Origin: Marinilongibacter aquaticus
Lineage (GTDB): Bacteria > Bacteroidota > Bacteroidia > Cytophagales > Spirosomataceae
NCBI RefSeq assembly: GCF_020149935.1
Contig: NZ_CP083757.1
Coordinates: 2,505,501-2,569,500 of the forward strand
Length of the DNA stretch: 64,000 nucleotides
Direction of reading: 5' to 3'
Shown piece by piece: positions 1-64,000 of this stretch (the stretch's first letter is position 1; each line of letters begins with the position of its first letter). A model generated the notes under the pieces. It saw only the letters and a list, made by a program, of their open reading frames with translations, made no database searches and had not been told where the DNA came from. Both the position numbers and the translations under genes were made by a program.

Positions 1-389
1 GTGGAAAATCGGGCATTGGCTTGGAATATCAAGTACTCGACGACGAACGTCATCCCGACGCCAAAATGGGCGTTGTCGGTAACCGTACATTGGCCTCTCT
101 GTACGACCTAATCCCTTCGATAAAATTGGACAAACGTTTCCAGAAGAAAATCGGGGAATGGAACCACGGCCGACTGGTTGTCTATCCCGACAATACCGTG
201 CAGCATTGGCTCAATGGATTCAAAGTGGTGGAATATACCCGGAAAAGCAATATTTTCAAGGCTCTCGTGGCCCGAAGCAAATACAAGAAATTTGAAGGCT
301 TTGGCGAAGCCGATGCCGGACCAATCCTTTTGCAAGATCACGGGAACAACGTATTCTTCAAAAGCTTAAAAATCCGAACACTGAACTAG
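1..389 (+). CDS. DUF1080 / 3-keto-disaccharide hydrolase family protein, C-terminal part
   Basis: The reading frame is open from base 3, so the gene begins before the window and only its last 128 codons are visible. The segment carries hallmarks of the DUF1080 (3-keto-disaccharide hydrolase, concanavalin-like) fold: EYQVLDDE near the start, GEWNHGRLVV, HWLNGFKVVEY and a closing LQDHGNNVFFKSLKIR. The second DUF1080 protein of this window, at 32732-33388, has the same blocks in the same order. Characterised family members act on 3-keto-glycosides or bind glycans, usually in the periplasm. No signal peptide can be judged because the N-terminus is missing. The stop overlaps the end of the convergent dinB by four bases. 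Confidence 0.85.
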   Translation, partial: GKSGIGLEYQVLDDERHPDAKMGVVGNRTLASLYDLIPSIKLDKRFQKKIGEWNHGRLVVYPDNTVQHWLNGFKVVEYTRKSNIFKALVARSKYKKFEGFGEADAGPILLQDHGNNVFFKSLKIRTLN

Positions 390-1450
390 AATTCAAGTTT
401 CAGCTGTTCGCCCGATTCGTCGTTGCTGTCAAGCAAATTAGACACTGTAAGCCCTATCAATCGTACGCCTTTGGACATCGGTTGAAGGGCTTTCAGCATT
501 TCTGAGCCCACATTTTCGATCATCTCTTGGGATTCGAAAGGCCATTGCCCCGAGCGGCTTCGCGTAATTTGCTCGAAATCGCTAAATTTTACCTTCAAGG
601 TCAGCGTCTTTCCTTTCGCCTTGCTCCGCAACAAGCGTTTCCAGAGGTTTTCAGACAAATCGAGCAATTCCCTTTCCATGCTTTCGTAATCCAACAAGTC
701 TTCTGAAAAGGTATTTTCAACACCTACCGATTTACGAATTCTATTCGGGTTCACTTCCCGACGATCCTCTCCTCGCGAAATGTCAAAATAATAATTGCCC
801 GCCTTTCCGAAGTGCTTCACCAAGAATTCACGCGTACATTGCCGCAAATCCAAACCTGTGAAAATGCCCATGGACTGCATGCGTTCGGCCGTAACCTTAC
901 CAATTCCAAAGAATTTCCTTACCTCCAATTGTGCCACGAAATCCAATGCCTGAGCAGGTTTAATCACAAAAAGCCCGTCCGGCTTGTTGATATCCGAAGC
1001 CGTTTTGGCCAAAAATTTATTGAAGGATACACCCGCAGATGCGGTCAAATTGGTTTTCGCCTTGATTTTCTTCTTAATCTCCATCGCAATTTCGGTGGCC
1101 ACTTCCATTTGGAAATGATTTTCGGTGACATCCAAAAATGCCTCGTCTAAAGAAAGTGGCTCAACCAGATCGGTATATTCATGGAAAACTTCCCGAATCT
1201 GATTCGAGACAAACTTGTAGCGATCGAAGCGTGGAAAAACAAAAACAAGTTCGGGGCACAGTCGTGCCGCGGTTTTGGATGGCATGGCCGATCGCACGCC
1301 AAATTTTCGAGCTTCATAACTTGCGGCCGCCACAACACCACGCTCTGCACTTCCTCCCACGGCCACGGGTTTCCCACGCAATTCGGGATTATCGTTTTGC
1401 TCAACCGAAGCAAAAAATGCATCCATGTCGATATGGATGATCTTTCTCAA
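386..1450 (-). CDS. dinB: DNA polymerase IV (Y-family translesion polymerase)
   Basis: A complete 354-residue Y-family polymerase. Catalytic carboxylates lie in HIDMDAFFASVE (D8, D10) and SLDEAFLDVT (D102, E103). F13 is at the steric-gate position, and SYEAR follows at 44-48. The C-terminus ends in QLKLEF, which resembles a beta-clamp binding motif, as is common in Pol IV. The protein copies damaged templates and extends mismatched ends. The only start that gives the family N-terminus MRKIIHIDMD is a TTG at 1450-1448, one base after the stop of the upstream DinB-fold gene, so initiation is probably coupled to termination of that gene. The identification is secure; the non-ATG start is inferred. 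Confidence 0.95.
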   Translation of the reverse strand: MRKIIHIDMDAFFASVEQNDNPELRGKPVAVGGSAERGVVAAASYEARKFGVRSAMPSKTAARLCPELVFVFPRFDRYKFVSNQIREVFHEYTDLVEPLSLDEAFLDVTENHFQMEVATEIAMEIKKKIKAKTNLTASAGVSFNKFLAKTASDINKPDGLFVIKPAQALDFVAQLEVRKFFGIGKVTAERMQSMGIFTGLDLRQCTREFLVKHFGKAGNYYFDISRGEDRREVNPNRIRKSVGVENTFSEDLLDYESMERELLDLSENLWKRLLRSKAKGKTLTLKVKFSDFEQITRSRSGQWPFESQEMIENVGSEMLKALQPMSKGVRLIGLTVSNLLDSNDESGEQLKLEF

Positions 1451-1451
1451 C

Positions 1452-1937
1452 TCAATAGACCATTTTAAATTCTGAATGCAAATTCAAATGAGGCAAAATC
1501 ACCCTCATGTGGTGCCGAAGGTGCTGTTCGTAATCTTTCATCACAAATGACAGTGCAAATGGCCCCGCCCCGCCAATGGTAAATGTATTGCCCAGCACCG
1601 AAGCTTCGGCCTGTTCAATCACATGTGCAAGATGCAAATTCATAAAATACCACAGGCTCACCAAGTTCTCCCAATCGGTCTTTTGGTACGCTTGCAAGGC
1701 CACCCATTCGTCTTGGGCATAGGGTACAATATCCAAATTCGGGATCGACGCAGCCATCACAAACTTTTTCTGGTTGTTTGTAGCCGAATCAATAAGGTGC
1801 CCAAGTATCTCCTTTTTGCTCCATTTCGAAGGAGAATCCTTTTCAGAAACAGCAGGCTCTTCGAGTTTTTTCAACTCTGGATACAAAGTTTGTACGATCT
1901 CTCGCAACGAATGGGCCACATCTTTCATAGGTTTCAT
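1452..1937 (-). CDS. DinB-superfamily (YfiT/DUF664-like) putative metal-dependent protein
   Basis: About 161 residues from the ATG at 1937; the frame is open further upstream to 1976, but MKPMKDVAHS is the natural family start. The sequence fits the DinB-like four-helix bundle: WSKKEILGHLIDSATNN near the N-terminus supplies the first His, and YEQHLRHHMRVIL near the C-terminus supplies the His pair expected for a metal site. Relatives are thiol-dependent or metal-dependent enzymes of unknown substrate. The family name comes from a Bacillus damage-inducible protein and is unrelated to the polymerase DinB encoded immediately downstream. The two genes are one base apart and almost certainly co-transcribed. 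A second family member lies at 50700-51140. Confidence 0.8.
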   Translation of the reverse strand: MKPMKDVAHSLREIVQTLYPELKKLEEPAVSEKDSPSKWSKKEILGHLIDSATNNQKKFVMAASIPNLDIVPYAQDEWVALQAYQKTDWENLVSLWYFMNLHLAHVIEQAEASVLGNTFTIGGAGPFALSFVMKDYEQHLRHHMRVILPHLNLHSEFKMVY

Positions 1938-1979
1938 TAATTTTGTCAAATTTTTAATGGGCAAAACATAAATCAAAGT

Positions 1980-2819
1980 TTGAAATATTTTTTATATCTG
2001 CTGCTTCGATTCCACGGAAACATCGTTGTTCGCTTTTTCATTAAACGATTGGAAATAGAAGGTTTGGAGAACATTCCTAAAAACCAACCTATACTGTATG
2101 CCTCTACCCATTTCAATTCATTTTTCGACTCCTGCATTACCCACCTGATCACTTCGCCCAAAGTGCACGCTTTGGCCCGCGGCGACGCCTTCAAAGGCAA
2201 AAGGGTTACTGCATTTCTCGAATTCCTTTTTATTCTCCCGATATGGCGAATATCCGACGGAAAGGAAAACATGCATAAAAATGCCGAAACTTTTGATAAA
2301 TGTCAGGATATTTTCAGAAATGGCCAGCATGTGCTCATCTATCCAGAAGGCATTTGCAAACACCAGAAAGATGTACTTCCCCTTAAAATGGGAACCGCCA
2401 ACATGATTCACCGAGCCTGGGATGAAAAGCTTAATGTGGCCGTGGTGCCCATGGTGTTGACCTACGACTCTTACAGCCGTTTGGGCAAATTGGTGAAAGT
2501 AAATTTTGGCCCAGCCATGCAAGCCAGCGATTTTGATATTTCGGATGAAAAAGAATTCAAAAGAACCTTTACCGACCGCCTTTTCACCGAAATGAAAAGC
2601 CTGGTTTCCTACGATTTCAAACCTTTTTCCATTTGGAAAAACCCGCTTTTTGTACTCGGAAACCTTATCAATTTCCCGATATACCTAAGCCTGAAGAATG
2701 CGGTCAAACATAAATTTGGCCGAACCGTTTTCTTCGATTCGGTATGGTATGGCGTTCTCATGTTCGTATTGCCGCTGTATTGGCTCTTGCTTTTGGGAAT
2801 TGCCTTCTGGATTTTCTAA
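1980..2819 (+). CDS. PlsC-type lysophospholipid acyltransferase family protein
   Basis: A 279-residue membrane-associated acyltransferase of the 1-acyl-glycerol-3-phosphate type. The catalytic block appears as STHFNSFFD, a His followed six residues later by Asp, the spacing I associate with this Bacteroidota subgroup (compare NHQNALMD). The acceptor-binding block is YPEGICKHQKDVLPLKMG. A hydrophobic N-terminal stretch and a C-terminal membrane segment (GVLMFVLPLYWLLLLGIAFWIF region) bracket the domain. It probably acylates a glycerophospholipid precursor or another lipid. The start must be TTG at 1980: there is no in-frame ATG between the upstream stop at 1938-1940 and the conserved region. 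It is divergent from the DinB-fold gene and runs close to aroB. Confidence 0.85.
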   Translation: MKYFLYLLLRFHGNIVVRFFIKRLEIEGLENIPKNQPILYASTHFNSFFDSCITHLITSPKVHALARGDAFKGKRVTAFLEFLFILPIWRISDGKENMHKNAETFDKCQDIFRNGQHVLIYPEGICKHQKDVLPLKMGTANMIHRAWDEKLNVAVVPMVLTYDSYSRLGKLVKVNFGPAMQASDFDISDEKEFKRTFTDRLFTEMKSLVSYDFKPFSIWKNPLFVLGNLINFPIYLSLKNAVKHKFGRTVFFDSVWYGVLMFVLPLYWLLLLGIAFWIF

Positions 2820-2855
2820 TATCAATCCAGACGCAATTCCGACTTATAATTCCCT

Positions 2856-2863
2856 TATCTTTG
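2856..2863 (+). promoter_or_regulatory. Bacteroidota -7 element candidate for aroB
   Basis: TATCTTTG matches the Bacteroidota -7 consensus TAnnTTTG exactly and lies 18 bases before the aroB ATG, in the short gap after the acyltransferase gene. No convincing TTTG -33 partner is seen 19-20 bases upstream, so the call rests on the -7 box alone. Confidence 0.35.
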
Positions 2864-2881
2864 ACAAAAAATCGCTTTAAA

Positions 2882-3907
2882 ATGGCCGTAGAAATAGGTG
2901 CAATCGCAGACCTCCTGTCTTCATTCCTTAAAGAAAAAGAATATTCTAAAATTGGTGTGGTGGTAGACAAAAACACAAAAAAGCACTGCTACCCCAAAAT
3001 AAAGGCACTCTTGCCCAAACACAGCCTGATTCGTATAAAGCATGGAGAAGAAGAGAAAAACCTAAAGACCTGCGAGCATGTATGGCAAAAAATGACCGAA
3101 GCCGAATTTGACCGACACAGCCTGATTGTAAACTTGGGTGGCGGTGTGATTGGCGACTTGGGCGGTTTTTGTGCGGCTACCTATAAACGAGGCATAGATT
3201 TCATTCAAATTCCGACCACTTTGCTTGCCCAAGTCGATGCAAGCGTGGGTGGCAAATTGGGCATTGATTTCAAAGGTTTCAAAAACCATATCGGCGTTTT
3301 CCAACAGCCTCAGGCTGTGCTTATCGATGCCGATTTCCTGAAAACATTACCGAAAAGCGAATTGCGTTCGGGCTTTGCCGAAATCGTAAAACATTGCCTT
3401 ATTCAAGATGCCGAAAAGTGGGAAGAAATTCGCCATAAAGACTTTGAAGAACAAGACTTCGCCGAATTGATCGCCCATTCTGTTGAGATCAAGAAAAAGG
3501 TTGTGGCAGAAGACCCAACGGAAAAAGGCTTACGGAAAATCCTGAATTTCGGACATACTTTGGGCCATGCGGTAGAAACCCATTTCCTCAGCAATCCGAA
3601 GCAACGCTTGTTGCATGGCGAGGCCGTAGCCGTAGGCATGGTTTGCGAAGCCTACCTTTCGCTAAAACTCAAAATGATCGACGAAAGCCTTTACCGCGAA
3701 ATAGAAGAATTCATCTTCTCTACCTATGGAAAAGTGACCATTCGCGAGAAAGATTTGAAGCCCATCTTGAAGCTCACATTGCAGGATAAAAAGAATAAAG
3801 GAGGCCTTGTACGCTTTTCTTTGCTCGATGGCAAAGGCTCTTGCACCTACGATATCGTCTGCAAAAAGAAACAAATGGAAGAGGCTCTTCTGGAATACAT
3901 GGGCTGA
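2882..3907 (+). CDS. aroB: 3-dehydroquinate synthase
   Basis: Second step of the shikimate pathway: DAHP to 3-dehydroquinate, NAD- and divalent-metal-dependent, cytosolic. From the ATG at 2882 the protein has 341 residues, the usual length. Visible motifs are the NAD-binding LGGGVIGDLGGF (about 85-96), IPTTLLAQVDASVGGK (110-125), and metal ligands in SGFAEIVKH (E167), NFGHTLGHAVE (225-229) and LLHGEAVAVG (H245). The frame extends upstream to 2744, but that stretch overlaps the acyltransferase gene and has no family similarity, so I reject it. It makes precursors for the tryptophan branch encoded at 59.6-63.2 kb. Confidence 0.95.
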   Translation: MAVEIGAIADLLSSFLKEKEYSKIGVVVDKNTKKHCYPKIKALLPKHSLIRIKHGEEEKNLKTCEHVWQKMTEAEFDRHSLIVNLGGGVIGDLGGFCAATYKRGIDFIQIPTTLLAQVDASVGGKLGIDFKGFKNHIGVFQQPQAVLIDADFLKTLPKSELRSGFAEIVKHCLIQDAEKWEEIRHKDFEEQDFAELIAHSVEIKKKVVAEDPTEKGLRKILNFGHTLGHAVETHFLSNPKQRLLHGEAVAVGMVCEAYLSLKLKMIDESLYREIEEFIFSTYGKVTIREKDLKPILKLTLQDKKNKGGLVRFSLLDGKGSCTYDIVCKKKQMEEALLEYMG

Positions 3908-3923
3908 TTAATTTTCATAATCG

Positions 3924-3955
3924 TTTGGTTTAAAAGGATTTCAGAATTACATTTA
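3924..3955 (+). promoter_or_regulatory. Bacteroidota-type promoter for the DUF4136 lipoprotein
   Basis: TTTG at 3924-3927, a 20-base spacer, then TACATTTA at 3948-3955. This is one base from the -7 consensus TAnnTTTG with a suitable -33 box and spacing. It predicts a 5' leader of roughly 70 bases before the ATG at 4033. Confidence 0.45.
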
Positions 3956-4032
3956 GTCTATCGTTGATCTTTTTTTGATCAAGATACGTATATGCATTGT
4001 GAATTATTCGGAAACCAAATAAGCCCTTTCGC

Positions 4033-4590
4033 ATGAAAAAAATCTATCTTCTTCTTGCTCTGTTCGTCTTTGGCCTTGCGGGCTGCAACAGCTTGAAACT
4101 ACTCGTCGACAATGATTACAGTTACGACACAGACTTTACCACATACAAGGATTACAATTTCTTGGCCTGCGAGATAGACACCTCGTTTATCTGTACAGAA
4201 ATTCAGGATGCCATTCGCCGACAAATGCGGGCACGTGGCTACAGACTGACAGACGAAAGCCCTGGGCTTTTGGTAAGCTACAGCATTATTCGCGAACGCG
4301 TGGAATACAAAGGCTACAATCAACCGACACTGGAACGCTGGGTGAACAAATACGACTTTGACAACACCTACAAAACGCAGGAGTTTAATTTTGGTGGCGG
4401 GATGATCTTGGTTTCATTACTCGATGCCGAAAGCAGCAAACTTATTTGGCGAGGATATGCGAGCGGTGTTTTCAACCGATCTAAAGTGAAAAAACCGATC
4501 AATTATTACCGCAATGTGGTACGCACGATATTTGATCAATATCCACTGTTTGCCGCTGGAGAACAACCCCGAAGGCTCTCTTCTTTGTAA
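4033..4590 (+). CDS. DUF4136 family lipoprotein
   Basis: A 185-residue predicted lipoprotein. The N-terminus MKKIYLLLALFVFGLAGC is a type II signal peptide with lipobox LAGC, so the mature protein starts at C18. The rest reads like DUF4136: a YDTDFTTYKDYNFL block soon after the Cys, then IQDAIRRQMRARGYRLTDESPGLLVSY, and a late LLDAESSKLIWRGYASG strand. Members are small envelope lipoproteins of unknown function. No partner genes are adjacent: aroB lies upstream behind a separate promoter, and the ABC-F gene converges from the other side with a shared terminator between them. Confidence 0.85.
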   Translation: MKKIYLLLALFVFGLAGCNSLKLLVDNDYSYDTDFTTYKDYNFLACEIDTSFICTEIQDAIRRQMRARGYRLTDESPGLLVSYSIIRERVEYKGYNQPTLERWVNKYDFDNTYKTQEFNFGGGMILVSLLDAESSKLIWRGYASGVFNRSKVKKPINYYRNVVRTIFDQYPLFAAGEQPRRLSSL

Positions 4591-4617
4591 AGAATCTATT
4601 GGACGATTAATTATAAG

Positions 4618-4655
4618 AAATCCCTGGCACTGTTTCAGTCTCCAGGGATTTTTGT
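4618..4655. terminator. Bidirectional hairpin terminator
   Basis: AAATCCCTGG at 4618-4627 pairs perfectly with CCAGGGATTT at 4642-4651 around a 14-base loop, with T-rich sequence on the + side and A-rich sequence on the other. It sits between the convergent DUF4136 and ABC-F genes and could end both transcripts. Confidence 0.75.
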
Positions 4656-4680
4656 TTGCATTCAAATGCCAAGACCTTTA

Positions 4681-6303
<1,623 letters not shown>

Positions 6304-6462
6304 CTATTTTCTGCATTAAAAACGAGTGCAAAGATAGTGCTTTTATTAGGCAAAGCGAATTCTACTGCCCGCGGAATAACGATCGAGGATACTTCTTTTC
6401 GAAAAAAAATCCTCAACCCTTTATAGGCTTGATCAACCTTGGCATTGGATGCGGTTGTTTCT

Positions 6463-7824
6463 TTACAAAGTAGACCTTTGCTTCGAAAGTTCGTCGCTCA
6501 TCTTGCCCAAGCTTGCCCCATCCAAAGGATACCGCCACAAAACGGCGAACAAGGGCAATGCCAGTGTGGCCGGCACCCAACTCATGAGCATGCGTATACC
6601 GGGTACCGCTTGTGGCATAGTGGACTCATCCAAGCCATCGTAGCCGTGAAGAGACAGCACAAAGCCAATGATGGCACCAGCTACACCTCCGCCGAATTTC
6701 ATCGCAAAGGAACCCGCCGAATAGACAAGTCCTGTGGCTCGTCTTCCGTATTTCCACTCCGAATAGTCTGCGGAATCGCCCAACATGGCAAAAAACAAAA
6801 CGGGCATCATGCCGGCCCCAAACTCTGAAAGCACCCCAAAAATATAGACTTGGAGCACATCCTCAGGCCCAAAGAAATACAACATGCCGTTGCATATCGC
6901 CGAAAAAATAATGACGCCCATAAACAAGTTTCTCTTGCCCCATTTTTCGGCCAGTGGTGTGGTGCATATAGCGGCAAGCAAAGAAGCCACCAACAAAGCA
7001 ACCATATACGAAGCAGCCATATTTCCATCGCCTATGAAGCGTTTGAAATAAAGCACGGTGATGCCTTGTTTTATCGAGTTGTAGGTCACGAACAAAAAAC
7101 CCACCAGCAAAAGCAGCAACCAAGGCTTATTTTTCAGCAAATCCCGAAGATCCTGAAGCACATTTCCACTTCCCGCTCTTGGAGGTGCCTGCACCCTTTC
7201 TTTCGTCGAAAAATACGTGATCAGCAAAAAGAATGTGAGTAAAGCAGAAAACCAATAAATGGCGTAACGGTAGCCTTCATTCTCATTGCCATTCCCCAAG
7301 AAAAGCACCAAATATATGAGCAAACCCTGCACAAGGATACCACCCAAATACGCCCCTGCAAAACGAAACGAAGAAAGGCTTGTGCGTTCCTTGCTATCGG
7401 CGGTCATTACTCCCATCAAAGCCGAATAAGGTACATTGTTGGCCGTATAAATCAAAGTGAGCAAAATATAGGCGGCATAGGCATAAATCAATTTACCCGT
7501 AGGGCCAAAATTGGGCGTACTGAAAGTCAAAGACAACACAATACCAAAAGGAACGGCTGTCCACAATATCCACGGACGAAACTTGCCCTTTGAAGACTGC
7601 GTTCGGTCGGCGAGTATACCCATTAGAATATCTGTAAACCCATCCAAAATTCGTGTGCTCAACAATAAAACTGCCGTTGCAGCCGCCGAAAGGCCGTACA
7701 CATCGGTATAAAAAACCAAAAGGAAAGTGGTGAGCGTACGCCATGCGATATTCGCAGCCGTATCGCCCAAAGCATAGCCAATTTTTTCTCCAAACTTGAT
7801 CTTCTCTTTCGAGGGTGAAGGCAT
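6463..7824 (-). CDS. GPH-family (glycoside-pentoside-hexuronide) cation symporter
   Basis: A 453-residue polytopic transporter, about 12 membrane segments. The N-terminal signature FGEKIGYALGDTAANIAW and the loop DGFTDILMGILADRTQSSKGKFRPW are diagnostic of the GPH family (melibiose MelB type), which imports sugars or uronides with Na+ or H+ across the inner membrane. Substrate cannot be read from sequence. It stands alone, separated from tyrS and the ABC-F gene. A perfect 16-base palindrome lies 27 bases upstream of its start, suggesting control by a dimeric repressor or activator. Confidence 0.9.
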   Translation of the reverse strand: MPSPSKEKIKFGEKIGYALGDTAANIAWRTLTTFLLVFYTDVYGLSAAATAVLLLSTRILDGFTDILMGILADRTQSSKGKFRPWILWTAVPFGIVLSLTFSTPNFGPTGKLIYAYAAYILLTLIYTANNVPYSALMGVMTADSKERTSLSSFRFAGAYLGGILVQGLLIYLVLFLGNGNENEGYRYAIYWFSALLTFFLLITYFSTKERVQAPPRAGSGNVLQDLRDLLKNKPWLLLLLVGFLFVTYNSIKQGITVLYFKRFIGDGNMAASYMVALLVASLLAAICTTPLAEKWGKRNLFMGVIIFSAICNGMLYFFGPEDVLQVYIFGVLSEFGAGMMPVLFFAMLGDSADYSEWKYGRRATGLVYSAGSFAMKFGGGVAGAIIGFVLSLHGYDGLDESTMPQAVPGIRMLMSWVPATLALPLFAVLWRYPLDGASLGKMSDELSKQRSTL

Positions 7825-7843
7825 AGGGTTGAAAGGGTTATTT

Positions 7844-7873
7844 CAATTCTGTCATTTGCAAATGACGAAATTG
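7844..7873. promoter_or_regulatory. Palindromic operator candidate upstream of the GPH symporter
   Basis: The core GTCATTTGCAAATGAC (7851-7866) is a perfect 16-base palindrome. Two mismatched bases on each side are followed by matching arms CAATT (7844-7848) and AATTG (7869-7873). It lies just upstream of the transporter start at 7824, in an otherwise gene-free 283-base interval. The rest of that interval (7874-8054) shows nothing I can call. Confidence 0.5.
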
Positions 7874-8054
7874 CTGCAAGTCCGAACAGTGGTCTATTTC
7901 GTTGTTGCCGTTCTGGCCTTGGCTCTGCAACTAAAATAGATACTCCTTTCCCATAAAAGCAAACCATTGGACGAAATGCGGCAAACCTACAATCAGTTTT
8001 AGTCAATATCTCATCATAATGGCCCTGCCTACGGGCCACTTCAGCTACACCAAT

Positions 8055-8083
8055 AAAAAAAGCCCGAACACAATGTTCGGGCT
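8055..8083 (-). terminator. Intrinsic terminator of tyrS
   Basis: AGCCCGAACA (8061-8070) and TGTTCGGGCT (8074-8083) form a perfect 10-bp stem with a three-base loop. Read on the minus strand, the stem is followed by six T residues (8060-8055). It begins 25 bases after the tyrS stop. Confidence 0.9.
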
Positions 8084-8107
8084 CTTGTCCAATTTGTTTT
8101 CAAAAAG

Positions 8108-9412
8108 TCAATCGATTACTTTGATGAGATGATTCTTCTTTCCCTTTCCAATCAAAAGATATTTGCCACTTAGCAATGTCAATTCAGACACCGCCTTTTG
8201 TTCGTCTTGTACTTTTTCTTTATTCACACTCACGGCATTCCCTTTGAACGCACGGCGGGCCTCGCCTTTTGAGCTGTAAATTTCACCATTTGTAGCCACA
8301 GAGAGCAAATCGAGCAGGCCAACAGCCGCCTCGTAATCTGCCTTGCTGATTTCGGTTTGAGGCACACCCTCGAAAACCGAGGTAAATGTTCTTTCATCCA
8401 AACTTTGCAGCATTTCCAAAGTTGCTTTCCCGAAGAGTACTTCCGACGCCTTCACCGCCAATTCATACTGTGCTTGGCCGTGCACACGCACCGTCACATC
8501 CTCTGCAATGGCTTTTTGAATCAGGCGTAAATGTGGAGCCTCTACGTGCTCTTTTTCCAATTTTTCGATTTCCTCCTGACTGAGCAATGTGAACACACGT
8601 ATCAAGCGTTTACAATCTTCATCGGCCTGATTGATCCAAAACTGATAAAACTGGTAAGGCGAGGTCATCTCGGGATCCAGCCACACATTCCCGCCTTCCG
8701 ATTTTCCAAATTTGGTGCCGTCGGCCTTTGTAACCAATGGTGTTGTGAGTGCGAATGCAGAATATTCCGCATGCTCATCGTTGTCGTTCTCCTTTCTTCT
8801 GATCAACTCTGTACCGGTGGTGATGTTTCCCCACTGATCCGATCCGCCCATTTGCAAACGGACATTCCTGTTTTTATACAAATGATAGAAATCGTATCCT
8901 TGTAAAAGCTGATAGGTAAACTCGGTGTAAGATATACCCGTTGTAAGACGATTCTTTACCGAATCTTTGGCCATCATGTAGTTCACTGTCAGGAACTTAC
9001 CTACCTCTCTTAAAAACTGCAAAAAGCCAAATTCTTTGAACCAATCGTAATTGTTCACCATTTCGGCACTGTTATCCCCGCAGTCGAAATCCAGAAAACG
9101 TTCCAATTGTTGACGAATGGCTTCTTGATTTTCTTTCAAGATCTCTTCGCTCAAAAACTGCCGCTCAGCCGACTTTCCTGAAGGGTCGCCAACCATTCCG
9201 GTAGCTCCGCCAACCAATGCATAAGGCTTATGTCCTGCACGTTGAAAATGTACCAGAAGCATAATGGTCGCCAAGTTGCCAATATGCAATGACTTGGCCG
9301 TTGGATCGAAGCCAATGTAGGCCGCCGTCATTTCCTTTTTCAATTGCTCTTCTGTACCGGGCATGGTTTGGTGCAACATGCCACGCCAAGTGAGCTCTTC
9401 AATAAACCCCAT
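8108..9412 (-). CDS. tyrS: Tyrosyl-tRNA synthetase
   Basis: Class I aminoacyl-tRNA synthetase charging tRNA-Tyr; 434 residues, close to the bacterial norm. The ATP-binding HIGH motif appears as [10 protein letters not shown], preceded by the tyrosine pocket [10 protein letters not shown]. The KMSKS loop appears as TKFGKSEGG, a known TyrS variant. The C-terminal 70 residues form an S4-like RNA-binding domain (AVGLLDLL... through [23 protein letters not shown]). The ATG at 9412 is 12 bases downstream of the stop of the outer-membrane barrel gene, so the two are probably co-transcribed. No T-box leader is present. A strong terminator follows. Confidence 0.97.
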
Positions 9413-9424
9413 CTATTTTCTAAA

Positions 9425-10078
9425 TTATTTCTTTTTCCTTTTTCTTTCTCCGTATTTTTTCCACCATTTGTAGTATTCGGAAAAATTATACGACACAGAC
9501 AACTGGAAAGTACGTGCCCGCAGATCGAGAACCTGAGATTCGGCCTGGGCACGCGTATTTGTGTTTTCTAGACCGTACACATAGCGAAGATTTAGGCTGA
9601 ACATTGAAAAGTTGTCCAACATATCAATGCGAGCTCCGACAATCACATTCGTGCTGCGGTTGACGTCTGGTCCAAATTGCTGAATTCCGTCCTTTTTCCA
9701 GCCTGCATTGGTCGCCCAGTTAAACTCTGGCCCCACTTCAATAAACAGCCCTTTCAAAGGCGAAACACCCAGCAATACTGGAGCACTCAAATACCGGTAA
9801 GTAAGTTTTTCGTTGGTCTCAAGAATCAGGTTTGCTCCTTGCGTTTGATACATGAATTCTGGTTGCAAGCTGAAACGTTTGTAATTCAGTCGGCCAAACA
9901 AACCCACATTGTACTGCATGTTCCATTTGGACTTGATGTCGGATGGATTGTTCATAATCTTCAGATCGTTCACCTGAAGACCTACTTTGGGCCCAAAAAC
10001 AAACATGCTTTGTTTCATTTGAGCCTGAGCAGCCATGCCGCAAAGCAGAAGTATTACTAAGGATATTTTGCTCTTCAT
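9425..10078 (-). CDS. Outer-membrane beta-barrel protein, PorT-like
   Basis: 217 residues from the ATG at 10078; the open frame upstream to 10129 lacks signal-peptide character and is rejected. The N-terminus MKSKISLVILLLCGMAAQAQ is a Sec signal peptide. The remainder alternates short amphipathic strands (FVFGPKVGLQVND, YNVGLFGRLNYKRFSLQPEF, SLNLRYVYGLENTN, FQLSVSYNF), as in the PorT / OMP_b-brl_2 barrels of Bacteroidota, and ends in a basic tail (GERKRKKK). PorT proper belongs to type IX secretion, but many paralogues have other roles and nothing here fixes the function. It probably heads an operon with tyrS. Confidence 0.75.
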   Translation of the reverse strand: MKSKISLVILLLCGMAAQAQMKQSMFVFGPKVGLQVNDLKIMNNPSDIKSKWNMQYNVGLFGRLNYKRFSLQPEFMYQTQGANLILETNEKLTYRYLSAPVLLGVSPLKGLFIEVGPEFNWATNAGWKKDGIQQFGPDVNRSTNVIVGARIDMLDNFSMFSLNLRYVYGLENTNTRAQAESQVLDLRARTFQLSVSYNFSEYYKWWKKYGERKRKKK

Positions 10079-10210
10079 AAGCTTGTTTCTCGCTGTAAAC
10101 CCGAGTTCTATTATTAAGATAAGCGGCAAAAATACTGAATGGCTGGCTCAGGACAAAAAAACGCAGAACTTGTCGGACTTAAATTTTATTAATTTTCCAC
10201 ACAAGGATAC

Positions 10211-10244
10211 AAAAACGGCACGGGCTCATCGCTGAACCCATGCC
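10211..10244 (-). terminator. Intrinsic terminator after the sigma/barrel-protein operon
   Basis: On the minus strand GGCATGGG pairs with CCCGTGCC (one G-T pair) around a short loop, followed by G and five T residues (10215-10211). It is 40 bases past the stop of the gene ending at 10284. Confidence 0.6.
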
Positions 10245-10283
10245 TTTGAAGCGATTTCAAGACCTTTATTTAGCCAATTGGTC

Positions 10284-11522
10284 TTAATTTCCGAACTCGA
10301 AACGCAGTGAACCGTTTATCCCGAAATTTTTCTGAGGATTGAAATAATCGGCCTCGCGAAAACGAAAATCGAAATACGGTGTCAATTGCCCCACGAATTT
10401 CCTGTATTGATATTGTAAGCCAATGCCATAAAAAAGGTTGTTCAGCACTTTCGGTTTGGGCCTAGCTTCAAACCTGCTGGAAACCTGATTGCCCAATACA
10501 CCACTTTGGTAGCCGACATCTTGGTAGACCGACAAGTCCAGCTTGGTCCCTGCCGAAACGATGAAACTGAAGCGACTCCAAGTACTTACATAGTAATTCA
10601 GATACAGCGGCATCTTGATCATAGTGGTTTTGATCGAAATGTCTTTGACCTCCACCGGATGGGCATTGGCCGTCAAATAGATATTGTACTCATCTTCAAA
10701 ATTCTTGCCCGTGATCTGGCGGAAATCCATTTCTCGCGGATGCGTTGTTTCCAAGGGCTTGGAGAAAAGCACCCCTGTATTGAAACTCAGTTTATCCATT
10801 AAGAAAACTTCGAAAGAAGGACCCGTGGTAAAGAGCTTGAGGTTCAAATAATCAGTGGCTACACCCAATCTCATTTTGGGCCAATCCATTTTCTTTTTGC
10901 TCACCGCGGCCTCGGCAGAACTTGGCTCCGCAGGCAATATTTTTGTCGCCGTGGCAGCCAAGGCAAGGCTATCGACTTTCGCCCTTTTCTCGGCTGGAGT
11001 AGGTTTTTCCACTTGAGCTACACGCTGCTCGGTTTCTACTTCAAATTCGGGCAATGCAGCCGACTTTGCCTCAGCGGCTTCCAGATCAGCCTCCAACACT
11101 TTCTTTTTAAACGCCTGATAGGCCACATATTCCTCTTCGGAAAGCCGCACACCTTCGCTCTCTTTTTCTACCAATTGCGGCACTTGAATATACCGCGGCA
11201 CCACGCGATCGACATAAATCGTATCGACTTGTTTCCTTTCGACAAAAACCGTGTCTACAGCCTGTTCCTTTTCAATTTTATTGCTTAATGTAAAAATCTC
11301 GTCATTCAGTTTTCTGTTTTGAGTTGAGGTATTCCACAAAGTAAAAATGAGGGCAGACGACATCACGCCGCCGAATACCCACCCGCCGTATTTTCGCAAA
11401 AAGCTGACATACCAAGGCAACGGCAGTCTCTTTTTGAAACTGTCCCAAGCCCCTGTATCGTAGTCCGGCTCATAAAGCCGCAACTTGTCCTTTATTTTTT
11501 TATCAAAGTGCTCACTAGACAT
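10284..11522 (-). CDS. Anti-sigma-like membrane protein with C-terminal outer-membrane beta-barrel domain
   Basis: 412 residues. Residues 1-35 form a short charged cytoplasmic-type segment (FDKKIKDKLRLYEPDYDTGAWDSF core). A single membrane helix follows at about 45-63. Residues 70-215 are a long hydrophilic, Glu/Lys/Ala-rich stretch with coiled-coil character, and 217-412 alternates strands typical of a porin-like barrel ending in a Phe-rich strand (GSLRFEFGN). Its start codon lies inside the end of the ECF sigma gene (8-base overlap), a position usual for an anti-sigma factor. I infer a protein anchored in the inner membrane whose C-terminal domain resembles an outer-membrane barrel. Whether the barrel really inserts in the outer membrane cannot be told from sequence. 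Confidence 0.7.
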   Translation of the reverse strand: MSSEHFDKKIKDKLRLYEPDYDTGAWDSFKKRLPLPWYVSFLRKYGGWVFGGVMSSALIFTLWNTSTQNRKLNDEIFTLSNKIEKEQAVDTVFVERKQVDTIYVDRVVPRYIQVPQLVEKESEGVRLSEEEYVAYQAFKKKVLEADLEAAEAKSAALPEFEVETEQRVAQVEKPTPAEKRAKVDSLALAATATKILPAEPSSAEAAVSKKKMDWPKMRLGVATDYLNLKLFTTGPSFEVFLMDKLSFNTGVLFSKPLETTHPREMDFRQITGKNFEDEYNIYLTANAHPVEVKDISIKTTMIKMPLYLNYYVSTWSRFSFIVSAGTKLDLSVYQDVGYQSGVLGNQVSSRFEARPKPKVLNNLFYGIGLQYQYRKFVGQLTPYFDFRFREADYFNPQKNFGINGSLRFEFGN

Positions 11523-12087
11523 CGTTGCATTCTTTTACGTCCATCATGTAAACCTTTACCATTTCTTTCATTTTCATTCGGGCCTTGGCCAAATTCGACC
11601 GCGAAGTGCCTTCGTTTATTCCCATCATCTTGGCGATTTCCGCATGCGAATACCCCTCCACCACAAAGAGCGAAAACACCATCCGGTAAGAAGGAGGCAG
11701 CTGCTGTATTAAATCCAAAATTTCTTCGGCAGTAATTCGCTCCAGCAAATTGTCGTCGTATTGCAAATAATGTAGATCTTCGATCGAAACCAAGCCGGCT
11801 TTCGACATGTGCTTTCTGTAATGATCGATACACGTTCTGACAATGACAGTTTTGAACCAAGATTCAAATATTTTATCCCGGTCGTACATATCAATCTTGC
11901 TAAACACCTTCAAAAAGCCATCATTGACCATCTCTTGGGCCTCATCTGGATTGGCCGCATAACGCAAAGCAATACTCTTAGCAAAACCGTAGTATTGCTC
12001 AAAGAGCTGCTTTTGGGCGGATGCCTTTTGTCGGAGACAGCCGTCCAGCACTTCCTCAAGATCGAAAGCTTTATTCCTTTTAAACAC
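11515..12087 (-). CDS. ECF-type RNA polymerase sigma factor
   Basis: 190 residues with the two ECF domains. Region 2 spans about 25-90 (ALRYAANPDEAQEMVNDGFL, then FESWFKTVIVRTCIDHYRKH), and region 4 spans about 128-180 (LPPSYRMVFSLFVVEGYSHA, EIAKMMGINEGTSRSNLAKA). It directs RNA polymerase to a specific stress or envelope regulon. The start appears to be GTG at 12087, giving MFKRNKAFDLEEVL; no ATG fits better. The stop overlaps the start of the downstream anti-sigma-like gene by eight bases, so the pair is translationally coupled. Its own 202-base upstream region is AT-rich without a clear recognition motif that I can name. Confidence 0.9.
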   Translation of the reverse strand: MFKRNKAFDLEEVLDGCLRQKASAQKQLFEQYYGFAKSIALRYAANPDEAQEMVNDGFLKVFSKIDMYDRDKIFESWFKTVIVRTCIDHYRKHMSKAGLVSIEDLHYLQYDDNLLERITAEEILDLIQQLPPSYRMVFSLFVVEGYSHAEIAKMMGINEGTSRSNLAKARMKMKEMVKVYMMDVKECNDV

Positions 12088-12289
12088 TCGCTAGCTTTTG
12101 AATGAATTGCAAAAACCTGAATTCAACTTACAATACGCTCAATGACAAAGTAAATGTTGCCTCGAAAAAATAAAAAAAGTTTTGAAGGCAACAAATGCCC
12201 ACATTCTTCTCGTATTGTATTGAAACCAAGCCCTTAACAGATGGCACAAATCTACCCGCAATATTGCTATCAAATTTAACCTTAAAACA

Positions 12290-12937
12290 ATGAAACAGCT
12301 AAAATGTTTTCCAATCTTGTGCGTGATCGGCCTTTTCGCTCTCAACAGTTGCGATACTAGCTCGGTTGATGCCGCCACCGAAACCACGGATGGCGTATCG
12401 GCCGTAGTGGATATGCTCTTCCTTGCCACTACCGAAGACAGCACAGGCACCATGCGGCCAGAACACGGCACTTGCCACCTGAATGAGGTAGATCTTGCCG
12501 ACCTGCCCGAGACTATCACTGCCTACATCAGCTCAAACTACCCCAATGCCACAATCGAACGTGCCGGACAAACCGCCGACAGCGAAAACTATATTGTGGG
12601 CATCCAAAAAGAAGACGGCACATTTGCCGGTTTGATTTTCGACAGCGAAGGCAATTTCTTGGAAGAAAAAGCAAGACCGAGCAAAGGTACAGAAGTGGCC
12701 GTAGAAGATTTGCCCGCGGCAATTACCGATTACATCGCCAGCAATTATCCTGAAGCCAGTATTGCACATGCCCGCCAAATGGACGACGGCAATTACGGCG
12801 TGCTGCTTCTCTTGCAAAACGACACACTTTTGGGCGTCGGTTTCGATAGCGAGGGCAATTTTATCGCCGAGCTCGATATGCACGACAAACGCGGTATGGG
12901 CATGAAACCCCATCGAGGCCCGAAGGGCAATCATTGA
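12290..12937 (+). CDS. Lipoprotein with two PepSY-like (DUF2874) repeats
   Basis: 215 residues. MKQLKCFPILCVIGLFALNSC is a lipoprotein signal peptide (lipobox LNSC, C21). Two related repeats follow: DLPETITAYISSNYPNATIE with FAGLIFDSEGNFLEE, and DLPAAITDYIASNYPEASIA with LLGVGFDSEGNFIAE. This is the PepSY-like / BLIP-fold pattern of periplasmic Bacteroidota proteins, usually of unknown function and sometimes implicated in inhibition or binding. The tail is rich in Lys, His, Met and Gly. It is divergent from the sigma operon and shares its upstream region, so it could be a target of that sigma factor; that is inference. Confidence 0.8.
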   Translation: MKQLKCFPILCVIGLFALNSCDTSSVDAATETTDGVSAVVDMLFLATTEDSTGTMRPEHGTCHLNEVDLADLPETITAYISSNYPNATIERAGQTADSENYIVGIQKEDGTFAGLIFDSEGNFLEEKARPSKGTEVAVEDLPAAITDYIASNYPEASIAHARQMDDGNYGVLLLLQNDTLLGVGFDSEGNFIAELDMHDKRGMGMKPHRGPKGNH

Positions 12938-13011
12938 ATCAAAACCCCAATTACCTAAATAAATCGGGGCATTGGTCGTAAAGGCCATGCCCTGAAAACC
13001 TTCAAAAATAA

Positions 13012-13039
13012 AAGCCCGCGACGCAATGGCCGCGGGCTT
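13012..13039. terminator. Bidirectional terminator between convergent genes
   Basis: AAGCCCGCG (13012-13020) pairs with CGCGGGCTT (13031-13039) around a 10-base loop, with A-rich sequence before it and T-rich sequence after it. It lies between the PepSY-like lipoprotein gene and the GMC gene. Confidence 0.8.
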
Positions 13040-13059
13040 ATTTATTCAATGGCTTTTCC

Positions 13060-14769
13060 TTACAAATTCCCTTTTTTCATCTCCTCTACCGCATAATCTG
13101 CCGATCGTGCCGCAAAGGCCATATAGGTAAGTGACGGGTTTTGCGTACTCGTACTCGTCATACAGGCACCATCTGTCACAAACACGTTTTTGCAACTGTG
13201 CACCTGATTCCATTTGTTGAGCATTGAGGTTTTGGGATCCTTACCCATACGAGCCCCGCCCATTTCGTGGATATCCAATCCTGGAGCCTGCTTCGAATCT
13301 GTTGCACGAATATTGGTAAAGCCTGCCTTCTCAAACATTTCGGTGGTGTTTTGCAGATAGTCTTTCACCATTTTCTCATCGTTCTCGTCGTAATCGACAT
13401 TGAAATGAATCAATGGTATTCCCCATTCATCCGTTTTGCTCCTGTCCAAAGCCAAGAAGTTGGTTTCTTTCGGAATAGTCTCGCCCATCATGTGCGAACC
13501 CACATACCAAGGTCCCCATTTATCGGAAACCAAGTTTTGTTTCAGTTCTTCCCCAATGCCTTCGTGCGAATGGAAAGGCCTTCTGCCCGCACCAAATCCT
13601 GCAGCATAGCCCCGAATGAAATCCGTTTCTTGCTCAAAAAGGTTTCGCCAACGTGGCATATAGCTACTTGCCACTTGTCCGCCTTCGGTCTTGGTATCCG
13701 GCATGCCTTCATACTGGCCACTCACACGGGCCCTGTAATTGTGGAAAGCCACGTATTTACCCAAAACTCCGCTGTCGTTGCCCAATCCTTCAGGGAAACG
13801 GCTAGAAGTACTGTTCAACAGCAGGGCGGTGGTGTTCATTGCTGCGGCATTCACAAAAATTATATCGGCATAAAACTCGTATTCCTTTTTGGTCAGCCTG
13901 TCGATCACCTTCACCCCTACGGCCTTCCCTTTTTTCTCGTCGTAGATGATCGAATCGACCACAGAATCGGCACGAAGCGTACAATTTCCGGTTTTCAAAG
14001 CCCAAGGAATGGTCGAGGCGTTGCTGCTGAAATAGCCCCCAAGCGGACAACCACGCTGGCACAATCTTCTGTGCTGGCATTGAGCTCGCCCTTGGTCGTA
14101 ATGCACTTGCTGAGGGTCGGTAATGTGTGCTTTCCGGGCAATAATCGCTCTACGGTTCTTGTAGTTTTTCTGCAAAAATTCGTCGAAATATTTCCCAACA
14201 CACGATTGCTCAAAGGGTTTCAAGAATTCTCCGTCCGGCAATTGTTCCAAGCCATCCCTATTCCCCGTAATTCCCGCAAACTTCTCCACATAACTGTACC
14301 AAGGAGCAATATCTTTGTAACCAATCGGCCATTCAACGGCATATCCATCACGGGCGGGGCCATCAAAGTCCAGCTGGCTCCAACGCTGCGTTTCGCGGGC
14401 CCAAAGTAGCGATTTCCCACCCACTTGATAGCCACGGATCCAATCGAAGGGTTTCTCTTGCACATAAGGATGCTCTTTGTCTTTCACTACAAAATGCTTA
14501 GCATCTTCATTGAAAATATAACATTTCGAAGCAATGGGATTTTCTTCTCTCTCTTTCAATGGTAAACGCAAGCCATGTGGAAAATCCCAAGGCTGCATCA
14601 TCGCCGTGGGGTAGTCCACAATATGTTTCACATCCGGACCACGCTCTAAGATCAAGGTTTTCAGTCCTTTTTCGGCCAGTTCTTTGGCGGCCCATCCACC
14701 GCTAATTCCCGAGCCAACCACTATGGCGTCGAAAGTACGTTTCTTTTTTGTGTCGTTCAGTCCAATCAT
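13060..14769 (-). CDS. GMC-family FAD-dependent sugar/polyol dehydrogenase, large subunit
   Basis: 569 residues. The FAD-binding Rossmann motif is VVGSGISGGWAAKELAEKG (18-36). The catalytic pair lies near the C-terminus, in DIHEMGGARMG and in TSTQNPSLTYMAF. C231, C237 and C241 (CQHRRLCQRGCP) form a cysteine-rich segment resembling the iron-sulfur ligand region of FAD glucose dehydrogenase alpha subunits. Related enzymes oxidise glucose, gluconate or glycosides, several at C3. It has no export signal, but the next gene upstream encodes a small subunit with a twin-arginine-type leader, which normally carries the large subunit out by hitchhiking. No cytochrome subunit is encoded nearby. Substrate unknown. 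Confidence 0.88.
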   Translation of the reverse strand: MIGLNDTKKKRTFDAIVVGSGISGGWAAKELAEKGLKTLILERGPDVKHIVDYPTAMMQPWDFPHGLRLPLKEREENPIASKCYIFNEDAKHFVVKDKEHPYVQEKPFDWIRGYQVGGKSLLWARETQRWSQLDFDGPARDGYAVEWPIGYKDIAPWYSYVEKFAGITGNRDGLEQLPDGEFLKPFEQSCVGKYFDEFLQKNYKNRRAIIARKAHITDPQQVHYDQGRAQCQHRRLCQRGCPLGGYFSSNASTIPWALKTGNCTLRADSVVDSIIYDEKKGKAVGVKVIDRLTKKEYEFYADIIFVNAAAMNTTALLLNSTSSRFPEGLGNDSGVLGKYVAFHNYRARVSGQYEGMPDTKTEGGQVASSYMPRWRNLFEQETDFIRGYAAGFGAGRRPFHSHEGIGEELKQNLVSDKWGPWYVGSHMMGETIPKETNFLALDRSKTDEWGIPLIHFNVDYDENDEKMVKDYLQNTTEMFEKAGFTNIRATDSKQAPGLDIHEMGGARMGKDPKTSMLNKWNQVHSCKNVFVTDGACMTSTSTQNPSLTYMAFAARSADYAVEEMKKGNL

Positions 14770-14834
14770 ATTTTATTTGCTAAGGGCCCCAGGCCCTGTA
14801 GTTCATTCTTTTCTTTCTTCTAATTAAACGCCCG

Positions 14835-15344
14835 TTACATGGGCACACAACCGTGATAAAAGCCAGGAGCCATGGTGTACCCTTCAATCTCTGTCATATA
14901 CCACTCCGAACGGGTAAAACCTTGAATTGTAAGGTTTTTCACTTGCTCAATAGCCTTTTTCAGCTCGCCATCTTCTCCAGAAGCGATCGCCTCCAAACAG
15001 CTCTTTTTGTCGGCCGCCGAAAGGTTCGCAAAGCCCTTGGCGTATTTTGCTTTGGCCACCGCATCCACTTCTTCCAAAGCTTCCATAAACTGGGCTTGTT
15101 CTTTCTCTGTAAACATGGTTGCAGCGTAAGCCTGAACAAACTGATCTGCCCCCACATCAATGGCTCCAGGCGTATCGGTTCTGGGGATAATCACATCCAC
15201 CAAATCGGCAAGTATTGTTTCTTGTGTTTTCGAAATCGAGCCAACTTTTGGCAAGCTTTCCTTTGTCCATGCATTCGCCCATGCCGGAAAGCTGACTGCC
15301 GCCGCCGATATCGACAAGTTTTTCAAAAGCGTTCTTCTGTTCAT
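14835..15344 (-). CDS. Gluconate 2-dehydrogenase subunit 3 family protein
   Basis: 169 residues from the ATG at 15344. The open frame upstream to 15494 overlaps the esterase gene and is rejected. MNRRTLLKNLSISAAAVSFP is a twin-arginine-like leader (NRRTLLK), with a probable cleavage after AWANA. The mature part (DLVDVIIPRTDTPGAIDVGA, then SEWYMTEIEGYTMAPGFYHG) matches the small hitchhiker/chaperone subunit of membrane sugar dehydrogenases. It pairs with the GMC large subunit 65 bases downstream, so the two should form a periplasm-facing dehydrogenase. Confidence 0.85.
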   Translation of the reverse strand: MNRRTLLKNLSISAAAVSFPAWANAWTKESLPKVGSISKTQETILADLVDVIIPRTDTPGAIDVGADQFVQAYAATMFTEKEQAQFMEALEEVDAVAKAKYAKGFANLSAADKKSCLEAIASGEDGELKKAIEQVKNLTIQGFTRSEWYMTEIEGYTMAPGFYHGCVPM

Positions 15345-15433
15345 AATTTCTTCGTTTTCCCCACAAATTTTTGCTGCTCTGCCGCAGCAGACTACCAAAC
15401 CTTTAAAAGTATTAAATCTTCGTTTTCTTTTGC

Positions 15434-16285
15434 CTAATGTTGGTGAAAAGTTTCTGTGACAAAGCCCAAAACAGTGGGCAGAGCCTCTCGCCAATAGGTC
15501 CAGGTGTGCCCGCCATTTCGCACACGGTATTCGTGGGGTATGTTCTTTTTCCGCATAGCGATATGCATCAAAGCGTTTCCTTCGTACAGGAAATCGTCAT
15601 CACCGCAATCGATATACCACTTTATACTTTTCACCTGCTCGGCGTCTGCTTTCTCGAGTAAGTTCAAGGCATTGTAGTTTTCGAAATAGGCTTTGGCCTG
15701 AGCTTCGGTTGCTTCTGGGAAACGCCTTTTCAATCCGCTCAAGCTTTGCTCTTCTGTCAGTGGGCCCACATAGGCACTCAAAGGACAAGCCGATGAAAAC
15801 AATTCGGGATGACGCAGTGCATACATGAACGATCCCCCGCCGCCCATCGAGAGCCCTGCTACTGCACGGTAACGTTTCTCTTTGCGAATGCGGAATTTCT
15901 GTTCTACATGCGGCATCAATTCCTTGAAAAAGAAATCTTCGTAGTTCCAATTGGGCACATTGAAATAGCCCATCACCTTGGTGTCTGCATCGGGCATGAT
16001 AATGATCATTGGCGTGGCCAACCCATCTTGAATGGCCTTGTCGGTAATGTGCAAAACCTCGCCAAATTGCACCCAGCCCGTGTGGTTGTCTGTGGCTCCA
16101 TGCAAGAGATAGAGAACAGGATAATTACGTTCGGACGTTTCATACCCTGGCGGAAGGTAGACTGCATAGTTTCTATCCATGTTCAAGATTTCGCTATGCA
16201 CTTGCATATTTTCCAAAACCTTTCCAGATTGGGATTGCCCCACAAAAGGCAAAGCACAAAAAAGAATAAATAATAATGACCTCAT
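15434..16285 (-). CDS. Secreted CE1-like / esterase D-type alpha/beta hydrolase
   Basis: 283 residues with a Sec signal peptide (MRSLLFILFCALPFVGQSQS). The alpha/beta-hydrolase core shows VLYLLHGATDN (oxyanion region, about 57-67), the nucleophile elbow AGLSMGGGG (S146), a C-terminal acid region YIDCGDDDFL and the catalytic His in NGGHTWTYW. Relatives include acetyl-xylan/feruloyl esterases, trehalose mycolyltransferase-like proteins and siderophore esterases. In this setting, upstream of a sugar dehydrogenase pair and near carbohydrate genes, a carbohydrate ester is the likeliest substrate, but that is inference. It is probably the first gene of a three-gene operon. Confidence 0.82.
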   Translation of the reverse strand: MRSLLFILFCALPFVGQSQSGKVLENMQVHSEILNMDRNYAVYLPPGYETSERNYPVLYLLHGATDNHTGWVQFGEVLHITDKAIQDGLATPMIIIMPDADTKVMGYFNVPNWNYEDFFFKELMPHVEQKFRIRKEKRYRAVAGLSMGGGGSFMYALRHPELFSSACPLSAYVGPLTEEQSLSGLKRRFPEATEAQAKAYFENYNALNLLEKADAEQVKSIKWYIDCGDDDFLYEGNALMHIAMRKKNIPHEYRVRNGGHTWTYWREALPTVLGFVTETFHQH

Positions 16286-16385
16286 GTTATTTCAAATTGG
16301 GTTGATAATTTTCCAAAAATACGAACAATTCACACAAGCCGTTTCCATATCGGCCAAGGGCACTCAAATGGAGACATGCAAAAGA

Positions 16386-17489
16386 TTAAAGCCTCACTTT
16401 TTTGCCCGCATCGTTCGCCGATTCATAAATGGCAGCAATGATTTTCATGTCTCTTAAACCTTCATAACCCGAGCAGTGATCGGCCACTGTGCCGCCTTCA
16501 AGAAACATCGGCCCCATGGCATTCATTTGATAGGTCTGGTGAAACACCACCTTTTCATTCATCGGACCTTTTGAGGTATTTCCCTTTATTGGCCCATAAC
16601 TGAACGCCGGACTCATTTCGATCCAACCGTTTTTCGCCCGTACATCGAGTTTTTCCACATTTGTGCTGTAGCTGGTAAAACCCGTGAAATACGATCCGTC
16701 TGGAAAATCCATTTGCCAAGAAATGCCATCTTCAACCTCTTTGAACATCTCTTTGTCGCGAATAGGCGAATAATGGGCTGTCACCGCCACGGGCTCCAAG
16801 CCTTTGATATAGCGAGCGGCATTGATGCAGTAAATACCGACATCGAGCATGGCTCCGCCTCCCGCCAATTTTTTATTCAACCTCCACATTTCCGGATTAC
16901 CCGCCCGCCAAGCAAACATGCTGTGGATATAATCGATTTCGCCAAAGGTTTTTTCACGGCCGTATTCCATCAGCTTCAAATTGAAGGGCTCGAAATGGCA
17001 ACGGTAACCCACGGCAAGCTTTACACGATTTTCTTCCGCAGCCCGAATCATCGCTTCGCACTCTTCGGGTGTATTGGCCATCGGTTTTTCGGTAATGACA
17101 TGCTTGCCTGCTTGAGCTGCACGAATGCTGTATTCGGCGTGCATTCCGTTCGGCAGGCACACATACACGGCGTCAATTTCAGGACAATCTTTTAATTGAT
17201 CGTAATTGTCGTAATTCAATATATTCTTGTCCTTCAGTCCGTATTTCTTTTGCAAATCCGGAATTTTAGAAGGCGTACCGGTAACAATTCCTGTCAGCTT
17301 CCAAAATGGCGACTCGTCTACGGCGGGCAAAATCTTGTTGAGGGCATAATAGCCCAAACCCACCAATGCAATGCCCAAAGGCTTGCCCGTATACTCTGGC
17401 TTCTGAACGGCCTTGTTCAGCATGGGCAGCACGAGGCTTCCAGCACCCATTTTCCGAAGGAAATCCCTTCTGTTTTCTTGATGTTCCAT
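16386..17489 (-). CDS. Tat-exported Gfo/Idh/MocA family oxidoreductase
   Basis: 367 residues. The N-terminus ENRRDFLRKMGAGSLVLPML is a twin-arginine leader. It is followed by a Rossmann domain (IALVGLGYYALNKILPAV, about 40-57), the EKPMA cofactor/catalytic motif, and the C-terminal beta-sheet domain starting near GYRCHFEPFN. It is closest in layout to glucose-fructose oxidoreductase, which is exported folded with its NADP bound. In recently described Bacteroidota pathways such enzymes interconvert glycosides and 3-keto-glycosides ahead of DUF1080 hydrolases. The gene is monocistronic, on the same strand as the esterase/GMC operon and 100 bases upstream of it. Confidence 0.87.
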   Translation of the reverse strand: MEHQENRRDFLRKMGAGSLVLPMLNKAVQKPEYTGKPLGIALVGLGYYALNKILPAVDESPFWKLTGIVTGTPSKIPDLQKKYGLKDKNILNYDNYDQLKDCPEIDAVYVCLPNGMHAEYSIRAAQAGKHVITEKPMANTPEECEAMIRAAEENRVKLAVGYRCHFEPFNLKLMEYGREKTFGEIDYIHSMFAWRAGNPEMWRLNKKLAGGGAMLDVGIYCINAARYIKGLEPVAVTAHYSPIRDKEMFKEVEDGISWQMDFPDGSYFTGFTSYSTNVEKLDVRAKNGWIEMSPAFSYGPIKGNTSKGPMNEKVVFHQTYQMNAMGPMFLEGGTVADHCSGYEGLRDMKIIAAIYESANDAGKKVRL

Positions 17490-17536
17490 GTCTATAGATT
17501 AGGTTGACAGAATTCGAATTTAAAAAATAAATGCCC

Positions 17537-17544
17537 TACTTTTG
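17537..17544 (+). promoter_or_regulatory. Bacteroidota -7 element candidate for the LOG gene
   Basis: TACTTTTG matches TAnnTTTG exactly, 41 bases before the ATG at 17586. The expected -33 position holds only TTCG, a weak match. Confidence 0.35.
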
Positions 17545-17585
17545 AACGGTCAATCAATTATCGACCAAACGCTGATAAAGACAAT

Positions 17586-18167
17586 ATGAAATCGCTCTTG
17601 GTATACTGTGGTGCAAACCCCGGAAAGGATCCTATTTACAGAGAAGCGGCCAAACAATTGGCCCGAGAAATGGTAAAAAGAGATATGCGTTTGATTTATG
17701 GCGGTGGCAGCTTGGGCCTGATGGGCCAAATAGCCGATACCGTTCTTGAACTTGGCGGCGAGGTGGTGGGGATAATCCCAAGCTTTTTGGACAAGATGGA
17801 AGTAGGCCACCCCAAATTGAGTGCCCTTCACATTGTCGACACCATGCACGAGCGAAAAGCCATGATGGAAGAACTATGCGATGGCATCGTGACATTGCCC
17901 GGTGGCTACGGCAGCATGGACGAGCTTTTCGAAATTCTTTCTTGGTCGCAACTGGGGCTGCACACCAAGCCCGTTGGCTTATTGAATGTGAAAGGATTTT
18001 ACAATTTCATGATCCAGCAACTGGACCATATGGTGGAAGAGGGTTTTCTGAAAGAATCGAACCGAGAGATTTTGAAAGTCTCCGATTCGATCCCTGAACT
18101 TTTCGTCTTGATGGAAAGTTTTGTGGCCCAACCTGCATTCAAATGGCTGGATAAAGATCAGATTTAG
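17586..18167 (+). CDS. LOG-family protein (cytokinin riboside 5'-monophosphate phosphoribohydrolase type, TIGR00730)
   Basis: 193 residues, a full-length single-domain LOG protein. Diagnostic blocks are the N-terminal YCGANPGKDP, the GGGSLGLMG nucleotide loop (about 38-46), and LPGGYGSMDELFE near 105. The PGGxGTxxE motif appears with Ser in place of Thr. Characterised members hydrolyse nucleoside monophosphates to base plus ribose 5-phosphate; the bacterial physiological role is usually nucleotide turnover. Its stop overlaps by four bases the stop of the convergent small lipoprotein gene. Confidence 0.9.
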   Translation: MKSLLVYCGANPGKDPIYREAAKQLAREMVKRDMRLIYGGGSLGLMGQIADTVLELGGEVVGIIPSFLDKMEVGHPKLSALHIVDTMHERKAMMEELCDGIVTLPGGYGSMDELFEILSWSQLGLHTKPVGLLNVKGFYNFMIQQLDHMVEEGFLKESNREILKVSDSIPELFVLMESFVAQPAFKWLDKDQI

Positions 18168-18448
18168 CTGTTGGAACCGCTGCAATCCAAGCTTTCGATT
18201 TCTTCTTTGTCTTCTTTAGTTACGGAGTTGCCGTAATCGCATTTGTTCACCAATTCTTTCAAGGCATCTTTGATTTTCTCGCAATTGCCTTCCGTTTGGT
18301 TCACTGAATAGTTCGTGAAAGCGTCCGCATATTTTTGCGAGGCCGTAGAACAGCTGAATACATTTTTACTGGCCTTCTTCCCGAAACATGAAGCCAAAGC
18401 CACTGTAAAAAATGCAGAAATGAAGACATATTTAATCTTGGTTTTCAT
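18164..18448 (-). CDS. Small Cys-containing lipoprotein, unknown function
   Basis: 94 residues. MKTKIKYVFISAFFTVALASC is a lipoprotein signal peptide with lipobox LASC. The mature part has four further Cys residues (SCSTAS, GNCEKI, NKCDYG, LDCSGS), which could form two disulfides in the periplasm, and a central helix-prone Lys/Glu-rich stretch. I do not recognise a domain. Similar tiny Cys-paired lipoproteins are common in Cytophagales genomes. It is convergent with the LOG gene and about 70 bases from the end of nadC, so it may share a transcript with nadC. Confidence 0.75.
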   Translation of the reverse strand: MKTKIKYVFISAFFTVALASCFGKKASKNVFSCSTASQKYADAFTNYSVNQTEGNCEKIKDALKELVNKCDYGNSVTKEDKEEIESLDCSGSNS

Positions 18449-18518
18449 GATCTTTTTAATTTAGTATATCTCAAAATTAGACCTGAAACCCAGCCAAGAC
18501 AAACTTTCAAAAGGTGTT

Positions 18519-19370
18519 TTATTTAACGGCCTTAAGGCTTAAATCGAGGCTTTTTACCGAATGAGTAAGGTAACCCATGGAAACATAATCCACTCCGCAA
18601 ACGGCATAATCGTGCACTGTTTCCGGAGTAATGCCTCCCGACGATTCGACAGGAAAACGCCCGGCAATCAAAGACAAGGCCTTTCGCGTTTGTTCAAAGT
18701 CGAAATTGTCCAGCATGATCCGTACCACGCCCCCCACTTCCAGCACTTCTTGCAGCTCTTCCAAGTTTCTCACTTCGATTTCAATGGGTAAATCTCGCTT
18801 GTGTTCGACCAAATATTTTTGTGCTGCCGACAATGCATTTTTGATTCCGCCGGCGTAATCCACATGGTTGTCTTTGATCAAGATCATGTCGTACAGTCCG
18901 GTTCTGTGATTTACCCCTCCACCAATTTTTACTGCCCATTTTTCGGGCATTCTGAAATTCGGTGTCGTTTTCCGTGTATCGAGCACCTTGCATTTTGTGC
19001 CTTTCAGTTTCTCCACAATTTCGTGGGTCACTGTGGCGATTCCACTCATTCTTTGCATGCAGTTCAGCACAAGCCTTTCAGCCGTGAGAATTGAGCGGTC
19101 TTTCCCCGACACATAGAATGCGATGTCTCCGTATTTTACTGGAGCACCGTCTTCGAGAAAGACCTCGACAGACAATTCCGGATCGACTTCATGAAAAATA
19201 GCCTTTGCCAATTCGACTCCAGCCAAAATGCCTTCATCTTTCACAATGAGCTGAGCCTTGCCTTTGGCTTCTGCCGGAATGGTCGACAGCGAAGTATGGT
19301 CGCCATCGCCTACATCTTCTCGCAAAGCACTCTGAATAAATGCATGAATGTCTTCTTGTCTGATCTCCAT
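18519..19370 (-). CDS. nadC: Nicotinate-nucleotide diphosphorylase (carboxylating)
   Basis: Converts quinolinate and PRPP to nicotinate mononucleotide in de novo NAD synthesis. It has 283 residues from the ATG at 19370, preceded by a purine-rich AAGAGATT; the longer frame from 19403 is less likely. Motifs: ALREDVGDGDHTS near the N-terminus, LNCMQRMSGIAT, the DTRKTTPNFR active-site block and KIGGGVNHRTGLYDMILIKDNH. Later blocks are IEIEVRNLEELQE, MLDNF and SGGI. nadA and nadB are not adjacent. Confidence 0.96.
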   Translation of the reverse strand: MEIRQEDIHAFIQSALREDVGDGDHTSLSTIPAEAKGKAQLIVKDEGILAGVELAKAIFHEVDPELSVEVFLEDGAPVKYGDIAFYVSGKDRSILTAERLVLNCMQRMSGIATVTHEIVEKLKGTKCKVLDTRKTTPNFRMPEKWAVKIGGGVNHRTGLYDMILIKDNHVDYAGGIKNALSAAQKYLVEHKRDLPIEIEVRNLEELQEVLEVGGVVRIMLDNFDFEQTRKALSLIAGRFPVESSGGITPETVHDYAVCGVDYVSMGYLTHSVKSLDLSLKAVK

Positions 19371-19414
19371 CTGAATCTCTTTTTTTCTACACAAAAATGT
19401 CACTATTTTGATTT

Positions 19415-19873
19415 ATGAAACCATCTTATCCTCTTTTTTCTCATGAATATTTCATGGGAAAAGCTCTCGATTTGGCACAGCAAGCCTTTGAAGAAGGCGA
19501 AGTCCCCGTGGGGGCCTTGGTCGTTACAGAAAACAACAAGATCATTGGCAAAGGCTACAACCAAACCGAAAAGCTGAATGATGTTACGGCCCATGCCGAG
19601 ATGCTGGCCATTACAGCCGCGGCCAATGCCCTAGATGCCAAGTATCTTCGCGATTGCCGCCTGTATGTCACCTTAGAACCCTGCTCGATGTGTGCCGGGG
19701 CGATTGCCTGGAGCCAAGTCGACGAAATAATCTTTGCAGCCTCTGATCTCAAAAGAGGCTACACCCAATTTTCCGACCGAATCATTCATGCGAAGAAAAA
19801 CATCGTTTCGGGCATTTTATCATCAGAATCTGAGGCTTTACTCAAAGTTTTTTTTCAAAAACTGCGAACATAA
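19415..19873 (+). CDS. tadA: tRNA-specific adenosine deaminase
   Basis: 152 residues, a CDA-fold zinc deaminase. The zinc site and proton shuttle are visible as THAE-like TAHAEMLAI (H60, E62) and EPCSMCAGA (C90, C93). Substrate-loop residues VPVGALVV and the tail region [17 protein letters not shown] agree with TadA, which converts A34 to inosine in tRNA-Arg(ACG). Guanine deaminases share the fold, but the motif spacing and length favour TadA. It is divergent from nadC with only 44 bases between starts. Confidence 0.92.
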
Positions 19874-19929
19874 ATCAAATCGAGCCTGTTGTTAGTGTAG
19901 ATATTTTTAACCCAAAAACGAATATTATT

Positions 19930-20544
19930 ATGGCTTTTGAACTTCCAGCTCTTCCATACGCAAACGATGCTTTGGAACCTCACTTCGACGCAATGACAAT
20001 GGAGATCCACCACGATCGCCACCACAATGGATATGTGAACAATCTGAATGCCGCTATCGCCGGTACAGATCTAGAGGGCAAATCGCTCGAAGACATTCTG
20101 GCGGTTGCAGGAAAAAGTGGAGCTGGCGTGAGAAACAATGGCGGTGGGCACTTCAACCACTCCTTGTTCTGGTCGATCCTTGCCCCTGCTGGTCAGGGTG
20201 GTGAGCTTTCGGGAGATTTGAAAACCGCGATAGAAGCTGCATTTGACTCTGTAGATGCCTTCAAAGAAACTTTCAACAAAGCCGCTGCCACGCGTTTTGG
20301 CTCTGGTTGGGCTTGGCTTTGCGTGAAAGCAGACAAAACTTTGTGTGTATGCTCTACACCAAACCAAGACAATCCTTTGATGGACGTAGCCGAGTGCCCT
20401 GGCACACCTATTCTTGGTTTAGATGTATGGGAACATGCCTATTATTTGAAATACCAAAACAAGCGTCCTGATTACATTTCTTCTTTTTGGAATGTAGTAA
20501 ACTGGGATGCTGTAGCCGAAAGATACGCAGCAGCGATTAAGTAA
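19930..20544 (+). CDS. sodA: Superoxide dismutase, Mn/Fe family (Mn-type residues)
   Basis: 204 residues, cytosolic (no signal peptide). Metal ligands lie in MEIHHDRHH (H27), [10 protein letters not shown] (H77) and [19 protein letters not shown] (Asp and His). The Gly-rich NNGGGHFNH and the NQDNPLM block correspond to the Gly/Gln arrangement of Mn-type rather than strictly Fe-type enzymes, though cambialistic use is possible. It dismutates superoxide to peroxide and oxygen. It is transcribed alone with a strong terminator directly after it. Confidence 0.95.
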
Positions 20545-20565
20545 TCCGATTTAAAATCAAAAAGC

Positions 20566-20599
20566 AAAGCCACCCTACTTTTGTAAGGTGGCTTTTTTT
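20566..20599 (+). terminator. Intrinsic terminator of the SOD gene
   Basis: AAAGCCACC (20566-20574) pairs with GGTGGCTTT (20587-20595) and runs into a seven-T tract. An inner TAC/GTA pairing extends the stem around a TTTT loop. Confidence 0.9.
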
Positions 20600-20620
20600 C
20601 ATTCTGTTCGGATCAGAAGA

Positions 20621-21556
20621 TCAAGACACTTTCTCTTCTTTAATTGGTTTTCTTCCCCAGAAACTGGCCAGCATCGAGCCCGTCACGTTCATCAACGGAC
20701 CAAAAATAGCTGCCGCCAAGCCGAGTGTAGCTGTTTTCCCCATTTCTACAGCAAGAGCCGAAGCCAAACCGCCGTTTTGCATACCCACCTCAAGCGAAAT
20801 GGTACGGGCATCTTTCTCTTTAATGTTCAATAAACGAGCAGACCAATAACCAAAGATATACCCGCCGCAATTGTGCAGAATAACCGCCAACAGCAACATG
20901 GCACCCGAAGTAGCCAATGAAGCCTGCCCTGCGGCTGTCACAGAAGTGATGACATAAGCAATACCCGCCATCGAAAAATAAGGCAAAATGGTTTTGAATT
21001 TCTCCATTACCTTGGGAATAAACCTATTGAGCATAAAACCCACGGCGACAGGCAGCAATACAATTTTACACATGCTCCACATCATACCCAAGAAATCGAC
21101 AGTGATCAGCTCTCCGCCCAAATAACGCATAAGAAGGGGAGTAAGCAAGGGGGCCAAAAGTGTGGCAAAGGTGGTGAGGGTTATCGAAAGAGCAATGTTT
21201 GCCTTCGCCAAGAGAGACATCACATTCGAAGCCAAACCACTCGGGCTGCTGCCTATGAGAATCATGCCTGCCGCAATTTCGGCTGGGAAAGCAAAAACAT
21301 GCGTCAAACCTAAGCCCCAGAGTGGCATAATCATAAATTGCAGTACAATGCCGATCACCACAAGCTTGGGCGTTTTCACAATCCCCAGAAAATCTTCAAA
21401 AGTGATCGTCGTGCCCATACCGAACATGATGATCTGCAAAACGGGCACAATCAGCGTGGTGAGTTTGATGCCTCCCACTGTAATAAAATACTCTGGGAAG
21501 TTATAAGCCAGAATCACCAACACGATGATCACAATGGTGTATATATAGTTTTTCAT
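20621..21556 (-). CDS. Bile acid:sodium symporter (BASS/SBF) family transporter
   Basis: 311 residues from the ATG at 21556 (a TTG three codons earlier is rejected), about ten membrane helices. Family marks are the MFGMGTTITFEDF loop after helix 2, the broken-helix region GSSPSGLASNVMSLLAKAN, and EVGMQNGGLASALAVE, which provides Na+-site residues. BASS proteins import organic anions: bile acids, pantothenate, pyruvate, sugar acids. As the last gene of a run with SusC/SusD, an aldolase-like and an enolase-superfamily protein, it probably carries a small organic acid made by those enzymes. A perfect 9-bp hairpin lies just upstream of its start codon. Confidence 0.88.
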   Translation of the reverse strand: MKNYIYTIVIIVLVILAYNFPEYFITVGGIKLTTLIVPVLQIIMFGMGTTITFEDFLGIVKTPKLVVIGIVLQFMIMPLWGLGLTHVFAFPAEIAAGMILIGSSPSGLASNVMSLLAKANIALSITLTTFATLLAPLLTPLLMRYLGGELITVDFLGMMWSMCKIVLLPVAVGFMLNRFIPKVMEKFKTILPYFSMAGIAYVITSVTAAGQASLATSGAMLLLAVILHNCGGYIFGYWSARLLNIKEKDARTISLEVGMQNGGLASALAVEMGKTATLGLAAAIFGPLMNVTGSMLASFWGRKPIKEEKVS

Positions 21557-21567
21557 TTTGTACAAAT

Positions 21568-21591
21568 GCCCAATGGCCTAAACCATTGGGC
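21568..21591. repeat. Intercistronic hairpin between the enolase-superfamily and BASS genes
   Basis: GCCCAATGG (21568-21576) and CCATTGGGC (21583-21591) are a perfect 9-bp inverted repeat with a six-base loop, 11 bases before the BASS start in the mRNA. A smaller one, AGCCC-AAAAA-GGGCT, follows near 21610-21624. The T7 tract lies on the + side, so for the leftward transcript this is more likely an RNA-stability or translation element than a terminator. Confidence 0.55.
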
Positions 21592-21648
21592 TTTTTTTGT
21601 GAAACAATAAGCCCAAAAAGGGCTCAAAAAAGGTAGATTTAAAGGGTG

Positions 21649-23154
21649 TTAACTCCAGGTTCTGTCCCAACTTTCGATTTCATTCCATTCATCGGTTGGT
21701 GCAAAGTAAAGTGTCCCATCTTTCAAATGTTCTTTCACCACCGACTCGTTGAGCTCTACGCCCAAGCCCGGCTTTTCGGGTACTTTCACAAAACCATCTT
21801 TGAATATCGGCTTATCAATGCCCGTCACCATATCTTCCCACCAAGGCACATCGAAACTGTGGTGCTCCAAGGCCACAAAATTTTCTGTTGCTGCAGCACA
21901 GTGTACATTCGCCATGAAAGAGATCGGCGTACCCGCAAAGTGCATGGCCATCGGTACGCCACGCTCTTCGGCATAATCACCGATTTTCTTGGTTTCGATC
22001 AAGCCACCAGAACTTGCCAAATCGGGTTGCACCATGTCTACAGCATGGCTGTCGATAAGTTTGATAAATTCTTCTTTCAAGAAAATGTCTTCTCCAGTAA
22101 GTGTTGGTGTATTGATCGACTCGGTAATCTGACGCCAGCTGTCGGTATAGAACCAAGGAATCATATCTTCCATCCAAGCCAAACGGTATTTCTCTACGGC
22201 GTTTCCTAAACGAATAGCCGTGTTTACACCAAAGTGCCCAAAGTGATCGGCCGCAAGTGGAATATCATATCCCACTACATTTCGTACTTCATGCACAAAA
22301 TTCGCAAGAATTTCTACGCCTTCGTCTGTCAATTGCACACCCGCAAAAGGGTGTTTCGTTTGGGCATAACTGCGTGCATTCCCTTTCATTTTCGGAGGAT
22401 CACCCCACTGTCTTGTATAGTCGGTATTCAAACCGCCCACTACCGTATGCGGGTGATTTTTAAGCAAACCCACACCAAAGTCCATTTTGAGGAAAGTCAA
22501 ACCCAACTCTTTCCTTTCGTTCATTTTCTTGGCAAACTCCTTTGGATCAGGCACCGTAGGCGTGTCGCCATAAATTCGGATATAATCGCGGTATTTGCCC
22601 CCCAGCATTTGAAAAGCAGGCACGCCGTAAGCCTTTCCGGCCAAATCCATCAAAGCCATTTCCACGCCGCACACCCCGCCGGCACCTCTTCCGTGCGTAC
22701 CGAATTGCTTGATTTCTTTGAACAGCATCTCGGGAGAACAAGGGTTTTTTCCCAACAATCTACTCTTCAAAAACAAGCCGTATTTTGCACTTGCTCCATC
22801 CCTAATCTCACCATACCCGCTAATTCCTTGGTTTGTATCGATACGAATGATCGGACAAGTCATCGGAGCCCGAGTAACTGTGGCAATTCGCAAATCGGTA
22901 ATTTTCAGGTCAGACGGGCTGCTCGAGCGTCTTACTTTTTGCGAAAGGAATTCCACTTCTTTGGCTGGGTTGCCATCAAAGAGCATCCCCAAAGAAAGGC
23001 CTCCCAAAGCAGATTTCCGTATGAAGTCTCTTCGGTTGTCGTGCCCGCTGTGCATATCGCTTGTCTTCGGTTGCAAATGCTCTTGCGGTGTGTTGACAGG
23101 CCCTTCAGGGATGGCACCGTTAAATTTAAATCGATCAAATAATTTATTTTTCAT
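21649..23154 (-). CDS. Enolase-superfamily (mandelate racemase/muconate lactonizing type) enzyme with Tat signal, probable sugar-acid dehydratase
   Basis: 501 residues from the ATG at 23154. A twin-arginine motif (NRRDFIRKSALGGLSLGML) starts near residue 40, unusually far in. An in-frame ATG at 23055 would give a conventional leader. The capping domain (ITDLRIATVTRAPMTCPIIR) precedes a TIM barrel with KMDFG, the metal-ligand Asp in LAADHFGHFG, Glu in WMEDMIPW and Glu in TGEDIF, and a catalytic-type His in AMHFAGTP. The set fits dehydratases of aldonic or uronic acids, but the precise substrate is not readable. It is 29 bases downstream of the RraA-like gene. Confidence 0.85.
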   Translation of the reverse strand: MKNKLFDRFKFNGAIPEGPVNTPQEHLQPKTSDMHSGHDNRRDFIRKSALGGLSLGMLFDGNPAKEVEFLSQKVRRSSSPSDLKITDLRIATVTRAPMTCPIIRIDTNQGISGYGEIRDGASAKYGLFLKSRLLGKNPCSPEMLFKEIKQFGTHGRGAGGVCGVEMALMDLAGKAYGVPAFQMLGGKYRDYIRIYGDTPTVPDPKEFAKKMNERKELGLTFLKMDFGVGLLKNHPHTVVGGLNTDYTRQWGDPPKMKGNARSYAQTKHPFAGVQLTDEGVEILANFVHEVRNVVGYDIPLAADHFGHFGVNTAIRLGNAVEKYRLAWMEDMIPWFYTDSWRQITESINTPTLTGEDIFLKEEFIKLIDSHAVDMVQPDLASSGGLIETKKIGDYAEERGVPMAMHFAGTPISFMANVHCAAATENFVALEHHSFDVPWWEDMVTGIDKPIFKDGFVKVPEKPGLGVELNESVVKEHLKDGTLYFAPTDEWNEIESWDRTWS

Positions 23155-23183
23155 TTTGTTCAATAGGTTATCAATTTTGAGGT

Positions 23184-24110
23184 TTACCAGTTTCTTTCTT
23201 TTGTATAGTCTTCAAATTCTTTTGGCGTCATCTGCAATTTCTCGGGATGGGCTTTTACCCATTTCAAGAAATCTTCTTTGATGTTATCTGTCCATCTTCT
23301 GTCGATTTCACCCGGCGTATATTTCCCTTCGTTTAATCTCAAATGGCCGAACTCATCGCGAAGGGCCACAAATTCTGCATTCTGAATCAACTCCTCGGCA
23401 AATTGGGCAGGAATAAATACAACACCTTCCTTTTTACCCAGCACAAGATCGCCGGGCATCACTGTCGCTCGACCGATACGGATCGGGCAGTTGATGCAAG
23501 TCAACATCATTTCGCGGATATAAGAAGGATCAAGCCCGCGAACAAAGCCAACGAATCCATCTATTTTTTCAAGCCCTTCGACATCGCGGGCACCCGCATC
23601 GAACACCACGCCCGTTCCTGATTTCGCGTAAATGGCATTGCCCAAGTTGTCGCCAATCAAGGTACCGTCGATAATCTTGCCGTAGCCATCGGCTACATAC
23701 ACATCTCCTTTTCCCAGCATATCGATTGGCCAAGAATTTGGCGAGCCAATTCTTTGTTCATCTTTGCCTTTGGCTACAATTTTGTCGTTCACATCAGGAC
23801 GGTTCGGCATGTACTGGGCCGTAAGCACCCGCCCAGCCAGCACACCGTTTCCGATCACCGTCCAGCCGGCATCAAACTGATTGTGATATCCTTTGTTTCG
23901 CAAATAGCCCCAAGCCTCTTCAATCGAAATGTGCTTTAGCCGTTCGATCAGTGCGTCGTCTACCATTGGGCGTCCATCAGCCGAGCGAGCCCCTTTGTAA
24001 TCGGATGAAAAAGATTTGATTTGGTCGGGTGTCCAGGTAACTTCCTGAGCTTGTGATTTAAAGGCCGCCACAAGAGCCAGCAGCCCCAGTAAAAGTTTGG
24101 GTTTTATCAT
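23184..24110 (-). CDS. Exported RraA-family protein (HMG/CHA-type class II aldolase fold)
   Basis: 308 residues. MIKPKLLLGLLALVAAFKSQ is a Sec signal peptide, so the protein is periplasmic. The core holds LGKGDVYVADGYG, LIGDNLGNAIYAKSGTGVVF and GARDVEGLE. The R-D-x2-E arrangement is the motif reported for metal-dependent aldolases of the RraA superfamily, such as 4-hydroxy-4-methyl-2-oxoglutarate aldolase. A role in RNase E regulation is very unlikely for an exported protein in this phylum. Placed between SusD and the enolase-superfamily gene, it plausibly cleaves the 2-keto acid that the dehydratase makes; that pairing is inference. Confidence 0.85.
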   Translation of the reverse strand: MIKPKLLLGLLALVAAFKSQAQEVTWTPDQIKSFSSDYKGARSADGRPMVDDALIERLKHISIEEAWGYLRNKGYHNQFDAGWTVIGNGVLAGRVLTAQYMPNRPDVNDKIVAKGKDEQRIGSPNSWPIDMLGKGDVYVADGYGKIIDGTLIGDNLGNAIYAKSGTGVVFDAGARDVEGLEKIDGFVGFVRGLDPSYIREMMLTCINCPIRIGRATVMPGDLVLGKKEGVVFIPAQFAEELIQNAEFVALRDEFGHLRLNEGKYTPGEIDRRWTDNIKEDFLKWVKAHPEKLQMTPKEFEDYTKERNW

Positions 24111-24245
24111 TGGTTAAGGTTTATGAGTAATCATTCTAAATATCTAAAAATAGATCAAATATTCTTGGCCCAATTGGTCTAATGACTGAATTCAGTAGAC
24201 CAATTTTTAATGGCCGATCTCAATTTACAAAAAAATGCGTTTTCT

Positions 24246-25760
24246 TTATTTATCCCACCAAACCTTGGTGTCCAAATTGTCGTCTCCTTGGCGAGCGATG
24301 GCCGCTTTTACATTGTCGCTATTGACCGAAATTTCGGAGTTGGGATAAGTAAGTCTGTTGATAAAATCGCCCGAAATATCTTTCCCCGGATAAGGGTTTG
24401 GAGCCAGCTGAGGAAAGCCCGTGCGTCTGAAATTGGCAAAAGCTTCTGGCCCGTTCAGAAAAGAAGCGATCCAATATTGCTCTCCAATTTCGGCCAATTG
24501 ATTTTGGCCCAAAGGATGGGCGTCGAGATAGGCCTCAATATCGGCCGCAGCAATCGCAGAATTCTCGTTGTACTCTTCCATCTGAAACATATGGGCTTCA
24601 ATTCCGTTTCGATAATACTCCGCGGCATCGCCACTTACCCATCCACGCACAGCCGCTTCGGCAAGCAACAATTGACTTTGGCCATAGGTTACCAAAAATA
24701 CCGGTGCAAACGTACGTACCATGCGGTTTCTGTCGATTTGAGAATAGGCATAAAAACTTTTCAAGCCCGCTTCATCGGCCACCGTTTCAATGCCATTGTT
24801 GTCATATCCCAGAGGCATCCCCACTTGCATTTCAGGGTCTGTTACCCCGCGATCGGCCGTTTGCTGCGGACCCGAATCTGCCCCAACATACCGCACCGCA
24901 ATCGACTGTAAACGGGGATCGCTTTTACTTTTCAAAGCATCCACGAACACATCGGTCAAATAGAAATTATTGGCCTCGGTGGCATTCAACATATTGCCGA
25001 TCGGGTTAAGGTAATTCGGGTCGTGGCGAATCACAAAATTATCCGCATTCGAGCTCATCAATCCACCGCTCAGTGCTGCCTGAACCGTACTTTGGGCCAA
25101 AGCAGGATCCACCTCAGTAAGGTGCATGCCAGCCCGAAGCAAGACCGCATTGCCGAATTTTCGCCATTTCTCCACATCGCCATTGTACATTACATCCACC
25201 GATTCAATTTTGCCCGAAGCATTCAAAGCGGCTGTGGCTTCTTTCAACTCATTGATCAAATCTTTGTAAATGTCTTCTTGGGCGTCGTATTTCGGTCTAA
25301 CCAATTGCTCCAAATAACCTTTACCGCCTTCGAAATAGGGAATTTCCCCATATTCATCGGTTAGAATCATAAACGTAAACGCCTGCACGATACGGGCCAT
25401 TTGGAGCAAATTGTTCCTTTCCGCATCTCCACTTGTTTTTTCAATGACATCCGTGGTGTTCCGAATCACATTTTGATAATAATTCTGCCAAGGTTCCTGG
25501 GTTCTCAGGCGGTTGTCGATATTGAAATTTGCTCCTGCAATAAAGCCCGAATTCGGTGTGACCAATTGCTGCACCACGCCCATATCGTATATGGCGGCCG
25601 TGGTAACAAAGGACGAACTGATAATGGCCTGATTCAGGATAAAAGCGGGATCGATACTGGTGACCGCTGTTTTGTTTACGTTCATCTCATCGAAGCCTTT
25701 ATCGCAAGACGAGAACAGCAAAAAGGACGTAAGTATGAGGGAATATTTTAAAATTTTCAT
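24246..25760 (-). CDS. SusD/RagB-like outer-membrane nutrient-binding lipoprotein
   Basis: 504 residues. The N-terminus MKILKYSLILTSFLLFSSCD is a lipoprotein signal (C19). The following region (FDEMNVNKTAVTSIDPAFIL, then YDMGVVQQLV) and the helical repeats fit the SusD_like_2 / SusD-RagB group, which caps the SusC transporter and binds the ligand at the cell surface. The C-terminal VWWDK is typical of the group. The gene is seven bases downstream of susC, as expected for the pair. Ligand unknown; the neighbouring sugar-acid enzymes suggest an oligosaccharide or acidic sugar. Confidence 0.93.
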   Translation of the reverse strand: MKILKYSLILTSFLLFSSCDKGFDEMNVNKTAVTSIDPAFILNQAIISSSFVTTAAIYDMGVVQQLVTPNSGFIAGANFNIDNRLRTQEPWQNYYQNVIRNTTDVIEKTSGDAERNNLLQMARIVQAFTFMILTDEYGEIPYFEGGKGYLEQLVRPKYDAQEDIYKDLINELKEATAALNASGKIESVDVMYNGDVEKWRKFGNAVLLRAGMHLTEVDPALAQSTVQAALSGGLMSSNADNFVIRHDPNYLNPIGNMLNATEANNFYLTDVFVDALKSKSDPRLQSIAVRYVGADSGPQQTADRGVTDPEMQVGMPLGYDNNGIETVADEAGLKSFYAYSQIDRNRMVRTFAPVFLVTYGQSQLLLAEAAVRGWVSGDAAEYYRNGIEAHMFQMEEYNENSAIAAADIEAYLDAHPLGQNQLAEIGEQYWIASFLNGPEAFANFRRTGFPQLAPNPYPGKDISGDFINRLTYPNSEISVNSDNVKAAIARQGDDNLDTKVWWDK

Positions 25761-25767
25761 GTCGTCT

Positions 25768-28700
25768 TTAGAATTTTACGTTAAGGTTGAAACCAATGCT
25801 TCTCGTGGTGGGTACGCCAGTAGATTCCAAGCCCACAATGTTGTCTGAAGTGTATCCAAACGAGTCGGGATCAATATTGGGCACCCACTTTTTCAACATG
25901 GCCACATTGTTGGCCACTGCACTCAGCTTCAGCGATTTCAAAGGCGATTTTTCGGGAAGGAATTTTGAAAAATCATAGCCGAGTGTAATCTGACGCAATT
26001 TCCAGAAACCGGCATTGTAAATAATCGGCTCTATCAAAGACTGCCCGCGAATCACCTCCCAATACGATTGCGGATTGGCCGCCACGGTATTGGGCTCCCC
26101 GTTCTCGTTCACGCCTTCGCCAATCACGCCCGTGTCCCTTCCGGGCAAAGTCATCTTGTGAAGGCCGTGGCGTACAAGATTGAAATTCGTACCCGACATC
26201 ATGTTTCCGCCCAGCTTGAAATCAACCAATGCCGACAAACTGATGCCTTTGTAATTGAAACTGTTGGTGATCCCGCCAACCCAATTGGGCAAGGCCGAAC
26301 CAAAGGAAACCTGCTCATCCGTACGCAATGGAATACCGTTGCTGCCGAAAACCATGCGTCCCTGGGCGTCGCGTTTGAAACCGAAACCATAAAGTTGGGC
26401 CAACTCTTGGCCCACCACCTGCCTCAACTCGCCGTTGAAAACGTGCGTTCCTGTTGTAATTCGCTCGCCCGGTGTATCGGTCAAAAGGCTAAGGAGTTTG
26501 GTTTTATTGAAAGAGCCGTTGAAGTTGATGTCCCAATTAAAGTTTCCGGTGCGGACCGGATTCAAACCCAACAACCATTCAAACCCCAATGTGCGGCTTT
26601 TACCCGAATTGATGAGCGTGCTCTGGAAACCCGAGGCATCGGAAACCTGTGCGGTTACAATCTGATCCGATGTGATTTTCTTGTACATCGCAAAATCCAA
26701 GCTGACGCGTCGATCGAACATTTTCAGTTCAATACCTACCTCCTGCTCAGCCACACGCATAGGCCTTAGGTTGGCATTGGGCACTGTAGTCCCTTGCGAA
26801 GAGCCCACGGGTTGATTTTGAAACAAGTTGGCATTGATGGCATAGAACAGGGCATTGGAATAAGGCCCCACGTCGGTATCCGATCCCACTTCGGCATACG
26901 CCAATCGAAGTTTCCCGAAATCGAGCCAAGCTGGGCTGTTGGCCATAGCCTGCGAAAAGACAAAACTACCCGAAACTGAAGGATACAAAATGCTGCGGTT
27001 GGCCGCAGAAAGCGTAGAGAACCAGTCGTTTCGAGCAGTTCCGTTCAAAAACAAGAAGCCTTTATAAGACAATTCGGCCGATCCATACACTGAGTTTACA
27101 CCTCTTTCCGAAAGGTTATAAATCGGATTTTTCACGCGTCCGTTCATCACGGTATACAATCCCCGCACCACAAAGTCGGTTACCTGTGTACTGTTCAAAT
27201 CCGAGCGTCGGTACATTTGGTTTCCGCCCAAATTGAAATCCAAACCAAAATCGCCAAAACTTTTCGAGCCTGAAATCAAGATATCTTTGTTGATTTCCCT
27301 AAAACGGCGAGCTTCTTGGGTGTACATCCCGTTTACAAATCCCGCAGGAGCTGGCCCTCTCGAAGCTTGTCCGGTGGGGAAATTGTTGTAGTCTTCATCT
27401 CTCGACCAATAATCTTGGCCTACACGAGCCTGCACAAACAACCAATCGGCCAAATTGTATTTCACTGCAATGTTTCCGAAAATGCGGTCGCGGCGAATGT
27501 TGTGAAACTGCTCGGCCAAAGTAAAGTACGGGTTGGTCCTATTCCTGAAACGCGAGTAGACGTATTCATTCCCATCGGCATCGTACTTCTTCTCATCGAG
27601 CAAATCCCAAGGCATGGAGTTGGCCATAATGGCCACCGAAGTCGGGATGGAATTGTCTTGATTGGCAATATTGGGCGGGTTTTTATTGTATTCGTTCGAA
27701 TAATTCATCGAACCCGTAAAGCTCAATCTTTCGCTCAGGTTGTAGCTAAATCCAAGATTTATGGTTTTTCGGTTGAAACTGTTGTTGGGCACAATGCCCT
27801 TGCTGTCCATGTTTGCAAACGAAAGATTGAGGCCGCCTTTCACTCCGCCAGCAGAAAGCGACACGGTGTTGGTCCAGTTTTGACCATTGCGGTAAAAGAT
27901 CTTATACCGATCGCGAATGGGCACATAGGGCACCTCCACGCCATCGAAAAGCACTTGTGTCATTCCCGGTTGGAATTTCTCGCCAAACGACCACTGCCCC
28001 GATGTAGGATTGGGCGATGTGGGCCTGAGTCCGTTTTCTCCTTGGCCGTATTCGTATTGATAATCGGTAAAGTCGAGAGCTGTTTCTGAGGTAAAATTGC
28101 TGTTGTAGGTCAATCCAATACCCTGCGAGTCCGATCCGGTTTTGGTAGTGATCATAATCACGCCGTCTTTCGCTCGAGAACCGTAAAGAGCCGCGGCCGT
28201 AGCCCCTTTCAAAATGGTCATGCTTTCGATGTCATCTGGGTTTATGCTCGAGAGTCCATCGCCACCGTCGGAATATACTCCGCCGCCACCACGCACACCA
28301 ACCGAACTGTCTGAACCTTGGTTATTTTGGTTTGTGCCAAAATTAGTATTGTCTATGGGCACGCCATTCACGACAATAAGCGGACTATTCTGCCCCGATA
28401 TGGAAGATTGCCCACGTATTCTTATTTTCGAAGTCCCGCCGGGGCCTGTACCCATCTGCTGAATATTTACGCCCGCCACTTTGCCCTGAAGAGCGTTCAT
28501 GAAGTTGGGCTGGCGGTTTTCTGTCAAGGCTTCTTTGCCCACAGTCGAAGTAGCATAGCCCAATTTTTTTGCATCTTTTTTGATGCCCAACGCCGTGACA
28601 ACCACCTCGTCGAGACTTTGGTTATCTTCTACCAAAGCCACATCCACGATACTTTTTGAGCCAATGGCTATCTCTTGCGAAGTGTAGCCTACAAAGCTGA

Positions 28701-28905
28701 ACACCAACGTTTGATCAGCAGTCGCTTGTAATTCGTATTTGCCCGAGGCATCGGTGGTTGTGCCAACTGTGGAACCTTTGACGATGACAGAAACCCCCGG
28801 TAAAGGTATCTTATCGTTTGCCGAGCTTACAGTACCTCGGATTTGCTGAGCCATCGCCCCCAAAGAAATGAGGTATAGGCCCAGAAAGAGCTTGGAAAAT
28901 TTCAT
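25768..28905 (-). CDS. SusC/RagA-like TonB-dependent outer-membrane transporter
   Basis: 1045 residues from the ATG at 28905 (MKFSKLFLGLYLISLGAMAQ signal peptide); the longer frame to 28950 is rejected. A carboxypeptidase-D regulatory-like domain follows (IRGTVSSANDKIPLPGVSVI). The TonB box region (SLDEVVVTALGIKK), the plug domain (NALQGKVAGVNIQQM, then KIRIRGQSS) and a long 22-strand-type barrel ending in NLNVKF come next. It imports the ligand delivered by the SusD partner using TonB energy. The gene is first in a leftward operon of five genes that faces the AraC regulator across a 143-base region with a perfect palindrome. Confidence 0.95.
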   Translation of the reverse strand: MKFSKLFLGLYLISLGAMAQQIRGTVSSANDKIPLPGVSVIVKGSTVGTTTDASGKYELQATADQTLVFSFVGYTSQEIAIGSKSIVDVALVEDNQSLDEVVVTALGIKKDAKKLGYATSTVGKEALTENRQPNFMNALQGKVAGVNIQQMGTGPGGTSKIRIRGQSSISGQNSPLIVVNGVPIDNTNFGTNQNNQGSDSSVGVRGGGGVYSDGGDGLSSINPDDIESMTILKGATAAALYGSRAKDGVIMITTKTGSDSQGIGLTYNSNFTSETALDFTDYQYEYGQGENGLRPTSPNPTSGQWSFGEKFQPGMTQVLFDGVEVPYVPIRDRYKIFYRNGQNWTNTVSLSAGGVKGGLNLSFANMDSKGIVPNNSFNRKTINLGFSYNLSERLSFTGSMNYSNEYNKNPPNIANQDNSIPTSVAIMANSMPWDLLDEKKYDADGNEYVYSRFRNRTNPYFTLAEQFHNIRRDRIFGNIAVKYNLADWLFVQARVGQDYWSRDEDYNNFPTGQASRGPAPAGFVNGMYTQEARRFREINKDILISGSKSFGDFGLDFNLGGNQMYRRSDLNSTQVTDFVVRGLYTVMNGRVKNPIYNLSERGVNSVYGSAELSYKGFLFLNGTARNDWFSTLSAANRSILYPSVSGSFVFSQAMANSPAWLDFGKLRLAYAEVGSDTDVGPYSNALFYAINANLFQNQPVGSSQGTTVPNANLRPMRVAEQEVGIELKMFDRRVSLDFAMYKKITSDQIVTAQVSDASGFQSTLINSGKSRTLGFEWLLGLNPVRTGNFNWDINFNGSFNKTKLLSLLTDTPGERITTGTHVFNGELRQVVGQELAQLYGFGFKRDAQGRMVFGSNGIPLRTDEQVSFGSALPNWVGGITNSFNYKGISLSALVDFKLGGNMMSGTNFNLVRHGLHKMTLPGRDTGVIGEGVNENGEPNTVAANPQSYWEVIRGQSLIEPIIYNAGFWKLRQITLGYDFSKFLPEKSPLKSLKLSAVANNVAMLKKWVPNIDPDSFGYTSDNIVGLESTGVPTTRSIGFNLNVKF

Positions 28906-28984
28906 AGGAGAGTGCTTTAAATTAGGGTTGAAAACATAAACGTTTGTCAAAATTTTATAATTATTTCAATAAAAACTTTCAAAA

Positions 28985-28999
28985 TATTTCGACGAAATA
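28985..28999. promoter_or_regulatory. Palindromic operator candidate between susC and the AraC regulator
   Basis: TATTTCGACGAAATA is a perfect 15-base palindrome (7-bp arms, central A) in the AT-rich divergent intergenic region, about 50 bases from the regulator start and 80 from the susC start. Confidence 0.5.
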
Positions 29000-29048
29000 A
29001 TTTATAAAAGCATTTTTCGGATATTCGTTTGTATTACTCCCAGTTGAA

Positions 29049-29912
29049 ATGCCAATAAAACCCATATACAGGGTAGAATCTGAAGTTTTACGCTATTTCC
29101 CACAAATCAAGGATTTTACTCTTGTGCGTTACAGTGGCGAGGCCCAAAAGTGCGACACACTGAAAATAGACTCGCTTACGTTGCTCTACATCCGCGACGG
29201 ACGGTTTGAGTGGAACGTGAGTGGCATTTCTATGGTGCTGCTTCCCCGCGACCTCTTGATGCTCAACTCGGGCGACTGGATCGAACAGAACCAAGGTCAA
29301 TTCGAATCGGGCCATTATTATACAATCAATTTGAAAGCCAAAAACCTTGGCGAACAGCTTAAACGTTTTAGCGGCCTATTGCCACCTGACCAAAAACTTG
29401 TTGAGCAGCTTTTTGGCCACACCACACCTCTAACAATCCAAAATTTCCAGGAAGGCGAAGATAAATTGGGGCGAATGGCTTCTGAATTGGACAACCGCCC
29501 TGTAGGTTTTAAAAGCAAGATCAATTTATTGATCGACGACTTTTTCATATTGGCTGCTCGCGAGATCAACAGAAGCGAAATCAACCCGCACGATTTTCCA
29601 AAATCATTTGAAAAACTGGACAAACTATTGCGAGAAAACTTGGCCTATTCGTGGTCTGTACACGAGATGGCCGGAGTTGTGGGCCTGAAAGTCACCGCCT
29701 TCACAGAAAAGATAAAATTCTATACAGGTTTTGCACCCATACAATATTTAATCAACTTGCGTATTGCAGAAGCCGTGCGATTGATCAAGACCAGCGACTT
29801 GTCGATGACAAAAATTGCCTTGGAAACGGGCTTCTACAGCTCCCAACACTTTTCCACTACTTTTAAGAAAGTCACGGGTTTTTCGCCCCAAAACTTTAGA
29901 AAAAATGGATAA
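29049..29912 (+). CDS. AraC-family transcriptional regulator
   Basis: 287 residues. The C-terminal 100 residues form the double helix-turn-helix: LAYSWSVHEMAGVVGLKVTA then IRIA-type helices, DLSMTKIALETGFYSSQHFS and the closing FKKVTGFSPQNFRK. The N-terminal about 180 residues should be a cupin-like sensor domain (DTLKIDSLTLLYIRDGRFEW), presumably for a sugar or sugar acid. It is divergent from susC and overlaps the downstream kinase gene by eight bases, so it most likely controls both arms of the locus. Confidence 0.9.
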   Translation: MPIKPIYRVESEVLRYFPQIKDFTLVRYSGEAQKCDTLKIDSLTLLYIRDGRFEWNVSGISMVLLPRDLLMLNSGDWIEQNQGQFESGHYYTINLKAKNLGEQLKRFSGLLPPDQKLVEQLFGHTTPLTIQNFQEGEDKLGRMASELDNRPVGFKSKINLLIDDFFILAAREINRSEINPHDFPKSFEKLDKLLRENLAYSWSVHEMAGVVGLKVTAFTEKIKFYTGFAPIQYLINLRIAEAVRLIKTSDLSMTKIALETGFYSSQHFSTTFKKVTGFSPQNFRKNG

Positions 29913-31437
29913 AAAACAAGCCGCCATTCTCACCGTAGACTTGGGCACATCTTCTACCAAAGTGATCTGTTTCGATTATTCGGGTCGCGAGGTTTTTTTT
30001 CAAAAGGGCTCCTATCCTACGTTTCATCCTTCGGCTGGCCGAAGCGAGCAAGACCCCGAACAGGTCTTCATCACCGTATTGTTTTTGTTGAAAAGCGTAT
30101 TGAACAATCCTCAATTTACCAAGACCTATGCCGTGCAGGCTTTGGTTTTCAGCTCGGCCATGCACAGTGTGGTGCCCGTAGACCAAAACGGTGTACCGCT
30201 GAACAACGCCATAATTTGGTCGGATAACCGTGCAGGCGAAATGGCCAATACGCTCTGGCATTCCGATTTGGGCAAAAAGTTATACGCCCGTACGGGTACG
30301 CCCGTTCATGCCATGTCGCCCCTCCTGAAAATCAAGTGGTTCAAAGAAAACGATCCCGGAAAATTTGAAAAAACCGCCAAGTTCATTTCCCTGAAAGAAT
30401 ACATCGTTTACCAACTTACAGGTGAATATTATGTAGACTACAGCCTGGCCTCGGCCACTGGGATTTTCAACCTCGAACAACGCCAATGGGACAGCGAAGC
30501 TCTCGCTTATTTGGCCTTAGACGAATCTTACTTTTCACAAGCCGTACCCATATACTTTTCAGAGCTGAAGATTAAACCGCAGCTGCTCAGCTCGCTAAAG
30601 CTTTCGGCCAATACCAAAATGATCATTGGGAGTTCGGATGGCTGTTTGGCTTCTTTGTGTATGCAAGAGATTCAGGAAGACAGAGCCGTGGTTTCGGTAA
30701 CCAGCAGCGGGGCGGTTCGCGTTTTCGGGAAATCCGCAATAAAAGACAAGCGAGGCCGCTTTTTCAATTATGTACTCGACGACGACTGGTTTATCAGCGG
30801 CGGGCCTACAAACAACGGTGGTGTGGCTCTCGAATGGGTGGCCAAAGCCTTGGTGCGAAAAGGCACGGAAAAATCGATGGAAAGGCATCTGGACAATTTC
30901 CAAAACGACGCGGAAAAGGTTGAAATCGGAGCAAATGGACTCGTTTTTCTACCCTACATTCAAGGCGAAAGAGCCCCCATTTGGGATTCGAACGCCCGAG
31001 GCACGCTGTTTGGCCTGAATATTGTGCACGAACCCAAACACATTATCCGAGCTACGGTCGAAGGCGTACTTTTCGAGATATTCAGCATCGCGAATGCCAT
31101 TAAAGAATACCGCGAACTCAAATGCCTTTACCTCAACGGATATTATGCTTCTCATCCTTTGTGGTCTTCCATCATTTGCAATCTCTTCGGCCTTCCGGTT
31201 AAGAAAAGCAAATACATTCACAACTCCAATTTGGGTGCAGCCATGGTGGCCTTGGTGGCTCTTGGCGAATACAAAAATTTATCGGAAGCCCTTGAAGTTG
31301 TCCCGCCAGTCGTTAAATTGTACCCCAATGCTGAAAAAACCGCCCTATACGCTCGGTACTATGCCATTTTCGAACAACTCACTTACAAGCTTAAACCCGA
31401 GTTTGATGCGATAACCAAACTTCAGCAAGAAAAATAA
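29905..31437 (+). CDS. FGGY-family carbohydrate kinase, gluconokinase-like
   Basis: 510 residues from the ATG at 29905, which overlaps the end of the AraC gene; the frame upstream to 29815 is inside that gene. The FGGY N-terminal ATP site TVDLGTSSTKVICFD (about 10-24) and the later SDGCLASL, TSSGAVRVF and NGYYASHPLW blocks are present. SSAMHSVVPVDQNGVPLNNA and TPVHAMSPLLKIKWF resemble FGGY gluconokinases more than xylulokinases. It would phosphorylate gluconate or a similar acid after import, linking the locus to the pentose phosphate pathway. Substrate assignment is from motif similarity only. Confidence 0.85.
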   Translation: MDKKQAAILTVDLGTSSTKVICFDYSGREVFFQKGSYPTFHPSAGRSEQDPEQVFITVLFLLKSVLNNPQFTKTYAVQALVFSSAMHSVVPVDQNGVPLNNAIIWSDNRAGEMANTLWHSDLGKKLYARTGTPVHAMSPLLKIKWFKENDPGKFEKTAKFISLKEYIVYQLTGEYYVDYSLASATGIFNLEQRQWDSEALAYLALDESYFSQAVPIYFSELKIKPQLLSSLKLSANTKMIIGSSDGCLASLCMQEIQEDRAVVSVTSSGAVRVFGKSAIKDKRGRFFNYVLDDDWFISGGPTNNGGVALEWVAKALVRKGTEKSMERHLDNFQNDAEKVEIGANGLVFLPYIQGERAPIWDSNARGTLFGLNIVHEPKHIIRATVEGVLFEIFSIANAIKEYRELKCLYLNGYYASHPLWSSIICNLFGLPVKKSKYIHNSNLGAAMVALVALGEYKNLSEALEVVPPVVKLYPNAEKTALYARYYAIFEQLTYKLKPEFDAITKLQQEK

Positions 31438-31508
31438 ACCTAAAAAAGAGCCCAACTGGCATTGAATTGTTTGCTGGGCTGTTGTCAAAAAGGCCTAAAA
31501 CTAAAGCT

Positions 31509-32732
31509 ATGAAAGAAAGAATTGTATCGGTTGATATTTTTCGCGGACTAACGGTTATGCTGATGACCGTGGTGAACAATCCAGGAAGCTGGAATTCCAT
31601 TTACCCTCCTCTCGAACATGCAGAATGGCACGGCTGTACGCCAACCGATCTGGTTTTCCCTTCTTTTCTTTTCATTGTAGGCATGTCTACCGTATTTGCC
31701 CGAAAAAGCGACATCACCAGCATTGCCATACGCGGACTTCGAATTTTCAATTTGGGAATCTTCCTCAATTTCTTTTCGAAAATTCATGTCTTCGGTTTGG
31801 AGGGAACCCCTTTGTTAATCGTACGTCTGCTCATTACGGCATTGGCCTTCTACCTTTTCCTTACCGAGTACAACAAAAAATGGCAATTCATTGTGGCTTT
31901 AGGTTCTTTTGTGCTTTTCTTCGTTTTGGCCTTCAGCACCGAGATGTTCAGCCAAGTGCGAATTCCCGGGGTTTTGCAACGCATCGCACTGGTTTATTTT
32001 ATCGTGGCCTTACTTTATCAAAGCTTCTCGAACAAAGGGCTGATCATCATCGGCCTTGGCATTTTGCTGGGCTATTGGGCCATCATGGCCCTCATTCCTA
32101 TCGATGGCGTGACCGGCAATTTCGAACCGGATGTGAATGTGGCCGCCAATTTCGATCGCATTTTCCTATCGGGTCACATGTGGGCTTCGAGTAAAACTTG
32201 GGACCCAGAAGGCCTTTTAAGTACTCTTCCCGCCATTGGCACCGCATTGTTGGGTATTTTCATGGGCCAACTTTTGCTGAAAAGCAGAGAAGAAAGCGAA
32301 AAACTAAACCAGATGATTTACTTCGGTTTGGGCTTTGTAATTGTAGGCTATTTGTGGAATTACCTCTTTCCGATCAATAAGGCTTTGTGGACGTCATCGT
32401 ATGTACTTTATGCCGGTGGTTTGGCGACATTGAGCGTGGCCTTGATTCAATTGGCCGTGGAGCAGTTTGGCAAAGGAGCCTGGACAAAACCCTTCATTAT
32501 CTTTGGTGTCAACCCCATGTTCGTCTTTTTCCTTTCGGGAATACTTCCAAGGGTCTGGGGAAATTTTCACATTGGCGAAAAGAGCTTCCAGCCCTATATC
32601 GTCGACGAATTGTTGAATCCTCTTTTTTCAGACCCTAAAATGGCGTCTTTGTCGTGGGCCTTACTTTACCTCCTCTTTTGGTTTATTATTTTGACTATCT
32701 TGCACAGGAAACGAATCATAATTAAAGTATAA
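31509..32732 (+). CDS. Polytopic membrane protein, DUF5009 / heparan-alpha-glucosaminide acetyltransferase-like
   Basis: 407 residues from the ATG at 31509, about ten to eleven membrane helices. The N-terminal KERIVSVDIFRGLTVMLM and HAEWHGCTPTDLVFPSFLFI are diagnostic: the D-x-x-R-G motif and the conserved His in a loop are shared with lysosomal HGSNAT and bacterial relatives that acetylate glucosamine units across the membrane. The real acceptor is unknown. Its stop overlaps the DUF1080 start by one base (TAATG), so the two are coupled. Confidence 0.83.
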   Translation: MKERIVSVDIFRGLTVMLMTVVNNPGSWNSIYPPLEHAEWHGCTPTDLVFPSFLFIVGMSTVFARKSDITSIAIRGLRIFNLGIFLNFFSKIHVFGLEGTPLLIVRLLITALAFYLFLTEYNKKWQFIVALGSFVLFFVLAFSTEMFSQVRIPGVLQRIALVYFIVALLYQSFSNKGLIIIGLGILLGYWAIMALIPIDGVTGNFEPDVNVAANFDRIFLSGHMWASSKTWDPEGLLSTLPAIGTALLGIFMGQLLLKSREESEKLNQMIYFGLGFVIVGYLWNYLFPINKALWTSSYVLYAGGLATLSVALIQLAVEQFGKGAWTKPFIIFGVNPMFVFFLSGILPRVWGNFHIGEKSFQPYIVDELLNPLFSDPKMASLSWALLYLLFWFIILTILHRKRIIIKV

Positions 32733-33388
32733 TGCAAAAGTTACTCCTCTTTCTCCTCCTTCCTTTTGCCGCCCTATCGCAAGGAAAATGGATCAACCTA
32801 CTCGACAACCCCGAAACCCGTTTTCACATCTGGAAGACCAGCTCTTTCGACAAGTGGACTTTCGAAGATGGCATTTTGTCGACCAGCGGAGGAAATGCCG
32901 ACTTGGTAAGTAACGATGAATTTGGCGACTTCGAGCTCGAGTTCAAGTTTAAAGTAGCTCCAAAAGGCAACAGCGGAATCGTATACAAAGTACTCGAGGA
33001 TATCGACAACAAAGCCTTGACGCATACTTTTTCTTCTGGCCCCGAATACCAGATCATAGACGACGAGAACTACCCTGAAAAACTTAAGGATTATCAAAAA
33101 TCTGGAGCGAACTATGCTTTAGATGCTCCCCTGAAAAATGGCCTTTCTAAACCTGCGGGCGAATGGAATACAGGTAAAATCGAAGTAGTGGGTAGCCATG
33201 TAAAACATTGGCTCAATGGAAAGTTGGTAGCCGACTACGAATACGGCACCGACGAATGGAAGGAAAAGGTAGCCCATACCAAATTTGCCAAAAGTCCTTA
33301 TGCCGATCCTCACCCCACAGGGCATATCGCTCTGCAAGATCATGGTGATGCGGTGTATTTCAAAAAACTTCGGATCAGAAAGCTCTAA
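32732..33388 (+). CDS. DUF1080 / 3-keto-disaccharide hydrolase family protein
   Basis: 218 residues with a Sec signal peptide (MQKLLLFLLLPFAALSQGKW). The concanavalin-like DUF1080 domain fills the rest: WTFEDGILSTSGGNADLVS, FGDFELEFKFKVAPKGNSGI, EYQIIDDENYPE, GEWNTGKIEV, HWLNGKLVADYEY and LQDHGDAVYFKKLRIRKL. Family members hydrolyse 3-keto-glycosides produced by an oxidoreductase, or bind glycans. It is the complete counterpart of the gene truncated at the left edge of the window. It is coupled to the membrane protein upstream. Confidence 0.88.
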   Translation: MQKLLLFLLLPFAALSQGKWINLLDNPETRFHIWKTSSFDKWTFEDGILSTSGGNADLVSNDEFGDFELEFKFKVAPKGNSGIVYKVLEDIDNKALTHTFSSGPEYQIIDDENYPEKLKDYQKSGANYALDAPLKNGLSKPAGEWNTGKIEVVGSHVKHWLNGKLVADYEYGTDEWKEKVAHTKFAKSPYADPHPTGHIALQDHGDAVYFKKLRIRKL

Positions 33389-33476
33389 GCCAGCCATTTG
33401 ATATTCGGCTTCTTCATCCTATCGGCCCACGCTGCGATTAAATATATTTACAGAGAAGTAAACAATAGTTAAGCCT

Positions 33477-34748
33477 ATGAAATCAATATCTCTTTTAATC
33501 GCTACATGCCTGCTTTTGGCCAAAACCGCAAGCAGTCAGCCCAAAGCCAATTACGATGAAGAAGCCATTTTGCCCTACACTTTACCCCCGCTTCTTGTGA
33601 ACAATAGCGGCCGAAAAGTGGAAAATATAGCCGATTGGGAGCACACACGTAGGAAAGAGATATTTGCACTATTCGAACAAGAGATGTTCGGTAAAGTACC
33701 GAAAACTGACGCCCTTCAACGCTCCGTAAGTATACTTGAAGAGAGCGATTCTGCCCTTCATGGAAAAGCCATCCGAAAACAATTTGCCCTTACTTTCGCT
33801 CATGGCGAAAAGAATATCCGCATTCAAGTTTTATTGTACCTCCCCAAAAACGTACCTTCTCCTCCCGTTTTTGTAAGCTATAATTTTTACGGAAACCATA
33901 CCACGGTCGACGATCCCGCCGTAATGCTCACACCCTCTTGGATTCCGAACAACAAAGGATTCGGCATAACAGAGCACAAAGCCACAGAGGCTTCTCGCGG
34001 AGTAAGGACCAGCAGATGGCCGATGGAGAAAATTGTCGAAAATGGCTTTGGCATCGCCACGGTCTATTATGGCGACGTGGACCCCGATAGAGACGATTTT
34101 ACCGACGGTGTGCATCCTCTTTTTTACGCGGCCAATCAAACAAAACCAAAGCCCGACGAATGGGGAGCAATCGCTGCTTGGGCTTGGGGAGCTTCTCGAG
34201 TTTTGGATTACCTGAAAGAAGCTCCATACACGAATGCTTCCAAGTTTATCATGTTTGGCCATTCGCGTTTGGGGAAAGCCTCCTTGTGGGCCGGTGCGAG
34301 CGACCAACGCTTTGACGCCGTCATTTCCAACGATTCGGGTTGCGGCGGAGCTGCCCTATCTAGAAGAAAAATTGGAGAAACCGTGGCGATTATCAATTCG
34401 GCCTTTCCACATTGGTTTGCCGATAATTTTAACGAATACAACGGAAAAGAAGAAAATCTACCCTACGACCAGCACATGCTCATTGCCTTAATGGCCCCGC
34501 GACCGGTGTATATTGCGAGTGCCGCAGAAGACTTGTGGGCCGACCCCAAAGGCGAATTTCTTTCGGGGCATTTCGCCTCTCCGGCATACGCTTTGTATAA
34601 AAAAACGGGACTTCCGAGTGAGCAACAACCTGCAATCAGCGAGCCGATACACCACTCGGGCATTGGCTACCATATTCGTCCAGGGAAACACGATGTAAAA
34701 GATTACGATTGGGAACAGTACATGGCATTTTGCAGAAAAAACCTGTAG
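33477..34748 (+). CDS. Secreted CE15-like (glucuronoyl esterase family) alpha/beta hydrolase
   Basis: 423 residues with a signal peptide (MKSISLLIATCLLLAKTASS). CE15 features: the TLPPLLVNNSGRKVEN start, an EMFGKVP block, nucleophile elbow MFGHSRLGKASLW (S263), SNDSGCGGAALSRRK, AAEDLWADPKGEFLS and a late catalytic-type His in YHIRPGKHDV. CE15 enzymes cleave esters between glucuronoxylan and lignin alcohols; bacterial members with GHSRLGK elbows include enzymes with other activities. The gluconokinase and sugar-acid enzymes nearby agree with a uronic-acid theme. It ends three bases before the convergent moaA. Confidence 0.87.
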   Translation: MKSISLLIATCLLLAKTASSQPKANYDEEAILPYTLPPLLVNNSGRKVENIADWEHTRRKEIFALFEQEMFGKVPKTDALQRSVSILEESDSALHGKAIRKQFALTFAHGEKNIRIQVLLYLPKNVPSPPVFVSYNFYGNHTTVDDPAVMLTPSWIPNNKGFGITEHKATEASRGVRTSRWPMEKIVENGFGIATVYYGDVDPDRDDFTDGVHPLFYAANQTKPKPDEWGAIAAWAWGASRVLDYLKEAPYTNASKFIMFGHSRLGKASLWAGASDQRFDAVISNDSGCGGAALSRRKIGETVAIINSAFPHWFADNFNEYNGKEENLPYDQHMLIALMAPRPVYIASAAEDLWADPKGEFLSGHFASPAYALYKKTGLPSEQQPAISEPIHHSGIGYHIRPGKHDVKDYDWEQYMAFCRKNL

Positions 34749-34751
34749 CAA

Positions 34752-35735
34752 TCAGCCCCCGATTGTGGTCATGCTTTCACTGACCAGAGAACTTCGTTTT
34801 TTTTCGGCTTCGAAACCATCCTTTGGCCTTTTTTGAAAAACCTCGAGCAGCTCAGCCTTCACGCGTTCGTCATCCGGTTCGCCACGCAGCAAATCCCGAA
34901 GATTCAGCACGCCGTCATCGTACAAACAGGTTTTCAACAAGCCCATTGGCGTGACGCGAATACGGTTGCAGCTTCCGCAAAACGTACGGCTGAATGCCGC
35001 AATTACGCCCACCAAACCTTTAAAGTCCGGTATCCGATAGTTTGAAGAGGTAGAATGCAGCTCATCTTGTACTTTCTGTATCTCGGGATATTCCGTTCTT
35101 AGAGCATTCAAAATACGCGTGTGGCTCATAAAAGCCTCTTTGTTTATTCCACTTCCATTGAAGGGCATTTCTTCAATAAAACGGACAGACACTTCATTCT
35201 CTTTACTGAGAGCGGCCAAAGGTAAAATATCCTGATCGTTTTTGCCGGCCATCACAACGGCATTTACTTTTAGCTTGAAATCGTTTTCGAGCAGAGCATA
35301 AAAGGTATCCAAAACTTTTGGCAATTCGTCGCGTCGCGTCATTTCATGAAAACGTTCACGATCGAGCGTATCCAAGCTTAAGTTGATCTTACGAATCCCC
35401 AGCTCTTTCAGTTCTTTCAAGTGGGGTTTTGTAAGCACTCCATTCGTGGTAATACTCACCTCTTGCACACCCGAAATATCGACCAGCTTTCCAAGAAAAT
35501 GCATCAAATCGCGACGTACAAACGGCTCTCCTCCAGTGATGCGTATTTTGGTTATGCCGAGCTCGGCCAAAATACCCGCCATACGAAGCATCTCTTCAAA
35601 AGTAAGCAGATGAGGTTTTGGTAAAAACTGCACACCCTCTTCGGGCATACAGTAAAAGCAACGCAAATTGCAACGGTCGGTCACAGCCAATCGCAAATAG
35701 GAAATGGGCCTGCCATGATTGTCAAAAATTTGCAT
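34752..35735 (-). CDS. moaA: GTP 3',8-cyclase, molybdenum cofactor synthesis
   Basis: 327 residues, a radical-SAM enzyme that with MoaC makes cyclic pyranopterin from GTP. The N-terminal cluster motif CNLRCFYC (C22, C26, C29) and the SAM loop TGGEPFVR are clear. The C-terminal second-cluster motif CGSCNRIRVTPMGLLKTC is present, and the protein ends in the conserved Gly-Gly tail. The molybdopterin is needed by the nitrate reductase at 43 kb; other moa/moe genes are not in the window. Its start overlaps the end of the cysteine desulfurase gene by 14 bases. Confidence 0.95.
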   Translation of the reverse strand: MQIFDNHGRPISYLRLAVTDRCNLRCFYCMPEEGVQFLPKPHLLTFEEMLRMAGILAELGITKIRITGGEPFVRRDLMHFLGKLVDISGVQEVSITTNGVLTKPHLKELKELGIRKINLSLDTLDRERFHEMTRRDELPKVLDTFYALLENDFKLKVNAVVMAGKNDQDILPLAALSKENEVSVRFIEEMPFNGSGINKEAFMSHTRILNALRTEYPEIQKVQDELHSTSSNYRIPDFKGLVGVIAAFSRTFCGSCNRIRVTPMGLLKTCLYDDGVLNLRDLLRGEPDDERVKAELLEVFQKRPKDGFEAEKKRSSLVSESMTTIGG

Positions 35736-36873
35736 TTCTAATCTCTTTTATAGTTTCACAAACGTGTTCAACAGTATATGCAATGTCCTTTTCAGTAGTG
35801 AATTTCCCTAAAGAAAAACGAACGGAACTGTAAGCCTCCGCATCGCTCAAACCCATAGCTTTCAACACATATGAAGGCTCGGTACTGGCTGAATTACAGG
35901 CAGATCCATTGGATACCGCCACCTTGTTCATTCTGAACAAAATCTCTTCGCCGTCCATTCCATTGAAGAGTATATTTGTGATTCCAGCCACTCGATTAGC
36001 CCCTATTCCATTAATTTGGGCAACAAAATCCAGATTTTCCAAAATGCCCTTCTCCAATTGCACACTCAACGATTCGGCGTGCCGTACATAATTTTCTCTC
36101 TCCCTTTCGGCCATTTCGAAAGCCTTGGCCAAACCTACGATTCCGGGTACATTCAATGTCCCGCTCCTGCGGTTTCTCTGGTGAGCTCCGCCGTGAATTT
36201 GGGGCGACAAAGCCACCTCCTTTTTCACCAACAATGCACCCATGCCCTTCGGGCCATAGATTTTATGCCCAGAAAAACTGAGCAAATCCGCGTCGCATGG
36301 CAAAGGCAATTTGCCCACTGCCTGCGTGGCATCTACATGTACCTTCACATTTTTGCTTCGGGCCCTTTCCAATATTCCTTCCAAGGGTTGAACCACTCCG
36401 GTTTCATTGTTAACCTGCATCACAGACAATAAACAGGAACGACCTGAAAAATGGCTTTCCATCTCATCCAAATCTAGGCATCCGTTTTCGTCGACAGCTA
36501 AAAATATCACCTCTAGCCCTTTTGTTTGCAAATACTTTGCCGTATCGAGTGTGGCCTTGTGTTCCGTTTCTACGGTTATCAACCGCCCTTTGAAATCGAG
36601 ATTTTCGAAAAAGCCCAGCAAGGCCAAATTGATAGACTCGGTAGCTCCCGAAGTGAACACAATCTCTTTTGTACCAAAACCCGAATGCTTTGAAATCGTG
36701 GCCTTGGCTTCGTCTACAGCCTCCTCAGCAAGCCATCCGTAAGCATGAAAACGACTTGCCGCATTACCGAAATGCCGCATCAAGAAAGGCTCCATGGCCT
36801 CAAATACCGCCGAGTCTAAAGGACTCGTAGCGGCATAGTCGAGATAAATCGGTAAGTTTTCAAAGCCCTTCAT
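35722..36873 (-). CDS. Cysteine desulfurase (NifS/IscS-type)
   Basis: 383 residues, PLP-dependent. YLDYAATSPLD opens the fold, HKATLD contains the conserved His, FSGHKIYGPKG holds the PLP lysine (K204), and the active-site Cys lies in SNGSACNSAS (C326). It supplies sulfur for Fe-S clusters or for cofactor sulfuration. Overlaps of 14 bases on each side, with the response regulator upstream and moaA downstream, put it in the nitrate-island operon, where Fe-S and Mo enzymes create demand. The general iscS of the cell may lie elsewhere. Confidence 0.93.
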   Translation of the reverse strand: MKGFENLPIYLDYAATSPLDSAVFEAMEPFLMRHFGNAASRFHAYGWLAEEAVDEAKATISKHSGFGTKEIVFTSGATESINLALLGFFENLDFKGRLITVETEHKATLDTAKYLQTKGLEVIFLAVDENGCLDLDEMESHFSGRSCLLSVMQVNNETGVVQPLEGILERARSKNVKVHVDATQAVGKLPLPCDADLLSFSGHKIYGPKGMGALLVKKEVALSPQIHGGAHQRNRRSGTLNVPGIVGLAKAFEMAERERENYVRHAESLSVQLEKGILENLDFVAQINGIGANRVAGITNILFNGMDGEEILFRMNKVAVSNGSACNSASTEPSYVLKAMGLSDAEAYSSVRFSLGKFTTEKDIAYTVEHVCETIKEIRNANF

Positions 36874-37516
36874 TGGTTACAATCCTCACAAGTTCAACAG
36901 TATTGTTCAAGCCCGTTTTTTTCAGCATACTGGCCCGATGATTGCTCACGGTACGGATACTCAAATTCAATTGCTCGGCAATCTGCTTGCTGCTCATCCC
37001 TTCTGCAATCAATTTCAAAATCACCTTTTCTTTTTTCGAAAGCTTGGACAAAGTAGTACTCGAAACCGCCGGCTGGGGTTTAATATGCCCCTTTCCCTGC
37101 ATGGCCGACACCAATATCGCACTGACTTCGGGCGGAAAATATTTTTCGCCTGCATCCACCACCTTCATGGCCTTCACAATTTCGTCTTTGTCGCTGTCCT
37201 TCAAAATGTATCCATCCACGCCATTGTTTATACTTTGCAGAATATAGTCTGGATCGTTGTGCATAGAAAAAACCAAGACCCTTACTTTCGGATACCTTTT
37301 GGTAAGAATTTTAGCCACCTCAATCCCATTCATTTCAGGCATATTGATATCCAGCAGCACAATATCGGGTTTGAGCTCGGGTACAATTGTCAGGGCTTCG
37401 GCTCCACTGCCCACCTCTCCTACAATTTTAACCCCTTCTTCGTCTTCTAGAAGAAATTTCATCCCTTTTCGCACCACCTCGTGATCATCTACCAGAAGAA
37501 TTTTTATCGGCGACAT
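36860..37516 (-). CDS. NarL/FixJ-family response regulator
   Basis: 218 residues. The receiver domain spans 1-120 with acidic pocket VDDHE (D10, D11) and phosphoacceptor in DIVLLDINMP (D56). A linker rich in Gln/Pro/Ser follows, then a LuxR-type helix-turn-helix (LSKKEKVILKLIAEGMSSKQ, IAEQLNLSIRTVSNHRASML). It is paired with the histidine kinase immediately upstream in the operon and presumably activates the nitrate genes. Its end overlaps the cysteine desulfurase start. Confidence 0.92.
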   Translation of the reverse strand: MSPIKILLVDDHEVVRKGMKFLLEDEEGVKIVGEVGSGAEALTIVPELKPDIVLLDINMPEMNGIEVAKILTKRYPKVRVLVFSMHNDPDYILQSINNGVDGYILKDSDKDEIVKAMKVVDAGEKYFPPEVSAILVSAMQGKGHIKPQPAVSSTTLSKLSKKEKVILKLIAEGMSSKQIAEQLNLSIRTVSNHRASMLKKTGLNNTVELVRIVTNEGL

Positions 37517-37627
37517 ATTTTATATACTGATTTAAATCCCAAGATATAAGACATTGCACGATTTATCAACGTGTAATTGCCCCAATTTGGCAAATCCTGA
37601 TTTAAATCACTCTAAAAGGCCTACACA

Positions 37628-39067
37628 CTAATCCTCATTTATCAATGGCAGTTTTATGAAAATATCTGTACCCTCTCCTTTAATTGTGGTCAATTTAAAC
37701 GTTCCGTTCAGCAAAGCCACGCGGCTTTTCATATTCTCCAAACCGTTGTGAATAAGCGACTGACGACTCCGCTTCAATTCTTGTACATCGAAACCCGTGC
37801 CGTTGTCCGTAATGCTGAATTCGAGCATACCGTCCTTTTCGAGCAAACTTACTTTGGCCTTACTGGCCTTGGCGTATTTCAAGATGTTGTTCAGGGCTTC
37901 TTGAGCAATTCGGTACAAAGCCACTTCCACTTTGTGCCCGTATCGACGCCCCGGATTTTGTACTTCCACTTCGAATTTGGTTTTCGAGCCGATATTGCTT
38001 TGCTGAATCAAAATTTTCAGGGCCGACTCTATCCCGAAATCATTCAAAGCCGTGGGCATAAGATTGAATGATATCGCCCGCGAACTCTCTATGGTATCTT
38101 GCAGAAGCAGATTTACATGGGCATATGCTTTCTGAAACTTTTCGGGCATTTCTGGCGATTTCAAGCGGCCCAAAGCCAGTTTCATTCCCGTCAGCATTTG
38201 ACCCAACCCGTCGTGAATTTCCTGCGACATACGTTTTCTTTCTTCTTCCTGCCCTTCGAGCAAAGCCGCTGTACGGGTCTGGTCTTCTTTTCTTTTCAGT
38301 TCGTACCGCTCTATAGTGGCCCGTTCCAGATCGTTTTGCGTTTTACGAAGCATTTTATTCGAAAGCGAAAGCTGCTCATTAGCTTCTTGCAAACGTTTTT
38401 CCGAACGAATGAACTGAAGAATCACTTTACGAACATAGCGAGCCAAGGGGTTCAGAATAAAAATATATTCGATAAAAAGCGTGAGCAGCGTCAGCAGCAA
38501 AATCAGGAATTCGAAAGCCCGCAAACGGTCAACCTTTTTGGTGGCTTTGGTGTCGTATTCGAACACAATCTTATCCATTCCTGCCAAAAACTGCTCCTCG
38601 TTCATCAACAGGTTGATCTGCATTTCCTGATTCGGCACTTCTCCTTTCTCCACCTGCTCGAAAATGGAGACCATGGTATTGTAAAAAGGCGTAATCTCTT
38701 CGAAAAGACTTTTGATCTCTTCCGAGTTGTTCACCTCAAACCGTTTGCCATCGATCAGTTTATTGTCGCGAAGCCCAACATGAATTCTTCGCCAATCTGC
38801 CAAGCATTCGCTAAAGCTTGCACTGTCCCATACTTCTGTGCTCAGGGCTTTTAAAACCGTCATTTTCGTCAAACGCTGGCTCAGCATCCTTTGCCTTCCG
38901 GCCAAATTGATGACGTGGCTGTTGTCTGCCGATTCGAGCAGCGAGATTTGGATCAACACTTGCCCAAACACCGAGAGCAAAGCCACGATAGACAATGCAA
39001 TGATATATTGCCACGTGAGGCGTTTGGCTACGGTTTGGTCGAAACTGAGTATGTGTTGACGTTTCAT
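37628..39067 (-). CDS. NarX-like sensor histidine kinase with PilJ-type N-terminal sensor domain
   Basis: 479 residues. One membrane helix at about 20-42 and another near 185-208 flank a periplasmic sensor. The sensor contains INLAGRQRMLSQRL (53-66), the NarX/PilJ-type P-box with Arg residues that in NarX contact nitrate. A coiled coil (KRLQEANEQLSLSNKMLRKT) leads to a HisKA_3 dimerisation domain with the phospho-acceptor in RKRMSQEIHDGLGQM (His near 284), then an ATPase domain with DNGTGFDV and GLENMKSRV. The partner response regulator is encoded next in the operon, and the nitrite reductase genes end 114 bases upstream. The combination argues for nitrate/nitrite sensing. Confidence 0.9.
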   Translation of the reverse strand: MKRQHILSFDQTVAKRLTWQYIIALSIVALLSVFGQVLIQISLLESADNSHVINLAGRQRMLSQRLTKMTVLKALSTEVWDSASFSECLADWRRIHVGLRDNKLIDGKRFEVNNSEEIKSLFEEITPFYNTMVSIFEQVEKGEVPNQEMQINLLMNEEQFLAGMDKIVFEYDTKATKKVDRLRAFEFLILLLTLLTLFIEYIFILNPLARYVRKVILQFIRSEKRLQEANEQLSLSNKMLRKTQNDLERATIERYELKRKEDQTRTAALLEGQEEERKRMSQEIHDGLGQMLTGMKLALGRLKSPEMPEKFQKAYAHVNLLLQDTIESSRAISFNLMPTALNDFGIESALKILIQQSNIGSKTKFEVEVQNPGRRYGHKVEVALYRIAQEALNNILKYAKASKAKVSLLEKDGMLEFSITDNGTGFDVQELKRSRQSLIHNGLENMKSRVALLNGTFKLTTIKGEGTDIFIKLPLINED

Positions 39068-39129
39068 ATCCGCAATTTAAGGCTTGGCAATCGAAATTCA
39101 GCCATACAAAATCCCAAGTCTTGAAATGG

Positions 39130-39153
39130 AAAAAGCCCAGCCAGCAGCCGGGC
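39130..39153 (-). terminator. Intrinsic terminator after nirD
   Basis: On the minus strand GCCCGGC pairs with GCTGGGC (one G-T pair) around a short loop, followed by five T residues (39134-39130). It separates nirBD from the sensor kinase gene, perhaps allowing partial read-through. Confidence 0.6.
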
Positions 39154-39180
39154 CATTCTCTACTAAAAGCTAATCTATAC

Positions 39181-39525
39181 TCACAATTCGATAAATACTG
39201 TATTACTCTCGATTTTCACCGGATACGTTTTGATTTGATATTCTTCGCCAGAAAGGCAAGCCCCCGTTTGCAATGAAAAGTTTTTCTTGTGGAAAGGACA
39301 AGCCACTTTGGGCTCATCGTCCAGCTCGCCAATCATGCCACGCGACAAAGCCATTTGCTGCTTATGCGGACATAGGTTTTGGGTGGCAAACCACGCTCCC
39401 CGTCGCACAAAATTGTATACTGCAATCTGCTCACCTTCGATAAGGACACAGACTCCGCCATTTTCGGGCACGTCCTCAACCGCACAGGCCGCAACCCATT
39501 TTTTTTCTACTAGTACATTTTCCAT
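39181..39525 (-). CDS. nirD: Assimilatory nitrite reductase small subunit (Rieske-type)
   Basis: 114 residues. A full set of Rieske [2Fe-2S] ligands is present: C52-P-H54 (LCPHKQQ) and C76-x2-H79 (CPFHKKNF). Some NirD proteins, including that of E. coli, lack these ligands, so this small subunit is of the cluster-bearing kind. It works with NirB to reduce nitrite to ammonium. The gene is 22 bases downstream of nirB and ends in front of a hairpin terminator. Confidence 0.93.
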   Translation of the reverse strand: MENVLVEKKWVAACAVEDVPENGGVCVLIEGEQIAVYNFVRRGAWFATQNLCPHKQQMALSRGMIGELDDEPKVACPFHKKNFSLQTGACLSGEEYQIKTYPVKIESNTVFIEL

Positions 39526-39547
39526 TGTTCAATCTTAATTTTCATGT

Positions 39548-42088
39548 TCAAACGCCAACCAGATTCCAATCTTTTGCCTTGACCTGCTCACGCATGGGCA
39601 CCAATTCCACAGCCGGGTCTTTTACTTCGGGGGCATTCACAAAGTGCGAAAAGCGTTTGCGTAAATCAGGGTTTTCGACCACCTCTTTCCATTCGCATTT
39701 GTAATTGCCCAAAATACCTTTCATCTCGTTCTCCAACTCTTCGGCTATACCCAGCACGTCGTCTACAATCACCGACTTTAGATATTTTATCCCCCCTTCC
39801 ATCTTTTCTATCCACGTGGCCGTCCGCTGAAGCGGTTCTGCTGTACGGATATAGAACATCAAGAAGCGATCGAGATAACTGATCAAGGTTTCTTCGTCGA
39901 GGTCTGTGGCGAACAATTCGGCATGTCTAGGTTTGGTGCCGCCATTGCCCCCCAAATACAGATTCCAGCCATTTTCGGTAGCGATAATGCCAAAGTCTTT
40001 GCTTTGGGCTTCTGCACATTCGCGTGTACAACCCGACACCGCGGATTTGAGTTTGTGCGGCGACCGCAAGCCTTTGTAGCGGTTCTCCACTTTTATGGCA
40101 AAACTCACCGCATCTTGCACGCCAAACCGGCACCAAGTAGTGCCCACGCAACTTTTAACGGTACGCAAAGCCTTACCGTAGGCATGCCCACTTTCGAAAC
40201 CGGCCGCCACCAACTCTTCCCAGATTTTTGGCAAATCGCCCACATGAGCCCCGAACATATCAATCCGTTGGCCTCCGGTTATTTTAGTATAAAGGCCGTA
40301 TTTTTTCGCGATTTCTCCGATGACAATCAAGCCTTCTGGAGTAATTTCTCCACCCGGGATACGGGGCACAACAGAGTAAGTGCCCCCTCTTTGAATGTTG
40401 GCCAAAAAGCGATCGTTTGAATCTTGAGACACATCTCGGCCTTTGGCCAATATGTTTTCGTTCCACAAGCTGGCCAAAATAGACGACACTACCGGCTGGC
40501 ACGTTTCACAGCCGTGGCCTTTCCCCAATACAGCGATCACTTCGTCAAAGGTTTGCAAACTTTTGAGCTTCACCAGACTAAGCAACTCCTGTCGTGTATA
40601 ATCGAAATGTGCACAGATCACTTTTCGAACACTTAGCCCTTGTTCTTTCAATAAGCCATCGAGAAGGTCTTTGACCAATGGTGTACATCCGGCACAGCCC
40701 GTACACGCCTTGGTTTCCTTTTTAATGCCCTCCAATTTGAGAATACCCTTTTCGGAAACCGCCTGCGATATATCGGCTTTCGACACCGATTCACAGGAAC
40801 AAATTAAAGCCGAGTCGGGCAAAGCCATTACTCCAGAGCCTTCTTCGCCGCCTCTCGAACCCAAAATCAAATCCTCGGGATCGGCGGGAATAGGCATGGC
40901 ATTGAGGCATATTTGCTGAAGCATGTTGTATTGTTCGGCATCGCCTATCAACACGCCCCCCAATAATTTCTTGTTGAAATTATCGATGTTTATCCGCTTG
41001 TAAACTCCTTTCGCTCGGTTTTCATAGACAATGGTCTGGCATTCGGGCTCTTCAACAAAGGCATTCCCGAAACTGGCTACATCTACACCGATAAGCTTCA
41101 GTTTTGTACTCATATCAAAACCCGTGAACTCCACTTTATCGCTTGCAAATGTATTGGCCACCTGATAATGAATGGTATTGAGAGCCACTTCGGCCATTTC
41201 GTAACCCGGAGCCACAAGACCATAAATCATGCCATCGTAAAGGGCACATTCGCCAATCGCCAAAATATACGGGTCGCTCGTTTGCATGCGTTCGTTCACC
41301 TCAATCCCTCCGCGGCCACCGACTTTCAAACCTGTTTGGCGTGCGAGCTCGTCTCTTGGCTTTATCCCAGCCGAAATCACCACCATGTCGGTTTCCAAAA
41401 ATTGACCGTCGTAAAACTCCAAGCCCGTTACAGCCTTTTGGCCCGAAAATCGGGCGGTATTTTTATTGGTATGTGTAGTGATCCCCAAACTGGCAAGTTT
41501 CGATTCCAATATACTCGAACCCGCCCCATCAATTTGACGCGGCATCAATCGGGGAGCAAACTCAACGACATGAGCATCACTTATTCCGAGATCGAGAAGA
41601 GCTTTTGCCGCTTCTAAACCCAATAATCCACCGCCAATCACCACACCACGACGAGCCCTTTGAGCATATGCCTTCATCATATCCAAATCTTCGATGGTTC
41701 GGTAAACGAACACTCCGTCCAAATCCACCCCTTCTATTGGCGGCACAAAGGCACCAGACCCTGTGGCCAATACCAGATGATCGTAGCCAATCACTCTCCC
41801 CTTTAAAGAGCTTACCGTCTTGGCTTTCGCATCGATCTCCACCACAGGATCTCCCAAAAAGAGCCCTATGCCGTTTTCTTGATACCAACTTAGGGGAGCC
41901 ATCGTGAGCTCTTCGATCGACTTTTCCCCAAAATACGCACTCAAGTGTACACGGTCGTAAGCTGGCCTTGGTTCTTCTCCGAACACGAGGATTTCAAAAA
42001 GCGAAGCAAATGGAGAAGCCAAAGCCTTTTCGCAAAACTTATAGCCAACCATCCCATTCCCGACAACTACAATTTTGGACTTTCTCAT
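39548..42088 (-). CDS. nirB: Assimilatory NAD(P)H nitrite reductase large subunit
   Basis: 846 residues, the normal NirB length. An FAD/NAD(P)H reductase module (VVVGNGMVGYKF at 7-18; VIGGGLLGLEAAKALL) is followed by two BFD-like [2Fe-2S] segments: ICSCESVSKADI with CTGCAGC, then a second with CETC. The C-terminal siroheme half has ferredoxin-like and catalytic parts, with cluster ligands SCVGTTWC (near 646) and SGCTREC (near 686). It performs six-electron reduction of nitrite to ammonium in the cytosol. Divergent from the siroheme/nitrate reductase operon across a 226-base control region. Confidence 0.96.
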   Translation of the reverse strand: MRKSKIVVVGNGMVGYKFCEKALASPFASLFEILVFGEEPRPAYDRVHLSAYFGEKSIEELTMAPLSWYQENGIGLFLGDPVVEIDAKAKTVSSLKGRVIGYDHLVLATGSGAFVPPIEGVDLDGVFVYRTIEDLDMMKAYAQRARRGVVIGGGLLGLEAAKALLDLGISDAHVVEFAPRLMPRQIDGAGSSILESKLASLGITTHTNKNTARFSGQKAVTGLEFYDGQFLETDMVVISAGIKPRDELARQTGLKVGGRGGIEVNERMQTSDPYILAIGECALYDGMIYGLVAPGYEMAEVALNTIHYQVANTFASDKVEFTGFDMSTKLKLIGVDVASFGNAFVEEPECQTIVYENRAKGVYKRINIDNFNKKLLGGVLIGDAEQYNMLQQICLNAMPIPADPEDLILGSRGGEEGSGVMALPDSALICSCESVSKADISQAVSEKGILKLEGIKKETKACTGCAGCTPLVKDLLDGLLKEQGLSVRKVICAHFDYTRQELLSLVKLKSLQTFDEVIAVLGKGHGCETCQPVVSSILASLWNENILAKGRDVSQDSNDRFLANIQRGGTYSVVPRIPGGEITPEGLIVIGEIAKKYGLYTKITGGQRIDMFGAHVGDLPKIWEELVAAGFESGHAYGKALRTVKSCVGTTWCRFGVQDAVSFAIKVENRYKGLRSPHKLKSAVSGCTRECAEAQSKDFGIIATENGWNLYLGGNGGTKPRHAELFATDLDEETLISYLDRFLMFYIRTAEPLQRTATWIEKMEGGIKYLKSVIVDDVLGIAEELENEMKGILGNYKCEWKEVVENPDLRKRFSHFVNAPEVKDPAVELVPMREQVKAKDWNLVGV

Positions 42089-42207
42089 CTTTATATTGAA
42101 TTAAGTCTTGATACTAAATACTCACCCATAAATCAGAGTACTTATTTTTACAACTAGTTATAATTATTACTTCAAAAGTATGTCAAACATTCAATTAAAC
42201 AAAAAAT

Positions 42208-42236
42208 ATTTTGCAAAAATTATCATAGTGCAAAAT
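42208..42236. promoter_or_regulatory. Inverted repeat in the divergent nirB / cobA control region
   Basis: ATTTTGCA (42208-42215) and TGCAAAAT (42229-42236) are perfect 8-bp inverted arms around a 13-base spacer. A third half-site TTTGCA occurs at 42251-42256. The 226-base region (42089-42314) is strongly AT-rich. A dimeric regulator site serving both operons is plausible. Confidence 0.5.
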
Positions 42237-42314
42237 TTAAGACTAAATAATTTGCATTGAAACAAATTTGTCGTTTTGTTTGTGACAGAATTATATGAGT
42301 ATAAATACTTAGCT

Positions 42315-43073
42315 ATGAAATTGTCATTAATAGGTGCGGGACCAGGAGATCCAGAATTAATCACACTCAAGGCGGTTCGCCTTTTGCAGGAAGCCGATAT
42401 CATCCTATATGACGCCTTGGCGAACAAGGCCTTTTTGCAATACGCCAAAAAGGAGGCCGAGTTGATTTACGTAGGCAAGCGTCTACAAAAACACAGCGTT
42501 TCGCAAGACGAAATCAACCGTATAATTCTGCAAAACTGCCTCGCAGGCAAACACGTGCTCAGACTGAAGGGGGGCGATCCCATCGTATTTGGCCGCGGAT
42601 ACGAGGAAAAACAATTCGTAGAATCATTTGGAATAGAAACAGAAATCGTTCCGGGCATCAGCAGCTGCATTGCCGCACCAAGCTCGGCCGACATTCCAGT
42701 AACCTGTCGGGGCATAAGCGAAAGCTTTTGGGTAATCACCGGACATACGAAAGACCGCGGCCTTCCGCAAGACATCCGCTTGGCTGCGAAATCAAACGCC
42801 ACAATCATTATACTGATGGGCACGGCCAAACTACCGGAAATTGTGCACATTTTCTTGGACGAAGGCCGTCAAGACCTTCCTATCGCCATAATCGAAAACG
42901 GCACACGGCCATCGGAACGGGTATTGATTGGCGAAATGCAGAACATCTTGAGCAAAAATGCGGAAAGCAAATTGAGCAATCCAGCCGTAATTGTCATCGG
43001 GGAGACCGTTCGACTGGGCAAGGAAAAACTTACGGCCGCACTTTCAGGCCACCTAAAAACTCGGGTGGCATGA
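42315..43073 (+). CDS. cobA: Uroporphyrinogen-III C-methyltransferase
   Basis: 252 residues from the ATG at 42315 (the frame to 42276 is rejected). It methylates uroporphyrinogen III twice to precorrin-2, the first step toward siroheme, the prosthetic group of NirB. Motifs: LIGAGPGDPELITLKA at the N-terminus, YVGKR, LKGGDPIVFGRGYEE and the EIVPGISS loop. It is a stand-alone SUMT with no CysG-type dehydrogenase/ferrochelatase domain; that function must lie elsewhere. ATGA overlap (43070-43073) couples it to the nitrate reductase gene. Confidence 0.94.
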   Translation: MKLSLIGAGPGDPELITLKAVRLLQEADIILYDALANKAFLQYAKKEAELIYVGKRLQKHSVSQDEINRIILQNCLAGKHVLRLKGGDPIVFGRGYEEKQFVESFGIETEIVPGISSCIAAPSSADIPVTCRGISESFWVITGHTKDRGLPQDIRLAAKSNATIIILMGTAKLPEIVHIFLDEGRQDLPIAIIENGTRPSERVLIGEMQNILSKNAESKLSNPAVIVIGETVRLGKEKLTAALSGHLKTRVA

Positions 43074-46000
43074 GAACAGAAGACAGAACATACAAATCGA
43101 CCTGCTGTTATTGTGGCACAGGCTGTGGTGTGGAAATTAACCGAATCTCGCCATCCAAAATCGAGATAGAAGGCGACCGCACACACCCTGTGAACAAAGG
43201 AATGTTGTGCTCAAAAGGCCTAAACCTTCACCACACCGTCAACGACCGCAGCGACCGCCTTTTGTATCCCCAAATGCGGCACAGCAAAAGCTCGCCCCTG
43301 CAACGCTGCTCTTGGGACCAAGCCTTGAACAGAGCAGCGGCCACCTTCAAAAGTATAATCAGAAAATACGGCCCTGAGGCCGTGGCCTTTTATGTTTCGG
43401 GCCAATGCCTCACAGAAGAATACTACCTCTGGAACAAACTGATGAAAGGCTTTATTGGCTCAAACAACATCGACACCAACTCAAGATTGTGTATGAGCTC
43501 GGCGGTCGTAGGATACAAAAAATCCCTTGGCGAAGACAGCGTTCCTGTCTGCTACGACGACATCGAACTGTCCGATTGCATTTTGGTAACCGGTGCCAAT
43601 CCCGCATGGTGCCACCCCATTATTTGGCGGCGTGTAGAGGCCCACAAAGCGGCCAACCCCCATGTGAAAATTATTTGCGTAGACCCCAGAAAAACACAAA
43701 CTGCAAACTCTGCAGATTTGCACATCGGCCTTTTACCGGGCACCGATGTGTTCTTGCACAATGCAATTGCTCGTGAATTAATTGAAAACCAGTGGATAGA
43801 TCAGGCATTTATTGCCGACCACGTAGAAGGGTTTGATGAATACAAAAGCGAAGTTTTTTCCCAGAGCATTGAAGAATACGCGGCGAATTGCGGCATTTCG
43901 ACCGAAGAAATAAAAACCGTAGCCCAATGGATCGCCCAAGCCAAAGGCTTTCTTTCCATGTGGACCATGGGCTTAAACCAGTCTGTAATTGGTGTAAACA
44001 AGAACCTCTCCCTCATAAGCCTTTCTTTGATCACCGGAAAAATAGGCAAACCCGGCAACGGTCCTTTTTCACTTACGGGCCAACCCAATGCCATGGGAGG
44101 CCGCGAGGTTGGCGGCCTTTCAAATATGCTGGCCTCGCACCGTGAACTTTCCAACCCCCAGCACATCGCCGAAATGGAAGAGCTGTGGGGCGTAAGCGAA
44201 CTTTCTACAAAACCCGGACTTTCGGCCACTGAAATGTTCGAAGCCTTGGATAGCGGAAAGCTAAAGGCCATTTGGATAAGCTGCACCAACCCTATGGTGA
44301 GCCTACCGAATGTGCAACAAGCAGAAGCCGCCCTTAAAAAGGCTCCGTTTGTAGTTGTGCAAGAAATTTCCAACAAGTCGGACAGCACCCAATTCGCCGA
44401 TGTTCTGCTTCCTGCGGCGGCCTGGACAGAAAAAGAGGGCACCATGACCAATGCCGAAAGGCGAATCTCCTTACTGGAAAAAGTCATCGAGCCGCCCGGA
44501 GAGTGTCTTCCCGATGCAGAAATCATTTGCCGATTTGCACAGAAAATGGACTGGGAAGACTGGTTCAGCTTCTCAAACAGCGAGGCTATTTACAACGAGT
44601 ACAAGAAAACCACAGCCGGCACACGCATAGACTGCACAGGCGTTTCGTACAACTCATTACGTAAAAAAACCATTCAATGGCCTTACCCTTCTTCGGGAAC
44701 AGAAACGCATAGGCTTTTCGAAGACCACAAATTCTATACGCCCTCGGGCAAGGCACGCCTCTTTCCCACAAAACCCGAGAACCATTCGGAACCGCAAACA
44801 AAAGACTTTCCTTTGATCTTGCTTACGGGCAGAGTACGTGACCAGTGGCATACCCAAACAAAAACGGGCAAGGTCAACCGTCTGAAACAGCATTTGCCGA
44901 CCCCTTTTGTGGAAATCCATCCGCAAGACGCCCAAACGAGGAATATCGTGCAGGACCAGCTGGTCGAAATCTGCGGAAGAAGAGGCAAGGCCCGCGTGAA
45001 AGCCCAACTCAGCGAAGAGGTAAAGCCCGGCACCTGCTTTATGCCCATGCATTGGGGGAAAATCAAAAAACACGACCTCGCGAGAGCCAACAACCTCACC
45101 AGTCCTTTGGTAGACCCCATCTCCAAAGAGCCCGATTTCAAGTTTGCGGCCGTAGAACTGCGACCTTATAAAAAAAACAAAGAAAAAATTTTGGTAATCG
45201 GAGCCGGCTCGGCCAGTCTTGGTTTCATTTCAACCTATCGAAAATTCAATCAAAGCGATGAAATTGAAGTATTCTCCAAAGAAATTCATCCCTTCTACAA
45301 CCGAGTTATGCTGCCCGACTACGTAAGCGGCACACAAAATTGGAAACAACTGATCAAACTTCGCGAAGATGAATTTGCCGTGCGGGGCATAAAAGTACAC
45401 AAAGGCGTTTCCATTGCCGATATCGACCGCAAACATAAAGTTGTTGTCGATTCAGAAGGACAAGAACACCGTTACGACAAGCTATTCTTGGGTATGGGCA
45501 GCCGTGCATTTATGCCCTCAAATTTTCCGAAAATCCCGGGCATTTTCAATATGCGGAGCCGATTGGACGCCGATGCCTTAGCCCCCTTTATATCCACGGG
45601 CGGCCGAGCGATAATAGTTGGCGGCGGGCTTCTCGGCCTTGAAATGGCCGCTTCGCTCCGCCAAATCAATGTACCCGTAACGGTTGTACAAAGAATCGGC
45701 CGATTCATGGATCGCCAACTCGATCCACTCGGCAGCTCCATTTTGCACGAGGAGATAGAAAAACTCGGCATAGAAGTGTATTACAACAACGAAGTAGAGC
45801 AGTTTTTCGGGACAAAACACCTGGAAGCTGTCCGCCTGAAATCCGGACATAAAATAGACTGCTCTTTACTTATTGTAGCCGCAGGCACGCGACCGAATAT
45901 TGAATTGGCACAAAAAGCCAAACTGCAATGCCAAAGAGGCATCTTGGTAAACGACTACCTGCAAACCTCAGACCCCGACATTTTTGCTTGCGGGGAAATC

Positions 46001-46582
46001 GCCCAATGGCAAGACAAAATGTGGGGAATCACGGCTGCCGCGGAACAGCAAGCCGAAGTAGCGGCCGGCTTTCTAGCGGGCGATATTACCCAACCGTATT
46101 CCGGCAGCCTGAGCATGAACATCCTCAAAATCGAAGGGCTCAACCTTTGCTCACTTGGCGAAGTGGAAATACCCAAAGGAGCGACCGATTACGAGGAGGT
46201 GGTATTTATAGACAAAGCCAAACATTACTACAAAAAATGCCTGATCCGAAACGACCGGCTGGTTGGGGCCATTTTGATTGGCGACAAGTCGGAATTCCTC
46301 GAGTTCAAAGAGCTCATTTCGAAGCAAATCGAATTGTCTGAAAAACGCTTACAGCTTCTGCGTTCAGGCCAAAAGGCCGAAGCTACAATTGGCAAGCTTA
46401 TTTGCTCCTGCAACAATGTGGGCGAAGGAAATATCAAGGCAAAAATAAAGGGTGGCTGCAAAGATTTTGCCCAACTCTGCGAACAGACAGGAGCCGGAAC
46501 GGGCTGCGGTTCTTGCCGCTCAGAAGTCCGCAGTATTTTGGAAGAAACCAGTCGTGAAATCGAAATAAAAGTATTGCAATGA
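43070..46582 (+). CDS. Assimilatory nitrate reductase with fused FAD/NAD(P)H and BFD [2Fe-2S] modules
   Basis: 1170 residues from the ATG at 43070; the frame upstream lies inside cobA. Residues 1 to about 690 are a molybdopterin oxidoreductase: [4Fe-4S] motif C12-x2-C15-x3-C19 with C47, and the probable Mo-ligand Cys in NSRLCMSS (C141). From about 706 an FAD/NAD module follows (KILVIGAGSASLGF; IIVGGGLLGLEMAASL; TSDPDIFACGEIA). The end is a BFD-like domain (ICSCNNVGEG ... CGSC, about 1108-1155). This equals Bacillus NasC and NasB joined in one chain, predicting direct NAD(P)H-to-nitrate electron flow in the cytosol. The first FAD motif has Ser for the third Gly. The gene overlaps its downstream neighbour by ATGA. 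Confidence 0.92.
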   Translation: MRTEDRTYKSTCCYCGTGCGVEINRISPSKIEIEGDRTHPVNKGMLCSKGLNLHHTVNDRSDRLLYPQMRHSKSSPLQRCSWDQALNRAAATFKSIIRKYGPEAVAFYVSGQCLTEEYYLWNKLMKGFIGSNNIDTNSRLCMSSAVVGYKKSLGEDSVPVCYDDIELSDCILVTGANPAWCHPIIWRRVEAHKAANPHVKIICVDPRKTQTANSADLHIGLLPGTDVFLHNAIARELIENQWIDQAFIADHVEGFDEYKSEVFSQSIEEYAANCGISTEEIKTVAQWIAQAKGFLSMWTMGLNQSVIGVNKNLSLISLSLITGKIGKPGNGPFSLTGQPNAMGGREVGGLSNMLASHRELSNPQHIAEMEELWGVSELSTKPGLSATEMFEALDSGKLKAIWISCTNPMVSLPNVQQAEAALKKAPFVVVQEISNKSDSTQFADVLLPAAAWTEKEGTMTNAERRISLLEKVIEPPGECLPDAEIICRFAQKMDWEDWFSFSNSEAIYNEYKKTTAGTRIDCTGVSYNSLRKKTIQWPYPSSGTETHRLFEDHKFYTPSGKARLFPTKPENHSEPQTKDFPLILLTGRVRDQWHTQTKTGKVNRLKQHLPTPFVEIHPQDAQTRNIVQDQLVEICGRRGKARVKAQLSEEVKPGTCFMPMHWGKIKKHDLARANNLTSPLVDPISKEPDFKFAAVELRPYKKNKEKILVIGAGSASLGFISTYRKFNQSDEIEVFSKEIHPFYNRVMLPDYVSGTQNWKQLIKLREDEFAVRGIKVHKGVSIADIDRKHKVVVDSEGQEHRYDKLFLGMGSRAFMPSNFPKIPGIFNMRSRLDADALAPFISTGGRAIIVGGGLLGLEMAASLRQINVPVTVVQRIGRFMDRQLDPLGSSILHEEIEKLGIEVYYNNEVEQFFGTKHLEAVRLKSGHKIDCSLLIVAAGTRPNIELAQKAKLQCQRGILVNDYLQTSDPDIFACGEIAQWQDKMWGITAAAEQQAEVAAGFLAGDITQPYSGSLSMNILKIEGLNLCSLGEVEIPKGATDYEEVVFIDKAKHYYKKCLIRNDRLVGAILIGDKSEFLEFKELISKQIELSEKRLQLLRSGQKAEATIGKLICSCNNVGEGNIKAKIKGGCKDFAQLCEQTGAGTGCGSCRSEVRSILEETSREIEIKVLQ

Positions 46583-48009
46583 GAGACGGATTTCAAACCA
46601 TACGGATCAATTTTCTTGGCGGAATCGCCTCGCCCGGCGAACTGAGAGACCTGCTGCTGGCCATGCGAAGCTGCGAGGTAAGCCGGGTACGTTTCGGCCT
46701 TCGGCAACAATTGCTTTTCAGGATGTCGGTATTACACGAAAAGAATTTCAGCCAACGTATGAAAACCCTAAACCAAAGGTTTTCGGTTGATAAAAATACG
46801 CATCCGAACATTGTCAGTTCCTACGTTTCGGAAGAAGTTTTCCAAACGGGCAATTGGCTGAGCGAAGGCATTTATAAAGATGTGTTCGATTCCTTTGACA
46901 GGAACCCCGAATTGAAGGTAAACATTTCGGATGCCGAACAGAGTTTCACGCCATTCTTCTCGGGCCACATCAATTTCATTTCGTCCGCTCAAGCCAACTT
47001 TTGGCATTTGTATGTTCGCAAACCCAAAACCAATTCGCTACTGAGCTACGATAAACTCATTTTTTCAAACGAAATAGGTGCCGTATCCGCCAAAATTGAA
47101 GAAAATATCCTCAATGGAAATTCAGATTGTTTCGAAGACCTTGTTTTGGGCATTAGCTCAAAAGCCAAGCAAACCCTCAAACTCCCGAAATTTTCACTTC
47201 CGTATTACGAGGGCTTCAATCGATATGGAAAAAAATCATGGCTGGGCATTTATAAAAGAGACGAATATTTCAGCATTTCTTTCCTGATCGACCTTTGCAC
47301 CCTGTGCATCAACACAAAAATCGGGGAAATATGCCTAAGCCCTTGGAAGTCGATAATCGTCAAAAACATCAACGAAAAAGACCGAAAAAAATGGAGTGCA
47401 TTGCTTGCTCAGCACGACATCAATGTGCGGCATGCCGCCAATGAACTCAATTGGCAAGTAGAAGACAACTCGACGGCAGCCCTAAAACTCAAAATGAAAC
47501 TCGCCCGTTATTTCAACAAAAAAGACCTCCGCACCTTCGGCATTTGCCTTGGCATAAAAACCTTGCCCAAAACGGAAGTTTTCGCTTCGATTCTGGTGAC
47601 CCAAAGAAGCCTAAAAGCACTCCCCATTTTCAAAGTTTACGACATTACATATACAACCGATTACGATCCGAATGGCCGAGAAGTAGCTTTTTACGCCAAA
47701 TCGATTTTGCCTTTTCAGCTGAAAAGTCGCCTACGGAAATCCATTCTGGAATTCAATACACATATTGCCGGAAAACCGCTTTCCGAAAAAATTGAGACTC
47801 CGGATATTTCAGAAAGACCATCGCAAATCAAAACGGTACAACAATGCCCCAATTGTTTGGCCGTTTACGATCCCGAGTTTGGCGACATCTTGAACGATAT
47901 TTCACCGGGAGTCCCCTTTGAAGAACTCCCTACAGAGCACCGTTGCCCGATTTGCGAGACAGAAAAGCAGGCATTCAAAATCATTTCGCTCGAATTGGCC
48001 CAGGGCTAA
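46579..48009 (+). CDS. Nitrite/sulfite-reductase-like protein lacking cluster cysteines, fused to a C-terminal rubredoxin
   Basis: 476 residues. Residues 421-470 are a rubredoxin: C423-x2-C426, VYDPEFGD, PGVPFEELP and C456-x2-C459; the usual Trp two residues before the third Cys is His. Residues 1-400 look like a sulfite/nitrite reductase scaffold: ferredoxin-like half-domains at RVRFGLRQQLLF (36-47) and GEICLSPWKSII (249-260), and a region (77-148) collinear with the NirB cluster segment. At the four positions where NirB has cysteines this protein has Ser/Tyr, Phe, Ala and Phe, so siroheme-Fe4S4 catalysis is not expected. It is ATGA-coupled to the nitrate reductase. Probable electron carrier, assembly or regulatory partner; function unknown. 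Confidence 0.75.
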   Translation: MRDGFQTIRINFLGGIASPGELRDLLLAMRSCEVSRVRFGLRQQLLFRMSVLHEKNFSQRMKTLNQRFSVDKNTHPNIVSSYVSEEVFQTGNWLSEGIYKDVFDSFDRNPELKVNISDAEQSFTPFFSGHINFISSAQANFWHLYVRKPKTNSLLSYDKLIFSNEIGAVSAKIEENILNGNSDCFEDLVLGISSKAKQTLKLPKFSLPYYEGFNRYGKKSWLGIYKRDEYFSISFLIDLCTLCINTKIGEICLSPWKSIIVKNINEKDRKKWSALLAQHDINVRHAANELNWQVEDNSTAALKLKMKLARYFNKKDLRTFGICLGIKTLPKTEVFASILVTQRSLKALPIFKVYDITYTTDYDPNGREVAFYAKSILPFQLKSRLRKSILEFNTHIAGKPLSEKIETPDISERPSQIKTVQQCPNCLAVYDPEFGDILNDISPGVPFEELPTEHRCPICETEKQAFKIISLELAQG

Positions 48010-48061
48010 AGGCCATAGCAGCACATTCAATAAATCATTTTTTCACCTTAAACTCAGTATC

Positions 48062-49387
48062 ATGACAGCAGTAGACTTTAAAGGCAGAGCAAAAAAACTC
48101 AACATTTTCAGTTTTGCAGCTCCACATATGCGAACCTTTCACATCACCTGGTTCTCATTTTTCCTTTGCTTCTTTGGCTGGTTTGGCATTGCCCCGCTTA
48201 TGGCTGTGGTTCGCGACGAATTGCACTTAAGCAAAGCCGAAATTGGCAATACAATCATTGCTTCCGTCGCAATCACGGTAATTGCACGCCTGCTCATCGG
48301 CTGGCTATGCGACAAGATTGGCCCACGGATCACCTACACCGCCCTTTTGATCATTGGGGCCTTTCCCGTAATGCTCATCGGCCTTTCCGATTCCTACGCC
48401 ACCTTTTTGGTCTTTCGTTTAATGATCGGCGTAATCGGAGCCTCCTTTGTCATCACACAGTACCATACCTCGGTAATGTTTGCCCCCAATATTGTGGGTA
48501 CGGCAAATGCCACCTCAGCAGGCTGGGGAAACCTTGGTGGCGGAGTGACTCAAATGGTCATGCCCTTAATTTTCGCCGGTTTTGTAGGCTTGGGCTATAC
48601 ACAATCTTCAGCATGGCGTTTGGCCATGGTCGTTCCCGGGGTAATCATGCTTATTATGGCTGCGGTATACTATTTCGGCACAAAAGACACGCCACAAGGC
48701 AATTTCAAAGACATCGACAGGTCGAAAGAAAAGGCAGACAAAGACGGCAGTTTCTTAAAAGCCGTTTCAGACTACAGGGTTTGGGCTCTGTTCCTTATTT
48801 ATGGAGCTTGCTTCGGCATAGAACTGACGGTAAACAATATCATGGCCATTTATTATAAAGATCAATTTGGCCTTTCGCTGGCCAGTGCGGGGATGATCGC
48901 GGGCCTATTTGGCCTTATGAACATATTTGCCCGCTCTTTGGGTGGATATTTTGGCGACAAAGCGGGCATTAAATCCGGACTAAAGGGCCGTGTTCGTTTC
49001 CTGTTCTTTGTCTTGTTTTTCGAAGGCTTGGCCTTGCTACTCTTTTCGCAAATGTCGGTGCTGCCAATAGCCATTGCCACCATGATCGTATTCAGCTTGT
49101 TCGTGCAAATGTCTGAAGGAGCCACCTTTTCTGTTGTACCCTTCATCAACCGAAAGGCAATCGGCTCGGTTTCTGGTATTGTAGGAGCAGGCGGAAATGC
49201 CGGAGCCGTAATGGCTGGCTTCCTTTTCAAATCTGAAAGCATCAGCTACCAAGAAGCCCTATTCTATCTCGGCGTGGTGGTCACGGCCGTTTCTTTTCTC
49301 AGTTTCGTGGTGCGATTCTCATCGGCAAACGAGGCCGAAGTGAAACAAGATATGGAAATCACCAGCACTGAACCCGCCCTGGCCTAA
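48062..49387 (+). CDS. MFS nitrate/nitrite transporter (NarK/NasA type)
   Basis: 441 residues from the ATG at 48062, about 12 membrane helices. Nitrate-porter signatures are present: FFGWFGIAPLMAVVRDELHL in helix 1, GTANATSAGWGNLGGGVTQM (the glycine-rich motif between helices 4 and 5) and the second motif GIVGAGGNAGAVMAGFLF. The conserved Arg of helix 2 (IARLLIGWLCDKIGPR) agrees with anion binding. It imports nitrate for the reductase encoded upstream, and possibly exports nitrite. It follows the rubredoxin gene by 52 bases. Confidence 0.93.
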   Translation: MTAVDFKGRAKKLNIFSFAAPHMRTFHITWFSFFLCFFGWFGIAPLMAVVRDELHLSKAEIGNTIIASVAITVIARLLIGWLCDKIGPRITYTALLIIGAFPVMLIGLSDSYATFLVFRLMIGVIGASFVITQYHTSVMFAPNIVGTANATSAGWGNLGGGVTQMVMPLIFAGFVGLGYTQSSAWRLAMVVPGVIMLIMAAVYYFGTKDTPQGNFKDIDRSKEKADKDGSFLKAVSDYRVWALFLIYGACFGIELTVNNIMAIYYKDQFGLSLASAGMIAGLFGLMNIFARSLGGYFGDKAGIKSGLKGRVRFLFFVLFFEGLALLLFSQMSVLPIAIATMIVFSLFVQMSEGATFSVVPFINRKAIGSVSGIVGAGGNAGAVMAGFLFKSESISYQEALFYLGVVVTAVSFLSFVVRFSSANEAEVKQDMEITSTEPALA

Positions 49388-49412
49388 AGCTTTTCAACCC
49401 AAAGAAAACATC

Positions 49413-50693
49413 ATGAAAAAATACATATACCTTCAATTTTTGCTCCTTCTTGCCGGCATCTGCTGGGGGCAAACCGCTTGGGGTCAATTTAAACTTTCGG
49501 CTGAAATTCGCCCAAGAACCGAGTTCAGGAATGGCTTTAAAACGCCACGATCGGAAGGCGACAAGCCCGCCATTTTTACCGAACAGAGAAGTCGGCTCTA
49601 CTTCGATTACGCCCAAGAAAAATACAAAATACGGGTGGCACTTCAAGACATTCGTTTCTGGGGGCAAACCGCCCAAGTTTTTAAACAGGAAGCGGGCACT
49701 ACCTTTTTGAGTGAAGCTTGGGGAGAGCTGCAATTAAGCCCCAATTTTTCGGTAAAAGCCGGAAGGCAAATTATTTCCTACGATAACCAACGCTTTCTGG
49801 GCGGCCTAGAGTGGGCCCAACAAGGTCGCAGGCACGACGCCCTGCTTTTGAAATACAAAAATGAAGAAAAGCAAACCGCCCTCGACTTGGGCTTGGCCTT
49901 CAATGCAGACCAAGATGTGGCCGAACCTGCTTTCATCCAAAGTCCGGGAGCAAGTTACTATTCGGTAAACGGCAACTACAAAAGCCTGCAATACGCATGG
50001 TTTCACCGCGACTTTGCCAAAGCCAAGCTTTCTCTTTTGGCACTCAATAGCGGCACCCAAAACCCCGACTCCACCCTTTCGAACAAACAGACTTTAGGCA
50101 TCGTGGCTTCACGCAATTGGGGCCGCATTACACTGGCTACCGATTCGTATTACCAAACGGGGCAGGCCAATCACCAGAAGGTAAATGCCTTTTTGCTTGG
50201 CCTAAGTGCAAGCCTGCAAACCAAGTGGACACCCATCACTTTGGGCTACGAGTGGGTTTCGGGCAAAAGCAACACAAGCCAGTCTGGCAAAACAACAGCC
50301 TTTAGCCCAGATTACGGCACAAACCATATGCACAATGGCTTTATGGATTATTTTTATGTAGGCCCAGCGAACGGGAATGTGGGCGTAAAAGACCTGTACA
50401 TCAAAACCAGTTTCAACATAGGGAAAGGCAAACTTGCTGCCCACGGCCATCAATTTTCCACCGGGTCGGTCCAGCAAAGCGAAAACAAAGGAGAGCTGAA
50501 AAGCAACATGGGCACAGAAATCGACCTTGTGTTTTCTCAGAATTTCGGAAAGGACGTAAAGTTGGATGTGGGATTCTCACAGCTGTTTGCGAGCGGAACA
50601 TTACTGACACTTCGGGGAAAAAGCGAAAAATCGAACAATTGGGCGTGGATTATGCTCACGTTTAAGCCTACACTTTTCCAAACGGAGCATTAG
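49413..50693 (+). CDS. Alginate-export-like outer-membrane porin
   Basis: 426 residues. MKKYIYLQFLLLLAGICWGQ begins a Sec signal peptide; the mature part starts with FKLSAEIRPRTEFRNGF, typical of the alginate_exp (AlgE-like) porin family. Periodic amphipathic strands run to a C-terminal WIMLTFKP. Lying 25 bases after the nitrate transporter gene and ending the operon, it most likely lets nitrate or nitrite cross the outer membrane rather than exporting alginate, since no alginate genes are present. The function is inferred from position. Confidence 0.78.
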   Translation: MKKYIYLQFLLLLAGICWGQTAWGQFKLSAEIRPRTEFRNGFKTPRSEGDKPAIFTEQRSRLYFDYAQEKYKIRVALQDIRFWGQTAQVFKQEAGTTFLSEAWGELQLSPNFSVKAGRQIISYDNQRFLGGLEWAQQGRRHDALLLKYKNEEKQTALDLGLAFNADQDVAEPAFIQSPGASYYSVNGNYKSLQYAWFHRDFAKAKLSLLALNSGTQNPDSTLSNKQTLGIVASRNWGRITLATDSYYQTGQANHQKVNAFLLGLSASLQTKWTPITLGYEWVSGKSNTSQSGKTTAFSPDYGTNHMHNGFMDYFYVGPANGNVGVKDLYIKTSFNIGKGKLAAHGHQFSTGSVQQSENKGELKSNMGTEIDLVFSQNFGKDVKLDVGFSQLFASGTLLTLRGKSEKSNNWAWIMLTFKPTLFQTEH

Positions 50694-50699
50694 GCAAAA

Positions 50700-51140
50700 T
50701 CAACGGCCGCGTTTCAAAGTAAGGGAAATTTGCCCGGCATGGTGCGAATTGTGAAAGAGGATGTGCCCCAAAATGCGGGCCTTGCTGACTGTACCGAAAA
50801 AGGGAGTTTCCACCTTTTGAAGCCATTCACCTTCGGGCGTATCGTGTATTAATGTTTCCAATTTCTCAAAACCAGAATTCACCAATTCCTTGCTTCTTTT
50901 AATACCGTAAACCGCTCCAGTATCAACGAAACCCATCGTTGTATTTTGGACATCTGTTGGTAGCCCCAAAAAGGTTGCCAGCAGGTGCATGGTTTCGCCC
51001 GCATGCCTATAAATAAAACCTACTGAAGCCGTATCCTCATTCAAACGAAACCGAAGATTACCTTCCTCCACCGCTTCAAATGCGTAGCGAGTAGTTTCCC
51101 GATTTTGCCTCAGCATTTCCAACAAAATTTCCTTTTCCAT
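50700..51140 (-). CDS. DinB-superfamily protein
   Basis: 146 residues, a four-helix-bundle DinB-like protein. Probable metal-site His residues lie in IYRHAGETMHLLATFLG and in the C-terminal LGHILFHNSHHAGQI, the latter the clearest family mark. Substrate unknown; relatives include thiol S-transferases. It converges on the porin gene with six bases between stops, and sits 11 bases downstream of psd, so the two are probably co-transcribed. Confidence 0.82.
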   Translation of the reverse strand: MEKEILLEMLRQNRETTRYAFEAVEEGNLRFRLNEDTASVGFIYRHAGETMHLLATFLGLPTDVQNTTMGFVDTGAVYGIKRSKELVNSGFEKLETLIHDTPEGEWLQKVETPFFGTVSKARILGHILFHNSHHAGQISLTLKRGR

Positions 51141-51151
51141 GAGGCGAAGGA

Positions 51152-51808
51152 TTAAAATTCTGCAATGACAGTTTTACCTCCAACCGTTTTGTCATCAATC
51201 TGACAAAGCACCTTGGTCTCTAAGGGAAGGTAAACATCTATTCGCGAACCAAATTTTATAAAACCGAACTCGTTGCCTTGCGTCACAGGCTTCCCTTCTT
51301 CCACGTACCAAACCAAGCGACGAGCCAAAGCTCCGGCCACTTGCCTAAAAAGGATTTCCACTCCGTTTTTATGCTCGACCACAATCGTGCTGCGTTCATT
51401 TTCTGTGCTCGATTTGGGATGCCAGGCCACCAAATATTTCCCTGGATGATACCTGAAATATTTCACCAAACCCGAAATAGGGTTGAAATTGATGTGCACA
51501 TTCACGGGAGACATAAAAATACTGATCTGTTTTCTGGGCCCTTTGAAATACTCGTCTTCTACGGTGTCTTCTATCACAACTACCTTCCCATCCGCAGGAG
51601 CCAAAATATACTTTTCATTGCGTTCGATCAGCCGTTTGGGCTTACGGAAAAATTGCAACACAATCAGCAGCAAAACAGCACTGACCACAAGCCAAGCCGC
51701 ATGAATCAGATTTTGTTCGGGCAAAAAATATCGCAAAATCATATACACCAGAGCGGTGCTTACTAAAGTGATCAGGATTGTGGCTGTACCTTCTTTGTGA
51801 AGTGTCAT
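51152..51808 (-). CDS. psd: Phosphatidylserine decarboxylase
   Basis: 218 residues from the ATG at 51808 (an earlier in-frame start at 51832 is less likely). Two membrane helices near the N-terminus (10-28, 38-53) precede the catalytic domain: ILAPADGKVVVIED, FMSPVNVHINFNP and the FGSRIDVYLP site. By family knowledge Ser188 in the G-S motif is where the chain self-cleaves and forms the pyruvoyl group. It is the short type found in Bacteroidota and archaea, producing phosphatidylethanolamine. The phosphatidylserine synthase gene is not adjacent. Confidence 0.93.
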   Translation of the reverse strand: MTLHKEGTATILITLVSTALVYMILRYFLPEQNLIHAAWLVVSAVLLLIVLQFFRKPKRLIERNEKYILAPADGKVVVIEDTVEDEYFKGPRKQISIFMSPVNVHINFNPISGLVKYFRYHPGKYLVAWHPKSSTENERSTIVVEHKNGVEILFRQVAGALARRLVWYVEEGKPVTQGNEFGFIKFGSRIDVYLPLETKVLCQIDDKTVGGKTVIAEF

Positions 51809-51917
51809 GAAAAAAATTGTATTGTCCAGCACAAATATAATAGGCCGAAGAGGATTTACACGTTCAAGACAAAAAATGCGTTATTTGTAACACCGTATTT
51901 CAAGAGAATAAATTTTA

Positions 51918-54464
51918 ATGGGCGAAATAAACGCATTTTTCCAAACCTTATCGAAGCCTCTACGCTTGTTCATTTTCTTCTTTTTAGGCTTAGTTCTTGC
52001 TTTTATTCTGCTTACTTTCTTTGCCTATTTCAATGGCCTAGAAAACGTACTTTCTTGGAATATCGCCACAGAACTGCACAAGAAAAGCGGGCTTTCATTG
52101 GCACTCCAAAGCCAAGGATTGCAGATTTTCAACAACGAGTGGGTGTATTACCTGAAATCGTGGTACATCTCGTCGGGCTTTGCCCTCAACACTTGGCCAA
52201 GTATGGCTTTGCTCATTGCCAGCGTTTCGGGCCTAAGTCTGGCCCTGGCTGCACTGAACCAAGAAAAAAGCCTTTGGTTTCTGGCCTCTGCCTTGCTCTT
52301 GGGTGGCTTCCTTTTGTCGATACGCCTAGAAATTGCTTTCCAAAACACGAGCAATTGGCCTTTCCTCTGTTGCTTTGGCCTTATTGGTGGACTGATGTAT
52401 GCAATACAAACATTGCGAAACAAGAGCTCCGTCATGCTGCGTTGGGTTTTGTTTTTAATGGCTTTCGTATCCGTTTTTGGGGCAGCCCTTTTCTTAAGAA
52501 AAGTTGAAGCACCACTTTATGCCAGCATGCAATACGGCTTGGTGTTTCCATTGATCATTTTCGCCGCTTTCGTATTTCTCATTGCCCATGAAGGGCTCGC
52601 GGCAGTGGTTTGGTTAGCCACCAAAGATTCGATTTCGAAAAAGAACAACCTGAAAAACTTCCTCATCCTTTCAGGCTTTCTTTTTATCAATTACCTGCTC
52701 ATTCTGCTCGAAAACCTTCGACTGATCGATGAAAGCTTTTTTGTGATCAGCCCAATTTGGCTTCTTCTGTTCTCGAGCATATTGGGGCTTTGGGGTTTCA
52801 AAAAACAAATGGACACTTTACGGATTTTCTCTTCCACACTGAGTGCCCCTTTGCTTTATTTGGCCATGGCCCTTGTGTCTTTCGCATTCCTTGCCTATGC
52901 TTTACTCACCGGAAACGACCCTCTATACGAACTTTTGCTCGATTATATAATTTTTGCCCATTTGGCCGTAAGCTTGGTATTTTTCGCCCATGTGCTCATC
53001 AATTTCATCAACCTCTTCCGGCAAGGTTTTCGTGTGGATCTGGTGCTTTACAAACCCCAATTTTCACGCTTGATTCTGGCCAAAATAGCCGCACTATTTT
53101 GTTTGGCCTTCTTGCTCATCCAAAAAAACATTTACAGCTTCAACCAATGGATGGCCGGCTGGAACAATGCCAAAGGCGACTATTACAGATACATTGGAGA
53201 AAACACACCCGCAGAAACATTCTACACCGAGTCTGTCCGTTACGACTATTACAACCACAAAGCCAACTATGCTTTGGCCGAGATGGCCAGAGAAGTTGGC
53301 GATGGTACCACGGCAGCTTATTATTTCAAAAGGGCTTTGCAAAAGAATCCAAGCCCATACGCCTACGTGGCCTTGAGCGAACACCTCGAAACAGAAGGGC
53401 TCTACTTCGAGGCTCTCTTCAATTTACGCGAGGCCGTTCAACACTTCCCCAAAAACGAAGCCCTACATACCAATACGGCCCATATCTTGGAAAAGGCCCG
53501 AGCCATAGACAGTGTGTACATTTATTTGCACCAAGCTTTGGAATTGTGTGCCGATTGTGAAATTGCAGACGCCAATATGTTAGCCTTTTGGATCGAAAAC
53601 GGGAAACTCGACAAACTCGACTCGCTTTCGGCGAGCTTTAAGCAAAGTACAGAAAGAACCGTTGAAGCAAATAAATTGGCCATCAATCGGCTAATCCAAA
53701 AGCAAGAAAAGGCAAGCCTGCCGATGTATACAGGCACCCAACCCAATTCCGCAGAATTTGCCGATCTGTACAACCGTCTGCTTTCTTCACAAGAAGAAAC
53801 GTACCCCGATACACTTTGGGCCAAACTCGTGGAAAACCTGGTGCCCGTTGAACTAAATCAAGACGCCCTTTTCTTAAAAGCCCAGCAAAACTACCAGCAA
53901 GGCCAAAAATTATCGGCCATTACGCAAATGAGCTATTTGGCTGCAGACAGTACAGAAGAAGGCCTTTTTTATCGGCGAAACTTGGCCATTCTCTTCTTGA
54001 AAGAAAATCTGTATTCGCAGGCCGTGCGTTACCTCAAACTCTCTGGAGATTCCCTTTCGGCAGAAACCCTGAAACAAAATGGTTTCGATGAATTGCTTCT
54101 GGCTCGGCAAAAACAAGAAGCCGCCGAACTGGAACAACACCAATTGAGCTTAGAGAATTACGAAAAACTATTGGCCAAAGCCCCCTTTAATGCTTTTTGG
54201 GTTTTGAAGGTGGCCGATTTCCTTGAAAAAAAGAACGAAGTGAACAAAGCCTATTTGGCTGTTTTCAATGCTTTGCAATTCAACGACAATACGGCGAAAC
54301 TTTGGGAGAAATTTGTGCTTTTGGCGTATATGAACGGCGTACCCGACTATGCCGAAAACGGCTTAGACAAATTGAGAGAATTAAGCTCGCCACAAGACTT
54401 CCGCTCTTTTGAAAGCCAAGTTCAGATTCTCAGAAAAGAACAAGAAGAGGCCGTCCCTTTCTGA
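51918..54464 (+). CDS. Large polytopic membrane protein with C-terminal TPR domain
   Basis: 848 residues. The first about 420 form roughly ten to eleven membrane helices (for example [51 protein letters not shown]). The remaining 430 are soluble and helical with TPR-like units: [40 protein letters not shown] and [20 protein letters not shown]. No catalytic motif is recognised. Such proteins are conserved among Cytophagales but I know of no assigned role; a scaffold for an envelope complex is conceivable. It is divergent from psd and runs toward the LolD/MacB-type ATPase gene, 112 bases away. Confidence 0.7.
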
Positions 54465-54576
54465 ATGCCGTTTAGCCTATGGCACACCCTTTTATCATTT
54501 GGAATGCACATTGGTAAAAAAGGAATTTGAGCCTTCACTGCAAAACTTAACTTTGTATCGTACAAATCTATTGACG

Positions 54577-55317
54577 ATGAAGATCATCGAGACAAACGAC
54601 ATTGCCAAACGGTATGTAATGGGCACAGAAGTGGTAGACGCCCTGAAAAGCATATCCATAGAAATAAAAAAAGGAGAATATGTGGCTTTCATGGGTCCAT
54701 CGGGCTCCGGGAAATCGACCTTGATGAACATAATTGGTTGTTTGGATTCTCCCACAAATGGCACCTATGTACTGAACGGTAAAGATGTGTCGGACATGAC
54801 CGAAAACGAACTTGCCGAAGTAAGGAACAAGGAAATTGGCTTTGTTTTTCAGACATTCAACCTCTTGCCAAGAATTTCTTCTTTAGACAATGTGGCCCTT
54901 CCGCTCATCTATGCAGGCTTCAGCAAATCGGCACGCACCCAAAAAGCCATGAAAGCTTTAGAAAACGTAGGGCTGGGTACACGGGCGATGCACAAACCCA
55001 ACGAACTCTCTGGAGGGCAAAGGCAAAGGGTGGCCGTAGCTCGGGCATTGGTCAATGACCCTTCCATTCTGCTTGCCGATGAACCCACCGGGAACCTCGA
55101 CACCAAAACCTCTTATGAGATCATGGAGCTCTTCGAAGAAATACATTCCAAGGGAAATACAATAATCATGGTGACGCACGAAGAAGACATAGCCCAATAC
55201 GCCCATCGGATAATTCGTTTGCGTGATGGACTGATCGAATCGGATGTGCTGAACCCCAATCCCACAAACCCAAAAGAAATGGCGGAAAGGCTGGCCGACC
55301 ACTCGAAGGAGGAGTAA
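54577..55317 (+). CDS. ABC transporter ATP-binding protein, LolD/MacB type
   Basis: 246 residues from the ATG at 54577; upstream extension of the frame overlaps the TPR gene and is rejected. It is a complete ATPase: Walker [10 protein letters not shown] (about 40-48), Q-loop [10 protein letters not shown], signature [15 protein letters not shown], Walker [13 protein letters not shown] and the switch His in MVTHEED. The DxEAxxLL-like LolD/MacB/FtsE features place it with lipoprotein-release and MacB-type exporters. No permease gene is adjacent; the neighbour upstream is the TPR membrane protein and downstream a DUF2911 gene, so the partner must be elsewhere. Confidence 0.92.
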
Positions 55318-55410
55318 ATGAAACGTAAATAATTTTTGTTTCACACAACATTTTACTGTACAAATACATTTAAATAGGAAAACCGTCACCGCGTTTCCAA
55401 CATTGTAATT

Positions 55411-55911
55411 ATGAAAAAGCTCATTGCATTTGCTACCGTACTTGTTTATTTAACCTCCTGCGTGGCCGCACAAAAGCCTGCAAGCCCAAAAATGACGGCA
55501 GAGACAGACGACATCTCAATCGTATATGGAGCTCCGTCTAAAAAGGAGCGGCTTATTTTCGGCGGCTTGGTACCTTACAACGAAGTTTGGCGAACCGGAG
55601 CCAACGAAGCGACTGAAATCACCTTGAAGAAGGATGCCAAAGTGGCGGGCGTTCCAGTAAAGGCGGGCACTTATACCCTCTTTACCGTGCCGCACAAACT
55701 GGGACAAGACTGGACGGTAATCTTAAACCCTACACTGGGGCAGTGGGGAGCTTTTGGCTATGACAAGATCAAATCCAAAGACCTGAAACACATGTTCGTG
55801 GCTTCAGCCCATACCGATACCGTGACCGAACAAATGAAATTTTCTTTCGATGGCCACAATCTCGTTTTAAACTGGGACCAAACCAAAGTGGTATTGCCTA
55901 TTGAAATCTAA
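55411..55911 (+). CDS. DUF2911 family secreted protein
   Basis: 166 residues. The N-terminus MKKLIAFATVLVYLTSCVAA carries a signal peptide with a possible lipobox LTSC (C17). The mature part has the DUF2911 run: DISIVYGAPSKKERLIFGGL, VPYNEVWRTGANEATEITL, VPVKAGTYTLFTVPH, DWTVILN and the closing VLNWDQTKVVLPI. The family is frequent in Bacteroidota and has no established function. It is monocistronic as far as can be seen. Confidence 0.88.
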   Translation: MKKLIAFATVLVYLTSCVAAQKPASPKMTAETDDISIVYGAPSKKERLIFGGLVPYNEVWRTGANEATEITLKKDAKVAGVPVKAGTYTLFTVPHKLGQDWTVILNPTLGQWGAFGYDKIKSKDLKHMFVASAHTDTVTEQMKFSFDGHNLVLNWDQTKVVLPIEI

Positions 55912-56004
55912 TTTTAAGAGCCTAAGACCATTTCCCCGTTGGATAAAACATTTTGCCCTGAATAGCCCCAAGGATTACATTCGCTAGCAAAAGAATAAAA
56001 TGCT

Positions 56005-56967
56005 ATGCGAAAAACGTTTACATTGATTTTTGCCTTAAGTACTGCAGCAGCGGCCTACGCACAAGTTGAAATCAACCCAGACTATGAAGAAAAAGGTGGG
56101 GAGATCCTGTTGTTGGCACCTGAGAATGGCTACAAAAATATTGTTTTACAGCCCGATATAGCCGGTACGGGCGGTTACTTTTCAGTCTACGATGGAAATG
56201 GCCATGAATCCTTTTCTGTCGATGGCAGTAATTCATTAAACAAATCTAAAGTAAGAATTGGTGATGGAGGCCAAGGCTCCTCATTTTTCAACACCTATGT
56301 TCCCAGCGGAAACGGATCAGTTGTTCTGCCTATAAATTCGATTAGCAGCCCTGAAATCGACAATGAGCCGGGTGTGGCAATGAACAACGAAAATTACTCC
56401 ATCAACCTTAAGAACGACACCCATCCTGTCCTTTCTAGAACCATAAATAACCCCTCAGATGGATATGTTTTAGTACTTGCCAGTGGACGTTTCGAAGTGA
56501 ACCATGCACTCGGGACGAAGTCAGAAATTTCTTTTGGTGTCTCAACCGACAGTACCAGCTTGCCCCCAGCACAGGATTTAGATTTGTCGTTGCCACCCAA
56601 CTCACCTTCAGGAATCTATTATTTGCCTTTTTCTTCTCATTCTATCTTTCCTGTATCCGAGGGAGTTGAAACATTTTACCTTGTAAGTGACAAAGGTGCC
56701 CTTTCTGACATTGATGCTGCGGACATCACGATCTCTTGTATATTTTTCCCCACAAAATATGGTACGGTTTCTGGCGAAGTCGAGGTTTTGGGGCAAAGTG
56801 AAAATACCGATGACAAAACCAAGAAGAGCAAAAACGCTCTTTCAATAGCCGAAGCCAAGACCGAAAGTGAAGATTCTTTGGCACAAAATCAGGCCCGCAT
56901 GCAAAAGGAAATCGATGAGTTGAAAGCCGCCCTCGCCGAGATCACTGGAAAAGGGAATCAGCCTTAA
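56005..56967 (+). CDS. Secreted hypothetical protein with C-terminal coiled coil
   Basis: 320 residues. MRKTFTLIFALSTAAAAYAQ is a Sec signal peptide. The central 250 residues are rich in Gly, Ser, Asn and Asp with short strands (GGYFSVYDGNGHESFSVDGS, EISFGVSTDST, DAADITISCIF), suggesting a beta-rich surface or fibre-like protein. The last 40 residues form a heptad-like helix (QARMQKEIDELKAALAEI) that could trimerise it. I recognise no family. Its neighbours (DUF2911, hydroxyacid dehydrogenase) give no functional hint. Confidence 0.65.
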   Translation: MRKTFTLIFALSTAAAAYAQVEINPDYEEKGGEILLLAPENGYKNIVLQPDIAGTGGYFSVYDGNGHESFSVDGSNSLNKSKVRIGDGGQGSSFFNTYVPSGNGSVVLPINSISSPEIDNEPGVAMNNENYSINLKNDTHPVLSRTINNPSDGYVLVLASGRFEVNHALGTKSEISFGVSTDSTSLPPAQDLDLSLPPNSPSGIYYLPFSSHSIFPVSEGVETFYLVSDKGALSDIDAADITISCIFFPTKYGTVSGEVEVLGQSENTDDKTKKSKNALSIAEAKTESEDSLAQNQARMQKEIDELKAALAEITGKGNQP

Positions 56968-57001
56968 AACACAAAGAAGCAAGTTTTTCGGCACTCAGTT
57001 T

Positions 57002-57940
57002 TCAATTCACCACATTAACAGGTTCTCCGCTTTGCCAAGCTTCGATATTTTGTGCAACAATGTCCATCAAACGTTGGCGTGCCTCCAAAGTAGCCCAAGC
57101 TACATGCGGACTAATCACTAAATTTTTCGCCCCTATCAAAGGGTTGTTCTCTGTTGGCGGCTCATTGGAAAGCACATCCAAGGCAGCTCCTGCAATAAGA
57201 CCCGAATCCAATGCTTGCCTCAAATCTTTTTCATCAACCAAAGGGCCCCGGCCTGTATTGATCAGCAAACTGCTCGGTTTCATTTTCTTGAAACTTTCCA
57301 AATTCATAAACCCCTTGTTTTCGTCGGTCAACGGAGCGTGCAAGCTCAAAATGTCCGCACGTGCCAGTAACTCATCCAAAGAAACCGTTTCGTATTTGGG
57401 GTGTTGCATTTCCGATTTGCGATTCACCAAAACCTTCATTTCGAATGCCGCAGCCACCTGAGCCACCTTTTCTCCAATATCGCCAATCCCTACCAAGCCT
57501 ATGGTTTTTCCCGCCAACTCACTGAGGCTATACTCGTAATAAGTAAAATCTGGCGATTGAGTCCATTTTTCAATGCTGTCGTGCTCCTTTATTCGGTTGG
57601 TGAAAGTCAGAATAAGAGCAAAAACATGTTGGGCAACAGACATCGAACTGTAGTTTTTCGCATTGGTAACGACAATTCCCCTATCTTTTGCAGCTTGAAT
57701 ATCCACCACATTATACCCTGTAGCGGTTACGCCAATGTATTTCAATTTCGGAAGTTGGCTCATTATTTGCCCGTCCAGTACAGCCTTGTTGGTGAGCACA
57801 ATTTCTGCATCCTTTGCCCTGTCAAGGATTTCTTCCCGGGTGCTTCGGTCGTACATTTTCAAAGCACCCAATTGCTCCAATGCACTGAGATTCAATTCTT
57901 GAGGGTGGCTGCTGAAAGCGTCCAAATAAACGATTTGCAT
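57002..57940 (-). CDS. D-2-hydroxyacid dehydrogenase (glycerate dehydrogenase-like)
   Basis: 312 residues, NAD-dependent. The Rossmann motif GLVGIGDIGEKVAQVA lies near 150. The catalytic triad of the family is present: Arg in NTGRGPLVDE, Glu in DVLSNEPP and His in SPHVAW. Overall pattern (TNKAVLDGQIMSQLPKLKYI, GVTATGYNVVD) is closest to glycerate/hydroxypyruvate reductases. It probably interconverts hydroxypyruvate or a similar keto acid with its D-hydroxy acid. It is divergent from murB, with 48 bases between starts. Confidence 0.9.
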   Translation of the reverse strand: MQIVYLDAFSSHPQELNLSALEQLGALKMYDRSTREEILDRAKDAEIVLTNKAVLDGQIMSQLPKLKYIGVTATGYNVVDIQAAKDRGIVVTNAKNYSSMSVAQHVFALILTFTNRIKEHDSIEKWTQSPDFTYYEYSLSELAGKTIGLVGIGDIGEKVAQVAAAFEMKVLVNRKSEMQHPKYETVSLDELLARADILSLHAPLTDENKGFMNLESFKKMKPSSLLINTGRGPLVDEKDLRQALDSGLIAGAALDVLSNEPPTENNPLIGAKNLVISPHVAWATLEARQRLMDIVAQNIEAWQSGEPVNVVN

Positions 57941-57988
57941 ATTTTCGGTTTAGGTTCGGTAAATTGCGGCGAAAATCAAACGCCGTGC

Positions 57989-59008
57989 ATGCCAAATATA
58001 CTGAAAAATATATCGCTGAAGAGCCTCAACACCTTTGGGCTAGATTGTAAAGCCCAGTATTTTGTGGAGATAAACGCCATAGAGGAAATGAGAGAACTGG
58101 TCGCCAATCCACTCTTTCAATCCCAGAGAATTTTGATTCTTGGCGGGGGCAGTAACATTTTGCTTACCCAAGATTTTGAGGGGCTGGTGATCAAGAATAA
58201 CATCTCGGGCATTGAGCTTGTTGAAGAAAACGCCGAACATTTTTGGGTGAAGGTAGGAGCAGGCGAAGTGTGGCACAATTTTGTGATGCACAGCATTGAA
58301 AAGCAATGGGCAGGAATCGAAAACCTCGCCCTGATCCCCGGTACAGTTGGAGCGGCTCCCATGCAAAATATTGGAGCCTACGGTGTAGAAATCAAAGATG
58401 TCTTTTGGCAATTGGAAGCATTGAACCTAAGCACGAGAGAGATCGAAATTTTCGACCATGCCGCCTGTGCTTTCGGATACCGCGAAAGCGTGTTCAAACA
58501 CAGCAAAAAAGGGCAGTACATGATTTGCCGCGTAGGTTTCAAGTTGAACAAAGGAGTCCACTTGCACTTGGAATACGGAGCGATTCTCGAGACTTTGAAA
58601 AGTATGCACATCGTAGAGCCCAGCATAAAAGACGTAGCTTCTGCTGTTATTGCGATTCGGCAATCCAAGCTGCCCGACCCGAAAAAGATTGGCAATTCGG
58701 GCAGTTTTTTCAAGAACCCCGTTGTGCCCACAGCGTTGTATTCCAAACTGAAAGCCGCATATCCCGATATGCCGGCATACATTCAAGACGATCAATTGGT
58801 AAAAATTCCCGCAGGTTGGCTTATAGAGCAAGCCGGATGGAAAGGCAAGCGTTTGGGCGAAATTGGTGTACACGACAAGCAGGCTCTTGTGTTGGTCAAT
58901 TACGGTGCAGGAAAGGGAAATGACCTTGTGAAACTGGCCCAAGATATACAACATAGCGTGCTGGAAAAATTTGGGGTCACGCTTCATCCAGAGGTAAATA
59001 TTATTTAG
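57989..59008 (+). CDS. murB: UDP-N-acetylmuramate dehydrogenase
   Basis: 339 residues from the ATG at 57989; the long upstream open frame overlaps the hydroxyacid dehydrogenase gene and is rejected. MurB reduces UDP-GlcNAc-enolpyruvate to UDP-MurNAc with FAD and NADPH. Motifs: SLKSLNTFGLDCKA, the FAD loop LILGGGSNILLT, IPGTVGAAPMQNIGAYGVE, YRESVFKH, and the catalytic Ser in IGNSGSFFKNPVV. It is a type I (E. coli-like) enzyme with the extra loop region. It does not lie in a cell-wall gene cluster here. Confidence 0.95.
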   Translation: MPNILKNISLKSLNTFGLDCKAQYFVEINAIEEMRELVANPLFQSQRILILGGGSNILLTQDFEGLVIKNNISGIELVEENAEHFWVKVGAGEVWHNFVMHSIEKQWAGIENLALIPGTVGAAPMQNIGAYGVEIKDVFWQLEALNLSTREIEIFDHAACAFGYRESVFKHSKKGQYMICRVGFKLNKGVHLHLEYGAILETLKSMHIVEPSIKDVASAVIAIRQSKLPDPKKIGNSGSFFKNPVVPTALYSKLKAAYPDMPAYIQDDQLVKIPAGWLIEQAGWKGKRLGEIGVHDKQALVLVNYGAGKGNDLVKLAQDIQHSVLEKFGVTLHPEVNII

Positions 59009-59032
59009 ATTAGGCTATCAACATACTTTCCA

Positions 59033-59623
59033 ATGGAGCTTTCGCATGTTGTTTCGGATGGCATTCTTTTTCTGATGGGCCTATATGTTTTTTTCCAATA
59101 CTTGAGCAAATTCGAGCTTTGGCAAATGATTCTTTGGGAAGCGTTCATCCTTTCTGTAAGTGCAGCCGCATTGTGCGGGGCACTTGGCTTTGCCGGCATA
59201 GATTTAGCCCGAAATGCCTCCGACTTCTTCGCCGTGCTCGCCTCTACAGTGGGGGTCTTGTCTTTGGTTTTCCTTTCCTGGAGAATTGCTTTAGGCCGCA
59301 TTCCGCACATTGTTGATGTGTGGATCGTGCTGGCCATTGGCTTTATCGTTTTTGCCTTTCAAGAATATTCCGGAGGCTTTATGCCCTCAAAATACCTTCC
59401 ACTTTTCGGAATGCCCGTTATTTTTATCGCAGGCCTTGTGGCGATGTTCCAGAAAAAACTGGCATTTGGATTGTGGCTGGACATTGCCGTATGCTTGGCC
59501 GCCCTGGCTACCTTTCGGAACAGTTTCATTGCCAACAGCAACGACGCCCTTGACAGCTACCATTACCTGATGGCCGCAAGCCTACTTTGCTTTGGCTTAT
59601 CGGCTTCAAAAGTTTCGGACTAA
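59033..59623 (+). CDS. Polytopic membrane protein of unknown function
   Basis: 196 residues with about six to seven hydrophobic helices (ILFLMGLYVFFQYL, ALCGALGFAGIDL, FAVLASTVGVLSLVFLSW, VWIVLAIGFIVFAF, LFGMPVIFIAGLVAMF, LAALATF, AASLLCFGL). It resembles small DUF6962-type membrane proteins, but I am not certain. No charged catalytic motif is visible. It follows murB by 24 bases and is probably co-transcribed. Its stop overlaps the trpD stop by four bases on the opposite strand. Confidence 0.7.
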   Translation: MELSHVVSDGILFLMGLYVFFQYLSKFELWQMILWEAFILSVSAAALCGALGFAGIDLARNASDFFAVLASTVGVLSLVFLSWRIALGRIPHIVDVWIVLAIGFIVFAFQEYSGGFMPSKYLPLFGMPVIFIAGLVAMFQKKLAFGLWLDIAVCLAALATFRNSFIANSNDALDSYHYLMAASLLCFGLSASKVSD

Positions 59624-60615
59624 TCGATCAGTTCTTTGAGCGAAGCCAACGCTTTTCCACTTTCCAAGGACTCGCGAGCTTGCCCCAAAGCGGTTTCGAT
59701 AGATATGTTTCGGGCTACACCAAGAGCCAAAGCGGCATTGGCCAAAACCACATTTGTTTGTGATTTTGTGCCCTTATTGTTCAGCACATCCCACATGATT
59801 TTCGCCGAATCTTCCAAGGTTTCTCCGCCATGAATCTCTTCGCTTCGAATGGGCTCAAAACCAAAAGCAGAAGGACTGAACAGTTCGCCTTCGTCGGCAG
59901 AAGGAAAGTGAGAGGAGAACATGAAATCGCCCGTTAGACTCACTTCGTCGTATACGGCCAAGTCGAACACGACACCAAAACGGCCTCCGTATTCACGAAA
60001 AACCTGTTCGTATAAACCAAATACATTTAAATCGTATACTCCACTCAATTGAATCTTCACCTCTGCGGGATTCAACATTGGCCCCAACATATTGAAAAAG
60101 GTTTTCATGCCCAGTTCTCGGCGTACTGGCCCTACATATTTCATTGCCGGATGGAACAAAGGGGCATGCAAGTAACAAATCCCTGCCCTTTCCATTTTAG
60201 CCCGAAGATAATCCGAATCGTTTGTAAACTTTATCCCCAAATGCTCGAGCACAGTGCTGCTGCCCACTGCACTACTGACCCCATGGTTTCCGTGTTTGGC
60301 TACCTTTTGGCCCGCTCCCGCAACCACAAATGCAGAAGTGGTCGAAATATTGAAGGTATCCTTTCCGTCTCCTCCTGTACCGCACACATCCATCGCTTCG
60401 AATTCTTCAAAATCCAATTTCTCGGCCTTTTCCAACATGGCTTTCCGGAAACCCATCAACTCATTGGAAGTGATACCCTTTTGTTGAATCCCCATTAAAA
60501 AGGCAGCCGTTTGTGAGGTGTTGACTTCACCCAAGGCTATTTTGGTCAAGGCCTCGTAGGCTTCCTCTTGGTTTAAGGATTGATTTTCGGTGAGTTTCTG
60601 TAGGTATGTTTTCAT
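59620..60615 (-). CDS. trpD: Anthranilate phosphoribosyltransferase
   Basis: 331 residues. It transfers phosphoribose from PRPP to anthranilate, the second committed step of tryptophan synthesis. The PRPP-binding block DVCGTGGDGKDTFNISTTSA, KHGNHGVSSAVGSSTVLEHL and PVRRELGMKTFFNMLGPMLN are all present. It is the last gene of the trp unit here: the next gene converges from the opposite strand, so trpC, trpF, trpB and trpA are not in this transcript. It lies 34 bases downstream of trpG. Confidence 0.96.
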   Translation of the reverse strand: MKTYLQKLTENQSLNQEEAYEALTKIALGEVNTSQTAAFLMGIQQKGITSNELMGFRKAMLEKAEKLDFEEFEAMDVCGTGGDGKDTFNISTTSAFVVAGAGQKVAKHGNHGVSSAVGSSTVLEHLGIKFTNDSDYLRAKMERAGICYLHAPLFHPAMKYVGPVRRELGMKTFFNMLGPMLNPAEVKIQLSGVYDLNVFGLYEQVFREYGGRFGVVFDLAVYDEVSLTGDFMFSSHFPSADEGELFSPSAFGFEPIRSEEIHGGETLEDSAKIMWDVLNNKGTKSQTNVVLANAALALGVARNISIETALGQARESLESGKALASLKELID

Positions 60616-60649
60616 TTGTCTGTAACTTATTGACTGCGTATGTCTACAC

Positions 60650-61216
60650 TTAGCTTTTCATCCAATTTTCGACCATTTTCACACCGTGCTCGGTGAGGTA
60701 GGCTTCGGGATGGAACTGCACACCCCGCACATCGAATTGTTGATGAGCTTCGGCCAGCACATTGCCTTGTTCGTCCATAGCCGTTACTCTAAGATCACTC
60801 GGCATAGAATCGGGCAAGACGGTCCAACTGTGATAACGACAAACCGAAAATTGTTCTGGAATTTCTTGAAACAGCAACTCTTCTTTATCCACCACTTTGC
60901 AGGCTGTTGTGACTCCATGCAGCACCTCTCCCATATTATGCAGTTGACTACCAAAAGCTTCGCCGATCGCCTGATGGCCGAGACAAACGCCAAAAATACT
61001 CTTGCTGGTTTTATATTCGGCCAACAGATCCATCATAATACCCGCCTCTTCGGGAATTCCAGGCCCTGGCGACAGCAATATTTTATCGTATTTCTTCACT
61101 TCTTCCAAGGCGATTTTATCGTTTCGAAAAACATCCACATCACCGCCCAATTCCTTCAAAATATAAACCAAATTGTAGACAAACGAATCGTAATTGTCCA
61201 GTACCAATATTTTCAT
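60650..61216 (-). CDS. trpG: Anthranilate synthase component II (glutamine amidotransferase)
   Basis: 188 residues, class I glutamine amidotransferase. LDNYDSFVYNLVYIL opens the domain, the nucleophile is in GVCLGHQAIGEAFG (Cys near 79), and the catalytic His-Glu pair lies in VQFHPEAYLTEHG. It supplies ammonia to TrpE. Such subunits may also serve p-aminobenzoate synthase; position in the trp operon and the dedicated leader upstream favour TrpG. Confidence 0.94.
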   Translation of the reverse strand: MKILVLDNYDSFVYNLVYILKELGGDVDVFRNDKIALEEVKKYDKILLSPGPGIPEEAGIMMDLLAEYKTSKSIFGVCLGHQAIGEAFGSQLHNMGEVLHGVTTACKVVDKEELLFQEIPEQFSVCRYHSWTVLPDSMPSDLRVTAMDEQGNVLAEAHQQFDVRGVQFHPEAYLTEHGVKMVENWMKS

Positions 61217-61253
61217 TTCTTTGTTAATTTCGGTTTCGACACCAAGGCGTCTT

Positions 61254-61709
61254 TTATTTCTTTGTCCGTTTTTTCCCCTCTTCCGACAACATCATCTTGG
61301 GGTTTCTTTTCATTTCTTTAATCTGCTCTGCTTTTCGAAAACGCAACGCCGACCAATCTTCGTCGATAGCGACCATCCGTACAGGCTCAAAACCCAATTT
61401 TCCCAAGGCTTGCCAACCGTTGTCTCGGTTGAAATCGCAGGCATATTTCTTTGAGCTCTTTTTAGGATAGGCGAACCAAAACAAACCGTCCTCTTCCAAT
61501 TTTGCATGAGCCAATGGAGCCCAATGCTCCACTTCGGCCAGCTTTTGACAGAAAATCAAAAAGAAGGGCACATCGCTTTTCTCTATCTCCGTCACGATTT
61601 TCAAATATTGGGCAAAGTCCTCCATTTGAGTGGCGAACTCCTCTGGAGCATTCAGCACCGTCAGTGATTGCTGGTTTTTAAAATTCAGTTTCTTCAAAAG
61701 AGCGTTCAT
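61254..61709 (-). CDS. DUF3052-like small protein inside the trp operon
   Basis: 151 residues, no signal peptide or membrane segment, Lys-rich C-terminus (EGKKRTKK). The WFAYPKKSSK core with a later DEDWSALRFRKAEQI fits DUF3052-like proteins, whose function is unknown. It sits between trpE (22 bases upstream) and trpG (37 bases downstream), so it is co-transcribed with them. A role in anthranilate synthesis is not established. The family assignment is by pattern only. Confidence 0.72.
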   Translation of the reverse strand: MNALLKKLNFKNQQSLTVLNAPEEFATQMEDFAQYLKIVTEIEKSDVPFFLIFCQKLAEVEHWAPLAHAKLEEDGLFWFAYPKKSSKKYACDFNRDNGWQALGKLGFEPVRMVAIDEDWSALRFRKAEQIKEMKRNPKMMLSEEGKKRTKK

Positions 61710-61731
61710 GTCTCATTCAAATTTAACAGGT

Positions 61732-63159
61732 TCAAAGCTTTTCGGCTTCCACTATGGCCGCCCGCAAAGCTCCCAATTTGTTGCCCACTTCTTCCATTTC
61801 CTTTTCCACATCCGATTTCGCCACCACACCCATTCCAGCTTGATAAAACAGACGATTTCCTTTGCTCAAAAAAGTACGTATGGCAATGGCATGGTTAAAA
61901 TTGCCCTTAAAATCCATAAAACCAATGGCTCCGCCGTAAATGCTTCGATTTGTCGGCTCCAACCTATCAATTATCGTCATGGCGTTGTGTTTCGGTGCCC
62001 CCGAAAGCGTCCCCGCAGGAAATGTATCGGCAACCAATTGCAGCGGATTGGTGCCATTAATCATCTTGCCGGTCACTTTCGATACAAGGTGGATGACATG
62101 GCTGTAAAACTGTACCTCTTTGAAAACCTCTACCTTCACCTCTTCGGCACTGCGGCTCAAATCGTTTCTGGCCAAATCCACAAGCATCACATGTTCGGCC
62201 GATTCTTTGGGATCCGCATCAAGTTCTTTTGCCAGCTCGGCATCCCGCACATCGTCGCCCGAACGTTTGAAAGTTCCAGCAATGGGGTGAATCTCGGCCA
62301 TTTCGCCCTGGATGTGAATTTGTTTTTCGGGCGAAGAACCAAAAATATGATAATCGCCGCCGTCAAAATAAAACAAGTAAGGCGATGGGTTGATGCTTCG
62401 CAAAGCCCTATATACATTGAAATCATCTCCTTCGAAGGGTTTTGAAAAACGACGGGAAGGTACGATTTGGAAGACATCGCCACGCAAACAATGTTTGATG
62501 CAAGTATTGATCGTATTTCGCATTTCGTCGTCGGTTACATTGCTCACTTCATCGCCAACGGTTTTAAACGAGCGATGACTCAATTTCGGCGTATTGACAA
62601 AAAGCTCGATCGTTTCCAGTCCGTTCTCTGGTGACTTGATCGCCTGTCCGTCTTTGGCATAGCTGTGCTCGAGAATGTGCAATTCATTTTTAAAATGATT
62701 GACCGCTATCACATAGCGATACACACGGTAGAGCAATTGCGGAATGGCATTCTCTTCGGATTTCTCTTGAATCTCGATGTCTTCGAAATATTCTACCGAA
62801 TCGTAAGTCATGTGCCCAAACAAGCCGTTCGAAATAAAATTGTGCTCCGATTCTTCGGCTTTGAAACAAGAGGCAAACTCGTTCAATATGCCTACCGCTT
62901 GCTTGCGGTCTTCCAAAGGGAATTTTTCCACGGTACCGTCTGGAAAAGTCTGGGTCACCACATCATTGTCGATTACGATACTCGCCACCGGATCGCAAGC
63001 AATGTAGCTAAAGCTATTCTGCATGGCGTGGTAGTCGGCACTTTCCAGAATAACCGAATAAGGGTACTGATCGCGAAGGCGAAGGAAAATGCTCACGGGC
63101 GTCAAGGTATCGGCGAGAAGCCTTTTCGAGCGGGTTTTTATTTGATATTTAGCGTCCAT
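61732..63159 (-). CDS. trpE: Anthranilate synthase component I
   Basis: 475 residues. The N-terminal VILESADYHA carries the LLES-like element of the tryptophan feedback site. The C-terminal chorismate-binding domain has IVPSRRFSKPF, FGSSPEKQIHIQG, PIAGTFKRSGDD, HVMLVDLARNDLSR and the closing AGTLSGAPKHNAM. With TrpG it converts chorismate to anthranilate. It is the first structural gene of the operon, and its 5' region holds a leader peptide gene and an attenuator. Confidence 0.96.
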   Translation of the reverse strand: MDAKYQIKTRSKRLLADTLTPVSIFLRLRDQYPYSVILESADYHAMQNSFSYIACDPVASIVIDNDVVTQTFPDGTVEKFPLEDRKQAVGILNEFASCFKAEESEHNFISNGLFGHMTYDSVEYFEDIEIQEKSEENAIPQLLYRVYRYVIAVNHFKNELHILEHSYAKDGQAIKSPENGLETIELFVNTPKLSHRSFKTVGDEVSNVTDDEMRNTINTCIKHCLRGDVFQIVPSRRFSKPFEGDDFNVYRALRSINPSPYLFYFDGGDYHIFGSSPEKQIHIQGEMAEIHPIAGTFKRSGDDVRDAELAKELDADPKESAEHVMLVDLARNDLSRSAEEVKVEVFKEVQFYSHVIHLVSKVTGKMINGTNPLQLVADTFPAGTLSGAPKHNAMTIIDRLEPTNRSIYGGAIGFMDFKGNFNHAIAIRTFLSKGNRLFYQAGMGVVAKSDVEKEMEEVGNKLGALRAAIVEAEKL

Positions 63160-63179
63160 TTCGGGTTTGGTTTAGACAT

Positions 63180-63213
63180 AAAAAAAGCGACTTGCTGTTG
63201 AACAGCAAGCCGC
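63180..63213 (-). terminator. trp operon attenuator (terminator hairpin upstream of trpE)
   Basis: In the RNA CTTGCTGT pairs with ACAGCAAG, extended by an outer GCG/CGC pair past one mismatch, and is followed by seven U residues (63186-63180). It ends 21 bases before the trpE start. Its 5' arm contains CTGTTCAAC (63205-63197), which is perfectly complementary to GTTGAACAG (63250-63242) beginning just after the leader peptide stop. That pairing is mutually exclusive with the terminator and forms the antiterminator. Confidence 0.88.
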
Positions 63214-63250
63214 GAATATTTTGATCAAAGCATGGCAATTTCTGTTCAAC

Positions 63251-63301
63251 TCATTTGAGAGAACTCCACCACCAATTGTTTGCTTTGCTAAGAATTTTCA
63301 T
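63251..63301 (-). CDS. trpL: trp leader peptide
   Basis: A 16-codon frame reading MKILSKANNWWWSSLK and a TGA stop. Three consecutive TGG codons (63274-63266) are the sensor: ribosomes stall there when charged tRNA-Trp is short. The sequence covering Ser13, Ser14 and Leu15 includes GTTC.CTC, which can pair with GAG..GAAC at 63252-63244 (the 1:2 hairpin). A stalled ribosome would block this and favour the 2:3 antiterminator. The AUG is five bases after the -7 box, so the RNA is probably leaderless. Too short for ordinary gene finders. Confidence 0.85.
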   Translation of the reverse strand: MKILSKANNWWWSSLK

Positions 63302-63305
63302 GCCC

Positions 63306-63336
63306 CAAAAGTAGAATCTTTTTTTTAAGACGCAAA
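63306..63336 (-). promoter_or_regulatory. Bacteroidota-type promoter of the trp operon
   Basis: On the minus strand TTTG at 63336-63333, a 19-base spacer, then TACTTTTG at 63313-63306, an exact match to the TTTG / TAnnTTTG consensus with preferred spacing. Transcription should start within a few bases of the leader AUG at 63301. Confidence 0.75.
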
Positions 63337-63396
63337 AGAATTTTGCTCGGAGATCAATAAATTATACTTCCGGCTTCCATTTTGACGCGTACACAT

Positions 63397-63438
63397 AAAG
63401 AAGGCGGGGTTTTGCTGATGCAAAACCCCGCCTTCTTT
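63397..63438 (-). terminator. Intrinsic terminator of the secF/secDF transcript
   Basis: A perfect 19-bp stem (63397-63415 with 63420-63438) and a four-base loop, GC-rich in the middle (GGCGGGG/CCCCGCC). It begins 19 bases after the secF stop and directly precedes the trp promoter. Confidence 0.9.
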
Positions 63439-63456
63439 TTAAGACAAAAGCAAATT

Positions 63457-64000
63457 TTATTTCGCGGGCTCGGCTTTGGCCAAAGCCGCCTCTTTTTCTT
63501 TTGCCAACTGACGCTGCATCGCATCAACTACGATCGGAGCGGCAATGTATAGCGAAGAGTATGTACCTACAATTACACCCAAGAACATGGCGAAGATAAA
63601 GCCACGAATGGTTTCACCACCAAAGATCAAGAGGATCAATAACACCAACAAGGTGGCCATACCCGTCACAGCTGTACGGCTCAAAGTACTGTTCAAGGCA
63701 TTGTTGATAACCGTTGCAATACTTTCATTCGCCCGCTTTCTGTCGTTCAGGTATTCCCGCACACGGTCGAACACCACCACAGTATCGTTCATCGAGTAAC
63801 CCATTAGTGTCAGAATCGCACCGACAAAAGCCTGATCGATATCCAAAGAAAACGGCAAGATGCCATTGAAAATGGAGAATATGCCCAATATCACCAAAGC
63901 ATCGTGGAACACCGCCACAACGGCCCCAAAACTAAAGGCCACGCTTCGGAAACGGATTAGGATATAAATGAAGGTCACGATCAATGAATAAAGAATGGCT
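63457..64000 (-). CDS. secF: Protein-export membrane protein SecF, or C-terminal half of a SecDF fusion (partial)
   Basis: The reading frame is open to the right edge, so the N-terminal part is missing; about 180 residues are seen. They cover the SecF membrane bundle: YILIRFRSVAFSFGAVVAVF, ALVILGIFSIFNGILPFSLD, the conserved loop ILTLMGYSMNDTVVVFDRVR, NALNSTLSRTAVTGMATLLV, and GVIVGTYSSLYIAAPIVV, with an Ala/Lys/Glu-rich tail. SecF uses the proton gradient to help protein export through SecYEG. In Bacteroidota SecD and SecF are often one chain, which cannot be decided here. Confidence 0.93.
   Translation of the reverse strand, partial: AILYSLIVTFIYILIRFRSVAFSFGAVVAVFHDALVILGIFSIFNGILPFSLDIDQAFVGAILTLMGYSMNDTVVVFDRVREYLNDRKRANESIATVINNALNSTLSRTAVTGMATLLVLLILLIFGGETIRGFIFAMFLGVIVGTYSSLYIAAPIVVDAMQRQLAKEKEAALAKAEPAK

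Follow-up and report, generated by a model that had tools for sequence, protein, structure and literature searches.

A rubredoxin-fused protein with a siroheme-reductase-like fold and without canonical cluster cysteines, a possible partner of assimilatory nitrate reductase in Bacteroidota

What does a gene annotated only as "rubredoxin" do at the end of an assimilatory nitrate reductase gene? The window, a 64,000-nucleotide stretch of Marinilongibacter aquaticus DNA, contains such a gene at 46579-48009, which we named RubSIR in this analysis. It carries that label wherever annotation was seen, and appears in print under the same word in an account of Aquirufa nitrate operons, so that a relative of the siroheme reductases, an old enzyme superfamily, is hidden. 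The initial annotation regarded the protein as a retired siroheme enzyme that may act in electron delivery, docking or assembly. Our analysis suggests that RubSIR probably assists the nitrate enzyme, most likely as a relay for electrons and not by performing the usual chemistry itself.

Table 1. Features of the RubSIR gene and its surroundings, in window coordinates
Feature	Position	Strand	Remarks
NirD, Rieske-type small subunit	39181..39525	-	
NirB, NADH nitrite reductase large subunit	39548..42088	-	cluster cysteines intact
Tetrapyrrole methylase, read as SUMT	42315..43073	+	Pfam
ATGA overlap, SUMT / NasA	43070-43073	+	
NasA, fused assimilatory nitrate reductase	43070..46582	+	Pfam domains
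ATGA overlap, NasA stop / RubSIR start	46579..46582	+	NasA TGA at 46580-46582
RubSIR gene	46579..48009	+	476 aa, ATG start; two-fold siroheme-reductase-like, C-terminal rubredoxin, canonical cluster cysteines absent
First ferredoxin-like half domain, residues 2-48	46582..46722	+	R42 121/121, Q43 119/121
First SiR lobe, ~residues 49-205	46723..47193	+	alignment and model
Second ferredoxin-like half, ~residues 206-280 (PYYEG..., GEICLSPWKSII)	47194..47418	+	
CxxC (C240, C243)	47296..47307	+	both in 114/121 members
Segment co-linear with [4Fe-4S]/siroheme cysteine loops, ~residues 284-330	47428..47568	+	
Rubredoxin domain, residues 422-466	47842..47976	+	Cys 423/426/456/459
MFS transporter, nitrate/nitrite (NarK-type) by context	48062..49387	+	
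Outer-membrane porin-like protein (Alginate_exp)	49413..50693	+	Pfam

The overlap of the RubSIR start with the NasA stop, already noted in the initial annotation, was seen as claimed (Table 1), and the two genes are likely translationally coupled. NasA overlaps in the same manner the upstream tetrapyrrole methylase gene, which we take to encode uroporphyrinogen-III methyltransferase (SUMT; siroheme precursor). NasA is composed of molybdopterin/[4Fe-4S], FAD/NAD(P)H reductase and BFD [2Fe-2S] domains according to Pfam, and its C-terminal domain is of the NADH-rubredoxin-reductase type (PF18267, E 6e-24). Scans for regulatory signals were uninformative, with 8 promoters against 8.8 expected and 18 terminators against 13.9 expected (sd 3.3).

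The AlphaFold model of RubSIR residues 1-400 reached a pLDDT of 94.8 and a pTM of 0.92, and all 31 PDB matches retrieved with it by Foldseek at E<=0.001 were siroheme reductases with query-based TM scores of 0.63-0.76 and identities of 9-13%. The full-length model found the same family with SiR matches at an rmsd of 15-18 Å, probably through inclusion of the rubredoxin in the alignment. Pfam NIR_SIR_ferr matched residues 2-48 with E 5e-5 (23.3 bits, just below the 24-bit cutoff), and the same domain was matched at E<=0.1 in 30/30 aligned RubSIR relatives, the best at 1e-17. Profile-profile alignment of residues 7-398 with 28 two-fold SiR/NiR gave a probability of 96 and E 4e-9, a value that in hhalign varies with alignment depth; the only SiR match in a PDB sequence profile search with residues 1-400 was 1aop at E 1.9. 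The profile alignment, the AlphaFold model and the Foldseek matches rule out a chance likeness. Residues 1-400 are homologous to the siroheme nitrite/sulfite reductases and, as modelled, form a complete two-fold SiR fold, in agreement with the scaffold that the initial annotation had described by eye and had proposed to check by structure prediction, in which the fold is present.

A specific kinship to NirB, as drawn in the initial annotation, was not borne out. The RubSIR profile scored 5.3-27.1 bits against the SiR/NiR set, with the best single scores (up to 27.1 bits) in a Bacteroidota group of ~700-aa SiR, and 0.4-6.0 bits against the parts of NirB, which rejects NirB as the nearest relative and places the relation with the two-fold SiR/NiR family instead. 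The reported alignment of segment 77-148 to the window NirB could be reproduced (RubSIR 7-154 with the SiR half of NirB) but is weak (profile-profile probability 25, E 7.7e-4, with a shallow NirB set), and the co-linear two-fold register is stronger. The two proteins have the ferredoxin-like/SiR half domain in common and lie in the same gene cluster; NirB joins one cluster-bearing SiR half to FAD/NADH and BFD domains, whereas RubSIR, which lacks a flavin domain, has a pair of halves that are both devoid of canonical cysteines, and none of the features by which NirB was recognised (FAD/NAD(P)H, BFD and a cluster-bearing SiR half) was found in it. With NirA, plant NiR and CysI/SiRHP, RubSIR shares the complete two-fold fold, co-linear over residues 7-398, and some pocket residues (R42, Q43 and N77), but it lacks their four canonical cluster/siroheme cysteines, is fused to a rubredoxin, and has a body of ~400 residues against 441-572 in solved siroheme reductase chains.

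The canonical cysteine motifs of the [4Fe-4S] cluster and siroheme bridge (CxxxxxC and GCxxxC) are present in 30/30 relatives fetched for comparison, which are called active by motif and similarity and not by assay, and the window NirB contains SCVGTTWC (residue 646) and SGCTREC (685) as first reported. In RubSIR, no cysteine occupies an aligned cluster-ligand place in either register, confirming the claimed absence of all four. Residues ~284-330 align, loosely at the local level, with the cluster loops, and C323 precedes the GCxxxC motif of the alignment by a few residues. Four body cysteines, C240, C243, C252 and C323, had been overlooked. Among 121 RubSIR members, C252 was found in 100 and C323 in 92; all four cysteines (including the CxxC pair of Table 1) are present in 83, the window protein included, at least one is missing in 38, and some bodies have two cysteines only. 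The check for a metal site built from other residues thus gave a divided answer, the canonical cysteines being absent and a further set of four present in 83/121 members.

These cysteines raise the alternative that other residues of the RubSIR body, as a new ligand set, still bind siroheme, a cluster or a different metal. It is consistent with the pocket positions retained in a tally of selected alignment columns, R42 (121/121) and Q43 (119/121), which HMMER aligns with the RQ of 1aop, Arg or Lys at residue 9 (106/121) and N77 (118/121), and with the SUMT gene in the operon, which is nevertheless accounted for by NirB. The loss of both motifs that all compared relatives retain argues against such a site, as do the 38 members without the full set, in view of which it is not needed across the family. 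Moreover, of the anion-binding Arg/Lys set, which we take to be R83, R153, K215 and K217 of CysI, the presumed Arg153 aligns with RubSIR Pro76, a position with Arg in 0/121 members. We therefore consider a new ligand set quite improbable. S81, W93, N115, D118, Q121 and N132 of the first lobe are identical in all 121 members and K113 is kept in 118, but K113/N115 could not be equated with the catalytic Lys/Asn pair of NiR, the register being off by one.

The C-terminal rubredoxin (PF00301, E 1e-13) is intact with its four cysteines, as claimed initially; the domain was matched by Pfam in 29/30 aligned members, and the cysteines are kept in 119/121. Of the two rubredoxin-less copies, one (G275) is in a genome without a NasA match and the other (G118/L060) on a 14.5-kb contig carrying no NasA. 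Flavorubredoxin NorV, too, is a larger redox protein that ends in a four-Cys PF00301 rubredoxin, but its body is a flavodiiron NO reductase and that of RubSIR is SiR-like. The literature searched contained no characterised protein with the RubSIR architecture, as the initial annotation had supposed, and described no siroheme reductase with the canonical cluster cysteines gone from both halves that serves as a conserved enzyme partner.

By its sequence matches, RubSIR is a Bacteroidota family frequent in parts of the phylum, occurring in 113/150 genomes of a family sample and 23/296 of a phylum sample, two samples that overlap. A profile search of the 296 phylum genomes for hidden distant copies matched 24; the one extra (G382), a 77-residue match with E 3e-5 in a 698-aa frame, was taken as SiR and left uncounted, like a weak match in G327. 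In 22/22 phylum-sample genomes having both genes, RubSIR follows NasA in the same orientation at a distance of less than 1 kb, which bears out the tight link to fused nitrate reductase first claimed, and each of the 110/150 NasA-positive family-sample genomes has RubSIR. Among 80 named loci, the best-scoring 80 of at least 548 relatives in an alignment-based genome scan and hence biased towards close relatives, NasA precedes RubSIR in the same orientation at no more than 2 kb in 77, and the gap between the genes exceeds 300 bases in 29, often with an intervening gene. The partial correlation of distances over 34 loci, whose distances are not independent, is 0.65 for RubSIR-NasA and -0.12 for RubSIR-NirB; RubSIR and NasA thus diverge together. 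The association is not invariable, since a survey of whether RubSIR always accompanies fused NasA found it in 22/27 phylum-sample genomes and not in the other five, whose NasA has the same domain set, with the start of the gene in a different frame in one of them (G328).

We favour, with a confidence somewhat short of even, the reading that RubSIR is a dedicated NasA partner. Its siroheme-reductase body, having lost the catalytic cluster and presumably siroheme, would dock on NasA, and the flexible C-terminal rubredoxin would act as a one-electron shuttle linking the site of nitrate reduction to the flavin/[2Fe-2S] side of NasA, and perhaps also of NirB, both of them NADH-dependent. The SiR fold without canonical cysteines, the near-universal rubredoxin that is missing only where no NasA is linked, the adjacency and correlated divergence, and the presence of RubSIR in 110/110 NasA-positive family genomes all speak for such a partner, as does the PF18267 domain on NasA, although this domain also occurs in NirB and is therefore not diagnostic. 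NasG of Paracoccus and Flp of Bradyrhizobium, proposed or shown to feed NasC, offer precedents and possible functional analogues as dedicated nitrate reductase carriers; they are described as a ferredoxin and a flavoprotein, respectively (PMC4724949), and homology to RubSIR is not expected. On the other hand, NasA has its own FAD, BFD and [4Fe-4S] domains and hence no obvious need for a carrier, 5/27 genomes do with the same domain set alone, the co-divergence may stem from gene adjacency, and the conservation of body cysteines points to a second site for which the partner reading has no use.

NirB could be the partner as well, because RubSIR is present in each of the 22 phylum-sample genomes with NirB. 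Fused NasA, NirB and RubSIR occur together in 22/296 phylum and 108/150 family genomes, and no NirB match at E<=1e-120 was found among the 296 outside those 22. This co-occurrence, and the absence of RubSIR from 5/5 fused-NasA genomes with NirA and without NirB, would suit a coupler that links NasA with NirBD, passing electrons or nitrite and preventing nitrite build-up; electron passing of this kind has been proposed for NasG in Paracoccus (PMC4724949). However, RubSIR stays beside NasA where NirB is unlinked, on another contig (C23 versus C55 in G031, C58 versus C53 in G303) or more than 1 Mb away on the same one (G074), and its distances do not follow those of NirB, so a coupler appears unlikely.

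The surroundings of RubSIR also bring to mind a maturation factor that aids insertion of the molybdenum cofactor or Fe-S into NasA, the rubredoxin and body cysteines (C240/C243 in 114/121 members) handling metal or sulfur. A MobA-like cluster, one member of which was checked by Pfam, is present in 38 and a PF09655-like gene, adjoining RubSIR on one or the other flank, in 44 of the best 80 of at least 548 loci; the window also holds MoaA and a class-V aminotransferase of the cysteine-desulfurase type, and the rubredoxin-less L060 copy sits between MoeA and XdhC. PF09655 (Nitr_red_assoc), called NarM in cyanobacteria, resembles RubSIR in being a nitrate-reductase-linked accessory gene of the same clusters, but it is a separate gene, Pfam found no match to it in RubSIR, and its co-presence in those loci indicates that RubSIR is no simple replacement. 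One PF09655-type query protein was found in just 1/28 sampled genomes and five fused-NasA genomes manage without RubSIR, which makes a maturation role improbable. Far less probable still is a sensor of redox, nitrite or NO regulating NasA or the operon: an inactive enzyme fold with a redox-sensitive Fe(Cys)4 site might be so built, but Pfam detected no DNA-binding or signalling domain in RubSIR, and a PilJ-type histidine kinase and a LuxR-type response regulator are already encoded in the window.

The five fused-NasA genomes without RubSIR provide a further view of its possible role as a NasA partner. All of them lack NirB, and NirA, flavodoxin and flavin reductase adjoin NasA, an arrangement seen in 0/14 selected RubSIR loci; in these other lineages, NirB and RubSIR are swapped for NirA, flavodoxin and flavin reductase. 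This favours the partner reading, although the latter set may be simply a nitrite reductase module and not a replacement. More tentatively, and with distinct doubt, we propose that a former siroheme reductase became an electron-carrying docking subunit coupling NasA with NirBD, perhaps with a new four-Cys site in most members, and that NirBD plus RubSIR and NirA plus flavodoxin plus flavin reductase are interchangeable modules round fused NasA. Such a module swap round one nitrate reductase makes the balance of nitrate and nitrite reduction a testable question.

The RubSIR gene belongs, by Pfam and ORF reading, to a nitrate-assimilation cluster of the window. The minus-strand members of this cluster are NirD and NirB; the plus strand carries a SUMT-like methylase, the fused NasA, RubSIR itself, an MFS transporter and a porin. 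The overlap of the nitrate reductase stop with the RubSIR start, reported in the initial annotation, is present (see table). The genes leading into nirBD encode a MoaA-like Mo-cofactor protein, a class-V aminotransferase (cysteine-desulfurase type) and a presumably NarL/NarX-like pair, namely a response regulator of LuxR type and a histidine kinase of PilJ type; together with nirBD they make up a compact nitrate regulon.

Coordinates of RubSIR and associated features (window positions unless a locus, L, is named)
Feature	Position	Strand	Remark
RubSIR gene	46579-48009	+	ORF, 476 residues
SUMT/NasA junction	43070-43073	+	ATGA overlap
NasA/RubSIR junction	46579-46582	+	ATGA overlap
Genes leading into nirBD	34752-39067	-	
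PF09655-GNAT fusion	L095:8952-9926		
G328 NasA	L128:7398-11053		
Rubredoxin-less RubSIR neighbourhood	L060:8208-12044		MoeA and XdhC on either side
RubSIR with C243 replaced	L103:9986-11470		

Pfam analysis of the window RubSIR revealed a rubredoxin at residues 422-466 (E 1e-13) and a below-threshold NIR_SIR_ferr half domain at residues 2-48 (E 5e-5). All 30 aligned RubSIR sequences matched NIR_SIR_ferr (E<=0.1, best 1e-17) and 29 matched rubredoxin; in the L043 copy the rubredoxin is shortened with its four Cys still there. The rubredoxin Cys are kept in 119 of 121 sequences of a conservation set (the window protein and 120 distinct others, selected columns tallied), as expected from the C-terminal rubredoxin first described. 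The full-length AlphaFold model (pLDDT 86.8) falls below 50 at residues 403-413, which we read from the model as a flexible linker, and the model of residues 1-400 reached pLDDT 94.8 and pTM 0.92. A Foldseek search with the latter returned 31 PDB matches at E<=0.001, every one a siroheme nitrite/sulfite reductase; tobacco NiR 3b0h_B aligned with TM 0.76 over 462 columns and M. tuberculosis NirA 1zj8 with E 2e-15. By profile-profile alignment, the RubSIR profile (82-row alignment) was co-linear with 28 two-fold siroheme reductases over residues 7-398 (probability 96, E 4e-9), confirming the siroheme-reductase scaffold claimed for the first 400 residues.

The canonical CxxxxxC and GCxxxC motifs were present in all 30 SiR/NiR relatives fetched from 28 compared genomes. 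Neither alignment places a RubSIR Cys at any of the four canonical ligands: not the co-linear one, where they would fall at about residues 284-330 and the local match is loose, nor the NirB one of the initial annotation, in agreement with the loss it had claimed. Its alignment to NirB stood in part: a register was found but is weak by profile-profile alignment (probability 25, E 7.7e-4), and NirB is not nearest, as 30 NirB parts scored singly by the RubSIR profile gave 0.4-6.0 bits versus up to 27.1 bits for the closest group, the Bacteroidota SiR of ~700 aa.

The other cysteines bear on the explanation that the RubSIR body is a metal site with new ligands, which we consider quite improbable. 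C240 is Cys in 119 of the 121 sequences, C243 in 116 (CxxC pair complete in 114), C252 in 100 and C323 in 92. Since all four occur together in 83 sequences, the window protein among them, and 13 hold the CxxC pair alone, a second metal site is possible in a subgroup, judging from sequence, and a family-wide site made of these residues is not supported. Among the selected columns, R42, S81, W93, N115, D118, Q121, G129, N132, P208, E211, G212 and W221 are invariant (121/121). We take the CysI anion ligands to be R83, R153 and a Lys pair; RubSIR residue 9, matching R83, is R/K in 106 of 121, the position matching R153 is Arg in none of 121, and the register is shifted by one at the Lys pair.

RubSIR occurs in 113 of 150 GTDB-family genomes and in 23 of 296 phylum-sample genomes, where a profile search for more added one short SiR match and nothing else. 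In the phylum sample, fused NasA (a match that runs from the Mo domain through to the end of BFD) occurs in 27 genomes, NirB (E<=1e-120) in 22 and all three together in 22, with RubSIR alone in G275. Among the 150 family genomes, NasA occurs in 110, NirB in 111, all three in 108 and none of them in 36. Here RubSIR is found without NasA in G033, G066 and G128 and without NirB in G010, G118 and G128, and NirB without RubSIR in G025 (66% complete); each of these assemblies has 350-890 contigs. The initial annotation had asked whether RubSIR accompanies every fused NasA: it does so in the family (110/110, with no NasA genome among the 150 lacking it) but not in the phylum, where 5 of 27 lack it. 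That RubSIR couples NasA and NirBD appears rather unlikely.

RubSIR lies downstream of NasA, on the same strand and within 1 kb, in 22/22 phylum genomes with both, and stays beside NasA in G031 and G303 although NirB is on a different contig. In the best 80 of at least 548 relatives, a set biased to close ones, NasA is <2 kb upstream in 77 loci (gap >300 bases in 29) and missing upstream in L045 (contig end), L060 and L103. Partial distance correlations over 34 loci with all four genes at length cut-offs, conditioned on the other two proteins, were 0.65 for RubSIR-NasA and -0.12 for RubSIR-NirB, and are weakened by adjacency and shared ancestry. RubSIR is, tentatively, most likely a redox partner dedicated to NasA, whose SiR body would dock on NasA and whose rubredoxin, on its linker, would move electrons. 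Passages of PMC4724949 offer precedents for a dedicated carrier in NasG of Paracoccus (proposed) and Flp of Bradyrhizobium (from mutant growth). Against an electron role count NasA's own FAD, BFD [2Fe-2S] and [4Fe-4S] domains (Pfam) and the finding of NasA elsewhere without RubSIR; a role in maturation instead seems unlikely.

A gene resembling the nitrate-reductase-associated domain PF09655 is present in 44 of the same best 80 of at least 548 relatives, in the NasA/RubSIR interval in 28 and directly 3' of RubSIR in 16 (identity checked by Pfam for one separate and one fused member). Searching with one query protein found such a protein in 1 of 28 sampled genomes and none in the M. aquaticus genome. 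In a cluster of seven loci, L095 (Pfam) and six similar ones, the gene separating NasA from RubSIR joins PF09655 to a GNAT acetyltransferase.

In the phylum genomes with fused NasA and no RubSIR (G367, G199, G157, G304 and G328), a NirB search (E<=1e-40) matched only the flavin domain of their NasA, and in 5/5 NasA has as neighbours a NirA-like two-fold reductase together with a flavodoxin and a protein resembling flavodoxin reductase. Neither the flavodoxin nor its reductase occurs in any of 14 compared RubSIR loci (L130-L143), a pattern that looks like a swap of modules around NasA. The flavodoxin query also matched 24-29 residues near the reductase gene start in all five NirA-type clusters (L124-L128), as if the two proteins shared an N-terminal tag. 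The start of the G328 NasA falls in another frame, which holds the N-terminal Fe-S motif, and this split over two frames reflects either an error in sequencing or decay of the gene.

NCBIfam gave rubredoxin-type matches in 29/30 RubSIR members, with weak CobG (3) or SiR (1) matches, and 2/4 plasmid copies are annotated 'rubredoxin'. A 'rubredoxin' is listed within the Aquirufa nitrate operon (PMC12528234, PMC11861422) and, in a third paper, tabulated for the same strains as the nitrate genes (PMC10821818); the passages concerned mention no SiR-like body for it. No described protein of this build was found in the literature searched, which covered few subscription papers.

Two RubSIR copies lack the rubredoxin, and none turns up when the forward frames are read on for about 230-250 bases beyond the stop. 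One lies close to a contig end in G275, a genome without NasA or NirB match; the other is on contig C190 of the Runella MAG G118 (locus L060), a genome that also holds a 303-aa NasA fragment and a second, divergent RubSIR piece. In a Bacteroidetes MAG (L103), a complete RubSIR has C243 replaced and no NasA was found within 10 kb. Within the GTDB family, G031, G016, G113 and genomes like them hold a group of divergent RubSIR proteins (identity about 29-36%), and their NasA and NirB are likewise more divergent, as if the whole NasA/NirB/RubSIR set had been exchanged.
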